This document shows positions 1 to 32,210 of a DNA stretch of 32,210 bases, piece by piece. A program made the translations under genes and the position numbers. The first letter of the stretch is position 1. Each line of letters begins with the position of its first letter. Below the pieces are notes generated by a model. It had not been told where the DNA came from and made no database searches. It worked only from the letters and a program-made list of their open reading frames with translations. The DNA comes from a virus. Where the stretch lies: the IMG/VR virus record IMGVR_UViG_3300021963_000427, positions 1 to 32,210 of that record; one strand, written 5' to 3'.

Positions 1-127
1 CTGCTGTTGATGTTGTTGCTGGCGCATTGGGTAAGTCAACACAAGGCGCACAAGCATCATCTAAACTTAAAGCAATTCAAGGTGCTTTGGTTGCCAAGAT
101 GCCTAAGATGTCAGGCCCACAGTCTGA
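1..127. repeat. Terminal overlap, copy 1 of 2 (circular contig)
   Basis: These 127 bases are identical to 32084-32210. The copy lies inside an open reading frame that becomes continuous when the ends are joined. That fits an assembly overlap of a closed or circularly permuted genome better than a true terminal repeat. The length of 127 also equals a commonly used maximum assembly k-mer. Confidence 0.95.
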
Positions 128-353
128 TAAGGATGTTTTGCTTTATCGTGAAATGGCTGGTCAAGTTGGTGATTCAACATTGCCTAACGAAACTCGTAAA
201 GCTGCACTTCAGACTATTCGTGAGATTCAAGAGCGTTATGCAAAAGTCCCAGAAGGCTCTAGCAAACCCGCACCTGAAGTTTCAACTCCATTTAAGTTTT
301 CTCCTGCAAAAGAAGACCGCTATCAGCAATGGCTTAAAAAGCAAGGTGGTTAA
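1..353 (+). CDS. Putative internal/ejection protein, 3' part (split by contig ends)
   Basis: This is the carboxy-terminal part of the gene that starts at 31120. The frame is open from base 3 to the TAA at 351-353 and is the same frame as the gene running off the right end; joining across the 127-bp overlap gives one protein of 438 aa. This part ends in a charged tail (FSPAKEDRYQQWLKKQGG). A TTG at 27 is in frame but has no convincing Shine-Dalgarno site and should not be taken as a start. The stop is followed at 356 by the ATG of the next gene. The function is inferred only from position between the tail stabilisation gene and the tail fibre, where podoviruses encode DNA-ejection proteins. 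Confidence 0.85.
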   Translation, partial: AVDVVAGALGKSTQGAQASSKLKAIQGALVAKMPKMSGPQSDKDVLLYREMAGQVGDSTLPNETRKAALQTIREIQERYAKVPEGSSKPAPEVSTPFKFSPAKEDRYQQWLKKQGG

Positions 354-355
354 TA

Positions 356-1897
356 ATGGATGAACTAGAAGAATTTGAGTTCAGACGCAGATATGAAGCT
401 GAAAAGGCTTCATCTGCTAAACCTATTGCATGGTCAGATGTTCCACTTGAAGCTGTAAAGAGTTTTGGGCCATCTGTTGCAAACATGGTTGGTGACATTT
501 ATCAAGCTGTCACAAGCCCTGTGCAAACAACTAAAGCCGTCTTAGACCTTGGTGCTGGCATCTTGCAGAACGCATTGCCAGAGCGACTTGTTCAAGCTGT
601 AGGCGAAGACAAAGCAAGCCGTGATTTAGCTTCTAAAGTTGGTCAGCATTATGTCCAACGCTATGGAAGTGTAGAAGGTGCTAAGAAAGCATTGGCTACA
701 GACCCTGCTGGCGTAATGGCTGACCTATCTACTGTGCTAACTGCTGGTGCTACATTGCCTACTCGTTTAGCACCTTCATTATCTACTGCTGCTCGTGCTG
801 TTGACCCATTATTGCTATCAGCTAAAGGTTTAGCTAAAACGGCTGAGATTGGTGGTCAAGGTGTTAAACAAGCACTTGGTTTGACTACAGGCGTAGGTGG
901 CGAGTCTATTGGTCAAGCCTATAAAGCAGGTTTGGCTGGTGGAGAAGCTGCTGAGGCACTCAAAGCAAATATGCGTGGCAATGTAGAGCAAACTGCTGTT
1001 CTTGATGCTGCCAAACAGAATCTTGCAGAGTTAGGTCGCCAGCGTCAGCAAGCCTATCGTGCGAATATGCAAAACATCAAAGGTGATAAGTCTGTTCTTG
1101 ATTTCACAGGAATTGATAAAGCCTTGTCTGATGCTCAATCTAAAGTTGTCTTTAAAGGCAAAATTAAGAATGAGGCTGCTGCACAGAAATTATCTGAAGT
1201 TGAGGCTAAAGTTGCAGACTGGAAATCTTTAGACCCTGCTGACTTCCACACTCCTGAAGGCTTAGATGCTTTAAAACAAAGTATTGGTGAGACTTTGGAG
1301 AGTATTCCATTTGAATCTACTCAGCAACGACTTGTTGTTGGCGAGGTGTACAACGCTGTTAAGAATGAAATTAACAAGCAAGCACCAACATACGCCAAAA
1401 CAATGAAGGCTTATGCTGACGCTAGTGAGCAAATCAAAGAGATTGAAAAAGCATTGTCTTTAGGCAAGAAAGCCTCTGTAGATACTGCAATGCGTAAGTT
1501 GCAGTCTTTAATGCGTAACAATGTCAATACAAACTATGGTCAACGCTTGAAGTTGGCTCAAGAGTTAGAAGCTGCTGGTGGTCGCCAGTTAATGCCATCA
1601 TTAGCAGGTCAATCATTGAATCAACTTGTTCCTCGTGGCATCCAAGGTGCTACAAGTATTCCAACAAGTTTGGGTGCTTTTAGTCTTGGTGGTTTGCCAT
1701 TAACATTGGCTTATGGTGCTGTTTCATCTCCTCGTTTGGCTGGTGAAGCTGCTTATGGCGCAGGTCGTGTTGCCAAAGGTCTTTTGGATGTGCAAAACAA
1801 AATGCCAAACATAGACTACCCAACTATGTTCAACTTGTTATATCAAGCTGGACAACCAAGAAAAATTGATTTAACTGGCATGGCTAACCCCGATTGA
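356..1897 (+). CDS. Putative internal virion / DNA ejection protein (513 aa)
   Basis: This 513-aa protein has a charged amino terminus (MDELEEFEFRRRYEAEK) followed by long alanine-, glutamine- and leucine-rich helical stretches. A Gly/Ala-rich, partly hydrophobic region lies at about residues 435-475. It has no enzyme motif I can identify; in particular I see no lysozyme or transglycosylase signature. It is the last of three helical proteins (30236, 31120, 356) between the tail stabilisation gene and the tail fibre. P22-like and T7-like phages carry their ejected internal proteins at this place. The ATG lies two bases after the previous stop (TAATAATG). The role is inference from composition and synteny. 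Confidence 0.75.
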   Translation: MDELEEFEFRRRYEAEKASSAKPIAWSDVPLEAVKSFGPSVANMVGDIYQAVTSPVQTTKAVLDLGAGILQNALPERLVQAVGEDKASRDLASKVGQHYVQRYGSVEGAKKALATDPAGVMADLSTVLTAGATLPTRLAPSLSTAARAVDPLLLSAKGLAKTAEIGGQGVKQALGLTTGVGGESIGQAYKAGLAGGEAAEALKANMRGNVEQTAVLDAAKQNLAELGRQRQQAYRANMQNIKGDKSVLDFTGIDKALSDAQSKVVFKGKIKNEAAAQKLSEVEAKVADWKSLDPADFHTPEGLDALKQSIGETLESIPFESTQQRLVVGEVYNAVKNEINKQAPTYAKTMKAYADASEQIKEIEKALSLGKKASVDTAMRKLQSLMRNNVNTNYGQRLKLAQELEAAGGRQLMPSLAGQSLNQLVPRGIQGATSIPTSLGAFSLGGLPLTLAYGAVSSPRLAGEAAYGAGRVAKGLLDVQNKMPNIDYPTMFNLLYQAGQPRKIDLTGMANPD

Positions 1898-1907
1898 GGA
1901 TTAAATA

Positions 1908-4900
1908 ATGGCAAAGACCAAGATTTCAGAATACAGCAGTACCGCTAATAACAATACTGACATTAACAGTATTAACTTAGCGGAGGGTATGGCCCCAAGT
2001 TTGGTCAATAATGCCATCCGCACCTTGATGGCTCAGTTGAAGAACTTTCAAGATGGTTCTGCTGGTGACAATGTAACTGTTGGTGGTAACTTATATGTGA
2101 CTGGCACATCTACCATGACAGGTGCAATTACTGCTTCTGGTGGTATCAATGGCAATCTAACATCGTCTTCTGCAACGATTACTGGCGGTACTATCAATGG
2201 TGCTGTTATCGGTGGTTCATCTGCCCAAGCAATTACAGGAACGAATGTAACGGCTACTGTCGGGTTTACTGGCCCATTGACAGGCAATGTAACTGGTAAC
2301 ACCACAGGAACTCACACAGGTGCTGTAACAGGTAATGTGACTGGTAACCTGACAGGCAATGTCACAGGTAATGTAACGGCTGCTTCTGGTACTTCAACAT
2401 TCAACAATGTGACCATCTCTGGCTCATTGGATATGGATTCTGGTACATCAGCAACCATTACTGGCTTGGCTAACCCTGTAAACGATTCTGACGCTGCCAA
2501 CAAGGGTTATGTAGATGCACTAGCCCAAGGTATTGATGCTAAAGCCTCTTGTGTTGTGGCTACAACGGCTAACATCACATTGTCTGGTACACAAACAATT
2601 GATGGCATTGCGGTATCTGTTGGTGACCGAGTTCTGGTTAAAGACCAATCTACTGCTTCACAGAATGGTATCTATCTGTGTGCCTCTAGTACATGGACTA
2701 GAACAACAGATGCAAACACATGGGATGAGTTGGTTGCTGCTTTTACCTTTATTGAGAAGGGTACGACACAAGCCAACAATGGTTATATCTCAACGATTAC
2801 TGCTGGTGGTACTTTAGGCACTACAGCAGTTACCTTTGCTCAATTCTCTGGTGCAGGTCAGATTACTGCTGGCGCAGGTTTGACAAAGACTGGTAACACT
2901 ATTGATGTTGGCACAGCGTCTTCTAGCCGTATTGTTGTTAACTCAGATAATATCGACTTGGCAGCTTCTGGCGTAACAGCAGGAACTTATAAGTCTGTTA
3001 CTTCTGACGCTTATGGACGAATCACAGCAGGAACTAATCCAACTACTCTGAGTGGTTTTGGCATTACAGATACTTACACATCTGCCCAGATTGATACGCT
3101 GTTTGGTTCAACAAGTTCTGCTGCGACAAGTGCTGCTGCTGCTGCTACTTCTGCATCTAATGCTTCAACGAGTGCTACAAATGCCTCTACAAGCGCAGGA
3201 AATGCCTCTACAAGCGCAACGGCTGCTGCTGCTAGTGCTACGGCTGCTGCCTCTACTTATGACCAGTTTGATGACCGATATTTAGGTTCTAAGTCAACTG
3301 CACCTACTGTTGACAATGATGGAAATGCCCTGTTGACTGGTGCTTTGTACTGGAATACAGCAGTCAATACTTTGTATGTTTGGACTGGTTCAACTTGGAC
3401 ACAAGCAGCATTTACAGCAAGTGGTTTCTTAACTGCTGCTAATAATCTGTCTGATGTTGCTAGTGCATCTACTGCTAGAACTAATTTGGGTTTGGCAATT
3501 GGTACAAATGTCCAAGCATGGGATGCAGACCTTGATACATGGGCTACAAAAACTGCCCCATCAGGAACTGTTGTTGGTACATCAGATACACAGACTCTGA
3601 CAAACAAAACTCTGACTGCACCAACAATTGCATCTGCTAACTTAACAACAGCATTGACTGTTGCTGGTTCTGCTGGAACAAGCGGTCAAGTATTGACTTC
3701 TGGTGGTTCTGGTGCTGCGCCTACTTGGTCAACTCCTACTGCTGGTGGTGAAAACACTTTTGTAGCTACAGGTTCTATTACTCAAGGTAATCCTGTTTCT
3801 TTAAGAAGTGATGGAACTGTTGAATTAACAACAGGTTCTTTAGGTGCATACAGCGCAGGAACTGCATCAGGATATTTCACGGCAACTGGTACATCAAATG
3901 GACAAGTTGTTTTTGATATTAGCGCAGACAGATATGTGTTTATTTATAGCAATGATGCTATTGGTGGCTATCCTGCTGCTAAAGTTGGAACTCTATCTGG
4001 TACAACTTTTTCATATGGTACTGAGGTAATTCTTGAAAGTTCTTATGCTTATCAAGGTGTAAGAGGTGTGTATGAGCCAGTAGCACAAAAAACTGTTATT
4101 TTTTCATCTCCAGCAAATACTGTTAGGTCATGGGTGTGTACTGTTTCTGGTAGCACACTTACAGTAGGTGGTGGTGCAGACTTTGCAAGCACAAACACGC
4201 TAAATAGTTTTTGCGTTTCATATCATCCGCCATCTGGCAAAATTGTTGTTGGATACAGTCAAGGTGAAGTGCGTTTGAAAATGGGTACTGTATCTGGCAC
4301 TAGCATTTCTACTGGAAGTCAATATGTAGTTGCATCTGGCTCTCAGACTACCATGTCTCTTGCATACCATGCAGCAAGCGGAAATATGGCATATTTTTAT
4401 AATACTGGAACAGGTTATTGGAACGCTAACGCTTTTTCAATTTCTGGAACAGTTCCCACTATTGGTAGTCAATACAGTAATACAACTGCATTGTTAAGTA
4501 GTTCATCATTTTCATCAGCCGTTTATTCGCCAACTAGCCAAAGAATACTTTTTACTTTCCCTAACTACGATGGCGGTTATTTCATAAGAACACAAATTGT
4601 TAATGTTAGTGGAACAGTAATAACTTTTGGAAACATTAGTTCCATAAGTGGAATTGAATCTTATTCTGGACAAACTGTATATGACACAACATATAGTAGA
4701 TTAAATTTAATTATATGTAACGATACCGCCCAGACAGCATCGTTTTATAGCGGTACAGATTCAACAACTGCTGTCACTTGGTCTTCCGCAGTCAATGTTG
4801 GTAGTGGTACATATAATAGTTCTGGGCAAAATGCTTTTGGTATTGCCTACAACCCAACAGGACAAAATACTGCTGTGTCCATAAGGCGTTCAGGTAATTC

Positions 4901-5165
4901 AGGAAATCAAGGTGCTTTATTGACTGCATCTGTTACGACTAATTACACAACATGGCTTGGATTTAGTAATCAAACAGTTACAAATGGACAAAATGTTGCT
5001 GTAACAACTTTATCTGGCGCAAATAATTATCAATCTGGTTTAACTATAAATTCTGTTTATTACATAAATGCTTTTGGAGTAGTAAGTACATCTTCTTCAT
5101 CTGCTGTTAAAGTAGGTAGAGCATTATCGGCAACAAAACTTTTAGTAACAGAGGCTAACGCATGA
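1908..5165 (+). CDS. Tail fibre / receptor-binding protein with propeller-like head
   Basis: This 1085-aa protein is preceded by GAGGATTAAATA. Regions in order: a virion-attachment-like amino terminus (1-90); a Gly-Asn-Val-Thr repeat stalk (about 124-156); a domain common in phage tail fibres (about 200-335, with GIDAKASCVVATTANI, DRVLVKDQSTASQNGIY and TTDANTWDELVAAFTF); an Ala/Ser/Thr-rich helical stalk (about 395-450) ending in DQFDDRYLG; short beta motifs (ALYWNTAVNTLYVWTG, AWDADLDTWATK, DTQTLTNKTLT); a carboxy region (about 650-1005) with at least six repeats of the type GTVSGTSISTGSQYVV, consistent with a beta-propeller; and a short tip (about 1010-1085). The propeller-encoding DNA looks more AT-rich than the stalk. 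The repeats and terminal position support receptor binding; the target is unknown. Confidence 0.88.
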   Translation: MAKTKISEYSSTANNNTDINSINLAEGMAPSLVNNAIRTLMAQLKNFQDGSAGDNVTVGGNLYVTGTSTMTGAITASGGINGNLTSSSATITGGTINGAVIGGSSAQAITGTNVTATVGFTGPLTGNVTGNTTGTHTGAVTGNVTGNLTGNVTGNVTAASGTSTFNNVTISGSLDMDSGTSATITGLANPVNDSDAANKGYVDALAQGIDAKASCVVATTANITLSGTQTIDGIAVSVGDRVLVKDQSTASQNGIYLCASSTWTRTTDANTWDELVAAFTFIEKGTTQANNGYISTITAGGTLGTTAVTFAQFSGAGQITAGAGLTKTGNTIDVGTASSSRIVVNSDNIDLAASGVTAGTYKSVTSDAYGRITAGTNPTTLSGFGITDTYTSAQIDTLFGSTSSAATSAAAAATSASNASTSATNASTSAGNASTSATAAAASATAAASTYDQFDDRYLGSKSTAPTVDNDGNALLTGALYWNTAVNTLYVWTGSTWTQAAFTASGFLTAANNLSDVASASTARTNLGLAIGTNVQAWDADLDTWATKTAPSGTVVGTSDTQTLTNKTLTAPTIASANLTTALTVAGSAGTSGQVLTSGGSGAAPTWSTPTAGGENTFVATGSITQGNPVSLRSDGTVELTTGSLGAYSAGTASGYFTATGTSNGQVVFDISADRYVFIYSNDAIGGYPAAKVGTLSGTTFSYGTEVILESSYAYQGVRGVYEPVAQKTVIFSSPANTVRSWVCTVSGSTLTVGGGADFASTNTLNSFCVSYHPPSGKIVVGYSQGEVRLKMGTVSGTSISTGSQYVVASGSQTTMSLAYHAASGNMAYFYNTGTGYWNANAFSISGTVPTIGSQYSNTTALLSSSSFSSAVYSPTSQRILFTFPNYDGGYFIRTQIVNVSGTVITFGNISSISGIESYSGQTVYDTTYSRLNLIICNDTAQTASFYSGTDSTTAVTWSSAVNVGSGTYNSSGQNAFGIAYNPTGQNTAVSIRRSGNSGNQGALLTASVTTNYTTWLGFSNQTVTNGQNVAVTTLSGANNYQSGLTINSVYYINAFGVVSTSSSSAVKVGRALSATKLLVTEANA
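2281..2376 (+). repeat. Gly-Asn-Val-Thr tetrapeptide repeat in tail fibre
   Basis: A 12-base periodic region encodes roughly eight units of G-N/T/A-V/L/T-T (GNVTGNTTGTHTGAVT and onward). Such repeats form a beta-rich fibrous stalk in phage fibres. The units are degenerate in DNA, so the array is old rather than a recent expansion. Confidence 0.75.
3180..3218 (+). repeat. 21-base tandem repeat in tail fibre Ala/Ser stalk
   Basis: AATGCCTCTACAAGCGCA occurs at 3180-3197 and again exactly at 3201-3218, a period of 21 bases (seven codons, one heptad). It lies in a larger GCT-rich low-complexity stretch (about 3118-3260) encoding the Ala/Ser/Thr stalk. In-frame gain or loss of units would change stalk length by whole heptads. 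Confidence 0.85.
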
Positions 5166-5410
5166 AAACAGTTGTAAGAAATAACAGCAATGTATCTTTG
5201 TATTTATTACCTGATGACATGGAAGTTGTCATTGGTACTGAAAACATGACTCTTGGTAATCCTGTTCAATATCTTGTACTTGATTGCAATACATCAAACT
5301 GCACTTTAATTGAGAATGTTACAGACCCTACTAATTGGAAGGGTGGAAACTATCTTTATGTTAATGGTGCATGGGAAGCTAATCCTGCTTGGATTGAGCC
5401 TACTGTATAA
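5162..5410 (+). CDS. Small protein after tail fibre, possible fibre accessory protein
   Basis: This 82-aa protein has an ATG that overlaps the tail-fibre stop (ATGA), so the two are probably translationally coupled. It contains many aromatic residues and ends with NYLYVNGAWEANPAW, a pattern seen in short beta-rich proteins coded just downstream of phage fibres. I see no catalytic motif, signal peptide or membrane segment. Position suggests a fibre cap or assembly helper. That is inference; it could also be an unrelated hypothetical protein. Confidence 0.75.
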   Translation: MKTVVRNNSNVSLYLLPDDMEVVIGTENMTLGNPVQYLVLDCNTSNCTLIENVTDPTNWKGGNYLYVNGAWEANPAWIEPTV

Positions 5411-5418
5411 GGTAAGTT

Positions 5419-5640
5419 ATGACTTCAGTAACAAATGAAGCCATAACTGCCAAAGCAGCATCAGTAGCTACTTATGGTGGCTCTGGTGCAGCAGTAATTT
5501 TTGGTCTAACAGCTAATGAATTTGCTGCTGTATCTGGTGTTGTGATTGCGGTGATTGGTTTATTCGTAAACATCTACTTCAAGCACCAGCATTTGAAAAT
5601 TGCTAGAGCATCGGCTAAACCTGCTGATGATGAAAAATGA
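5419..5640 (+). CDS. Holin
   Basis: This 73-aa protein has one or two membrane segments (about residues 19-34 and 36-54; GLTANEFAAVSGVVIAVIGL then FVNIYF) and a basic, charged tail (KHQHLKIARASAKPADDEK). This is the classic arrangement of small phage holins with a cytoplasmic charged end. AAGG lies eight bases before the ATG. It is the first gene after the fibre module and opens the stretch containing spanins and endolysin, which supports a role in timed inner-membrane permeabilisation. Another membrane gene at 6842 is an alternative holin or antiholin. Confidence 0.8.
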   Translation: MTSVTNEAITAKAASVATYGGSGAAVIFGLTANEFAAVSGVVIAVIGLFVNIYFKHQHLKIARASAKPADDEK

Positions 5641-5732
5641 AAGATTGGCTGTTAGCTTTCACTAGCGCAGCCCTTCTTTGTATAACCATTGTTTGGTGTG
5701 TCTACATAATTTTGTGGACATGGTATTTATAG
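5637..5732 (+). CDS. Tiny single-span membrane protein (31 aa)
   Basis: This 31-aa ORF (MKDWLLAFTSAALLCITIVW and on to CVYIILWTWYL) consists almost entirely of one hydrophobic segment. Its ATG overlaps the holin stop (ATGA), and the downstream ORF begins inside its end. That chain of overlaps, plus the membrane character, argues that it is translated. Candidate roles are a lysis modulator or antiholin-like peptide; no family is recognised. Confidence 0.6.
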   Translation: MKDWLLAFTSAALLCITIVWCVYIILWTWYL

Positions 5733-5845
5733 AGTTTTTACTAGCTGTATCTATTGAGTACAGGTGTGTTAAGTGGGCTTGGGTGGGCGATGTCTACAAC
5801 AGGAAAGTCTACTGTATTGAATGGAAAAAGGTAGATAAAAAATGA
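5720..5845 (+). CDS. Small aromatic protein (41 aa)
   Basis: This 41-aa ORF (MVFIEFLLAVSIEYRCVKWA and on to WVGDVYNRKVYCIEWKKVDKK) overlaps the previous stop by 13 bases. Its own stop overlaps the next ATG (ATGA). It is rich in Trp, Tyr and Lys with two cysteines and a basic end. I cannot assign a function. Conservation of the coupling at both ends is the main evidence that it is real. Confidence 0.6.
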   Translation: MVFIEFLLAVSIEYRCVKWAWVGDVYNRKVYCIEWKKVDKK

Positions 5846-6345
5846 TTCCTTTAGACCCGATAGCGGCTCTTGATGGCTTACAAAAAGCTATCGGCATGGT
5901 TAAGAAAGCCAGTAAGGTAGCCAATGACCTAGGTGGGCTTGCGCCTATGCTTGGGCAGATGTTCAATGCCAAGAGCCAAGCTACTAAGGCAATGCTTCAA
6001 GCCAAGCGTGAGAAGACTGGTAGCAACATGGGTACGGCACTTCAGATTGAGATGGCTTTAGAGCAAGCCAGAGCATTTGAAGAAGAACTCAAGATGCTGT
6101 TCATGCAGACTGGCAAGATTGATGTCTGGAACAAGATTAAGGCTCGTCAGGCAGAGATGGACAGGGATGATGCTAAAGAACTTAGCGCATTAAAAGCTGA
6201 GGAAAAAAAACTCAAGCAACAGGAACAAGAGCAGTTGGAAATGGCTATGTTGATTGGCGGGATAGCGTTCGTTCTACTTCTCGTTGGTATCGGCATAAAC
6301 GAAATGATTGATTTCTGCCAAACAACTAAACGCTGTGGGCGATGA
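5842..6345 (+). CDS. Coiled-coil protein with C-terminal membrane anchor
   Basis: This 167-aa protein starts with a short apolar segment (IPLDPIAALDGLQKAIGMVK), then long charged helices (about 45-133) rich in Ala, Glu, Lys and Gln. One membrane span follows at about residues 134-151 (MAMLIGGIAFVLLLVGIGI), then a short basic tail. Proteins of this plan occur beside the lysis genes of several podoviruses of aquatic bacteria; their function is not established. Starts and stops are coupled by ATGA on both sides. It may be a membrane-tethered lysis or virion assembly factor. Confidence 0.75.
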   Translation: MIPLDPIAALDGLQKAIGMVKKASKVANDLGGLAPMLGQMFNAKSQATKAMLQAKREKTGSNMGTALQIEMALEQARAFEEELKMLFMQTGKIDVWNKIKARQAEMDRDDAKELSALKAEEKKLKQQEQEQLEMAMLIGGIAFVLLLVGIGINEMIDFCQTTKRCGR

Positions 6346-6494
6346 ATGAGTATCAGAAACAATTTGACCAATGGCTCAAAATATTCGTGCGAATGTGTGT
6401 CGCATGGTGGGTGCTTGGGTTTCTCAAGTTTCTGCCTAACGATTTGTCAGACAAGATAGTAAATAAATTTCTAGCTTACATAGGACTAGGATGA
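6342..6494 (+). CDS. Small membrane-associated protein (50 aa)
   Basis: This 50-aa ORF (MNEYQKQFDQWLKIFVRMCV and on) has a hydrophobic middle, CVAWWVLGFLKFL, at about residues 19-31. It is coupled by ATGA to the gene before and to the gene after. The amphipathic start and single hydrophobic run suggest peripheral or membrane attachment. No family is recognised. Confidence 0.6.
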   Translation: MNEYQKQFDQWLKIFVRMCVAWWVLGFLKFLPNDLSDKIVNKFLAYIGLG

Positions 6495-6667
6495 AAATCA
6501 CTACTTATCAAGCCAATGCAAGGATGTTGTGGGAGGCTCATAGGGTGATACACCAACAAAATATGCAAAGACTTGCTGAGTTAAATCGTCAAGCTGAACA
6601 ACAAACCAAAGCCTATGAAGTCAAGACTCAATGGGTCAAACCTAATTCTGTGGACACAATGGCATGA
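6491..6667 (+). CDS. Small hypothetical protein (58 aa)
   Basis: This 58-aa ORF (MKITTYQANARMLWEAHRVI and on) is predicted to be mostly one helix rich in Gln, Ala and His/Arg (HQQNMQRLAELNRQAEQQTK). It is chained by ATGA overlaps to both neighbours. I see no motif pointing to a role. The unbroken coupling from the holin to the spanins suggests membership in one late transcript. Confidence 0.6.
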   Translation: MKITTYQANARMLWEAHRVIHQQNMQRLAELNRQAEQQTKAYEVKTQWVKPNSVDTMA

Positions 6668-6870
6668 AATATCTACTGATTTTTATAGCACTTATGCTAT
6701 CGGGATGCGAAGACAGATACAGATACAAGTGTCAGAATCCAGACTTCTTCCATGCTGAAGAATGTCAAAAGCCTAAGTGCTTATTTACTCAGCAATGTCC
6801 AGAATACTTAGTAGCACCAATTCTTGAGAAAAAGGTTAACGATGTCCCAGAAGCCAAACCTAACAACTGA
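6664..6870 (+). CDS. Small phage lipoprotein
   Basis: This 68-aa protein has a short signal peptide and a clear lipobox, LSGC, with Cys15 the predicted lipidated residue. The mature part is short and cysteine-rich (YKCQNP, EECQKPKC, QQCPEYL), suggesting disulfides in the periplasm. It starts on an ATGA overlap, and its end overlaps the next gene by 29 bases. Similar Cys-rich lipoproteins occur near the lysis cassettes of podoviruses. Possible roles are envelope modification, superinfection exclusion or lysis; which one is unknown. Confidence 0.75.
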   Translation: MKYLLIFIALMLSGCEDRYRYKCQNPDFFHAEECQKPKCLFTQQCPEYLVAPILEKKVNDVPEAKPNN

Positions 6871-7354
6871 AGAATTTGAAGTCCGAGTGTGGGGGTTTGT
6901 GGTCATTGTGGTGACCTGCATCTTGTGCTTTATTGTGATTGCCCTGCTCTACTCTGTGACCTTTGTGACACAGCCTATCAAGAGCATGGCCCCGATTGAC
7001 CAAGCCTACACCAAGATGCTCAACGACATTGTTCTGCTTATCGTAGGCGGTATCGGTGGCGTGATGACCAAAAGAGCAGCAGGTGCAGCATCTAAGATGT
7101 TTAATCCTCCGATGCAACCCATGTGTCAACCAATGGGTTTTAACGGCTCTATGGGTGGTTATAACTCGTCCTATGCGCCTACGCAGTCTGCGTATGGTTT
7201 ACCTAGTAAACCATTTGGTGCAATGCCAGTTTGGAAGAATCCAGAACTAGATGAATCATGGACTCCTCCTCCTCCTCCAACTACGCCTCCAGAGCATCTT
7301 GAGGATGACCAAGAGCGTGAGGAAATTGCACAAGCAAGAAAAGAGGCTGAATGA
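6842..7354 (+). CDS. Two-span membrane protein, holin-like
   Basis: This 170-aa protein is read from the ATG at 6842, with AAAAGG about seven bases upstream; an in-frame TTG at 6824 is less likely. Two membrane segments are clear: about residues 17-42 (VWGFVVIVVTCILCFIVIAL) and about 59-76 (MLNDIVLLIVGGIGGVM). A long soluble tail rich in Pro, Gly, Met and Tyr follows (about 85-170), with a PPPPP run and a charged end. Its place directly before the Rz/Rz1 pair suggests a second holin, antiholin or other lysis membrane component. The long proline-rich tail is unusual for a holin. Confidence 0.7.
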   Translation: MSQKPNLTTEEFEVRVWGFVVIVVTCILCFIVIALLYSVTFVTQPIKSMAPIDQAYTKMLNDIVLLIVGGIGGVMTKRAAGAASKMFNPPMQPMCQPMGFNGSMGGYNSSYAPTQSAYGLPSKPFGAMPVWKNPELDESWTPPPPPTTPPEHLEDDQEREEIAQARKEAE

Positions 7355-7818
7355 TGCTACCTATCCCACTACCTTGGCTAATTGTTGGTGTTTTGGTATC
7401 TCTCTTTGGTACATACCGAGTAGGGCATCACTATGGTTGGCTAGAGCGTGATAACGACATGAAGTTAGCCATTGCTAAAAAGAACGATGAAGCTAGGGAG
7501 TTAGAGAAGAATATGACTTCCAAGCTGTCAGACCAAGAGACTAAACTGAGAAAGGCACAAGATGAAATTGCTAAAAAGAAGTCTGCTATGCACGAGCTTG
7601 CTAGGACTGGTAAGTTGCGCCTCCCAACCGCCAGTTGTCCACAAGCCAGCGCAAATCCCGCCACTCCCACAGGAGATAGCACCGATGCAAGCGAACTTGA
7701 GCGACAGACTATTGCAACTCTTATCGACATCGCAGCCGAAGGAGACAAAGCAATCACCAAACTCAACTCCTGTGTCGCAGCCTACAACGAAGTAAGGAAT
7801 CTAGTAAATGGTCAATAA
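7351..7818 (+). CDS. Rz: Rz-like inner-membrane spanin
   Basis: This 155-aa protein is a typical i-spanin: an amino-terminal membrane segment (about residues 8-22, PWLIVGVLVSLFGTY) followed by a periplasmic coiled coil (about 33-85, rich in Lys and Glu). The distal part carries two cysteines. It works with the nested Rz1 lipoprotein to span the periplasm and fuse inner and outer membranes in the last step of lysis. The ATG overlaps the previous stop. The embedded out-of-frame Rz1 gene makes the assignment strong even though sequence conservation among spanins is low. Confidence 0.88.
   Translation: MMLPIPLPWLIVGVLVSLFGTYRVGHHYGWLERDNDMKLAIAKKNDEARELEKNMTSKLSDQETKLRKAQDEIAKKKSAMHELARTGKLRLPTASCPQASANPATPTGDSTDASELERQTIATLIDIAAEGDKAITKLNSCVAAYNEVRNLVNGQ
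7562..7795 (+). CDS. Rz1: Rz1-like outer-membrane spanin, nested in Rz
   Basis: This 77-aa ORF lies wholly inside the Rz gene in another frame, the classic embedded Rz/Rz1 layout. The signal peptide MKLLKRSLLCTSLLGLVSC ends in a lipobox, LVSC, with Cys19 as the lipidation site. The mature part is short and proline-rich (QPPVVHKPAQIPPLPQE), as in known o-spanins. It is predicted to sit in the outer membrane and meet the Rz coiled coil in the periplasm. Confidence 0.88.
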   Translation: MKLLKRSLLCTSLLGLVSCASQPPVVHKPAQIPPLPQEIAPMQANLSDRLLQLLSTSQPKETKQSPNSTPVSQPTTK

Positions 7819-8407
7819 ACAGCAACTACAATCAATGCACATTGATGAGCAATGGGTAGAGCCGTTGAATGAGACTTTTGCTAAATTTGATATTTCTACA
7901 CCAATTAGACAAGCATCATTTATTGGTCAAGCAGCGCATGAAAGTGGAAACTTTAAGAAATTGCAAGAAGGCTTAAGTTATTCTGCTGAACGACTAATGA
8001 AAATATGGCCTAAGCGTTTCCCAACATTAGAGATGGCTCAAAAGTATGCTCGTAACGAAAAAGCATTGGCTAATAATGTCTATGCAAATCGTATGGGAAA
8101 CAGAGATGAAGCATCTGGTGATGGGTTTCGGTTTTCTGGAAAAGGTCTTTTTCAGCTAACTGGTCATTCAAACTTCTATCATGCTGGTCAAGCATTAGGA
8201 GTTGATTTAGTAATGCAACCAGAACTTGTATTAACACCAAAATATGCTGCACTTACAGCAGGATTTTTCTGGTCAACTCATAAGTTGAATCAATATGCCG
8301 ACTCTCGTGATTTCTTGATGATGACTAAGAAAATCAATGGAGGCATCATTGGTCTGGATGACAGAATCAAACATATCAATCATGCCTTGGATATATTAAA
8401 TGGCTAA
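7808..8407 (+). CDS. Endolysin, GH19 chitinase-like family
   Basis: This 199-aa protein covers a single GH19-type catalytic domain and no binding domain. Diagnostic motifs are AAHESGNF (predicted catalytic Glu45), LQEGLSYSAERL (Glu54, likely second acid), VYANRMGN (about 91-98) and SGDGFRFSGKGLFQLTG (about 103-119). Phage members of this family cleave the peptidoglycan glycan strand. No signal peptide is present, so export should depend on a holin. The gene overlaps Rz by 11 bases and the next gene by eight. Family assignment is firm; precise bond specificity is not visible. Confidence 0.92.
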   Translation: MVNKQQLQSMHIDEQWVEPLNETFAKFDISTPIRQASFIGQAAHESGNFKKLQEGLSYSAERLMKIWPKRFPTLEMAQKYARNEKALANNVYANRMGNRDEASGDGFRFSGKGLFQLTGHSNFYHAGQALGVDLVMQPELVLTPKYAALTAGFFWSTHKLNQYADSRDFLMMTKKINGGIIGLDDRIKHINHALDILNG

Positions 8408-8774
8408 TATACCAACTCAACAAGATGCAGAACTGTTCGCACAAAGCGTAAAAAAATGGCAACAGGTGCTGTCTCTTGGTGATTGGAGAATTGAAAAAGG
8501 CATAAAGCCAGCCAAGGGTGCAATGGCATCTGTTGAATTTACTGATAACGCTAGATTGGCGGTTTATCGGTTAGGTGATTTTGGTGCAGAAAAGATAACA
8601 CCCGAATCACTTGATAAGACTGCACTACACGAGTTACTGCATATCTTTTTGCATGACTTGATGTGTGTAGCTACAGACCCAAAGTCCTCTGATGAGGATA
8701 TTGAAATGCAAGAGCATAGGGTTATTAACTTGCTAGAAAACCTATTGACCAAGGATTCCAATGGGCGCACATAA
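8400..8774 (+). CDS. Putative zinc metallopeptidase-like protein (HExxHxxxH)
   Basis: This 124-aa protein has a clear zinc-binding signature, HELLHIFLH (His77, Glu78, His81, His85). A later EHRVINLLENLL helix (Glu105, His106) may add a ligand. The amino half includes DWRIEKG and ARLAVYRLGDF, consistent with an alpha/beta fold before the active-site helix. The motif is typical of gluzincin/metzincin-like folds, including small phage SprT-like proteins. A substrate cannot be inferred. It overlaps the endolysin by eight bases and the phosphoesterase by 14, so it belongs to the late lysis transcript. Confidence 0.75.
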   Translation: MANIPTQQDAELFAQSVKKWQQVLSLGDWRIEKGIKPAKGAMASVEFTDNARLAVYRLGDFGAEKITPESLDKTALHELLHIFLHDLMCVATDPKSSDEDIEMQEHRVINLLENLLTKDSNGRT

Positions 8775-9747
8775 TCAGACTTGCACAGATGTTGAATTTA
8801 TCAAGCTGTGGGGCGAACTTAAATCAGCAGCGAAAATTGCAGAACACCTTGATATTGCATTAAGAGCAGTTTATCAGCGTAGACGTTGGATAGAGGAAAC
8901 CTACAAGATTAAGCTAGGTGCTGATGACCATCGTGGTGCTAAATACGATTCTAGCAGACCAAAATCCTATTCTCCTTTGAAGCAAATAAACCTTGGCATA
9001 GAGGATGGAGTGGTGTTGGTGTTCTCTGATGCTCATTTTGTGCCGCACCAACGCACTACAGCCTTTAAAGGGCTTCTATGGGCTATCCAAGAGTTCAAGC
9101 CTAAAGCGGTGATATGCAATGGTGATGCTTTTGATGGTGCGTCTATATCTCGTCACGATGCTTCTGACCAACCACAGACTTCTGTTATTCAAGAGTTAAA
9201 GGCTTGTCAGGCAATGTTGGGTGAGATTGAAGAAGCAGCTAAAGCAGAACGACACAATGTAAAGCTAATCTTTACATACGGCAATCACGATGCTCGATTT
9301 GCTACTCGTCTGGCAAACAATGCGCCTCAGTTCAAAGATGTTCAAGGTTTTAAATTACCAGACCATATCCCAGATTGGGACTTCTGTTGGGCTTGTTGGC
9401 CTACAGAGGAGGTCATTGTGAAGCACCGATACAAGGGTGGTGTTCATGCCACACACAACAATACTGTAAACGCTGGTGTGTCTATCGTTACTGGTCACTT
9501 GCACTCATTAAAGGTTACGCCTTTCTCTGACTACAATGGATGTAGATACGGAGTAGATACAGGAACTCTTGCAGAGCCTGATGGCCCACAGTTCACTTAT
9601 GGTGAGTTAAATCCATCTAATCACAGGTCAGGCTTTGCGGTGCTGACCTTTTTTAATGGCAAGCTGTTATGGCCTGAGCTAGTCCACAAGTTCGATGAAA
9701 ACATGGTGGAGTTTCGTGGCGATGTTATTGATGTGAGTTTATTTTGA
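8761..9747 (+). CDS. Calcineurin-like metallophosphoesterase with N-terminal HTH
   Basis: This 328-aa protein has an amino-terminal helix-turn-helix-like part (about residues 10-50: SAAKIAEHLDIALRAVYQRR). A complete metallophosphoesterase core follows: SDAH (Asp90, His92), NGDAFD (Asn120, Asp122), YGNHD (Asn175, His176, Asp177), GVHATH (His229) and TGHLH (His246, His248). These residues bind two metals in the calcineurin-like superfamily. The substrate is unknown; phage members act on nucleic acids or nucleotides. The HTH suggests DNA association. It overlaps the HExxH gene by 14 bases. It is odd to find an intact nuclease-type enzyme at the end of the lysis block. Confidence 0.9.
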   Translation: MGAHNQTCTDVEFIKLWGELKSAAKIAEHLDIALRAVYQRRRWIEETYKIKLGADDHRGAKYDSSRPKSYSPLKQINLGIEDGVVLVFSDAHFVPHQRTTAFKGLLWAIQEFKPKAVICNGDAFDGASISRHDASDQPQTSVIQELKACQAMLGEIEEAAKAERHNVKLIFTYGNHDARFATRLANNAPQFKDVQGFKLPDHIPDWDFCWACWPTEEVIVKHRYKGGVHATHNNTVNAGVSIVTGHLHSLKVTPFSDYNGCRYGVDTGTLAEPDGPQFTYGELNPSNHRSGFAVLTFFNGKLLWPELVHKFDENMVEFRGDVIDVSLF

Positions 9748-9887
9748 GTGCTTGGCTAATTATTCTCACAGGGGCAATCTACGCCTACATAGCTGGTGAG
9801 CAGCTTTTGAAAGATAACCCACATATGGCTATTGTCTATGCAGGTTATGCTTTTTCAAATGTCGGACTCTACCTTCTTGCGAAGTGA
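9744..9887 (+). CDS. Small membrane protein with TTG start (47 aa)
   Basis: This 47-aa ORF reads from a TTG that overlaps the phosphoesterase stop (TTGA). It has two hydrophobic stretches (AWLIILTGAIYAYIAG and IVYAGYAFSNVGLYLLA) separated by a polar turn. The overlap and membrane pattern match other tiny genes here. Its last 33 bases overlap the convergent gene on the - strand (9855-10028). Function unknown. Confidence 0.6.
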   Translation: MSAWLIILTGAIYAYIAGEQLLKDNPHMAIVYAGYAFSNVGLYLLAK

Positions 9888-10028
9888 TTTAACTGCTCTG
9901 TACTTAACATTCCATTCATGTTCTTCTTGAAACTTAATGAAGTCATAGAATGTTTTAACTACATCAAAGTCTTCAGTTTCAATGGTTATCTTGTCTCTGA
10001 AATAACCAAAGTGCATTTCAAATTTCAC
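9855..10028 (-). CDS. Small hypothetical protein, end of early minus operon
   Basis: This 57-aa ORF on the - strand starts with GTG at 10028. It is coupled to the MazG-like gene by a GTGA overlap, with AAGGAG five bases upstream inside that gene. The product (VKFEMHFGYFRDKITIETED and on) is charged and aromatic, with FDVVKTFYDFIKFQEEHEW in the middle and a basic carboxy end (RAVKSLRKKVESDI). No family is recognised. It is the last gene of the leftward operon, and its end overlaps the + strand gene at 9744-9887. Confidence 0.65.
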   Translation of the reverse strand: MKFEMHFGYFRDKITIETEDFDVVKTFYDFIKFQEEHEWNVKYRAVKSLRKKVESDI

Positions 10029-10333
10029 GATGACTCCTTGACGAACAGTCCATTAGGCAAAAGCGTACCCCTACGATTCTTTATCTGGTCGTATGCAACT
10101 TCCATACAGTCTACCAGATTGATGTCTTGCAAAGCACAGTAATTAACAAGGCAGACCATGACATCACCAACAGCGTCCACAATAGCTTCCTTGTCTTTCT
10201 TAATGGTTGCATCTGCTAGTTCTCCCATCTCTGACATTGCTTTTAGAAGCTGAACTTCTGGTGTACTGTTAGGAATAATCTTACGAGCCTCTGCCCATTG
10301 GATTATTTTTATTTCTACATTTGCGTATGACAT
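10025..10333 (-). CDS. MazG-like nucleotide pyrophosphohydrolase
   Basis: This 102-aa protein reads from the ATG at 10333, preceded by AAAAGGATAGAT; an upstream in-frame start at 10366 lacks a good ribosome site. The MazG/all-alpha NTP pyrophosphatase signature is present: SEMGELADA (Glu35, Glu38) and IVDAVGDVMVCLVN (Asp53, Asp57). The acidic residues coordinate Mg2+. The family hydrolyses (d)NTPs to monophosphates, and in phages may clear aberrant nucleotides or alter alarmone levels. It lies downstream of the nuclease-like gene in the leftward early operon. Confidence 0.85.
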   Translation of the reverse strand: MSYANVEIKIIQWAEARKIIPNSTPEVQLLKAMSEMGELADATIKKDKEAIVDAVGDVMVCLVNYCALQDINLVDCMEVAYDQIKNRRGTLLPNGLFVKESS

Positions 10334-10335
10334 AT

Positions 10336-10719
10336 CTATCCTTTTGAGTTTGCAAATTCGTACCACATCACATAAAAGTCTTTCAAAAAATCAAGACCCT
10401 CACCAATCTTTACGCACCTACCTAGCACTATCTGGAACACACTACCAACTTCTGTTTGTTCTTTGTCTGTGTTACCAATAATGACCAGTACAGTAAATTT
10501 AGGCACTTGAGCAAAAGCCTGTAATAGCAACTCTTGCCCCTTTGCCATTTTCTCGTTTGGCTTTTTCCATTCACCAATTAAGAAGTGTCCTCTCCTCTCG
10601 CAAATCATGTCTATGTTGCTAGGCAAGAAATGCGAGTTTTCGGGAATCAACCCTCGGAAATCACGGAAGTCAGTATGACTAGCCAGAGAATTCCGCATTT
10701 GATTAGGTGGGGTACTCAT
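10336..10719 (-). CDS. PD-(D/E)XK-like nuclease
   Basis: This 127-aa protein carries the core of the PD-(D/E)XK fold: NIDMICERRGHFLIGEWKKP with Asp37, Glu50 and Lys52 as candidate catalytic residues. A helix with GQELLLQAF follows (Gly61-Gln62, typical of the next motif), then a beta strand, FTVLVIIG. Proteins of this build act as Holliday-junction resolvases or restriction-like nucleases in phages. It lies between the SSB-like gene and MazG. No Shine-Dalgarno site precedes its ATG; a short leader ORF (10716-10742) overlaps it instead. Fold assignment is fairly confident; the substrate is unknown. Confidence 0.72.
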   Translation of the reverse strand: MSTPPNQMRNSLASHTDFRDFRGLIPENSHFLPSNIDMICERRGHFLIGEWKKPNEKMAKGQELLLQAFAQVPKFTVLVIIGNTDKEQTEVGSVFQIVLGRCVKIGEGLDFLKDFYVMWYEFANSKG

Positions 10720-10742
10720 GTTCGTCCGCTATTTCTAGCCAT
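10716..10742 (-). other. Possible 8-codon leader ORF coupled to nuclease gene
   Basis: On the - strand, GGGGGAAA precedes an ATG at 10742. It opens MARNSGRT and stops at a TGA (10718-10716) that overlaps the ATG of the nuclease gene as ATGA. The nuclease start itself has no ribosome-binding site, so this mini-ORF may load ribosomes for it. This is a sequence-based suggestion only. Confidence 0.4.
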
Positions 10743-10755
10743 TTTCCCCCGAAAC

Positions 10756-10998
10756 TCAGAAAGGCGCATCGTCCTCAAATTCTTCTTGCTTTACCTTTTT
10801 CTTAGGCTGCACATCTGCGTTCTTATTCTTGACAGACAAAGACATGAACTTAGCACCATCTTTGCTGACCTTAATCCATGCAGATAGCCAGTAGTCTGTG
10901 CCATCTACGTTAATGCTTCCTTTGTAATCAGGAAATTTAGCATCGTCTTTGCGGTCATTCTTAAAGAGTGAGCCTCGATTTGTGTTGTCGTATTCCAT
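10756..10998 (-). CDS. Small early protein with SSB-like acidic C-terminal tip
   Basis: This 80-aa protein starts at an ATG right after the annealing-protein stop, with AAGGAAG upstream. It has a compact beta-rich part (SLFKNDRK, DYKGSINVDG, YWLSAWIKVS, KFMSLSVKNK). A lysine-rich linker (PKKKVKQ) and an acidic end, EEFEDDAPF, follow. That end closely resembles the acidic tip of bacterial SSB, which binds host repair and replication proteins. The beta part resembles small phage proteins of unknown function more than a full OB fold. Position beside an ERF annealing protein supports a role with single-stranded DNA. This is inference. Confidence 0.75.
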   Translation of the reverse strand: MEYDNTNRGSLFKNDRKDDAKFPDYKGSINVDGTDYWLSAWIKVSKDGAKFMSLSVKNKNADVQPKKKVKQEEFEDDAPF

Positions 10999-11613
10999 TT
11001 AAACTTCCTTTGCTTTCTTGATGGCGCTTCTTACATTGCTTGGCATCAAAGTCCAAAGAGCAACCTTTTGGTCAGCTTCTAAGTTCTCTTTCTCCAACCT
11101 AACCCAAGCAGCCTTTGGGTCTTTTTCACAAATAGCAATTAGTTCAACTGCTAGTTCATCGAGATACCTAAGTTCTTCAATAGGTAACTCATCTCGTATT
11201 CCTTGCGCTGGTGCAATGACTGGTGCTTTCTTTTCTTCCTTGAGTGGCGCAGAGGAATCCAGAGCGTCATGCTCAACAATCTCCATTGCTGTAACCCATA
11301 GGTAACGTCTTGTGTAGGTTTCTACAGCCCCTAGGTTCTGGATAGGATGGCAGCCTTTTAGGTTAGCATCTGCCATTGGTGAAGTAATGATGATGTTAGT
11401 GCCATCTTCAACATCTGTGATTGTAAGACTGGCTATCTCTGAATCATAAGATACTACGCCACATAACCCAACTTCAAAAAAGATTTCATTGATAGTTGGG
11501 ATAAAGTCACCAAGTTCAAAGTATTGATAACCAGCAAACTTATTGTGACCAGACTTCTTAAGTTGTTTGTCTTGCAACATCAACCTTGCACGCATTAACT
11601 TTAAATGTACCAT
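10999..11613 (-). CDS. erf: ERF-family single-strand annealing protein
   Basis: This 204-aa protein starts at the ATG at 11613, seven bases after AAGGA; an ATG at 11619 overlapping the previous stop (ATGA) is an alternative start adding two residues. The ERF core is recognisable: KFAGYQYFELGDF (about residues 25-37), LTITDVEDG (about 63-71), and the diagnostic NLGAVETYTRRYLWVTAMEI (about 93-112) followed by DALD. ERF proteins anneal complementary single strands during recombination and genome circularisation. The carboxy half (about 125-204) is a helical region of unknown role. Together with RusA, the PD-(D/E)XK protein and the SSB-like protein, it forms a phage recombination set. Confidence 0.88.
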   Translation of the reverse strand: MVHLKLMRARLMLQDKQLKKSGHNKFAGYQYFELGDFIPTINEIFFEVGLCGVVSYDSEIASLTITDVEDGTNIIITSPMADANLKGCHPIQNLGAVETYTRRYLWVTAMEIVEHDALDSSAPLKEEKKAPVIAPAQGIRDELPIEELRYLDELAVELIAICEKDPKAAWVRLEKENLEADQKVALWTLMPSNVRSAIKKAKEV

Positions 11614-11615
11614 TT

Positions 11616-11783
11616 TCATTTCCTTAAATATTCTTCAATCATTGCTTCTTTGTCTTCTTCATAGAGGTCTGAAAACTCTACAAAGTGGTTTTCTGCACAG
11701 CATGAGCCGTAGGTCTTTTGTTCAGTGCAGTAAACACAATACAAGCCGTGTGATAAGTCCTTGATTGCGTCTTCTCTGGTCAT
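11616..11783 (-). CDS. Small Cys-rich protein, possible zinc-binding (55 aa)
   Basis: This 55-aa ORF on the - strand (MTREDAIKDLSHGLYCVYCT and on) contains CVYC, then SCCAENH, which could form a metal site. The second half is acidic (DLYEEDKEAMIEEYLRK). The ATG overlaps the stop of the previous gene, and its own stop overlaps an ATG of erf. No family is recognised. The coupling on both sides supports that it is expressed. Confidence 0.7.
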   Translation of the reverse strand: MTREDAIKDLSHGLYCVYCTEQKTYGSCCAENHFVEFSDLYEEDKEAMIEEYLRK

Positions 11784-11938
11784 TGGATTCTGCCAATCTG
11801 TTTAGCAACTAACCACTTGTCACCAAGTTTAAGGACTGACCTGACCCACTTGCGTTGGTTGTATTGGTTGACTTGTTGTGGAACTAAACTGTTGTTGTAC
11901 AGTTGACGAGCCTTGCGTCTGAGTTGTTCTGTTTGCAT
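11780..11938 (-). CDS. Small basic protein (52 aa)
   Basis: This 52-aa protein is read from the ATG at 11938, with GGAGAGG about three bases upstream, which favours this over an upstream in-frame ATG. It is strongly basic (MQTEQLRRKARQLY at the start, NQRKWVRSVLKLGDKWLVAK near the end) and may bind nucleic acid. TAATG and ATGA overlaps link it to both neighbours. Similar short proteins with an RKWVRSV..LGDKW pattern occur in phages; function is unknown. Confidence 0.72.
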   Translation of the reverse strand: MQTEQLRRKARQLYNNSLVPQQVNQYNQRKWVRSVLKLGDKWLVAKQIGRIQ

Positions 11939-12030
11939 TAGCCTCTCCATGCCAACATTACACCGATACCGCCAAAGATGATGACAGCGAGTGTCCACTC
12001 TACGAGTGTTTGAATAATCTTACTTTTCAT
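11938..12030 (-). CDS. Tiny membrane protein (30 aa)
   Basis: This 30-aa ORF (MKSKIIQTLVEWTLAVIIFG and on to GIGVMLAWRG) has one predicted membrane helix with positive ends. A strong AAGGAG site lies seven bases before the ATG, and a GC-rich hairpin with a CTTAGT loop lies just before that. Its stop overlaps the next ATG (TAATG). The good ribosome site makes translation likely despite the size. Function is unknown. Confidence 0.68.
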   Translation of the reverse strand: MKSKIIQTLVEWTLAVIIFGGIGVMLAWRG

Positions 12031-12046
12031 TTGGTTCTCCTTAATT

Positions 12047-12062
12047 GGGGGACTAAGCCCCC
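12047..12062 (-). promoter_or_regulatory. Leader hairpin, GGGGG-CTTAGT-CCCCC
   Basis: On the - strand a perfect five-pair GC stem encloses the loop CTTAGT. AATT and the ribosome site AAGGAG of the 30-aa gene follow directly. There is no T-run, so it is not a normal terminator. The same hairpin (GGGGA-CTTAGT-TCCCC) lies at 15297-15312 in the same relative position of another operon. Confidence 0.8.
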
Positions 12063-12069
12063 TGTTAAT

Positions 12070-12231
12070 TTAGATTGATTTTTTGAATGTGCGGAACATT
12101 GCTTTGTATTCTTTGGAGTCAGCGTTCATATTGCTGTACACCACGTTGCCATTTGTGTCTAAGCGCATCATTGAAGTAAATGCGCCATAAACTACGAAGC
12201 CTGTAGATGTTTTGATTACTGAGCGTGTCAT
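12070..12231 (-). CDS. First gene of leftward early operon (53 aa, unknown)
   Basis: This 53-aa protein is read from the ATG at 12231, with AAGGA nine bases upstream; an in-frame start at 12309 would lie upstream of the promoter. The product (MTRSVIKTSTGFVVYGAFTS and on) is a small beta-rich, basic protein ending MFRTFKKSI. It is the first gene behind the leftward promoter, so it should be made early and in quantity. I recognise no family. Its leader matches that of the 68-aa gene at 15083. Confidence 0.75.
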   Translation of the reverse strand: MTRSVIKTSTGFVVYGAFTSMMRLDTNGNVVYSNMNADSKEYKAMFRTFKKSI

Positions 12232-12247
12232 TTGATTTTCCTTAATT

Positions 12248-12270
12248 GCCCGCTTACGAATTGTTGCGGG
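12248..12270 (-). promoter_or_regulatory. Leader hairpin with AATTC loop (copy 1)
   Basis: On the - strand, CCCGC (12270-12266) pairs with GCGGG (12253-12249), and an inner AC pairs with GT around the loop AATTC. It lies between the predicted transcript start and the ribosome site of the 53-aa gene. A related hairpin (CCC, GC, AATTC, GC, GGG) occupies the same place at 15045-15063. Confidence 0.7.
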
Positions 12271-12278
12271 TTGAGTGA

Positions 12279-12306
12279 AGTATAGCAATCTAAACAGACA
12301 GGTCAA
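12279..12306 (-). promoter_or_regulatory. Leftward early promoter
   Basis: The - strand has TTGACC (12306-12301), a 16-base spacer and TATACT (12284-12279) preceded by TGC, an extended -10. This is a strong sigma70-type promoter with a predicted start near 12272. From 12295 to 12268, 25 of 28 bases match the promoter region at 15020-15047. Confidence 0.85.
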
Positions 12307-12355
12307 CAATTATTTTCTAAGTATTTTCCCTAGTGTTGTATTTTGTTAACTAAGC

Positions 12356-12361
12356 TATACT
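12356..12361 (+). promoter_or_regulatory. Rightward -10 element for the Cro-like gene
   Basis: TATACT lies only six bases before the ATG at 12368. A start seven bases after the -10 would fall on the A of ATG, so the transcript would be leaderless. No ribosome site precedes the gene. The -35 region (about 12333-12339, TGTTG) is weak, which fits a promoter under operator control. Confidence 0.6.
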
Positions 12362-12367
12362 CAAAAG

Positions 12368-12520
12368 ATGGACAAACAAACCGCTATCACACTTGCTGGC
12401 TCACAGAGTGAGCTTGCTCGTATTCTTGGAATAACTCGGGCAGCAGTCTTCTTATGGAAGAAAATCCCTCAGTTACGCATTTATCAACTCAAAGAACTCA
12501 GACCAGATTGGTTTAAATGA
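12368..12520 (+). CDS. Cro-like HTH repressor (50 aa)
   Basis: This 50-aa protein is nearly all one helix-turn-helix domain: GSQSELARILGITRAAVFLW (residues 11-30) with a recognition helix around TRAAVFLW, then IPQLRIYQLKELRPDW. The pattern matches the small Cro/YdaS-like proteins of phage and prophage control regions, including the conserved R..QL..LRP end. It lies next to a divergent promoter pair and is the first gene of the rightward operon, the expected place for Cro. No partner CI repressor is visible on the opposite strand. The ATG is six bases from the -10 and lacks a Shine-Dalgarno site. Confidence 0.88.
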   Translation: MDKQTAITLAGSQSELARILGITRAAVFLWKKIPQLRIYQLKELRPDWFK

Positions 12521-12714
12521 AACGGCTATATCATTACTTCAACTATAAGTCTTTGATGATGCAACATCTGTCATTTGCCACAGAGAATGGGTCACTAAAC
12601 GATTCTTTGTTTCACTTGCTTTGGTATCACTACTACAAAGACGAAGCACAAGCTCACTACTTTGCAATGATGCACAAAGAACGTGAAACTTTACATAAAT
12701 TGATGATTCTATGA
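12517..12714 (+). CDS. Small early protein (65 aa), unknown
   Basis: This 65-aa protein is rich in His, Tyr, Phe and Met (MKRLYHYFNYKSLMMQHLSF; HLLWYHYYKDEAQAHYFAMM). It is coupled by ATGA to the Cro-like gene and to the next gene. The composition suggests a compact helical protein. No metal site or known fold is evident. It is transcribed with cro. Confidence 0.7.
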   Translation: MKRLYHYFNYKSLMMQHLSFATENGSLNDSLFHLLWYHYYKDEAQAHYFAMMHKERETLHKLMIL

Positions 12715-13058
12715 CTCAAGCACAAATAATCAAAGCCCTCCAGAACGGCCCATTGACTTCACACGAAGTAGCTAACCTGACTGGTATGCCACAAGCCACA
12801 GTCCTATCAACAGCCAAGCAACTGCGTAGCCAAGGCAAACTGACAACAGAGCAGGTCAAGGTAGGAAGACATTGGGTTGCTCAATACACCTTGGTTGACA
12901 ATAAAATAGAAAAGCAAGACAGCAATGTAAAAATCATCTGTGGCATTAAGACTTACGGAATCTTTACAAAAGCTGAATATGCTGTGATGAAACAACAGGC
13001 AACTCGTTTGTATGGCAAACAAGGTAAAAAAGAAATTACTAACAATCAATTTATTTGA
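12711..13058 (+). CDS. Winged-helix DNA-binding protein
   Basis: This 115-aa protein has a winged-helix domain at about residues 1-60: TQAQIIKALQNGPLTSHEVA, then GMPQATVLSTAKQLRSQGKL, with the wing at QVKVGRHWVAQYTL. The fold resembles MarR/IclR-type HTHs. The second half (about 62-115) is lysine-rich and ends polar. It sits just upstream of the replication gene and may regulate the early operon or act at the origin. It is coupled by ATGA to the previous gene. Confidence 0.75.
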   Translation: MTQAQIIKALQNGPLTSHEVANLTGMPQATVLSTAKQLRSQGKLTTEQVKVGRHWVAQYTLVDNKIEKQDSNVKIICGIKTYGIFTKAEYAVMKQQATRLYGKQGKKEITNNQFI

Positions 13059-13064
13059 TACAAT
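13056..13064 (+). promoter_or_regulatory. Candidate extended -10 promoter before replication gene
   Basis: TGATACAAT combines the TGA stop of the preceding gene with a TACAAT -10 box, giving a TGn extended -10. The start would fall near 13071, about 22 bases before the first ATG of the replication gene. The -35 match (TTACTA at a 17-base spacing) is poor. Confidence 0.45.
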
Positions 13065-13092
13065 AATTTGAAACACGGCTAGGTACGAAGTC

Positions 13093-13938
13093 ATGAGCGT
13101 ACCGAAAAGAGAAGTCTCCCCTCCTGCCGAAGTTTCTTTCTTGGGAGGATTGGAACATGAGACAACTATGCCTACACGCTATTTAAAGTCTGGTATTCGT
13201 GACAGCGAATCCATCGAAAACTTATCTCCTATTGCTGAAAATCTTTACTATCGTTTACTGGTAACAGTTGACGATTTTGGTCGTTATGACGCTAGACCAG
13301 CAATGATTAAGGCTGCTTGCTTCCCAATAAAAGACAGCATAAATGCAGCAAAAACAGAGGCTTTACTTAAAGAACTTGCACAGCATGGATTGATTGAAAT
13401 CTATGTTGACAATGACAAGCCTTATTTGCAAATGACCAAGTGGGACAATGTTCCTCGTGCAAAAGAAAGCAAGTACCCAACAAATCCGCACAATGCTGTA
13501 CAAGTGTATGCAGATGTATGCAACACACATACAGATGTACCTTTAACTAAAACAGAAACTAAAACAAAAACAGAAACTAAAACACTCGATGCGCCTGAAG
13601 GCGTTTCACCAGAAGTTTGGGATTCTTTTGTTAAACAAAGAAAAGTTGCTCGTGCTGTGATTACCGAAACTGTCATCAAGACAATAAGGTTTGAGGCTGA
13701 GAAGGCTGGCTGGACACTTGAGAAAGCATTGGCTGAGTGTGCTGCTCGTGGATGGAGAGGATTTAAAGCTGAATGGGTAATGGCTAAACCTAACCCTGCT
13801 GACAACATCAGGCTCACAGTTCCAGCGTCAAATGAGCCTAACCATGTTTTGCTAAAAATTGAAGCTGATAGAAAAAAAGCTGTTCCTCCATCTTTGGAGA
13901 CTTTAGCAAGAATGGCTCAATTGAGGTCTAAAGCATGA
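13093..13938 (+). CDS. Phage replication initiation protein
   Basis: This is a 281-aa ORF; the conserved protein probably starts at Met26 (13168, MPTRYLKSGIRDSESIENLS). Residues 26-130 form a winged-helix-like DNA-binding region (ENLYYRLLVTVDDFGRYDAR, PAMIKAACFP, AQHGLIEIYVDNDKPYLQMT). A Thr/Lys-rich linker follows (LTKTETKTKTETKT), then a second helical domain at about 170-230 (PEVWDSFVKQRK, GWRGFKAEW), a layout like lambda O and DnaD-type initiators. No helicase or polymerase gene is seen, so the host replisome is presumably recruited. The best ribosome site here (GGGAGG, 13143) points to a nine-codon out-of-frame mini-ORF at 13157, leaving the true start uncertain. Confidence 0.78.
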   Translation: MSVPKREVSPPAEVSFLGGLEHETTMPTRYLKSGIRDSESIENLSPIAENLYYRLLVTVDDFGRYDARPAMIKAACFPIKDSINAAKTEALLKELAQHGLIEIYVDNDKPYLQMTKWDNVPRAKESKYPTNPHNAVQVYADVCNTHTDVPLTKTETKTKTETKTLDAPEGVSPEVWDSFVKQRKVARAVITETVIKTIRFEAEKAGWTLEKALAECAARGWRGFKAEWVMAKPNPADNIRLTVPASNEPNHVLLKIEADRKKAVPPSLETLARMAQLRSKA

Positions 13939-14042
13939 GCCACTATGAAGCAATGAAACTACTGGATAAGGTGCGTGAAGGCGTACCATTTCCGATACAT
14001 CTGATAAACAAAGCATTGGAACTGACTGGTGACTTGGAGTAG
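13935..14042 (+). CDS. Tiny conserved-type phage protein (35 aa)
   Basis: This 35-aa ORF (MSHYEAMKLLDKVREGVPFP and on to IHLINKALELTGDLE) starts on an ATGA overlap with the replication gene. Its 3' end overlaps the next gene's GTG start. The pattern of two short helices ending in LTGDL occurs in short proteins of betaproteobacterial phages. Function is unknown. Confidence 0.65.
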   Translation: MSHYEAMKLLDKVREGVPFPIHLINKALELTGDLE

Positions 14043-14241
14043 AAGAAATATTCAAGGCCCAAGCGATAGGGTAATTCTTGAGCAAGCAGAGGCTCGAGAA
14101 CTCTATCGTAATTGGGAATGGTCAAAGAATCGTGACCTGATTCGCGCAAGGCTTGAAAAAGCAGAACGAATTTATGGGACTGGTGCTAGAGACAGGATTC
14201 GTGCGTACATGGCACAAATGCGAGAAGGAAAACTGGAATGA
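14029..14241 (+). CDS. Small basic helical protein (GTG start)
   Basis: This 70-aa protein reads from GTG at 14029; the first in-frame ATG is very late (14208), so a non-ATG start is needed. It is highly charged (SDRVILEQAEARELYRNWEW, NRDLIRARLEKAERIYGTGA, RDRIRAYMAQMREGKLE) and probably two long helices. It overlaps the 35-aa gene by 14 bases and RusA by four (ATGA). It probably supports replication or recombination by context only. Confidence 0.68.
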   Translation: MTWSRRNIQGPSDRVILEQAEARELYRNWEWSKNRDLIRARLEKAERIYGTGARDRIRAYMAQMREGKLE

Positions 14242-14666
14242 CATTTATCGTCACATTTAAGGTTGATGGCAACCCTGTTGGTAAGCAAAGAGCAAGGTAT
14301 GCCAAGCGTGGAAACTTTGTCCAAACTTACACACCTGAGAAAACCAGAACATACGAATCTTTGATTAAAGACTCAGCAAAGCAAGCAATGGGGTCTTCCG
14401 AGCCTTTAGAGACCCCTGTGAGTCTTTATTTATACATCCGAGTGCCAATCCCTGCATCTGCTACAAAAAAGCGTTTGGAGGCCATTGCTAAAGGTGATGA
14501 AAAACCAATCAAGAAACCTGATGCTTCCAATATTTTGAAAAGCATAGAAGACGGAATGAATGGAGTGGTTTACAAGGACGATTCGCAGATTGTAAATATC
14601 CATGTGACTAAGGTTTACTCAAGTCAAGCTGGTGTGGATATTTGTGTCAAGGAGTGTCTTGAATGA
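14238..14666 (+). CDS. rusA: RusA-type Holliday junction resolvase
   Basis: This 142-aa protein is full length for the family. It begins with a beta strand (TFIVTFKVDGNPVGKQRAR) carrying conserved basic residues. The active-site signature follows: KKPDASNILKSIEDGMNGVV and YKDDSQI, with Asp95, Asp105 and Asp114/115 as expected metal ligands. RusA cleaves four-way junctions symmetrically, and in phages resolves recombination intermediates before packaging. It is in the rightward early operon, coupled by ATGA on both sides. The assignment is secure. Confidence 0.93.
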   Translation: MTFIVTFKVDGNPVGKQRARYAKRGNFVQTYTPEKTRTYESLIKDSAKQAMGSSEPLETPVSLYLYIRVPIPASATKKRLEAIAKGDEKPIKKPDASNILKSIEDGMNGVVYKDDSQIVNIHVTKVYSSQAGVDICVKECLE

Positions 14667-14995
14667 AAGCGCCATACAAAGCTATTGAGTACATCATTGA
14701 AAATTCATGCAAATATGCGGAAGCTAAAGCACAAAGAATATACCTTGATGAGTTTCGAAAAACAAAGAAGGCTTTGCTGATGAAAGATGCAATGGCTAAA
14801 GGGATAGATTCTGCTGTTGCTCAAGAGCGTGAAGCTTATGCACACTACGAATATGCAGACCTGCTAAAAGGTTTGATGATTGCCATTGAGAAAGAAGAAA
14901 CCTTAAAGTGGATGCTTGTTGCTGCCCAGATGAAAGCTGACATTTGGAGAAGTGAGCAAGCAAGTGAGCGAGTTGGCGTAAAAACCACAGAGTAG
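14663..14995 (+). CDS. Helical protein next to RusA, unknown function
   Basis: This 110-aa protein is almost entirely helical and charged (KAIEYIIENSCKYAEAKAQR, DEFRKTKKALLMKDAMAKGI, EKEETLKWMLVAAQMKADIW). Proteins with this pattern are often coded beside RusA in phages of Burkholderiales, but their role is unknown to me. The ATGA overlap with RusA suggests stoichiometric expression. No catalytic residues stand out. Confidence 0.78.
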   Translation: MKAPYKAIEYIIENSCKYAEAKAQRIYLDEFRKTKKALLMKDAMAKGIDSAVAQEREAYAHYEYADLLKGLMIAIEKEETLKWMLVAAQMKADIWRSEQASERVGVKTTE

Positions 14996-15019
14996 GTATA
15001 AACACCTAGTAGATATTGT

Positions 15020-15036
15020 GTTTAGTTTGCTATACT
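15020..15036 (+). promoter_or_regulatory. Second early promoter, matching the leftward one
   Basis: TATACT (15031-15036) preceded by TGC gives an extended -10. The stretch 15020-15047 matches 12295-12268 of the opposite strand at 25 of 28 positions. The -35 region is poor here (GTAGAT), unlike TTGACC in the other copy, suggesting a weaker or activated promoter. Confidence 0.75.
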
Positions 15037-15044
15037 TCAGTCAG

Positions 15045-15063
15045 CCCAAGCAATTCGCAAGGG
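15045..15063 (+). promoter_or_regulatory. Leader hairpin with AATTC loop (copy 2)
   Basis: CCC (15045-15047) pairs with GGG (15061-15063), and an inner GC pairs with GC around AATTC. It sits between the promoter and TTTTAAGGAAATCAAG, the ribosome site of the 68-aa gene. It mirrors the hairpin at 12248-12270. Confidence 0.65.
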
Positions 15064-15082
15064 TACTTTTAAGGAAATCAAG

Positions 15083-15289
15083 ATGGCACAAGTTTTTAAA
15101 GCATATGTTTACCAAGACAATCGTTGCTTTATTGGTGAGATTGAAGGCGTAAACATTAACACCAACATTGCAGAAATTAAAAACACACCTATTGAGTTTT
15201 ATGCAAACTCAAAGCAGGAATTGCTTGCTGATATGGTTAAGTTCTTAAAAGGAACTGGACGCACAGGTGTTTTGCGAGTTGCCAATTAA
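15083..15289 (+). CDS. Small early protein behind second promoter (68 aa)
   Basis: This 68-aa protein (MAQVFKAYVYQDNRCFIGEI and on) is probably a small alpha/beta protein, with strands at the start and a helix around SKQELLADMVKFLKG. AAGGA lies eight bases upstream. It is the first gene behind a promoter and leader nearly identical to those of the 53-aa leftward gene. The two proteins show little similarity apart from a possible SK-E/Q helix near the end. Function is unknown. Confidence 0.78.
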   Translation: MAQVFKAYVYQDNRCFIGEIEGVNINTNIAEIKNTPIEFYANSKQELLADMVKFLKGTGRTGVLRVAN

Positions 15290-15296
15290 ATCAATA

Positions 15297-15312
15297 GGGG
15301 ACTTAGTTCCCC
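15297..15312 (+). promoter_or_regulatory. Leader hairpin, GGGGA-CTTAGT-TCCCC
   Basis: A five-pair stem with the loop CTTAGT lies seven bases after the stop of the 68-aa gene. It is followed by ACTTTTAAGGA, the ribosome site of the next gene. Loop sequence, stem length and position match the hairpin at 12047-12062. Confidence 0.8.
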
Positions 15313-15330
15313 ACTTTTAAGGAATACAAA

Positions 15331-15588
15331 ATGAAATACGAATTTGACACAACTGTTGGTGAAGGCTCTGTAGTGGTTACTGTTGTCATGGAATACGACA
15401 CAGACTCAGAAGGCATTTATGGCGAGAACATTGAAGACATTATTTACGAGAAGGTAAGTGTGCTTGGTCTATTCTCTGCTGAACAATTTAAAGAACTTGA
15501 GATTGAAGGCTGTATGCGTCTTTCTAAACACATCTTGGATGAATCAGACCACTCTGCATCTGTTGACTACGATATGCGAGGTGTCTGA
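15331..15588 (+). CDS. Acidic small early protein (85 aa)
   Basis: This 85-aa protein is markedly acidic (EYDTDSEGIYGENIEDIIYE; HILDESDHSASVDYDMRGV) with a hydrophobic beta start (VVVTVVMEY). AAGGA lies nine bases before the ATG. A small, acidic early phage protein could mimic DNA or bind a host protein, but nothing in the sequence proves that. Its stop shares one base with the next ATG (TGATG). Confidence 0.75.
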   Translation: MKYEFDTTVGEGSVVVTVVMEYDTDSEGIYGENIEDIIYEKVSVLGLFSAEQFKELEIEGCMRLSKHILDESDHSASVDYDMRGV

Positions 15589-16076
15589 TGACACAAGATA
15601 AAGAATCTGGAAGTAAGAATTGGAGCTTGTTGTTGAATATTGATAGACAAGCATTAGGTCTTACGCAACAGCAATTTTGTTCTTCTTTTTCAGAATTTAC
15701 AAAAACAGTTATCCAGCAACAATCATTGGCAAGATGGGAACAAGGTGCAATTCCACATTACGACACTCGGTTGAATTTATTTAACTTTTTAAAACATATT
15801 TTTGAAACAAATGGTCTTGAATCTGAAATCGTAAAACTTGGAGTGCCACAAGCAAGTGCTACAAAAAGAATAAAAGAGTATTTAGCATTGAATCCAAATG
15901 CAACAGGAAAAGAAGCTGCTGAAGCAGTAGGTGTCACGCTTTGTAATTTAAGAAGGATTAAATCAATAAATGGTTTGACCAGCAGAAATACTATTGATGA
16001 ACTTATGAAGATTGTTGATGACAAAGAAGTAGAGATTGCAAAATTAAAAGACATTATTCGGACATTGATAAGTTAA
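15588..16076 (+). CDS. Double-HTH transcription regulator with C-terminal zipper
   Basis: This 162-aa protein has an XRE-type domain at about residues 12-70 (IDRQALGLTQQQFCSSFSEF, then QQSLARWEQGAIPHYDTRLN). A second HTH-like unit lies at about 95-128 (EYLALNPNATGKEAAEAVGV, TLCNLRRIKSING). A short leucine-zipper-like end follows (KIVDDKEVEIAKLKDIIRTL), suggesting a dimer. Its DNA looks AT-rich relative to neighbours. It is the only candidate for a larger repressor in the genome, but it lies inside an operon rather than opposite cro. It could be an early-to-late switch protein. Confidence 0.78.
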   Translation: MTQDKESGSKNWSLLLNIDRQALGLTQQQFCSSFSEFTKTVIQQQSLARWEQGAIPHYDTRLNLFNFLKHIFETNGLESEIVKLGVPQASATKRIKEYLALNPNATGKEAAEAVGVTLCNLRRIKSINGLTSRNTIDELMKIVDDKEVEIAKLKDIIRTLIS

Positions 16077-16080
16077 AAAT

Positions 16081-16167
16081 ATGACTAAAGATTGGCAACT
16101 AATTGTTATTTCACTAACGACTTTTTGGTCGCTGATGGTTTACTTCATAAGGTCTTTGTATGACTAA
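16081..16167 (+). CDS. Tiny membrane protein (28 aa)
   Basis: This 28-aa ORF (MTKDWQLIVISLTTFWSLMV and on to YFIRSLYD) has one hydrophobic helix. It overlaps the next gene by eight bases. Its first 12 bases (ATGACTAAAGAT) are identical to those of the next gene, which may reflect a local duplication of the start region. Translation is likely but unproven. Confidence 0.5.
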   Translation: MTKDWQLIVISLTTFWSLMVYFIRSLYD

Positions 16168-16396
16168 AGATGAAATCATTGAGATGGCTATACAAGCAGG
16201 ATTTGATTGGTCAGGGAAGCATCTAACTTGGGAGTTTGCTATGTGTGATGAAGAAATAGAAGCATTTGCCAAGCTAGTAGCACAGCATGAGCGTGAAAAG
16301 TGTGCAAAGGTGTGTGAAGACTTGTCTAAGGATATGACTACTGTTGCAGAACAAGCCGCAAAAGCGTGTGCGACTTTCATAAGAGGACAAGCATGA
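16160..16396 (+). CDS. Small helical phage protein (78 aa)
   Basis: This 78-aa protein (MTKDEIIEMAIQAGFDWSGK and on) contains EAFAKLVAQHEREKCAKVCE and a carboxy helix, EQAAKACATFIRG. The EREKCAKVCE pattern is widespread in small phage proteins of unknown function. Paired cysteines two turns apart could bind metal or form a disulfide. It overlaps the glutaredoxin gene by ATGA. Confidence 0.75.
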   Translation: MTKDEIIEMAIQAGFDWSGKHLTWEFAMCDEEIEAFAKLVAQHEREKCAKVCEDLSKDMTTVAEQAAKACATFIRGQA

Positions 16397-16629
16397 ACAT
16401 CACTATCTACACAAAATCTGGCTGTCCTAATTGCGTGACAGCCAAGAATCTACTCAAGACTTTGAATCTTGAGTACAAAGAGATAGACATTGAGACTGGT
16501 GATAGGTTTGCCAACTTTGTTGCGAACTATCCAGAAGCTAGACAAATGCCACAGATATTCATTGGTGACCAAAGAGTAGGTGGCTTGGCAGGGTTACAGG
16601 TTGCTTTAAAGAAGTTAGGAATGACATGA
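16393..16629 (+). CDS. Glutaredoxin
   Basis: This 78-aa protein is a complete glutaredoxin fold. The dithiol active site is CPNC (Cys11, Cys14) after the first strand (ITIYTKSG). The cis-proline motif QMPQIFIGD and the glutathione-site VGGL follow. Such enzymes pass electrons to ribonucleotide reductase or other thiol targets. No reductase gene is present here, so it presumably serves a host enzyme. The start at 16393 overlaps the previous stop, and the end overlaps the next ATG. Confidence 0.92.
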   Translation: MNITIYTKSGCPNCVTAKNLLKTLNLEYKEIDIETGDRFANFVANYPEARQMPQIFIGDQRVGGLAGLQVALKKLGMT

Positions 16630-16781
16630 CCAAATACGAATTAGCTCGGTTTGCGCTATTGGTTTTTGGAATAGCTTGCGTATTGATTGGTAGTTTGACA
16701 ATGACTGGATTTCCACCTACTGACCCATCAGCATGGTTGATGATTTTTGGTGTTGGATTCTTATGGAGGCTATGTGATTGA
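16626..16781 (+). CDS. Small two-span membrane protein (51 aa)
   Basis: This 51-aa ORF (MTKYELARFALLVFGIACVL and on) has two hydrophobic helices, at about 8-24 and 36-47, joined by a loop with two prolines (TGFPPTDPSAW). It is coupled by ATGA to glutaredoxin, and the next ORF starts within its 3' end. No homology is recognised. Confidence 0.6.
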   Translation: MTKYELARFALLVFGIACVLIGSLTMTGFPPTDPSAWLMIFGVGFLWRLCD

Positions 16782-16881
16782 AGTTATTGGATATATGCTA
16801 ATTGGCGTATTTTTTGCAATGCTTATTCCTTTTCTTCAGGCATTAGTTGAAACAAAACTAAAGGATAAAAATCATGAGTAA
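16774..16881 (+). CDS. Tiny membrane protein with GTG start (35 aa)
   Basis: This 35-aa ORF from GTG at 16774 (MIEVIGYMLIGVFFAMLIPF and on to LQALVETKLKDKNHE) has one hydrophobic helix and a charged tail. It overlaps both neighbours by eight bases. AGG lies about eight bases upstream inside the previous gene. Confidence rests on the overlap pattern and the membrane profile. Confidence 0.5.
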   Translation: MIEVIGYMLIGVFFAMLIPFLQALVETKLKDKNHE

Positions 16882-17086
16882 AGGCTCAAGTCCAAGACCA
16901 TTTAAAGTAAGCAACGAAGAATACGCAAGCAGATGGGATGCCATCTTTGGAAAAGACAATGAGAAAAAAGACGAAACGCAAATTCTGGAATCTGATAGAC
17001 CCGATACAGCACGCCATCGTTGGTGCATCGATAACCCACAGGGAGAAGCTGGACAAACTCAGAATGATGGAGTATTCCGCACTTGA
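16874..17086 (+). CDS. Small hydrophilic phage protein overlapping next gene
   Basis: This 70-aa protein begins MSKGSSPRPFKVSNEEYASR and continues WDAIFGKDNEKK. This amino-terminal pattern is typical of short phage proteins of unknown role. The remainder (about residues 30-70) is read from DNA that also encodes the first part of the next gene in another frame, a 128-base overlap, and looks less protein-like. The family is often shorter, so the tail may be a frame by-product. Confidence 0.68.
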   Translation: MSKGSSPRPFKVSNEEYASRWDAIFGKDNEKKDETQILESDRPDTARHRWCIDNPQGEAGQTQNDGVFRT

Positions 17087-17417
17087 GGCGATTACCAAGG
17101 GAAGAGGAACTATCCATGACTGGCGTACTCTTGTGGACGTACTAAACCTGTCAGAAACGATGGGCAGAGCAGGGGTAGGGCCTGAAGTACTCCCAATCTG
17201 CGAGAAGGCACAAGCAAGCCTCCATAAAGCATCTGGATACTATCAAACAACTATGCGTGTTGTTTTAGATGCGGAGGGAATCCAAGCCTGTCGTGATTTG
17301 ATTGAATTCGCAGACTTACAACAGTCCAGTATTCCTCGAAGTGAGTTTGAGAGATACATTCAGAAAACAAAAGACTATTTAAAGTCACGAGGTGATAAGG
17401 TGGTAGAAATTGAATAA
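16959..17417 (+). CDS. Early phage protein of unknown function (152 aa)
   Basis: This 152-aa protein is read from the ATG at 16959 (MRKKTKRKFWNLIDPIQHAI), with GGAAAAG upstream; an in-frame start at 16938 is possible. A basic start is followed by helices: THREKLDKLRMMEYSALEAI, then GTIHDWRTLVDVLNLSETMG, then GVGPEVLPICEKAQASLHKA. Proteins with this pattern occur next to the MSKGSSPRPF-type gene in many betaproteobacterial phages. The role is unknown; a regulatory or antitermination role would fit the end of the early operon. Confidence 0.8.
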   Translation: MRKKTKRKFWNLIDPIQHAIVGASITHREKLDKLRMMEYSALEAITKGRGTIHDWRTLVDVLNLSETMGRAGVGPEVLPICEKAQASLHKASGYYQTTMRVVLDAEGIQACRDLIEFADLQQSSIPRSEFERYIQKTKDYLKSRGDKVVEIE

Positions 17418-17667
17418 CAGTTTTACAAAGCGTGAAAGACTGCACCTAGCAAGGATTAAAGAGTTGCCTTGTGGGGTATGTGGTCAGGCAGGGCCAAGCG
17501 ATGCTCATCACATAAAACAGCATCACCAGTACCTATGTATTCCGCTTTGTAGAGACTGCCATCAAGGGCCACATAACGGAATTCACGGACAAGCAAGAAT
17601 CTGGTCAGTTATGAAACATGACGAAATGTCGGTATTAAACGAAACGCTTGCAAAACTTATTGGATAA
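17410..17667 (+). CDS. HNH/Ref-like nuclease-type zinc protein (TTG start)
   Basis: This 85-aa protein reads from TTG at 17410, because no ATG lies upstream of the conserved part; AAGGTGG precedes it. Motifs: ELPCGVCGQAGPSDAHHIKQ (CxxC and HH) and CIPLCRDCHQGPHNGIHG (CxxC-H...H), the metal-binding layout of HNH-type nucleases related to the RecA-dependent Ref and NinX-type proteins. It probably nicks or cuts DNA during recombination. It is the last gene before a terminator. Confidence 0.82.
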   Translation: MNNSFTKRERLHLARIKELPCGVCGQAGPSDAHHIKQHHQYLCIPLCRDCHQGPHNGIHGQARIWSVMKHDEMSVLNETLAKLIG

Positions 17668-17681
17668 GGCACAATATTTCC

Positions 17682-17732
17682 AACCAAGTTGCCATTTGGT
17701 TTCCTTAGAGAGATTGAGTTCTCTCTTTTTTT
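17682..17732 (+). terminator. Intrinsic terminator ending the rightward early operon
   Basis: AGAGAGA (17707-17713) and TCTCTCT (17720-17726) form a perfect seven-pair stem with a six-base loop. A run of T to 17732 follows. Directly upstream AACCAA and TTGGTT (17682-17687, 17696-17701) form a second stem. It lies 40 bases after the HNH-like gene and 35 before the next gene. Confidence 0.88.
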
Positions 17733-17766
17733 GTGCGAAAATGACGCAAACTCCATGAGGACAACC

Positions 17767-18273
17767 ATGTCTGGACTACTTGAGCCATCTGTAAAAATCG
17801 AGATTGAGATACAAAACCAAGAGAAGAAGGGCGAAGCCTGTCCAGTTGCGACAGGTGATGTAGCTGTCAATCTTGAGAATCGTGAGAAGGCGATTGAAAA
17901 GGCTAACTATGGCCCTATGAATCCCAACGAATCCAACATGGATTACTGGCGTGAAATCTCTCGTGCATGGCGCATTGCCCCTGCACAAGCCAAGAAGTCT
18001 CGTTGTGGTAATTGCGCTGCTTTCATCCAGACACCTAAGATGCTTGATTGCATTGAGAGTGGCTTAGAGATGGGTGACAACGAGATGGACGCATGGGAAG
18101 TTATCGATGCTGGTGACTTAGGATATTGTGAAGCGTTTGACTTTAAGTGTGCTTCTAAGCGTACCTGCGAAGCATGGATTAGTGGTGGGCCAATTACTCA
18201 GGAGAAAGACAATGGGAACAACGAATCAACAGGCTCTGGAGATGATGCAGAAGCTTATGCAGAAGAAGACTAA
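17767..18273 (+). CDS. Cysteine-rich phage protein, unknown function
   Basis: This 168-aa protein is read from the ATG at 17767, preceded by GAGGACAACC; earlier in-frame starts fall inside the terminator. The middle holds SRCGNCAAF, LDCIESG, LGYCEAFDFKC and KRTCEAW: six cysteines with fixed spacing that could bind iron-sulphur or zinc. The same pattern occurs in proteins upstream of the terminase of several podoviruses. The end is acidic (DDAEAYAEED). It opens the pre-terminase block. Confidence 0.8.
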   Translation: MSGLLEPSVKIEIEIQNQEKKGEACPVATGDVAVNLENREKAIEKANYGPMNPNESNMDYWREISRAWRIAPAQAKKSRCGNCAAFIQTPKMLDCIESGLEMGDNEMDAWEVIDAGDLGYCEAFDFKCASKRTCEAWISGGPITQEKDNGNNESTGSGDDAEAYAEED

Positions 18274-18334
18274 GCCCATGCCTGTGCGTGGTGAGCGTAC
18301 TGCAAAGAACAAAGCAAAGAAGCCTAAAAAGTGA
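18212..18334 (+). CDS. Small very basic protein (40 aa)
   Basis: This 40-aa protein (MGTTNQQALEMMQKLMQKKT and on to KPMPVRGERTAKNKAKKPKK) is read from the ATG at 18212, with GGAGA upstream. It overlaps the end of the Cys-rich gene by 62 bases in another frame. The lysine-rich tail suggests nucleic-acid binding, perhaps DNA condensation or packaging. Its stop overlaps the GTG of the next gene. Confidence 0.68.
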   Translation: MGTTNQQALEMMQKLMQKKTKPMPVRGERTAKNKAKKPKK

Positions 18335-18582
18335 TTAAACGAGGCACAGAGCAGTTTTCTGGCTACAACAAGCCTAAGAAGACTCCTAACCATCCAACTA
18401 AATCTCATGCTGTTTTGGCAAAGAGTGGTGAGGATGTGAAGCTTATTCGCTTTGGTCAACAAGGCGTAAAAGGCTCACCTGATGGCTCTAAGCGTAACGA
18501 AGCATTTAAAGCTCGTCACGCAGACAATATTGCCAAGGGTAAGATGAGTGCAGCATATTGGGCTAACAAGGTTAAATGGTGA
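18331..18582 (+). CDS. Small basic protein, DUF5872-like
   Basis: This 83-aa protein starts at GTG (GTGA overlap). Motifs HPTKSHAVLAKSGEDVKLIR, RFGQQGVKGS, KARHADNIAKGKMSAAYWAN and the end KVKW match a widespread small phage family (DUF5872 type) of unknown function. Its strong positive charge and place before the terminase suggest DNA association. Family recall is from pattern only. Confidence 0.8.
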   Translation: MIKRGTEQFSGYNKPKKTPNHPTKSHAVLAKSGEDVKLIRFGQQGVKGSPDGSKRNEAFKARHADNIAKGKMSAAYWANKVKW

Positions 18583-18586
18583 AACT

Positions 18587-18760
18587 ATGAAAACTCCTAA
18601 GATGAACAAAGCTGGTAAGGCTAAGATGGCTACTGTCATGCACGAATTTGGCAAGGGTGAACTTCACTCTGGCAAAGGTGGCAAAGTAGTTAAGAATCCA
18701 AAACAAGCAGTTGCGATTGCCATAAGTGAAGCTGCTCGTAAGATGGGTCGCATGAAGTGA
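18587..18760 (+). CDS. Small basic protein, DUF6496-like
   Basis: This 57-aa protein is read from the ATG at 18587. The pattern KAKMATVMHEFGKGELHSGK, GGKVVKNPKQAVAIAISEAA resembles the DUF6496 family of short proteins in phages and bacteria. It is lysine-rich and probably binds nucleic acid. Its TGA stop is also the TG of an extended -10 promoter (TGATATACT). Confidence 0.78.
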   Translation: MKTPKMNKAGKAKMATVMHEFGKGELHSGKGGKVVKNPKQAVAIAISEAARKMGRMK

Positions 18761-18766
18761 TATACT
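18758..18766 (+). promoter_or_regulatory. Candidate extended -10 promoter before terminase genes
   Basis: TGATATACT merges the stop codon of the preceding gene with a TATACT -10 box. The predicted start is near 18773. A -35 is not evident, as is usual for extended -10 promoters. It would drive the packaging and head operon. Confidence 0.6.
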
Positions 18767-18768
18767 TA

Positions 18769-18789
18769 ATCTACTCGTTGTGAGTAGAT
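18769..18789 (+). promoter_or_regulatory. Perfect hairpin in terminase leader
   Basis: ATCTACTC (18769-18776), loop GTTGT, and GAGTAGAT (18782-18789) form an eight-pair stem without a T-run. It overlaps the predicted transcript start of the adjacent promoter. It could therefore be an operator palindrome, or a leader hairpin if the start lies further upstream. Confidence 0.75.
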
Positions 18790-18820
18790 ACTAACTTGAC
18801 CAACCCTAGAGGAGTCAAAC

Positions 18821-19087
18821 ATGATTGAAAAACAATCAAACATTTCAACTCGTGGTGGCGCACGAGAAGGCGCAGGAAGACCTAAAGGAAGTCTTGATAA
18901 GGGCAATGCAGTCCTAAGAGAGATGATTCTGGAGGCTTTAGAAGGCGCAGGTGGCGTTTCTTATCTAATGGATAAGGCAGAGAGCCATCCACAGGCGTTC
19001 ATGGGACTAATCGGCAAAGTCTTGCCACTTCAGGTAACTGGAGAAGAAGGTAAAGACATTCAGATAAGCGTCCAATGGGCCAAGTAA
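18821..19087 (+). CDS. terS: Terminase small subunit-like protein
   Basis: This 88-aa protein begins with a basic Gly-Arg motif (TRGGAREGAGRPKGSLDKGN), a DNA-contacting element common at the start of small phage terminase subunits. A helical part follows (REMILEALEGAGGVSYLMDK, PQAFMGLIGKVLP). It is short for a TerS, but its position directly before TerL with a 13-base overlap supports the role: recognising the packaging site and stimulating TerL. AGAGGAG lies upstream of the ATG. Confidence 0.78.
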   Translation: MIEKQSNISTRGGAREGAGRPKGSLDKGNAVLREMILEALEGAGGVSYLMDKAESHPQAFMGLIGKVLPLQVTGEEGKDIQISVQWAK

Positions 19088-20337
19088 TCGAGATTCCTTA
19101 CGCACCCAGAAAACAACAGCTTGCTATCCATGAACTGATGGACAGTAAGCGTTTTGGTGTTGTTGTTGCTCATAGGCGCATGGGCAAGACTGTCTCTGCG
19201 ATTAACCATCTAATCAAGGACGCTATCCTTAACCAGAAGGAAGCACCTAGATACGCATACATTGCGCCTACCTATGGACAAGCTAAACGAGTGGCTTGGG
19301 ACTATCTCGTTAAGTATGCTGACCCACTAGGAGGCTCTAGCAATATCTCTGAGTTGCGAGTTGATTTCTGGGGTAGGCGTATCCAGCTTTATGGCTCTGA
19401 CAATCCAGAAGCCTTGCGTGGTCAATACTTTGATGGGGTAATCCTAGACGAGATTGGTGACCAGAATCCTAAGATTTGGACAGACATTATCAGACCTGCA
19501 CTAGCTGACAGAAAAGGCTGGTGTATGTTCATTGGTACACCCAAAGGTCATAACCACTTCAAAGAACTGCGAGACAGGGCAGAAACTGAGGATGGATGGG
19601 GTTTGCTAGAGTTCAAAGCCTCTGAGACAGGGGTTGTAGATGAGGTAGAACTCAAGGCTGCTCGTAATGAGATGGGTGAGGATAAGTACCGCCAAGAGTT
19701 TGAGTGTAGCTTTGACGCTGCTGTAGAAGGCTCTTACTATGGTCAGATTCTCAATGAACTAGAAGACAAACACCATATGCAAGACATTCCCAGAGAGGAA
19801 CTAAGCCGTACTTTTACAGCTTGGGACTTGGGTATGGGTGATTCAACGAGTATCTGGGTTGCTCAGTTAGTAGGTACTGAGGTGCGTCTAATTGACTACT
19901 ACGAGAATCATGGTGTTGGACTAGACCACTATGTGAAGTGGATTAGGGACAATGACTATGCAAAAGCAGAGCATATCTTGCCCCATGACGTAAGAGTTAG
20001 GGAGTTAGGTTCTGGCAAAAGCCGACTAGAGATGCTTGAGGAAGCAGGACTAGAGATAAAGATTGCCCCGAGGATGGGCTTAGATGATGGCATCCAAGCT
20101 GTCAGAAGGTTGCTGCCAAGGTGCTGGTTCAATGTTCCTAAAGTCCAGACAGGGCTGAACTGCCTGAGAAACTACCGCAGAGATTACGATGAAAAGCGTA
20201 AGATTTTCTATGAGCGTCCATTGCATGACTGGTCATCGCATGGCTCGGACTCATTCCGATACTTAGCCCTTGGACTTGATGAAGGTCATTCAACTTGGGA
20301 TAAGCCTATTAACCAAATGCCGAAATGGATTGTCTAA
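19075..20337 (+). CDS. terL: Terminase large subunit
   Basis: This 420-aa protein has both enzyme domains. The ATPase shows Walker A, AHRRMGKT (Lys38, Thr39), and Walker B, GVILDEIGD (Asp125, Glu126), followed by the coupling motif MFIGTPKG. The RNase H-like nuclease shows TAWDLGMGDSTS (Asp251), HILPHDVR (Asp304) and SDSFRYLAL (Asp392). It pumps DNA into the procapsid through the portal and cuts the concatemer. It overlaps TerS, and its stop overlaps the next start (TAATG). Packaging strategy cannot be read from this; the circular map is compatible with headful packaging. Confidence 0.95.
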   Translation: MGQVIEIPYAPRKQQLAIHELMDSKRFGVVVAHRRMGKTVSAINHLIKDAILNQKEAPRYAYIAPTYGQAKRVAWDYLVKYADPLGGSSNISELRVDFWGRRIQLYGSDNPEALRGQYFDGVILDEIGDQNPKIWTDIIRPALADRKGWCMFIGTPKGHNHFKELRDRAETEDGWGLLEFKASETGVVDEVELKAARNEMGEDKYRQEFECSFDAAVEGSYYGQILNELEDKHHMQDIPREELSRTFTAWDLGMGDSTSIWVAQLVGTEVRLIDYYENHGVGLDHYVKWIRDNDYAKAEHILPHDVRVRELGSGKSRLEMLEEAGLEIKIAPRMGLDDGIQAVRRLLPRCWFNVPKVQTGLNCLRNYRRDYDEKRKIFYERPLHDWSSHGSDSFRYLALGLDEGHSTWDKPINQMPKWIV

Positions 20338-20516
20338 TGTATGTAGAGCGTCAGGGTATAAATTTGGCCCCAAAAGTGAAAGAACTTGAATTAAGAATCG
20401 AAATGTTGGAAAATGTCATTAAGGAGTTAAAATCGGACAAACCCCGAATGGGACGCCCTCCAAAGGACAAAAATGCAACAGAACGAACTGAAGTCAATCC
20501 TGCAATCGGAGATTGA
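20337..20516 (+). CDS. Small coiled-coil protein between terminase and portal
   Basis: This 59-aa protein is read from the ATG at 20337 (TAATG with TerL); an in-frame ATG at 20325 is also possible. It has a short coiled coil (VKELELRIEMLENVIKELKS) and then a basic hook, RMGRPPKDKN. Short proteins of this plan are common next to terminases. It may help packaging through DNA or TerL contact. It overlaps the portal gene by 44 bases. Confidence 0.75.
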   Translation: MYVERQGINLAPKVKELELRIEMLENVIKELKSDKPRMGRPPKDKNATERTEVNPAIGD

Positions 20517-22605
20517 TGATGCTATTGGCTACATTGAAACAGAAACTGTTGACCAGCGCAAACAGGCTCTGGAAGCGTATCTACGACAGCCATATGGCAA
20601 TGAAGTTGAGGGTAAGTCTCAAATCGTTACTGGAGAAGTAGCAGAAGCGATTGATGGTGCGTTACCTAGCTTAGTTCGTATTTTCACAGGCTCAGATAAT
20701 ATTGTTATCTTTGAGCCACAAGGCCCACAAGACGAAGCGTCTGCAAAGCAAGCTACTGATTATTGCAATTGGGTGTTCTTGCGTGACAACGAAGGCGTAG
20801 CCATTCTGCATGACTGGTTCAAAGATGCTTTGATGCAAAAGAACGGCATCATTAAGGCATATTGGGAAAACAAAGAAGACATTACAAAAGAGCGTTACTT
20901 TGACTTGTCTGATGACGAGTTAGCAATGCTAATGAGTGATGAAACAATGGAAATTGTCGAGCAAGATACGACAGAGTTTCCAATCTATGACCCAATGGGT
21001 CAGCCAGTCATTGACCCAACTGGTATGCCAGTCATGGGTTCTACGCACAATGTCGTAGTCCAAAAGCGTAAGAAATCAGGCAAAGTCACGATTGAGAATG
21101 TTCCTCCAGAGGAGTTCTTGATTAGCAAGAAGGCTCGTACTATTGCTGATAGCCCATTCGTAGCCCATCGTCAGATGTTGACTCGTAGTGACTTGATTGC
21201 TATGGGGTTCAATAAGAAGCAAGTTGAAGGCTTGCAGATGGATGATGCTTTGGCATATACGCCAGAGCGTGTTGCTCGTTATTCTGCTGGTGAGCAACCT
21301 TATCAAGTGCAGACTGATGACCCATCAATGCAAGAGATTGAGGTCTTTGAGTGCTATGTCAAAACTGATATGAATGGCAAAGGTATTGCTGCTCTGACTC
21401 AGGTTTTCTACGCATCAAACGAGATTCTCCAAGATGAGGATGGTAAGGAAATGGTTGAAGAAGTGGACTATGTTCCTTTCCATTCAATCTGCCCAATCCC
21501 AATTCCGCACAAGTTCTTTGGCAACTCACTTGCTGACAGAACAACTGACTTGCAACTGATTAAGACTACTATCACTCGTCAGATGTTGGATAACTTATAT
21601 CTGACAAACAATGCACGAGTGGTTGCTGTTGAAGGTCAGGTAAACCTTGATGACTTGCTTACATCTACTGCTGGTGGTGTGATTCGTGCCAAGTCACCTA
21701 ATGCTGTTCAACAACTGGTTGTGCAGAATGTGGCATCTCAGGCTTTCCCAATGCTTCAATACTTGGATACAGTCCAGTCTAAGCGTACTGGTGTGTCTGA
21801 TGCTTCACAAGGTCTTGACCCTGCTATCTTGCAGAATGTCACAGCAGCAGCAGTTGCCTCGATGCAACAAGCTGGCGCAGGTAAGATTGAATTGATGGCT
21901 CGAATCTTTGCAGAGACTGGTGTTAAGTCTTTGTTCCAAGGCATATTGCACCTGCTTTGCAAATACCAAGATAAAGCACGAATGGTGCGTATGCGTGGTG
22001 AGTTTGTAGAGTTTGACCCTCGTACATGGGCTAACCAATACGATGTTTCTATCAATGTTGGTTTGGGTGCTGGTAACCGACAAGAGCAGATGGCTATGTT
22101 GTCAATGGTTCTGGCTAAACAAGAGCAGTTGATTGCTCAGTACGGCCCTGCCAATCCTTATGTCTCCCCTGCTCAATATCGTGCTACTTTGGGACGCATG
22201 GTTGAGATTGCTGGCTTTAAGGATTCTGGTGAGTTCTATAAGGCGATTACACCAGAGCAAGACCAGATGCTCTCGAATCCTCCTCCACAACAACAACAAA
22301 TGCCTCCAGAAGTGCAAGCAATCATGGCTCGGACACAGGCTGAGATTCAAGCTAATCAAGCTAAAGCACAAGCTGACATTCAGTTGAAGCAACAGCAACA
22401 ACAGATTGACATGGAGATGGCACAACAGAAGGCTGCTCTTGAGATGCAATTGATGCGTGAGAAAGAAGCTGCTAAGTTGATGCTTGAGCGTGAGAAACAA
22501 CAAGCTTACTTTGCTATGAAGCAACAAGAGTTTGAAGCAGAAGCCCAATTGAAAGCAATGAAAATTGGTGCTGGCATTACATCCAATGTAGAGATTAAGG
22601 GATAA
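20473..22605 (+). CDS. Portal protein, P22-like
   Basis: This 710-aa protein is near the length of the P22 portal (725 aa). Supporting features: an amino-terminal helical region ending in SLVRIFTGSDNIVIFEP; a core with PPEEFLISKKARTIADSPFV and PHKFFGNSLADRTTDLQLIK; and a long helix, QMLDNLYLTNNARVV. It ends in a glutamine-rich coiled coil (about residues 610-700), as in barrel-type portals. It forms the dodecameric DNA channel at one capsid vertex and docks TerL. AAAGGA precedes the ATG. Assignment is strong from sequence pattern and position. Confidence 0.92.
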   Translation: MQQNELKSILQSEIDDAIGYIETETVDQRKQALEAYLRQPYGNEVEGKSQIVTGEVAEAIDGALPSLVRIFTGSDNIVIFEPQGPQDEASAKQATDYCNWVFLRDNEGVAILHDWFKDALMQKNGIIKAYWENKEDITKERYFDLSDDELAMLMSDETMEIVEQDTTEFPIYDPMGQPVIDPTGMPVMGSTHNVVVQKRKKSGKVTIENVPPEEFLISKKARTIADSPFVAHRQMLTRSDLIAMGFNKKQVEGLQMDDALAYTPERVARYSAGEQPYQVQTDDPSMQEIEVFECYVKTDMNGKGIAALTQVFYASNEILQDEDGKEMVEEVDYVPFHSICPIPIPHKFFGNSLADRTTDLQLIKTTITRQMLDNLYLTNNARVVAVEGQVNLDDLLTSTAGGVIRAKSPNAVQQLVVQNVASQAFPMLQYLDTVQSKRTGVSDASQGLDPAILQNVTAAAVASMQQAGAGKIELMARIFAETGVKSLFQGILHLLCKYQDKARMVRMRGEFVEFDPRTWANQYDVSINVGLGAGNRQEQMAMLSMVLAKQEQLIAQYGPANPYVSPAQYRATLGRMVEIAGFKDSGEFYKAITPEQDQMLSNPPPQQQQMPPEVQAIMARTQAEIQANQAKAQADIQLKQQQQQIDMEMAQQKAALEMQLMREKEAAKLMLEREKQQAYFAMKQQEFEAEAQLKAMKIGAGITSNVEIKG

Positions 22606-22608
22606 ATC

Positions 22609-23076
22609 ATGGCATCAGCAGCATTAGATTGGGCATTGGCAAACGGCATTAGCCAAGACCAGTATTACCAAAACATATTTGATTATGTAAATGCAAATCG
22701 TGGTTCAAACGATGTTCAGCTACGAGCAGAAATGGACAGGCTAGGCGTTAGCCCAGAAGATGTAGCTGCTGCAACTGGCGTTCCTTTGGCTGGTGTTCAG
22801 ACTCGATACAACGTAGCTGACGAAGGTACTGGTGGCTATGTTGCGCCATCAAATGTTGGTGCTTCAGTAGGACTAACTTGGGGACTTAACAATGGAATGA
22901 CCCAAGCACAGATTGACCAAAATATCTTTGATTTTGTTAATGCCAATCGTGGATTGAATGATGTTCAGTTGGCTGCTGAGATGGACAGATTGGGCATTAG
23001 CCCTAATGATGTTGCTCGTGCTACTGGCGTTAGTTATGAAAGCGTAGCAGGACGCTACAACGCTGCTAAGACTGGT
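22609..23076 (+). repeat. Tandem in-gene duplication, two modules of about 250 bases
   Basis: The coding DNA for residues about 1-75 and about 82-157 repeats with clear base similarity (for example TTTGATTATGTAAATGC versus TTTGATTTTGTTAATGC). Most differences are at silent positions. This indicates duplication followed by selection on the protein. Confidence 0.78.
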
Positions 23077-23700
23077 AATGTTGGTGGAACTAACAACACT
23101 CCAATTGTTGATATTTTTACTGGTTACACAACACCTCCAGTTACACAACCTCCTCAGCCCCCAAAGCCTCCACAGCCTCCAATTACACAACCTCCGATTA
23201 CAAAGCCTCCAGTTGTTACAACACCAACAACTGTAACGCCAACATTTACATTTGACCCTGCAAAAGTTAACCAACAGAATGTAACTGCTGGTCAACTGCG
23301 TGAGTTGTTCCCATCATTTGCAGAATCTAGGCGTTTGGCTGGTGAAATGGTTGCTAATCGTCCATCTACACAAAGCATTGTGAATATGATTCAAGGTGGT
23401 TCTGGTATTGTTAATCCAACCATTACCAATCCAACAGTTAGACCAACAGCTACAGTTGCGCCTCCTACTAGCTTAATGGATGCTTGGTCAGCAGCAGAGG
23501 CATCTGGTAACTATGGTAATGTCGCTAATATGCTTAAAGGCTTGACTACTGCTGACTTGCGTAACTATGGTGCATCTGATGCAGATATTGCCTACATTAC
23601 ATCTCGGCCACAAATAGCAGGTATGTTCCCAACTGCAACAACTGCTGGTGCAACTGCTGCCCCATCATTGAATAATGTGTTAAGCATGATTTCTAAGTGA
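22609..23700 (+). CDS. Head-region protein with two tandem helical modules and a Pro-rich linker
   Basis: This 363-aa protein has two copies of a module of about 65-70 aa: residues about 5-70 (ALDWALANGISQDQYYQNIF; DRLGVSPEDVAAATGV) and about 87-153 (GLTWGLNNGMTQAQIDQNIF; DRLGISPNDVARATGV). Each ends in an HTH-like VSPEDVAAATGV pattern. A proline-rich linker (about 174-205, PPQPPKPPQPP) follows. The carboxy half includes SLMDAWSAAEASGNYGNVAN, perhaps a diverged third unit. No enzymatic motif is seen. Located between portal and scaffold, it is likely a virion or assembly protein; the role is unknown. Confidence 0.82.
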   Translation: MASAALDWALANGISQDQYYQNIFDYVNANRGSNDVQLRAEMDRLGVSPEDVAAATGVPLAGVQTRYNVADEGTGGYVAPSNVGASVGLTWGLNNGMTQAQIDQNIFDFVNANRGLNDVQLAAEMDRLGISPNDVARATGVSYESVAGRYNAAKTGNVGGTNNTPIVDIFTGYTTPPVTQPPQPPKPPQPPITQPPITKPPVVTTPTTVTPTFTFDPAKVNQQNVTAGQLRELFPSFAESRRLAGEMVANRPSTQSIVNMIQGGSGIVNPTITNPTVRPTATVAPPTSLMDAWSAAEASGNYGNVANMLKGLTTADLRNYGASDADIAYITSRPQIAGMFPTATTAGATAAPSLNNVLSMISK

Positions 23701-23707
23701 GAAAACC

Positions 23708-24757
23708 ATGAACTATCAAGAACTGGTTAGTTTAGTTGGTGGAAGCAATCCTCAGAGTGCTACTTATGAGGACATTGTTTCTGGCATCCAGAGCCAGTAT
23801 CGTCCACAGACTCAGTTTGCGCCTACTCGTTCATTGCTAGACTCAATTGGTGCATTAGTTCCTGACCAACCAAGAATTGCCTATGGCGCATTGTTGCAAC
23901 CTAAAGGTCTACCAGCTTCTGTAAATCTTGGTGGCTCAATTAAGAATCCTGATGCAGCAGCAAGCGTAGATTCTGGCGATATTAAATTAGGCACAGAAAC
24001 AGCCAACACAGGTTTAGGTGGTGGCAGAGATTTGTCTGGTACGCTGATTTACAACAATGATTTCAGCAATACTGGAACAGGTGGTTTGTCAGGGGTTACA
24101 GGTGGTGGTAGTAATGTTGCTACTACTGGTGCTGTAATGAGTGGTCTAGGCGTATTGGCAGGTAACTCAGATTTAGCTAAAGTTGGTGGATTGACAAACA
24201 TTGCTGGTCAACTGCTTAACGCTGGTAGCGCAGAGGATGTATTAAATACTCTTGGCAATGTAGCAATTGGTTTGAGTGGAAACGCTGGAACTGTTGGTAG
24301 CGTAGTAGGTGGATTGACTGATAACACATCATTGTTGGCTAACAGTTTGTTGTCTTTGACTAGCCCACAACTCTCTGCATTGAATACGATTTCCAATGCT
24401 CTTACAGGTTATAGCTTTGGTGATATTGTTAATGGCGTGGTAAATACCCCAGAGGGAACAGTTGATGAATATGGTTTGCTAGGCGCAGCCAATATTGCTA
24501 GAACTGCCGATGCAAGTCGTAAGGCTTCTGGTGCTGCTTATGACAATTTAGCAGAAAATGACCTGCGAGTATTGGCTGAACTTGGCGATACAGAAGCTGT
24601 GGCTACTTTGGCTAACAGGGCTAGTGGCTCTACATACAACCCAATCACAGACCTTGGTACAGCTAATGGGGCAAGCTACTGGAATCTATTTACTCCTGTT
24701 GGTGGCAATGCTGCCAAGATAATCCAACGAGAAACAGCAGGGACAAGCCTAATATGA
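23708..24757 (+). CDS. Glycine-rich head-region protein, unknown
   Basis: This 349-aa protein is rich in Gly, Ala, Asn, Ser and Leu with no charged domains. The middle has alternating apolar segments (GAVMSGLGVLAGNSDLAKVG; NVAIGLSGNAGTVGSVVGGL), suggesting membrane-active or tightly packed helices. The end (ASYWNLFTPVGGNAAKIIQR) overlaps the next gene by ATGA. Such proteins in podoviruses can be minor head or ejected proteins. I do not recognise a family. GAGAAAA precedes the ATG. Confidence 0.78.
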   Translation: MNYQELVSLVGGSNPQSATYEDIVSGIQSQYRPQTQFAPTRSLLDSIGALVPDQPRIAYGALLQPKGLPASVNLGGSIKNPDAAASVDSGDIKLGTETANTGLGGGRDLSGTLIYNNDFSNTGTGGLSGVTGGGSNVATTGAVMSGLGVLAGNSDLAKVGGLTNIAGQLLNAGSAEDVLNTLGNVAIGLSGNAGTVGSVVGGLTDNTSLLANSLLSLTSPQLSALNTISNALTGYSFGDIVNGVVNTPEGTVDEYGLLGAANIARTADASRKASGAAYDNLAENDLRVLAELGDTEAVATLANRASGSTYNPITDLGTANGASYWNLFTPVGGNAAKIIQRETAGTSLI

Positions 24758-24996
24758 CAGATAAAGTGCTTTTGGCTCAATGGGCTAAAAACTTACTGAA
24801 TGATGACTTTTTCAAAGAAGTATTAGATAATTTGAAAAAAGAACAGATTAGTGTAATAATTAACACAAGTGCAGAAGAATCTGATAGGCGTGAAGACGCT
24901 TACAGGCACATAAAGACATTAGAACTAATTACAGGACACCTAGAAGGCTTGGCCTCGGAAACTGTGATTAGAGATAAGAAGTGGAAGATTCTGTAG
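24754..24996 (+). CDS. Small helical protein before scaffold (80 aa)
   Basis: This 80-aa protein (MTDKVLLAQWAKNLLNDDFF and on) is helical and charged, with EESDRREDAYRHIKTLELIT in the second half. Similar short proteins sit before the scaffold in podovirus head operons. It may be a small packaging or portal-associated factor, but nothing proves this. It starts on an ATGA overlap. Its stop codon lies within the first stem of a hairpin array leading to the scaffold gene. Confidence 0.78.
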   Translation: MTDKVLLAQWAKNLLNDDFFKEVLDNLKKEQISVIINTSAEESDRREDAYRHIKTLELITGHLEGLASETVIRDKKWKIL

Positions 24997-25039
24997 CCTA
25001 AAAGCTACACCTCCGTCCAGAAGGTGTCTGGCGATTTTT
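24992..25039 (+). promoter_or_regulatory. Attenuator-like overlapping hairpins before scaffold/capsid genes
   Basis: Three stems compete. Stem 1: TGTAGC (24992-24997) with GCTACA (25004-25009). Stem 2: ACACCT (25007-25012) with AGGTGT (25022-25027). Stem 3: CCAGA (25017-25021) with TCTGG (25027-25031), followed by CGA and TTTTT (25035-25039). Stems 1 and 3 can coexist; stem 2 excludes both. This geometry resembles a transcription attenuator or a tuned read-through terminator. Confidence 0.6.
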
Positions 25040-25049
25040 GAGATGACAA

Positions 25050-25985
25050 ATGGAAAACACCAACCCACAAGGGAGTGAAAGCCTAGATGTAAACCAAGCC
25101 GCTTCAGCGTTAATGGGACTAATGGGTGATTCAGAGGAAGCCGAACAAGGCCAAACCGAAGAACAGTCAGAGGAACTACAAGCGTCTGATGAATCTGATG
25201 CCGAGTATTCTGAGGAAGAAGAAGTCGAGCAACCAAAGCCTAGATATAAAGTCAAAGCTGCTGGTGAGGAGATTGAAGTTGACGAAGAAGAACTCATCAA
25301 AGGTTATCAGCAAGGTGTAGATTACACGAAAAAGTCTCAGGCTTTAGCTGAACAACGCAAAGCTGTAGAAGCAGAGCGTATTCACTTAGAGCAGGTGAAA
25401 CAAGAACGACAGGCATATGCCCAGAAGTTGCAAGCGTTGGATAGCTTCCTTACGCAGCAAAATAAGGGTGTGGACTTAGATGTTCTAAAGGAAACAGACC
25501 CTATCGGTTATGCCGTAGCGGTAGCTGAACAGAATCAGCGTGAGAAGCAGTTAGCAGTAGTAAGGCAAGAACAGCAACGCATTGCACAACAGCAACAAGC
25601 CGAGCAACAAGCCTCTTTGCAAAACCATCTCCGTCAAGAATCTGAGAAGCTAGTTGGTCTGATTCCTGAGTTAGCTACGCCACAGGGTGATGCGATTCGG
25701 AAACAAATCCGTGATTATGCGAAGTCTGTTGGGTGGACTGACCAAGAACTCAGTTCCGTTTATGACTCTCGGGCTGTGGTGAGTTTGTATAAAGCAATGA
25801 AGTATGAGCAACTTCAAAAGAGTAAGCCTGAAGTAACCAAGAAACTTCAAGCTGCTCCTAAGATGATGCGTTCTGGGACTTCTGTGCCTCCTACAAAGTC
25901 ATCACAAGATAAACAGGTTATGCAGAGGTTGCGTGAAACTGGAAAAGTCCAAGACGCTGCTCGAGCATTTGAACGATTCTTTTAA
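25050..25985 (+). CDS. Scaffolding protein
   Basis: This 311-aa protein is typical of podovirus scaffolds: a very acidic first part (about residues 27-62, EEAEQGQTEEQSEELQASDE, EEEEVEQ), a short KYKV..GEEIEVDEEELIKGYQ-type segment near 65-90, a long Gln/Glu coiled coil (about 95-205), and a basic helical end (about 290-311, MQRLRETGKVQDAARAFERF) that would contact the capsid protein. It directs procapsid assembly and leaves before or during packaging. It lies immediately upstream of the capsid gene and downstream of a hairpin array. Confidence 0.88.
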   Translation: MENTNPQGSESLDVNQAASALMGLMGDSEEAEQGQTEEQSEELQASDESDAEYSEEEEVEQPKPRYKVKAAGEEIEVDEEELIKGYQQGVDYTKKSQALAEQRKAVEAERIHLEQVKQERQAYAQKLQALDSFLTQQNKGVDLDVLKETDPIGYAVAVAEQNQREKQLAVVRQEQQRIAQQQQAEQQASLQNHLRQESEKLVGLIPELATPQGDAIRKQIRDYAKSVGWTDQELSSVYDSRAVVSLYKAMKYEQLQKSKPEVTKKLQAAPKMMRSGTSVPPTKSSQDKQVMQRLRETGKVQDAARAFERFF

Positions 25986-26000
25986 ATTTGGAGTATTAAC

Positions 26001-26951
26001 ATGGCTACATATCAAACATATACCGCTATCGGTATGCGCGAAGACCTCTCTGATGTAATCTATAACATCAGCCCAACAGACACACCTTTCATGTCTTCTA
26101 TTGGCAAGACAAAGGCTACTGCTGTTCTGCACGAGTGGCAGACTGACAGCTTGGCTGCTGCTACTTTGTCAAACTTTGCAGTTGAGGGTGCAACAGCATC
26201 TGACGCTACTATGTCTCCAACAACTCGTGTTGGCAACCGCACTCAAATCGCTCAGAAAACAATCAAGATTTCTGGCACTTTGCAGTCTGTTGACAAAGCT
26301 GGTCGTAAGTCTGAAAAGGCTTATCAGTTGGCTAAAGCCTCTGCTGAAATCAAGCGTGACATGGAAACATCATTGTTGAGCAACCAGATTGCTGCCAATG
26401 GTGACTCCACTACTGCTCGTAAATTGGGTGGTCTGCAAGCATGGCTGAACAGCAACTACTCTGGTGGTACTGATGGTGTTGCTGGTTCTTTGGGTACAAC
26501 TGCTCGTGTAAACGGCACAAACCGCACTTTCACAGAAGCCTTGTTGCAATCTGTTGTTAAGAGCGTTTATGCTTCTGGTGGCAACCCCAAAGTGTTGATG
26601 GTCAACCCTGCGCACAAGCAAGTGGTTTCAGCTTTTGCTGGTATCGCTGCACAGCGTTTCATGGCCCCTGCCAACACACCAACCACAATCGTGGCTGCTG
26701 CTGATGTGTACATGAGCGATTTCGGTACAATTTCTGTTGTTCCTAACCGCTTCATGACTTCTACCAACTCATGCGATGAGACAGCATTTGTGCTTGACCC
26801 CGACATGGCTGCTGTTGCTTACCTGCGTCCTTTCCAGACCAACGAGTTGGCTGTGACTGGTGACAATGAGTCTACACAGTTGTTGGCTGAGTACACCTTG
26901 GAAGTTAAAAACCAAGCTGCACACGGCATTATTGCTGACTTGACACCTTAA
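26001..26951 (+). CDS. Major capsid protein, SU10-like (DUF5309) type
   Basis: This 316-aa protein is preceded by GGAGTATTAAC. It begins with the family hallmark (YTAIGMREDLSDVIYNISPT, DTPFMSSIGKTKATAVLHEW) and continues with RVGNRTQIAQKTIKISGTLQ and EIKRDMETSLLSNQ. The pattern belongs to the SU10-like major capsid group, which adopts the HK97 fold. The codons look more strongly biased than elsewhere, as expected for the most abundant virion protein. A strong terminator lies just downstream. Confidence 0.92.
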   Translation: MATYQTYTAIGMREDLSDVIYNISPTDTPFMSSIGKTKATAVLHEWQTDSLAAATLSNFAVEGATASDATMSPTTRVGNRTQIAQKTIKISGTLQSVDKAGRKSEKAYQLAKASAEIKRDMETSLLSNQIAANGDSTTARKLGGLQAWLNSNYSGGTDGVAGSLGTTARVNGTNRTFTEALLQSVVKSVYASGGNPKVLMVNPAHKQVVSAFAGIAAQRFMAPANTPTTIVAAADVYMSDFGTISVVPNRFMTSTNSCDETAFVLDPDMAAVAYLRPFQTNELAVTGDNESTQLLAEYTLEVKNQAAHGIIADLTP

Positions 26952-27010
26952 TCTAAGGTAACCCCGAAAAATGCCTCAGACTTAACCCTCTGGGGCATTT
27001 TCTTTTCTAC
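26945..27010 (+). terminator. Strong intrinsic terminator after capsid gene
   Basis: AATGCCTCAGA (26970-26980) pairs over 11 positions (one G-U) with TCTGGGGCATT (26989-26999) around an eight-base loop. TTTCTTTTCT follows. A smaller stem, ACCTTA with TAAGGT (26945-26959), overlaps the stop codon of the capsid gene. This should cut most transcripts after the capsid gene. Confidence 0.88.
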
Positions 27011-27016
27011 CCAAAC

Positions 27017-27025
27017 TGATAGAAT
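27017..27025 (+). promoter_or_regulatory. Candidate extended -10 promoter after capsid terminator
   Basis: TGATAGAAT is an extended -10 whose last base is six bases before the ATG at 27032. A transcript starting seven bases after the box would begin at the ATG. No Shine-Dalgarno site precedes this gene, so leaderless translation is possible. Confidence 0.5.
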
Positions 27026-27031
27026 TAGTGT

Positions 27032-27337
27032 ATGGAAAAGATTAGAGAAACTGCTGTTCATGCCGATGGTGAAGGTGGCATCATCATTCAAACTCGTCAA
27101 GACGTTTCTGCTATTGTTGAGCAGAACAAAAAGGAATATAACTCCTTTGATGAACGAGCAAGATGGTCTGACAACTTGTTTGGCAACAAGGTTGCATCTA
27201 TCCCATTGACAGTTATTGATGACCTTAACAAACAAGGCATCATGCGTGGTTATGCTGTTGTTGATGATAAGCGTTTTGCCGCTTTCCTAAATGACCCATT
27301 GAATCGTGCATGGCGCACTAGAACAGGAGTTGTATGA
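27032..27337 (+). CDS. Small protein between capsid and adaptor genes (101 aa)
   Basis: This 101-aa protein (MEKIRETAVHADGEGGIIIQ and on) contains QDVSAIVEQNKKEYNSFDER, IPLTVIDDLNKQGIMRG and an end, FLNDPLNRAWRTRTG. This pattern is shared by short proteins coded after the capsid gene in many podoviruses; their role is not known. It has no ribosome site, and a -10 box lies six bases from its ATG. The stop overlaps the adaptor start (ATGA). Confidence 0.82.
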   Translation: MEKIRETAVHADGEGGIIIQTRQDVSAIVEQNKKEYNSFDERARWSDNLFGNKVASIPLTVIDDLNKQGIMRGYAVVDDKRFAAFLNDPLNRAWRTRTGVV

Positions 27338-27954
27338 GTTTTACTACCTATGCTGAACTACAGACAACTATCGCAGGATACTTGGCTCGTTCAGACCTAA
27401 CAACTCAAATCCCAGACTTTATTCGTTTGGCAGAGATTCGCTTGCGTAGAGACTTGCGTATTCGCCAGATGTTGAATTCAACTACGCTGACCTGCACATC
27501 GGGAACAGCGACAGTCAGTATCCCATCTGACTTCTTAGAAGTAAAAGATTTTGTCGTCAATGTCAATCCTGTGATGCCATTGAACTACCAATCACCATCT
27601 TTGTTCTCTCGTAACTCACGAACAACAGATGTGGGTAAGCCATTGGATTACACAGTTCTAGCTTCTACATTTAAGTTAGCACCAGTACCTGATACTGCTT
27701 ACACATTGACATTGATTTACTCTGCTGCGCCTCCTTACTTGAGTGATTCAAACACAAGCAATACATTCATGACTGTGTGTCCTGATTTGCTTCTGTATGC
27801 GTCTTTGCTAGAAGCAGAGCCTTACTTGATGAATGATGTTCGTGTTAACACATGGGGAACTATGTTTGACAGGGCTATGAATTCGTTGACTCGCTCTGAT
27901 GAGAAGGGTCAATTCTCTGGCGTTCCTTTGGCAATGCAAACAACATACATCTGA
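27334..27954 (+). CDS. Head-tail adaptor protein
   Basis: This 206-aa protein begins TTYAELQTTIAGYLARSDLT followed by QIPDFIRLAEIRLRRDLRIR, the helical pattern of the podovirus adaptors that form the ring below the portal (P22 gp4 position; SU10/T7-type adaptor fold). A beta-rich middle follows (TLTCTSGTATVSIPSDFLEV), then YLMNDVRVNTWGTMFDRAMN near the end. It starts on an ATGA overlap with AGGAG upstream. Confidence 0.85.
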   Translation: MSFTTYAELQTTIAGYLARSDLTTQIPDFIRLAEIRLRRDLRIRQMLNSTTLTCTSGTATVSIPSDFLEVKDFVVNVNPVMPLNYQSPSLFSRNSRTTDVGKPLDYTVLASTFKLAPVPDTAYTLTLIYSAAPPYLSDSNTSNTFMTVCPDLLLYASLLEAEPYLMNDVRVNTWGTMFDRAMNSLTRSDEKGQFSGVPLAMQTTYI

Positions 27955-27955
27955 T

Positions 27956-29389
27956 ATGCCTACACAAAGAATACAACTAGGTGAGTGGATGCCTGACCAG
28001 TCAGGTATTACTGGTGTACTGACAGACGCTAAAAATGTAGTGTCTCAGGCTGTGGGGTACGGCCCATTTCCAACGGCTGTATCTTTTTCAGACTCTGCTG
28101 CCGAGCCTCTAATTTCTTTGTACGCTGCCAAGAATCCAGACTCCACAACTCAGTTGTTCGCTTCTGGTACATCTAAGATTTATACAGTAAGTGGTGTTGG
28201 TGCATTGACTGAAGTTAAGTCAGGCATGACAACAGGCATTAACGACAAGGTTCGTTTTACTCAGTTTGGCAAGGTTGTCATCACAACAAACAATGCTGAC
28301 AAGTTGCAAGCATGGACGCTAGGAACATCCACTTCTTTTGCAGACTTGGACGCTACTGCACCTATTGCTAAATATATTACTGTTGTGCGTGACTTTGTTG
28401 TTGTGGCTAATACGCTAGAGACAACACAGCAACAATATCGTGTTCGCTGGTCTGCCATCAATGATGAAACAGACTGGACAGAGGATGTAAACACTCAGTC
28501 TGACTACCAAGATATTCCTGATGGTGGTCAGATTGTTGGAATTCGTGGTGGTGAGTTTGGCTTGGTGTTCTTGGAAAGAGCCATTAGCCGAATGACCTAT
28601 GTTGGTACGCCATTCATTTTCCAGTTTGACAATATATCTCGTAACAAGGGATGTATGGTTGCTGGCTCAATTGCTCAGTACCAAGGCATTACATTCTTCT
28701 TGTCAGACGATGGTTTCTATATGTGTGATGGTCAGCAAGTCATTCCAATTGGAAGTGAGAAAGTTGACCGATTCTTCATTGATGACGCTTCAGAATCTGA
28801 TTACAACTCAATGTCTGCTGCTGTTGACCCAATTCGCAAACTTGTGATTTGGAACTATGTAGCGATTGATGGAAATCGTAAACTGATTATTTACAACTTT
28901 GCCACTAAGAAGTGGACATATGCAGATGCAGGTACAGACTACTTGTCTGAAGCATCATCTACTGCTGTAACGCTTGAGCAGTTGGATAGCATTAACTCAT
29001 CTATTGACGCATTGACAACAAGCCTTGATTCTCGTTTGTATGTTGGTGGTAAGTACTTCCTTGGTGGTACGCTGGGCAATAAGGTCTATACCTATACAGG
29101 AACAAATGCTTCTGGTCAGATTGCTACTGGCGACATTGATTTGGGTGGTCAATCTGTAGTTACTTTGGCTCGTCCACAAGTTGACAATGGTTCTGCTACT
29201 GTTGCTGTAGCTTCTCGTCAACTGTTAAGCCAAGATGTGACATTTGGTAATGCTGTGGCTGCTGACTCAGAGAACAGGGTTTCTTTGCGTAGTTCTGGCA
29301 GATACCATCGGTTGCAGTTAGTTCCTACTGGTAACTGGACTAATGCTGTTGCAATTGATGTGGATGTAACTGGTCAAGGGGTTCGTTGA
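27956..29389 (+). CDS. Tail stabilisation protein, P22 gp10-like
   Basis: This 477-aa protein (P22 gp10 is 472 aa) is read from the ATG at 27956, two bases after the adaptor stop; an in-frame start at 27899 would overlap the adaptor heavily. It is a repetitive beta protein with propeller-type motifs: AKNVVSQAVGYGPFPTAVSF, VRFTQFGKVVITTNNADKLQ, GEFGLVFLERAISRMTYVG, GITFFLSDDGFYMCDGQQ and KLVIWNYVAIDG. In P22 this ring closes the tail channel after packaging. Its stop overlaps the next ATG. Confidence 0.85.
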   Translation: MPTQRIQLGEWMPDQSGITGVLTDAKNVVSQAVGYGPFPTAVSFSDSAAEPLISLYAAKNPDSTTQLFASGTSKIYTVSGVGALTEVKSGMTTGINDKVRFTQFGKVVITTNNADKLQAWTLGTSTSFADLDATAPIAKYITVVRDFVVVANTLETTQQQYRVRWSAINDETDWTEDVNTQSDYQDIPDGGQIVGIRGGEFGLVFLERAISRMTYVGTPFIFQFDNISRNKGCMVAGSIAQYQGITFFLSDDGFYMCDGQQVIPIGSEKVDRFFIDDASESDYNSMSAAVDPIRKLVIWNYVAIDGNRKLIIYNFATKKWTYADAGTDYLSEASSTAVTLEQLDSINSSIDALTTSLDSRLYVGGKYFLGGTLGNKVYTYTGTNASGQIATGDIDLGGQSVVTLARPQVDNGSATVAVASRQLLSQDVTFGNAVAADSENRVSLRSSGRYHRLQLVPTGNWTNAVAIDVDVTGQGVR

Positions 29390-30162
29390 TGTTTAGAAGC
29401 CTACCTGCTTTCGGTGGTGACCAACGAGCCGTGGCAGAGGTTGTTCGTGGCATCATGGATGGCAAGACCAATAACACAGGGACGATTACTCTGGCGACTG
29501 GTGGTGCAACTACTACCACTCTGGTGGACAGAAGGATAGGCCCAGACAGCGTAATTCTGTTTGCACCAGAAACATTTGAAGCATCTAGGTCTATTGTTCC
29601 TCGTGGTGCTTTCCAAAATGATGCAGACCAAACATTTGGTGCTGTTAATACGCCTACAGTAGTTGCATTTAGTACAGTAGATTCTGCATATGGGTTTAGT
29701 CTTGCATCAAACAAAGTAACTATTGTTAATGCTGGAACTTATAACATTCAGTTTAGTTTGCAGTTTGCTAACATGGACTCACAAATCCATGAGGTTATTG
29801 TTTGGCTAAGAAAGAATGGTACTGATATTGTTGGAACAGGCAGTAAATATGCTGTTGTTAACAGTCATGGTAGCGTAGATGGCTATTTAATTGCTGTAGC
29901 CAATTTTTTTATTGATGTGGCTGCTAATGACTATATTGAGTTGGTCTGTTCAACAACATCAACTCAGGTATATCTTGAAAGATATACAGCATCTACAAGT
30001 CCTTACACAAGACCATCAATTCCATCTAGTGTGATTACTTTCACATTGGTTTCACCTTTGCCAGAAATGTATGTAAGCAGTCAAGGACAAGGAACGGCAA
30101 CAATTAGCCACTTAGCCAATTCAACTGCTGGAAAAACTTACAAATATGCAGTTATAGGTTGA
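29389..30162 (+). CDS. Short tail protein with inserted C1q-like domain
   Basis: This 257-aa protein is read from the ATG at 29389 (overlaps the previous TGA). Residues 1-66 (FRSLPAFGGDQRAVAEVVRG, MDGKTNNTGTITLATGGA, IGPDSVILFAPET) and the last 31 (MYVSSQGQGTATISHLANST, AGKTYKYAVIG) together resemble a short virion protein of about 90 aa found in many podoviruses. Between them lies a jelly-roll-like domain (about 70-225) with C1q/TNF-type features: FSLASNKVTIVNAGTYNIQF, then VIVWLRKNGTDIVGTGSKYA and FIDVAANDYIEL. C1q-like domains form trimers and often bind ligands. It may be a surface appendage on the tail. Confidence 0.82.
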   Translation: MFRSLPAFGGDQRAVAEVVRGIMDGKTNNTGTITLATGGATTTTLVDRRIGPDSVILFAPETFEASRSIVPRGAFQNDADQTFGAVNTPTVVAFSTVDSAYGFSLASNKVTIVNAGTYNIQFSLQFANMDSQIHEVIVWLRKNGTDIVGTGSKYAVVNSHGSVDGYLIAVANFFIDVAANDYIELVCSTTSTQVYLERYTASTSPYTRPSIPSSVITFTLVSPLPEMYVSSQGQGTATISHLANSTAGKTYKYAVIG

Positions 30163-30186
30163 TTTCTCACAAATTTTGATTAAAAT
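30159..30186 (+). promoter_or_regulatory. Candidate promoter before internal-protein genes
   Basis: TTGATT (30159-30164), a 16-base spacer and TAAAAT (30181-30186) form a sigma70-like promoter overlapping the end of the preceding gene. The predicted start is near 30193, with a leader of about 43 bases to the ATG at 30236. Confidence 0.6.
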
Positions 30187-30216
30187 GGATTCCGTGGATG
30201 ACCCGCTATGGAATCC
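30187..30216 (+). promoter_or_regulatory. Hairpin in leader of internal-protein operon
   Basis: GGATTCC (30187-30193) pairs with GGAATCC (30210-30216); inside, GTGG can pair with CCGC. No T-run follows. It lies between the -10 box and the ribosome site CTAGGAG, so it may be a processing or operator element. Confidence 0.65.
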
Positions 30217-30235
30217 GAAACTCTAGGAGTAAAAC

Positions 30236-31117
30236 ATGGCGACTACTACCACACAAACAATTGCACCAGAAATTGCACCATATCTTACATATGGTTTGCA
30301 ACAGGCATCAGGTCTGTATCAGGCTGGAGGCCCACAATACTACACAGGCGAAACCTTTGTAGCCCCATCACAAACCACACAAGCAGGTCTTCAGGCTTTG
30401 GAGACTCGTGCATTGGCTGGCAATCCTTTGACTGGTGCTGCACAGCAACAACTGCAAGGTACTATTGGTGGTGCTTATTTGGGTGGAAATCCATTCTTCC
30501 AAGGTGCATTTGCGCCAGCAGCACAAGCAGCAGAAAGCCAATTTAAACAAACTTTAGGCGATATTGGCTCTAAAGCTAGTTTGGCAGGGCGTTATGGCTC
30601 TGGTGCTATGGGTAATTTGCAAAATCGTGCAGCAGGTCAGTTTTCACAAGCATTGACTAACACAGCAGGTCAGTTGGCTTATCAGAACTATGAAGCAGAG
30701 CGTCAGCGTCAGCAACAAGCTACTGGCATGGCCCCTCAAATGGCTGCTACTGATTACCAAGACATTCAGAATCTATTGCAAGCTGGTCAGATTCGTGAAG
30801 GCTATACAGGTCAACAATTGGGTGCTGACATTCAGCGTTTCAACTTCCTGCAAAACCAACCACAACAGAACTTGCAGAACTATATGTCGCTTGTCTATGG
30901 AAACCCATTAGGACGAGTTGGTTCTACTACAGCGTCTGGTGCTGCTGATACTTCTACTTTGCAAAACCTATTAGGTACTGCTGCTACGGCTGCTGGTGTT
31001 TACAAGAATCTTGGTTCGCCTAACCTTAGTTGGTTGAATCCATTTAGTTCTAATTCTTCTGGGACATTCCAAGCAGACCCTAACGCCTATGCTTTTGGCA
31101 CACAATACTGGGATTAA
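30236..31117 (+). CDS. Putative internal virion protein 1 (293 aa)
   Basis: This 293-aa protein starts with TTTTQTIAPEIAPYLTYGLQ and has long Gln/Ala-rich helices (ALTNTAGQLAYQNYEAERQR, DYQDIQNLLQAGQIREGYTG) separated by Gly-rich turns. It ends PNAYAFGTQYWD. This build is common for ejected or tail-inner proteins of marine and freshwater podoviruses. TAGGAG lies eight bases before the ATG, and a promoter with a hairpin lies upstream. The function is position-based inference. Confidence 0.75.
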   Translation: MATTTTQTIAPEIAPYLTYGLQQASGLYQAGGPQYYTGETFVAPSQTTQAGLQALETRALAGNPLTGAAQQQLQGTIGGAYLGGNPFFQGAFAPAAQAAESQFKQTLGDIGSKASLAGRYGSGAMGNLQNRAAGQFSQALTNTAGQLAYQNYEAERQRQQQATGMAPQMAATDYQDIQNLLQAGQIREGYTGQQLGADIQRFNFLQNQPQQNLQNYMSLVYGNPLGRVGSTTASGAADTSTLQNLLGTAATAAGVYKNLGSPNLSWLNPFSSNSSGTFQADPNAYAFGTQYWD

Positions 31118-31119
31118 AC

Positions 31120-32210
31120 ATGGCTGGACTATTAGACATTTTCGGTACTAGCGGTGCAGACACAATGGGTCTGTTGGGTATGTCACAAGCTGACATTGCT
31201 CGTAATCGTGAAGACGCACAAGCACAAGCACTCTACGCATTAGCTGGCAGACTATTCCAAGGAGGGAATACTGGTCAGTCTATTGTTGAAGGCTTGCAAC
31301 GTGGTCAGCAAGCATATCGTGGTGGTATGCAAGGTGCTTTGCAAGAACAATTGCAAAATACTCAGTTGCAAGACATGATTCGTAAGCGTCAGCAAGAGCA
31401 AGCAGCATTGGCTGAACAACAACGTGTTCAAGGAATTGTTCAAAAAGCTGTTCGTCCAGAAACATTTGCAGAAACTCCATTGACCAATATGTTTGGACAA
31501 GAGATTGCTGGCCCTAATCAGCCACAAGCAAAAGGTGCTGGATTGACACAAGATGTTGTTAATCAGTTGATTGGCTCACAACAAGGTCAGGCTGCTTTGA
31601 CTCAGTTGGCTGATTTGATGCCTAAGATTCGAAAGGCTGGAATTGGTGTTGAGCAAAAAGCTGAAGACAATCCTTTCTTGGTATTTACTCAAGACGAGAC
31701 AATTCCTAAGAACATCAAAACATTGGCTGACCAATATGCTAAGAGTTGGTCATCTGGTCGTTTAGACCCTGATGTTGCTGATAAGCGTGTTTCTGAATTG
31801 GCGACAATGGCTCAACGTGCGCAAGATAAAGAAACAGCACAAGCTAACTTGAAGGCTCAACAAGACCAAATGGCTGAGTTCCGTAGGCAAGGTTTGGCTC
31901 AGTCTGCTGAGGCTCGTGCATTGCAAGGTGAAATCGCTAAAGGTAATTTGGCTATTCGTCAGCTTGAATCAGAAGCTAAAGCAGAAGAACGCAACAAGCC
32001 AGTCGCAGAAGCTAAAGAATCACTTAAGTTGATTGACCAAGCTGAGAAACTATTGGATACAGCTACTGGCTCATTAACTGGTACTGCTGTTGATGTTGTT
32101 GCTGGCGCATTGGGTAAGTCAACACAAGGCGCACAAGCATCATCTAAACTTAAAGCAATTCAAGGTGCTTTGGTTGCCAAGATGCCTAAGATGTCAGGCC
32201 CACAGTCTGA
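31120..32210 (+). CDS. Putative internal/ejection protein, 5' part (continues at base 1)
   Basis: The open frame from the ATG at 31120 (MAGLLDIFGTSGADTMGLLG) runs off the right end and continues to 353 after joining the ends, giving 438 aa. It shows long Gln-rich coiled coils (EGLQRGQQAYRGGMQGALQE; DMIRKRQQEQAALAEQQRVQ) and a second charged helix region (about residues 225-290). The ATG lies two bases after the previous stop. It is the second of three adjacent helical proteins, equivalent in place to podovirus DNA-ejection proteins; no muralytic motif is seen. Confidence 0.82.
   Translation, partial: MAGLLDIFGTSGADTMGLLGMSQADIARNREDAQAQALYALAGRLFQGGNTGQSIVEGLQRGQQAYRGGMQGALQEQLQNTQLQDMIRKRQQEQAALAEQQRVQGIVQKAVRPETFAETPLTNMFGQEIAGPNQPQAKGAGLTQDVVNQLIGSQQGQAALTQLADLMPKIRKAGIGVEQKAEDNPFLVFTQDETIPKNIKTLADQYAKSWSSGRLDPDVADKRVSELATMAQRAQDKETAQANLKAQQDQMAEFRRQGLAQSAEARALQGEIAKGNLAIRQLESEAKAEERNKPVAEAKESLKLIDQAEKLLDTATGSLTGTAVDVVAGALGKSTQGAQASSKLKAIQGALVAKMPKMSGPQS
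32084..32210. repeat. Terminal overlap, copy 2 of 2
   Basis: These bases are identical to 1-127 and lie within the internal-protein gene. The copy should be removed when closing the genome. Confidence 0.95.

Follow-up and report, generated by a model that had tools for sequence, protein, structure and literature searches.

Why do two early operons of one phage, read from opposite strands and carrying different small genes, begin with the same series of regulatory elements? The window, by which we mean the whole stretch of DNA analysed, is a 32-kb record (32,210 nt) in which PHROGs for portal, scaffold, head protein, Erf, and DNA ejection were found, and this gene content suggests that its phage group belongs to the P22-like podoviruses. 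An earlier note on this DNA had described two cassettes built in the same order, and every element was recovered in that order and at the coordinates given there (Table 1). The promoters are as alike as had been claimed, positions 12268 to 12296 (-) and 15019 to 15047 (+) matching at 90% over 29 nt, and identity was 72% on through the leader and 78% on through the second RBS. Both leader hairpins fold as drawn, with an AATTC pentaloop, predicted energies of -8.5 and -7.6 kcal/mol, and the SD sequence left free, and the second hairpins of both cassettes fold as GGGG[G/A]-CTTAGT-[C/T]CCCC. Folding of single sequences gives weak evidence (z = -0.8 to -2.0), and it is the homologues that carry the case. 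The sequence GGGGNCTTAGTNCCCC has exact matches at the two cassette places only. The four small proteins are indeed unrelated, since they fall into four separate BLAST clusters. A third similar promoter (12356 to 12361), absent from the earlier note, belongs to the cro-like gene and lacks a leader.

Table 1. Positions of the elements of the two cassettes and neighboring genes in the window; +1 positions are predicted.
Feature	Position	Strand	Remarks
Operator-like dyad TAGGGAAAATACTTA	12318..12332	-	48 nt upstream of leftward -10; centre ~-52
Leftward early promoter TTGACC-16-TGCTATACT	12279..12306	-	predicted +1 = 12272
5'-terminal leader hairpin CCCGC-A-AC-AATTC-GT-AA-GCGGG	12249..12270	-	first pair at +3 of predicted transcript
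Cargo gene MTRSVIK, 53 aa	12070..12231	-	SD AAGGA 12239-12243; family occurs in both slots
Intercistronic hairpin GGGGG-CTTAGT-CCCCC	12047..12062	-	gene 2 SD 12037-12042
MKSKIIQ, 30 aa, conserved anchor gene of leftward slot	11938..12030	-	hydrophobic, membrane-like peptide
Erf-like ssDNA-annealing recombinase	10999..11619	-	part of leftward operon
cro-like HTH gene	12368..12520	+	-10 TATACT 12356-12361; predicted leaderless
Operator-like dyad TAGGTATAAACACCTA	14993..15008	+	38 nt upstream of rightward -10; centre ~-41.5
Rightward promoter, extended -10 TGC-TATACT	15029..15036 (hexamer 15031-15036)	+	poor -35; predicted +1 = 15043
5'-terminal leader hairpin GCCC-AA-GC-AATTC-GC-AA-GGGU	15044..15064	+	first pair at +2 of predicted transcript
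Cargo gene MAQVFKAY, 68 aa	15083..15289	+	SD AAGGA 15071-15075
Intercistronic hairpin GGGGA-CTTAGT-TCCCC	15297..15312	+	gene 2 SD 15319-15323
MKYEFD, 85 aa, conserved anchor gene of rightward slot	15331..15588	+	

By sequence comparison, it is established that the unit formed by the promoter and 5' hairpin recurs and that its hairpin keeps a fixed distance from the -10 box. There are at least about 200 distinct instances in the window's own (near) phage group and at least 91 further ones in a distant group, with up to six units per contig and tandem arrays in the distant-group contigs L317, L323, L330, and L287. The elements recur with diverse small genes, as had been anticipated, at no fewer than about 165 near-group and 55 distant-group loci; homologous loci were taken from the best 80 matches per query, which makes such totals lower bounds, and related phages are included, so that instances are not independent events. 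The units come from uncultured freshwater viruses infecting bacteria, which form a large group of several hundred contigs. A search of genome contigs with the leaders gave no match, and an Rfam scan of the window gave no family above threshold and nothing matching the leaders; bacterial genomes hold only distant homologues of the gene at 14663, and deposited phages hold partial or distant homologues, none closer.

The -10 hexamer lies 6 nt upstream of the first A of the leader in 176/199 leader instances and 7 nt upstream in 19/199, and the hexamer itself varies (TATACT in 144, TACAAT in 47, and others in 8). With +1 positions predicted by E. coli sigma70 rules, which may not be those of the host, the first paired base falls at +2/+3 in all 46 distinct near-group leaders and at +3 in 36 of the 41 distinct distant-group leaders, while in shuffles it is spread out. 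The probability of pairing at +3 to +5 was 0.96/0.86, against 0.43/0.44 in shuffles, and of 28 distinct leaders from the distant group, 25 had an uninterrupted stem of 5 bp or more beginning at +3, against about 2 of 28 when shuffled. A -10 box stands at the expected place in 92 of 95 distant-group leader-like elements, two of the 92 being weak. Pentaloops tend to A-NNN-C in both groups, which could reflect recognition by a protein. At three homologous loci, a leader-like hairpin lies between genes without a promoter, and a purely 5'-end role does not account for these.

Leaders were aligned in equal-length classes because a MAFFT alignment of all leaders misplaced the stems. In the near group, inner pairs change in a compensatory manner (GC/AU and CG/AU), and the covariation score was higher than in any of 500 shuffles and any slid control; in the distant group, three pairs have double changes, with 100% of cells paired. 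The score of alignment A5 does not beat its shuffles, and the case for covariation is made by alignments A4 and A6 together with the spread of stems among distant-group leaders. Read from these alignments, the stem is kept through compensatory changes while promoter and loop vary.

Upstream of most units lies a dyad, TAGGGAAAnTACCTA, which was found in 81/97, 80/88, and 47/90 units, against about 2 in shuffles. In the window, where it precedes both -10 boxes (Table 1), it had been overlooked in the earlier note. Dyad centres fall at about -41.5, -52, and -62, one helical turn apart (R = 0.93 for a period of 10; n = 208), and the -35 element is poorest in units whose dyad sits at -41.5. This phasing, established for the aligned units and possibly due in part to shared descent, suggests a DNA-binding regulator in contact with RNA polymerase; it lends support to the common DNA-binding factor that had been proposed, and predicts a single regulator for all sockets. 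The phage encodes HTH proteins at 12368, 12711, and 15588. At activator-dependent promoters, a site in phase with the promoter has its centre near -41.5 or -61.5, and the units, judged from their sequence, have the same arrangement, the binding protein being hypothetical. The leftward dyad is used in common with the cro-like gene's promoter, relative to which its centre is also at about -42.

The slots are occupied by at least about 50 unrelated cargo families of small genes, in keeping with the proposal of a conserved regulatory framework with differing cargo, and the cargo checked against Pfam and PHROGs fell into no family of known function, which leaves the suggested part in host takeover hypothetical. 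Seven cargo families are shared by the two slots of the window's group, with 76 to 90% nucleotide identity; cross-slot identity, given as fractions, is 0.76 to 0.90 for the CDS, 0.71 to 0.76 for leaders, and 0.60 to 0.82 for promoters. Since these families come with slot-specific leaders and promoters, cargo genes are being exchanged inside a framework that stays conserved; the MAQVFKAY family, for instance, also occupies the leftward slot of L064/L274 and L271. Ten cargo clusters are common to the near and distant groups, and exchange between sockets and between phage groups is established at the level of these comparisons. The suggestion of a mobile or duplicated module can be refined: in the distant group, whole operator-promoter-leader-gene units lie in tandem; in the near group, it is mainly the CDS, with or without the downstream hairpin, that moves, and promoter and leader stay specific to the slot.

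Presence of the second hairpin tracks the cargo family and not the slot. Several near-group cargo families lack it, of which MKLYG and MSKYF still occur in both slots. Its loop is most often CTTAGT, with CATAGT, CTAGT, CGAAAG, CGCAAG, and CTTCGG as well. We do not take the CTTAGT hairpin for a specific signal, as its motif turns up commonly in unrelated phages and its loop is variable. An intrinsic terminator consists of a GC stem followed by a U-run; downstream of the second hairpin the coding strand mostly reads ACTTTTAAG, AATTAAGGA, AATTAAAGG, or ATCTAAGGA, and the terminator reading was rejected because there is no U-run on that strand, the terminator scan also listing none there.

The explanation that we consider reasonably probable is that both leaders are copies of a single socket for early expression, with a regulator-controlled promoter and a protective 5' hairpin. 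Such a socket would consist of a regulator dyad, a sigma70-type promoter, a hairpin formed from the first 21 to 25 nt of the transcript, and an SD sequence, followed by an exchangeable small gene and, for some families, a G4/C4 hairpin, another SD sequence, and a fixed second gene. Its working can be envisaged as follows: (i) an activator or dual regulator bound to the dyad would contact RNA polymerase; (ii) the 5'-terminal hairpin, leaving only 1 to 2 unpaired nucleotides, would block 5'-end-dependent decay, so that the message would be shielded and stable whatever its cargo; (iii) gene 2 would be translated regardless of cargo, thanks to the second hairpin or to overlap of its SD sequence with a stop codon; and (iv) recombination at common flanks, aided by the phage Erf annealing protein, would swap the cargo. 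More tentatively, a phage group other than the T4-like phages may have independently evolved standard sockets, in which a dyad at -41.5/-52/-62 and a promoter whose transcript starts with a protective hairpin serve exchanged cargo. If this is true, expression level and stability would be a property of the socket and not of the gene.

The leader hairpin could instead be a nut/boxB-like site for an RNA-binding or antitermination factor, or a cis-acting antiterminator like HK022 put, through which early RNA polymerase would be loaded on both early operons. The two operons indeed start with similar RNA leaders, and near-group leaders retain A/A internal mismatches and A-rich pentaloops. We regard such a role as distinctly unlikely: in distant-group leaders, both stem and loop are free to vary (AAACAAA, TAGTTC, ACATC, and AATTCC), a diversity that also tells against the single RNA-binding factor envisaged earlier, the region has no excess of terminator-like sites over chance, and each tandem single-gene unit has its own promoter and leader, so that long-range read-through is not needed. 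Lambdoid nut sites combine boxA with a conserved boxB loop, and HK022 put is a conserved two-stem RNA, whereas a search of both leaders gave no boxA-like match and each has a single short stem with a variable loop. Were the hairpins translation elements, a stem before the SD sequence would isolate the RBS and permit gene swaps without upsetting the next gene, which would suit the promoterless hairpins between genes and the identical SD block after both hairpins of a slot (ACTTTTAAGGA on +, CAATTAAGGA on -). The computed accessibility from SD to AUG was, however, 0.660 in the native leader, 0.657 when it was deleted, and 0.640 when it was shuffled; as the leader leaves accessibility almost unchanged, a pure RBS role becomes less likely, and it would leave the tight tie to the transcription start unexplained. 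On balance, we think this reading unlikely.

Other readings turn on the DNA itself. The dyad, which lies between divergent early promoters and adjoins the cro-like HTH gene, may be an operator through which a repressor shuts off the early promoters in a lysogen, with the hairpins incidental. This seems rather unlikely to us, as a site centred at -62 would not directly block polymerase, the helical phasing fits contact with polymerase, and the proteins searched included no integrase; a lambda-CI-like dual regulator at the dyad is possible. It is highly improbable that the hairpins act as DNA, in the manner of integron cassettes, and mark the recombination sites at which a site-specific recombinase moves the cargo. 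Cargo flanked by two hairpins is often exchanged, but the MKLYG and MSKYF families reach both slots without a second hairpin, the stem changes are compensatory, as expected for RNA, and the proteins searched include the Erf annealing protein and no such recombinase.

To conclude, we propose that expression control goes with the socket, not with its cargo, and the combination of dyad, promoter, and 5'-terminal hairpin provides a sequence handle on the accessory early genes in a large group of uncultured phages, genes that are otherwise too short and too unlike known genes to be noticed. Among known systems, the start-associated SAS of Cluster K mycobacteriophages is a 13-nt sequence, GGGATAGGAGCCC, accompanied in about half of the cases by a 17-bp imperfect inverted repeat (PMC3203893). 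SAS/ESAS resemble the present units as conserved elements with inverted repeats just upstream of the starts of many unrelated small genes, and differ from them in that the latter join an operator and a promoter to an RNA stem at +2; the SAS sequence, with up to two deviations allowed, had 0 matches in the window. Stabilising 5' stem-loops of ompA and papA were reportedly described by Emory 1992 and Bouvet 1992, and with such a 5'-terminal element, a broken stem should mean a shorter mRNA half-life. In the account given in PMC3997798, the ompA and papA 5' untranslated regions have a stem-loop at the extreme 5' end with no more than about 2 unpaired nucleotides, and here, too, the stem starts within about 2 nt of the (predicted) 5' end. 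Those stem-loops serve one host gene each, whereas the present one belongs to a repeated phage module with exchangeable genes and a hypothetical effect on decay.

PeSLs were reportedly described by Arbiol 2010 and Comeau 2014. Going by their descriptions in citing papers, the PeSL cassettes of T4-like myoviruses, in which a host-type early promoter and a stem-loop are repeated and tied to the shuffling of small genes (PMC4503421, PMC3950731, and PMC5931544), are the closest known kind. As so described, both systems repeat an early sigma70 promoter with a stem-loop (here two in the window and up to six per contig), and both shuffle small genes of unknown function (here seven cross-slot families and 10 cross-group clusters). 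The present units differ from those descriptions in their carriers, here P22-like podoviruses with a 32-kb record, in that the stem-loop here opens the predicted transcript, at +2/+3, and a phased operator precedes the promoter, and in that near-group sockets stay fixed while the CDS moves and a second hairpin accompanies certain cargo families. The halovirus HGTV-1 has PeSL-like motifs, in which a promoter-like box and an inverted repeat precede most ORFs in one half of the genome; it is an archaeal myovirus, and the account in PMC3950731 mentions neither operator phasing nor covariation. With the present units, the concept of small genes being shuffled by cassettes of promoter and stem-loop would reach beyond T4-like phages and take in a P22-like group.

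The promoter-leader cassette is a real and recurrent feature. When viral contigs were scanned with two neighbouring genes, the leader motif was found in 202 distinct instances at 165 of the loci retrieved (best 80 per query); three of these were chance matches of another kind, and 199 were used for spacing. Both cassettes of the window lie where the earlier note had placed them, and their promoter stretches are 90% identical over 29 nt. The window is a complete IMG/VR record (32,210 bp), and its gene content, judged from protein matches to PHROGs (portal, scaffold, major head protein, Erf, and DNA ejection protein), is P22-like. The window also carries genes for a MazG-like pyrophosphatase (10025-10333, -) and a metallo-phosphoesterase (8761-9747, +), and the int-alpA RNA family (RF02996) gives a sub-threshold match (13072-13148, +; 30.3 bits, E 0.0016) where the replication gene begins; in the relative L072, two copies exceed the threshold (6155-6220 and 7473-7548, -).

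Cassette features and upstream dyads in the window
Feature	Position	Strand	Remark
Leftward promoter	12306-12279	-	TTGACC-16-TATACT
Leftward leader hairpin	12270-12249	-	
MTRSVIK gene	12231-12070	-	leftward cargo
Leftward second hairpin	12062-12047	-	GGGGG-CTTAGT-CCCCC
MKSKIIQ gene	12030-11938	-	leftward
Rightward extended -10	15029-15036	+	TGCTATACT
Rightward leader hairpin	15044-15064	+	
MAQVFK gene	15083-15289	+	rightward cargo
Rightward second hairpin	15297-15312	+	GGGGA-CTTAGT-TCCCC
MKYEFD gene	15331-15588	+	rightward
Dyad 1	12318-12332		~-52 from leftward cassette, ~-42 from cro promoter
Dyad 2	14993-15008		~-41.5 from rightward cassette

In the window's own phage group (near group), the cassettes occupy two fixed slots, one rightward, downstream of the homologue of the gene at 14663, and one leftward, divergent from the cro-like gene. 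The rightward leader is almost invariant (AGCCCAAGCAATTCGCAAGGGTACTTTTAAGGA, 79 distinct instances) and is preceded by promoters of at least two sequence types. In 69 instances on the rightward side and 40 on the leftward, the slot is empty and the leader lies immediately 5' of the fixed gene; an extra gene is present in 76, and five further leftward slots start with a different short gene, MNFEK. Taken together, all first genes clustered into 52 families, two of them the fixed genes; none of the cargo tested matched a Pfam or PHROG family whose function is known. Seven cargo families (MAQV, MTRSV, NADCYF, NWMV, MNKPT, MKLYG, and MSKYF) occupy both slots, with best cross-slot coding identities of 76-90%, while in these pairs the leaders are only 71-76% and the promoters 60-82% identical; within MAQV, the closest pair from different slots (0.90) exceeds the closest from one slot (0.88). 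Coding sequences therefore move while promoter and leader stay with the slot, and this contrast is the strongest evidence that framework and cargo evolve apart. In L114, the first gene past the leader is a decaying NADCYF-family copy with an early in-frame stop (MSQIFKADCYL*).

Scanning again, this time with a related form of the leader, retrieved 66 stretches (distant group), in which the leader, (C)ATGCCCCGAACTTCTTGGGGTCTT plus many variants, heads 91 units spread over 55 loci, with between one and six at each. Units stand head to tail in L317, L323, L330, and L287, in the order hairpin, TAGGGAAACTACCTAGA, ~58 nt, TATAAT, leader, small gene, hairpin. Ten first-gene clusters are common to both groups.

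As an RNA element, the leader is tied to the predicted transcription start. The -10 hexamer ends 6 nt before the first A of the leader in 176 of the 199 instances and 7 nt before it in 19; in the other four, the scored hexamer was 11 nt off, with an alternative candidate at the usual distance. From this fixed spacing, transcripts are therefore predicted to start A-GCCC, A-ACCC, or A-UGCC, and the starts proposed earlier, 12272 and 15043, coincide with those given by the six-nucleotide rule. On folding, the first paired base fell at +2/+3 in 46/46 distinct leaders of the near group and at +3 in 36/41 of the distant group, positions that spread out in shuffles; at least 5 bp from +3 were formed by 25/28 distinct distant-group leaders versus ~2 in shuffles. 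Compensatory changes occur at inner (GC/AU and CG/AU) pairs of the near-group stem, at outer stem pairs (AU/GC, in an alignment whose overall score was not above shuffles), and in the distant-group stem (CG/UA and CG/GC, 100% of cells paired). Distant-group leader-like elements had a -10 at the expected place in 90 of 95 cases and a weak one in two more; the remaining three are mutually homologous and intercistronic. Promoterless leader-like hairpins between two cargo genes (L301, L305, L314, and also L116) are apparently remnants of a lost promoter.

Upstream of the units lies an inverted repeat, TAGG-N6-8-CCTA, which the earlier note had overlooked. It accompanies 81 of 97 units of the rightward type, 80 of 88 of the leftward type, and 47 of 90 in the distant group, versus ~2 in shuffled sequence. 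Relative to the predicted start, its centre falls at about -41.5, -52, or -62; over 208 sites, a 10-bp period gives R = 0.93, and the -35 is poorest where the dyad sits at -41.5. Positions -41.5 and -61.5 are classical for class II and class I activators, respectively. We infer that a protein binds the dyad. For the cro-like gene, a leaderless message is predicted (12356-12370: TATACT, six nucleotides, ATG), with the six-nucleotide spacing kept in 81 of ~90 distinct relatives.

The commonest second hairpin is GGGG[G/A]CTTAGT[C/T]CCCC, its fifth pair being GC in 17/28 and AU in 10/28; other loops are CATAGT, CTAGT, and CGAAAG (near group) and CGCAAG and CTTCGG (distant group). In both slots it tracks the cargo family, being always present with MAQV, MTRSV, NADCYF, NWMV, and MNKPT and never with MKLYG or MSKYF; in many families lacking it, the stop codon runs into the next ribosome-binding site (SD; TAAGGAG). 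We read it as an intercistronic element accompanying genes that are not coupled. A terminator on the coding strand was rejected, as there is no U-run. CTTAGT is a preferred loop of phage intergenic hairpins: GGGG-N-CTTAGT-N-CCCC is common in unrelated phages (e.g., L002, L003, L037, and L049), often intergenic and with complementary N, and some of these hairpins are followed by a T-run.

The best supported mechanism, with each functional step inferred from sequence, combines a dyad-bound regulator with the start hairpin: (i) the regulator would act on the promoter, and (ii) the hairpin, leaving one or two free nucleotides, would hinder 5'-end-dependent decay, as in model bacteria. For Bacillus subtilis RppH, the minimum is two unpaired nucleotides, with three or more preferred (PMC3997798); the same paper cites the 5' stems of ompA and papA. 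Computation does not support a part for the leader in freeing the SD, and a part in antitermination has little support. The Erf protein of the leftward operon could drive cargo exchange via shared flanks.

The SAS/ESAS of Cluster K mycobacteriophages is an analogous element (PMC3203893), the SAS sequence itself being absent from the window. Closer in working are the PeSLs of T4-like phages, promoter/stem-loop cassettes that shuffle small genes; a similar suggestion has been made for halovirus HGTV-1 (PMC4503421 and PMC3950731). The cassettes described here function in the manner of PeSLs, in a phage that is not T4-like, and their anatomy is that of a start-site hairpin, a phased dyad, and fixed sockets.
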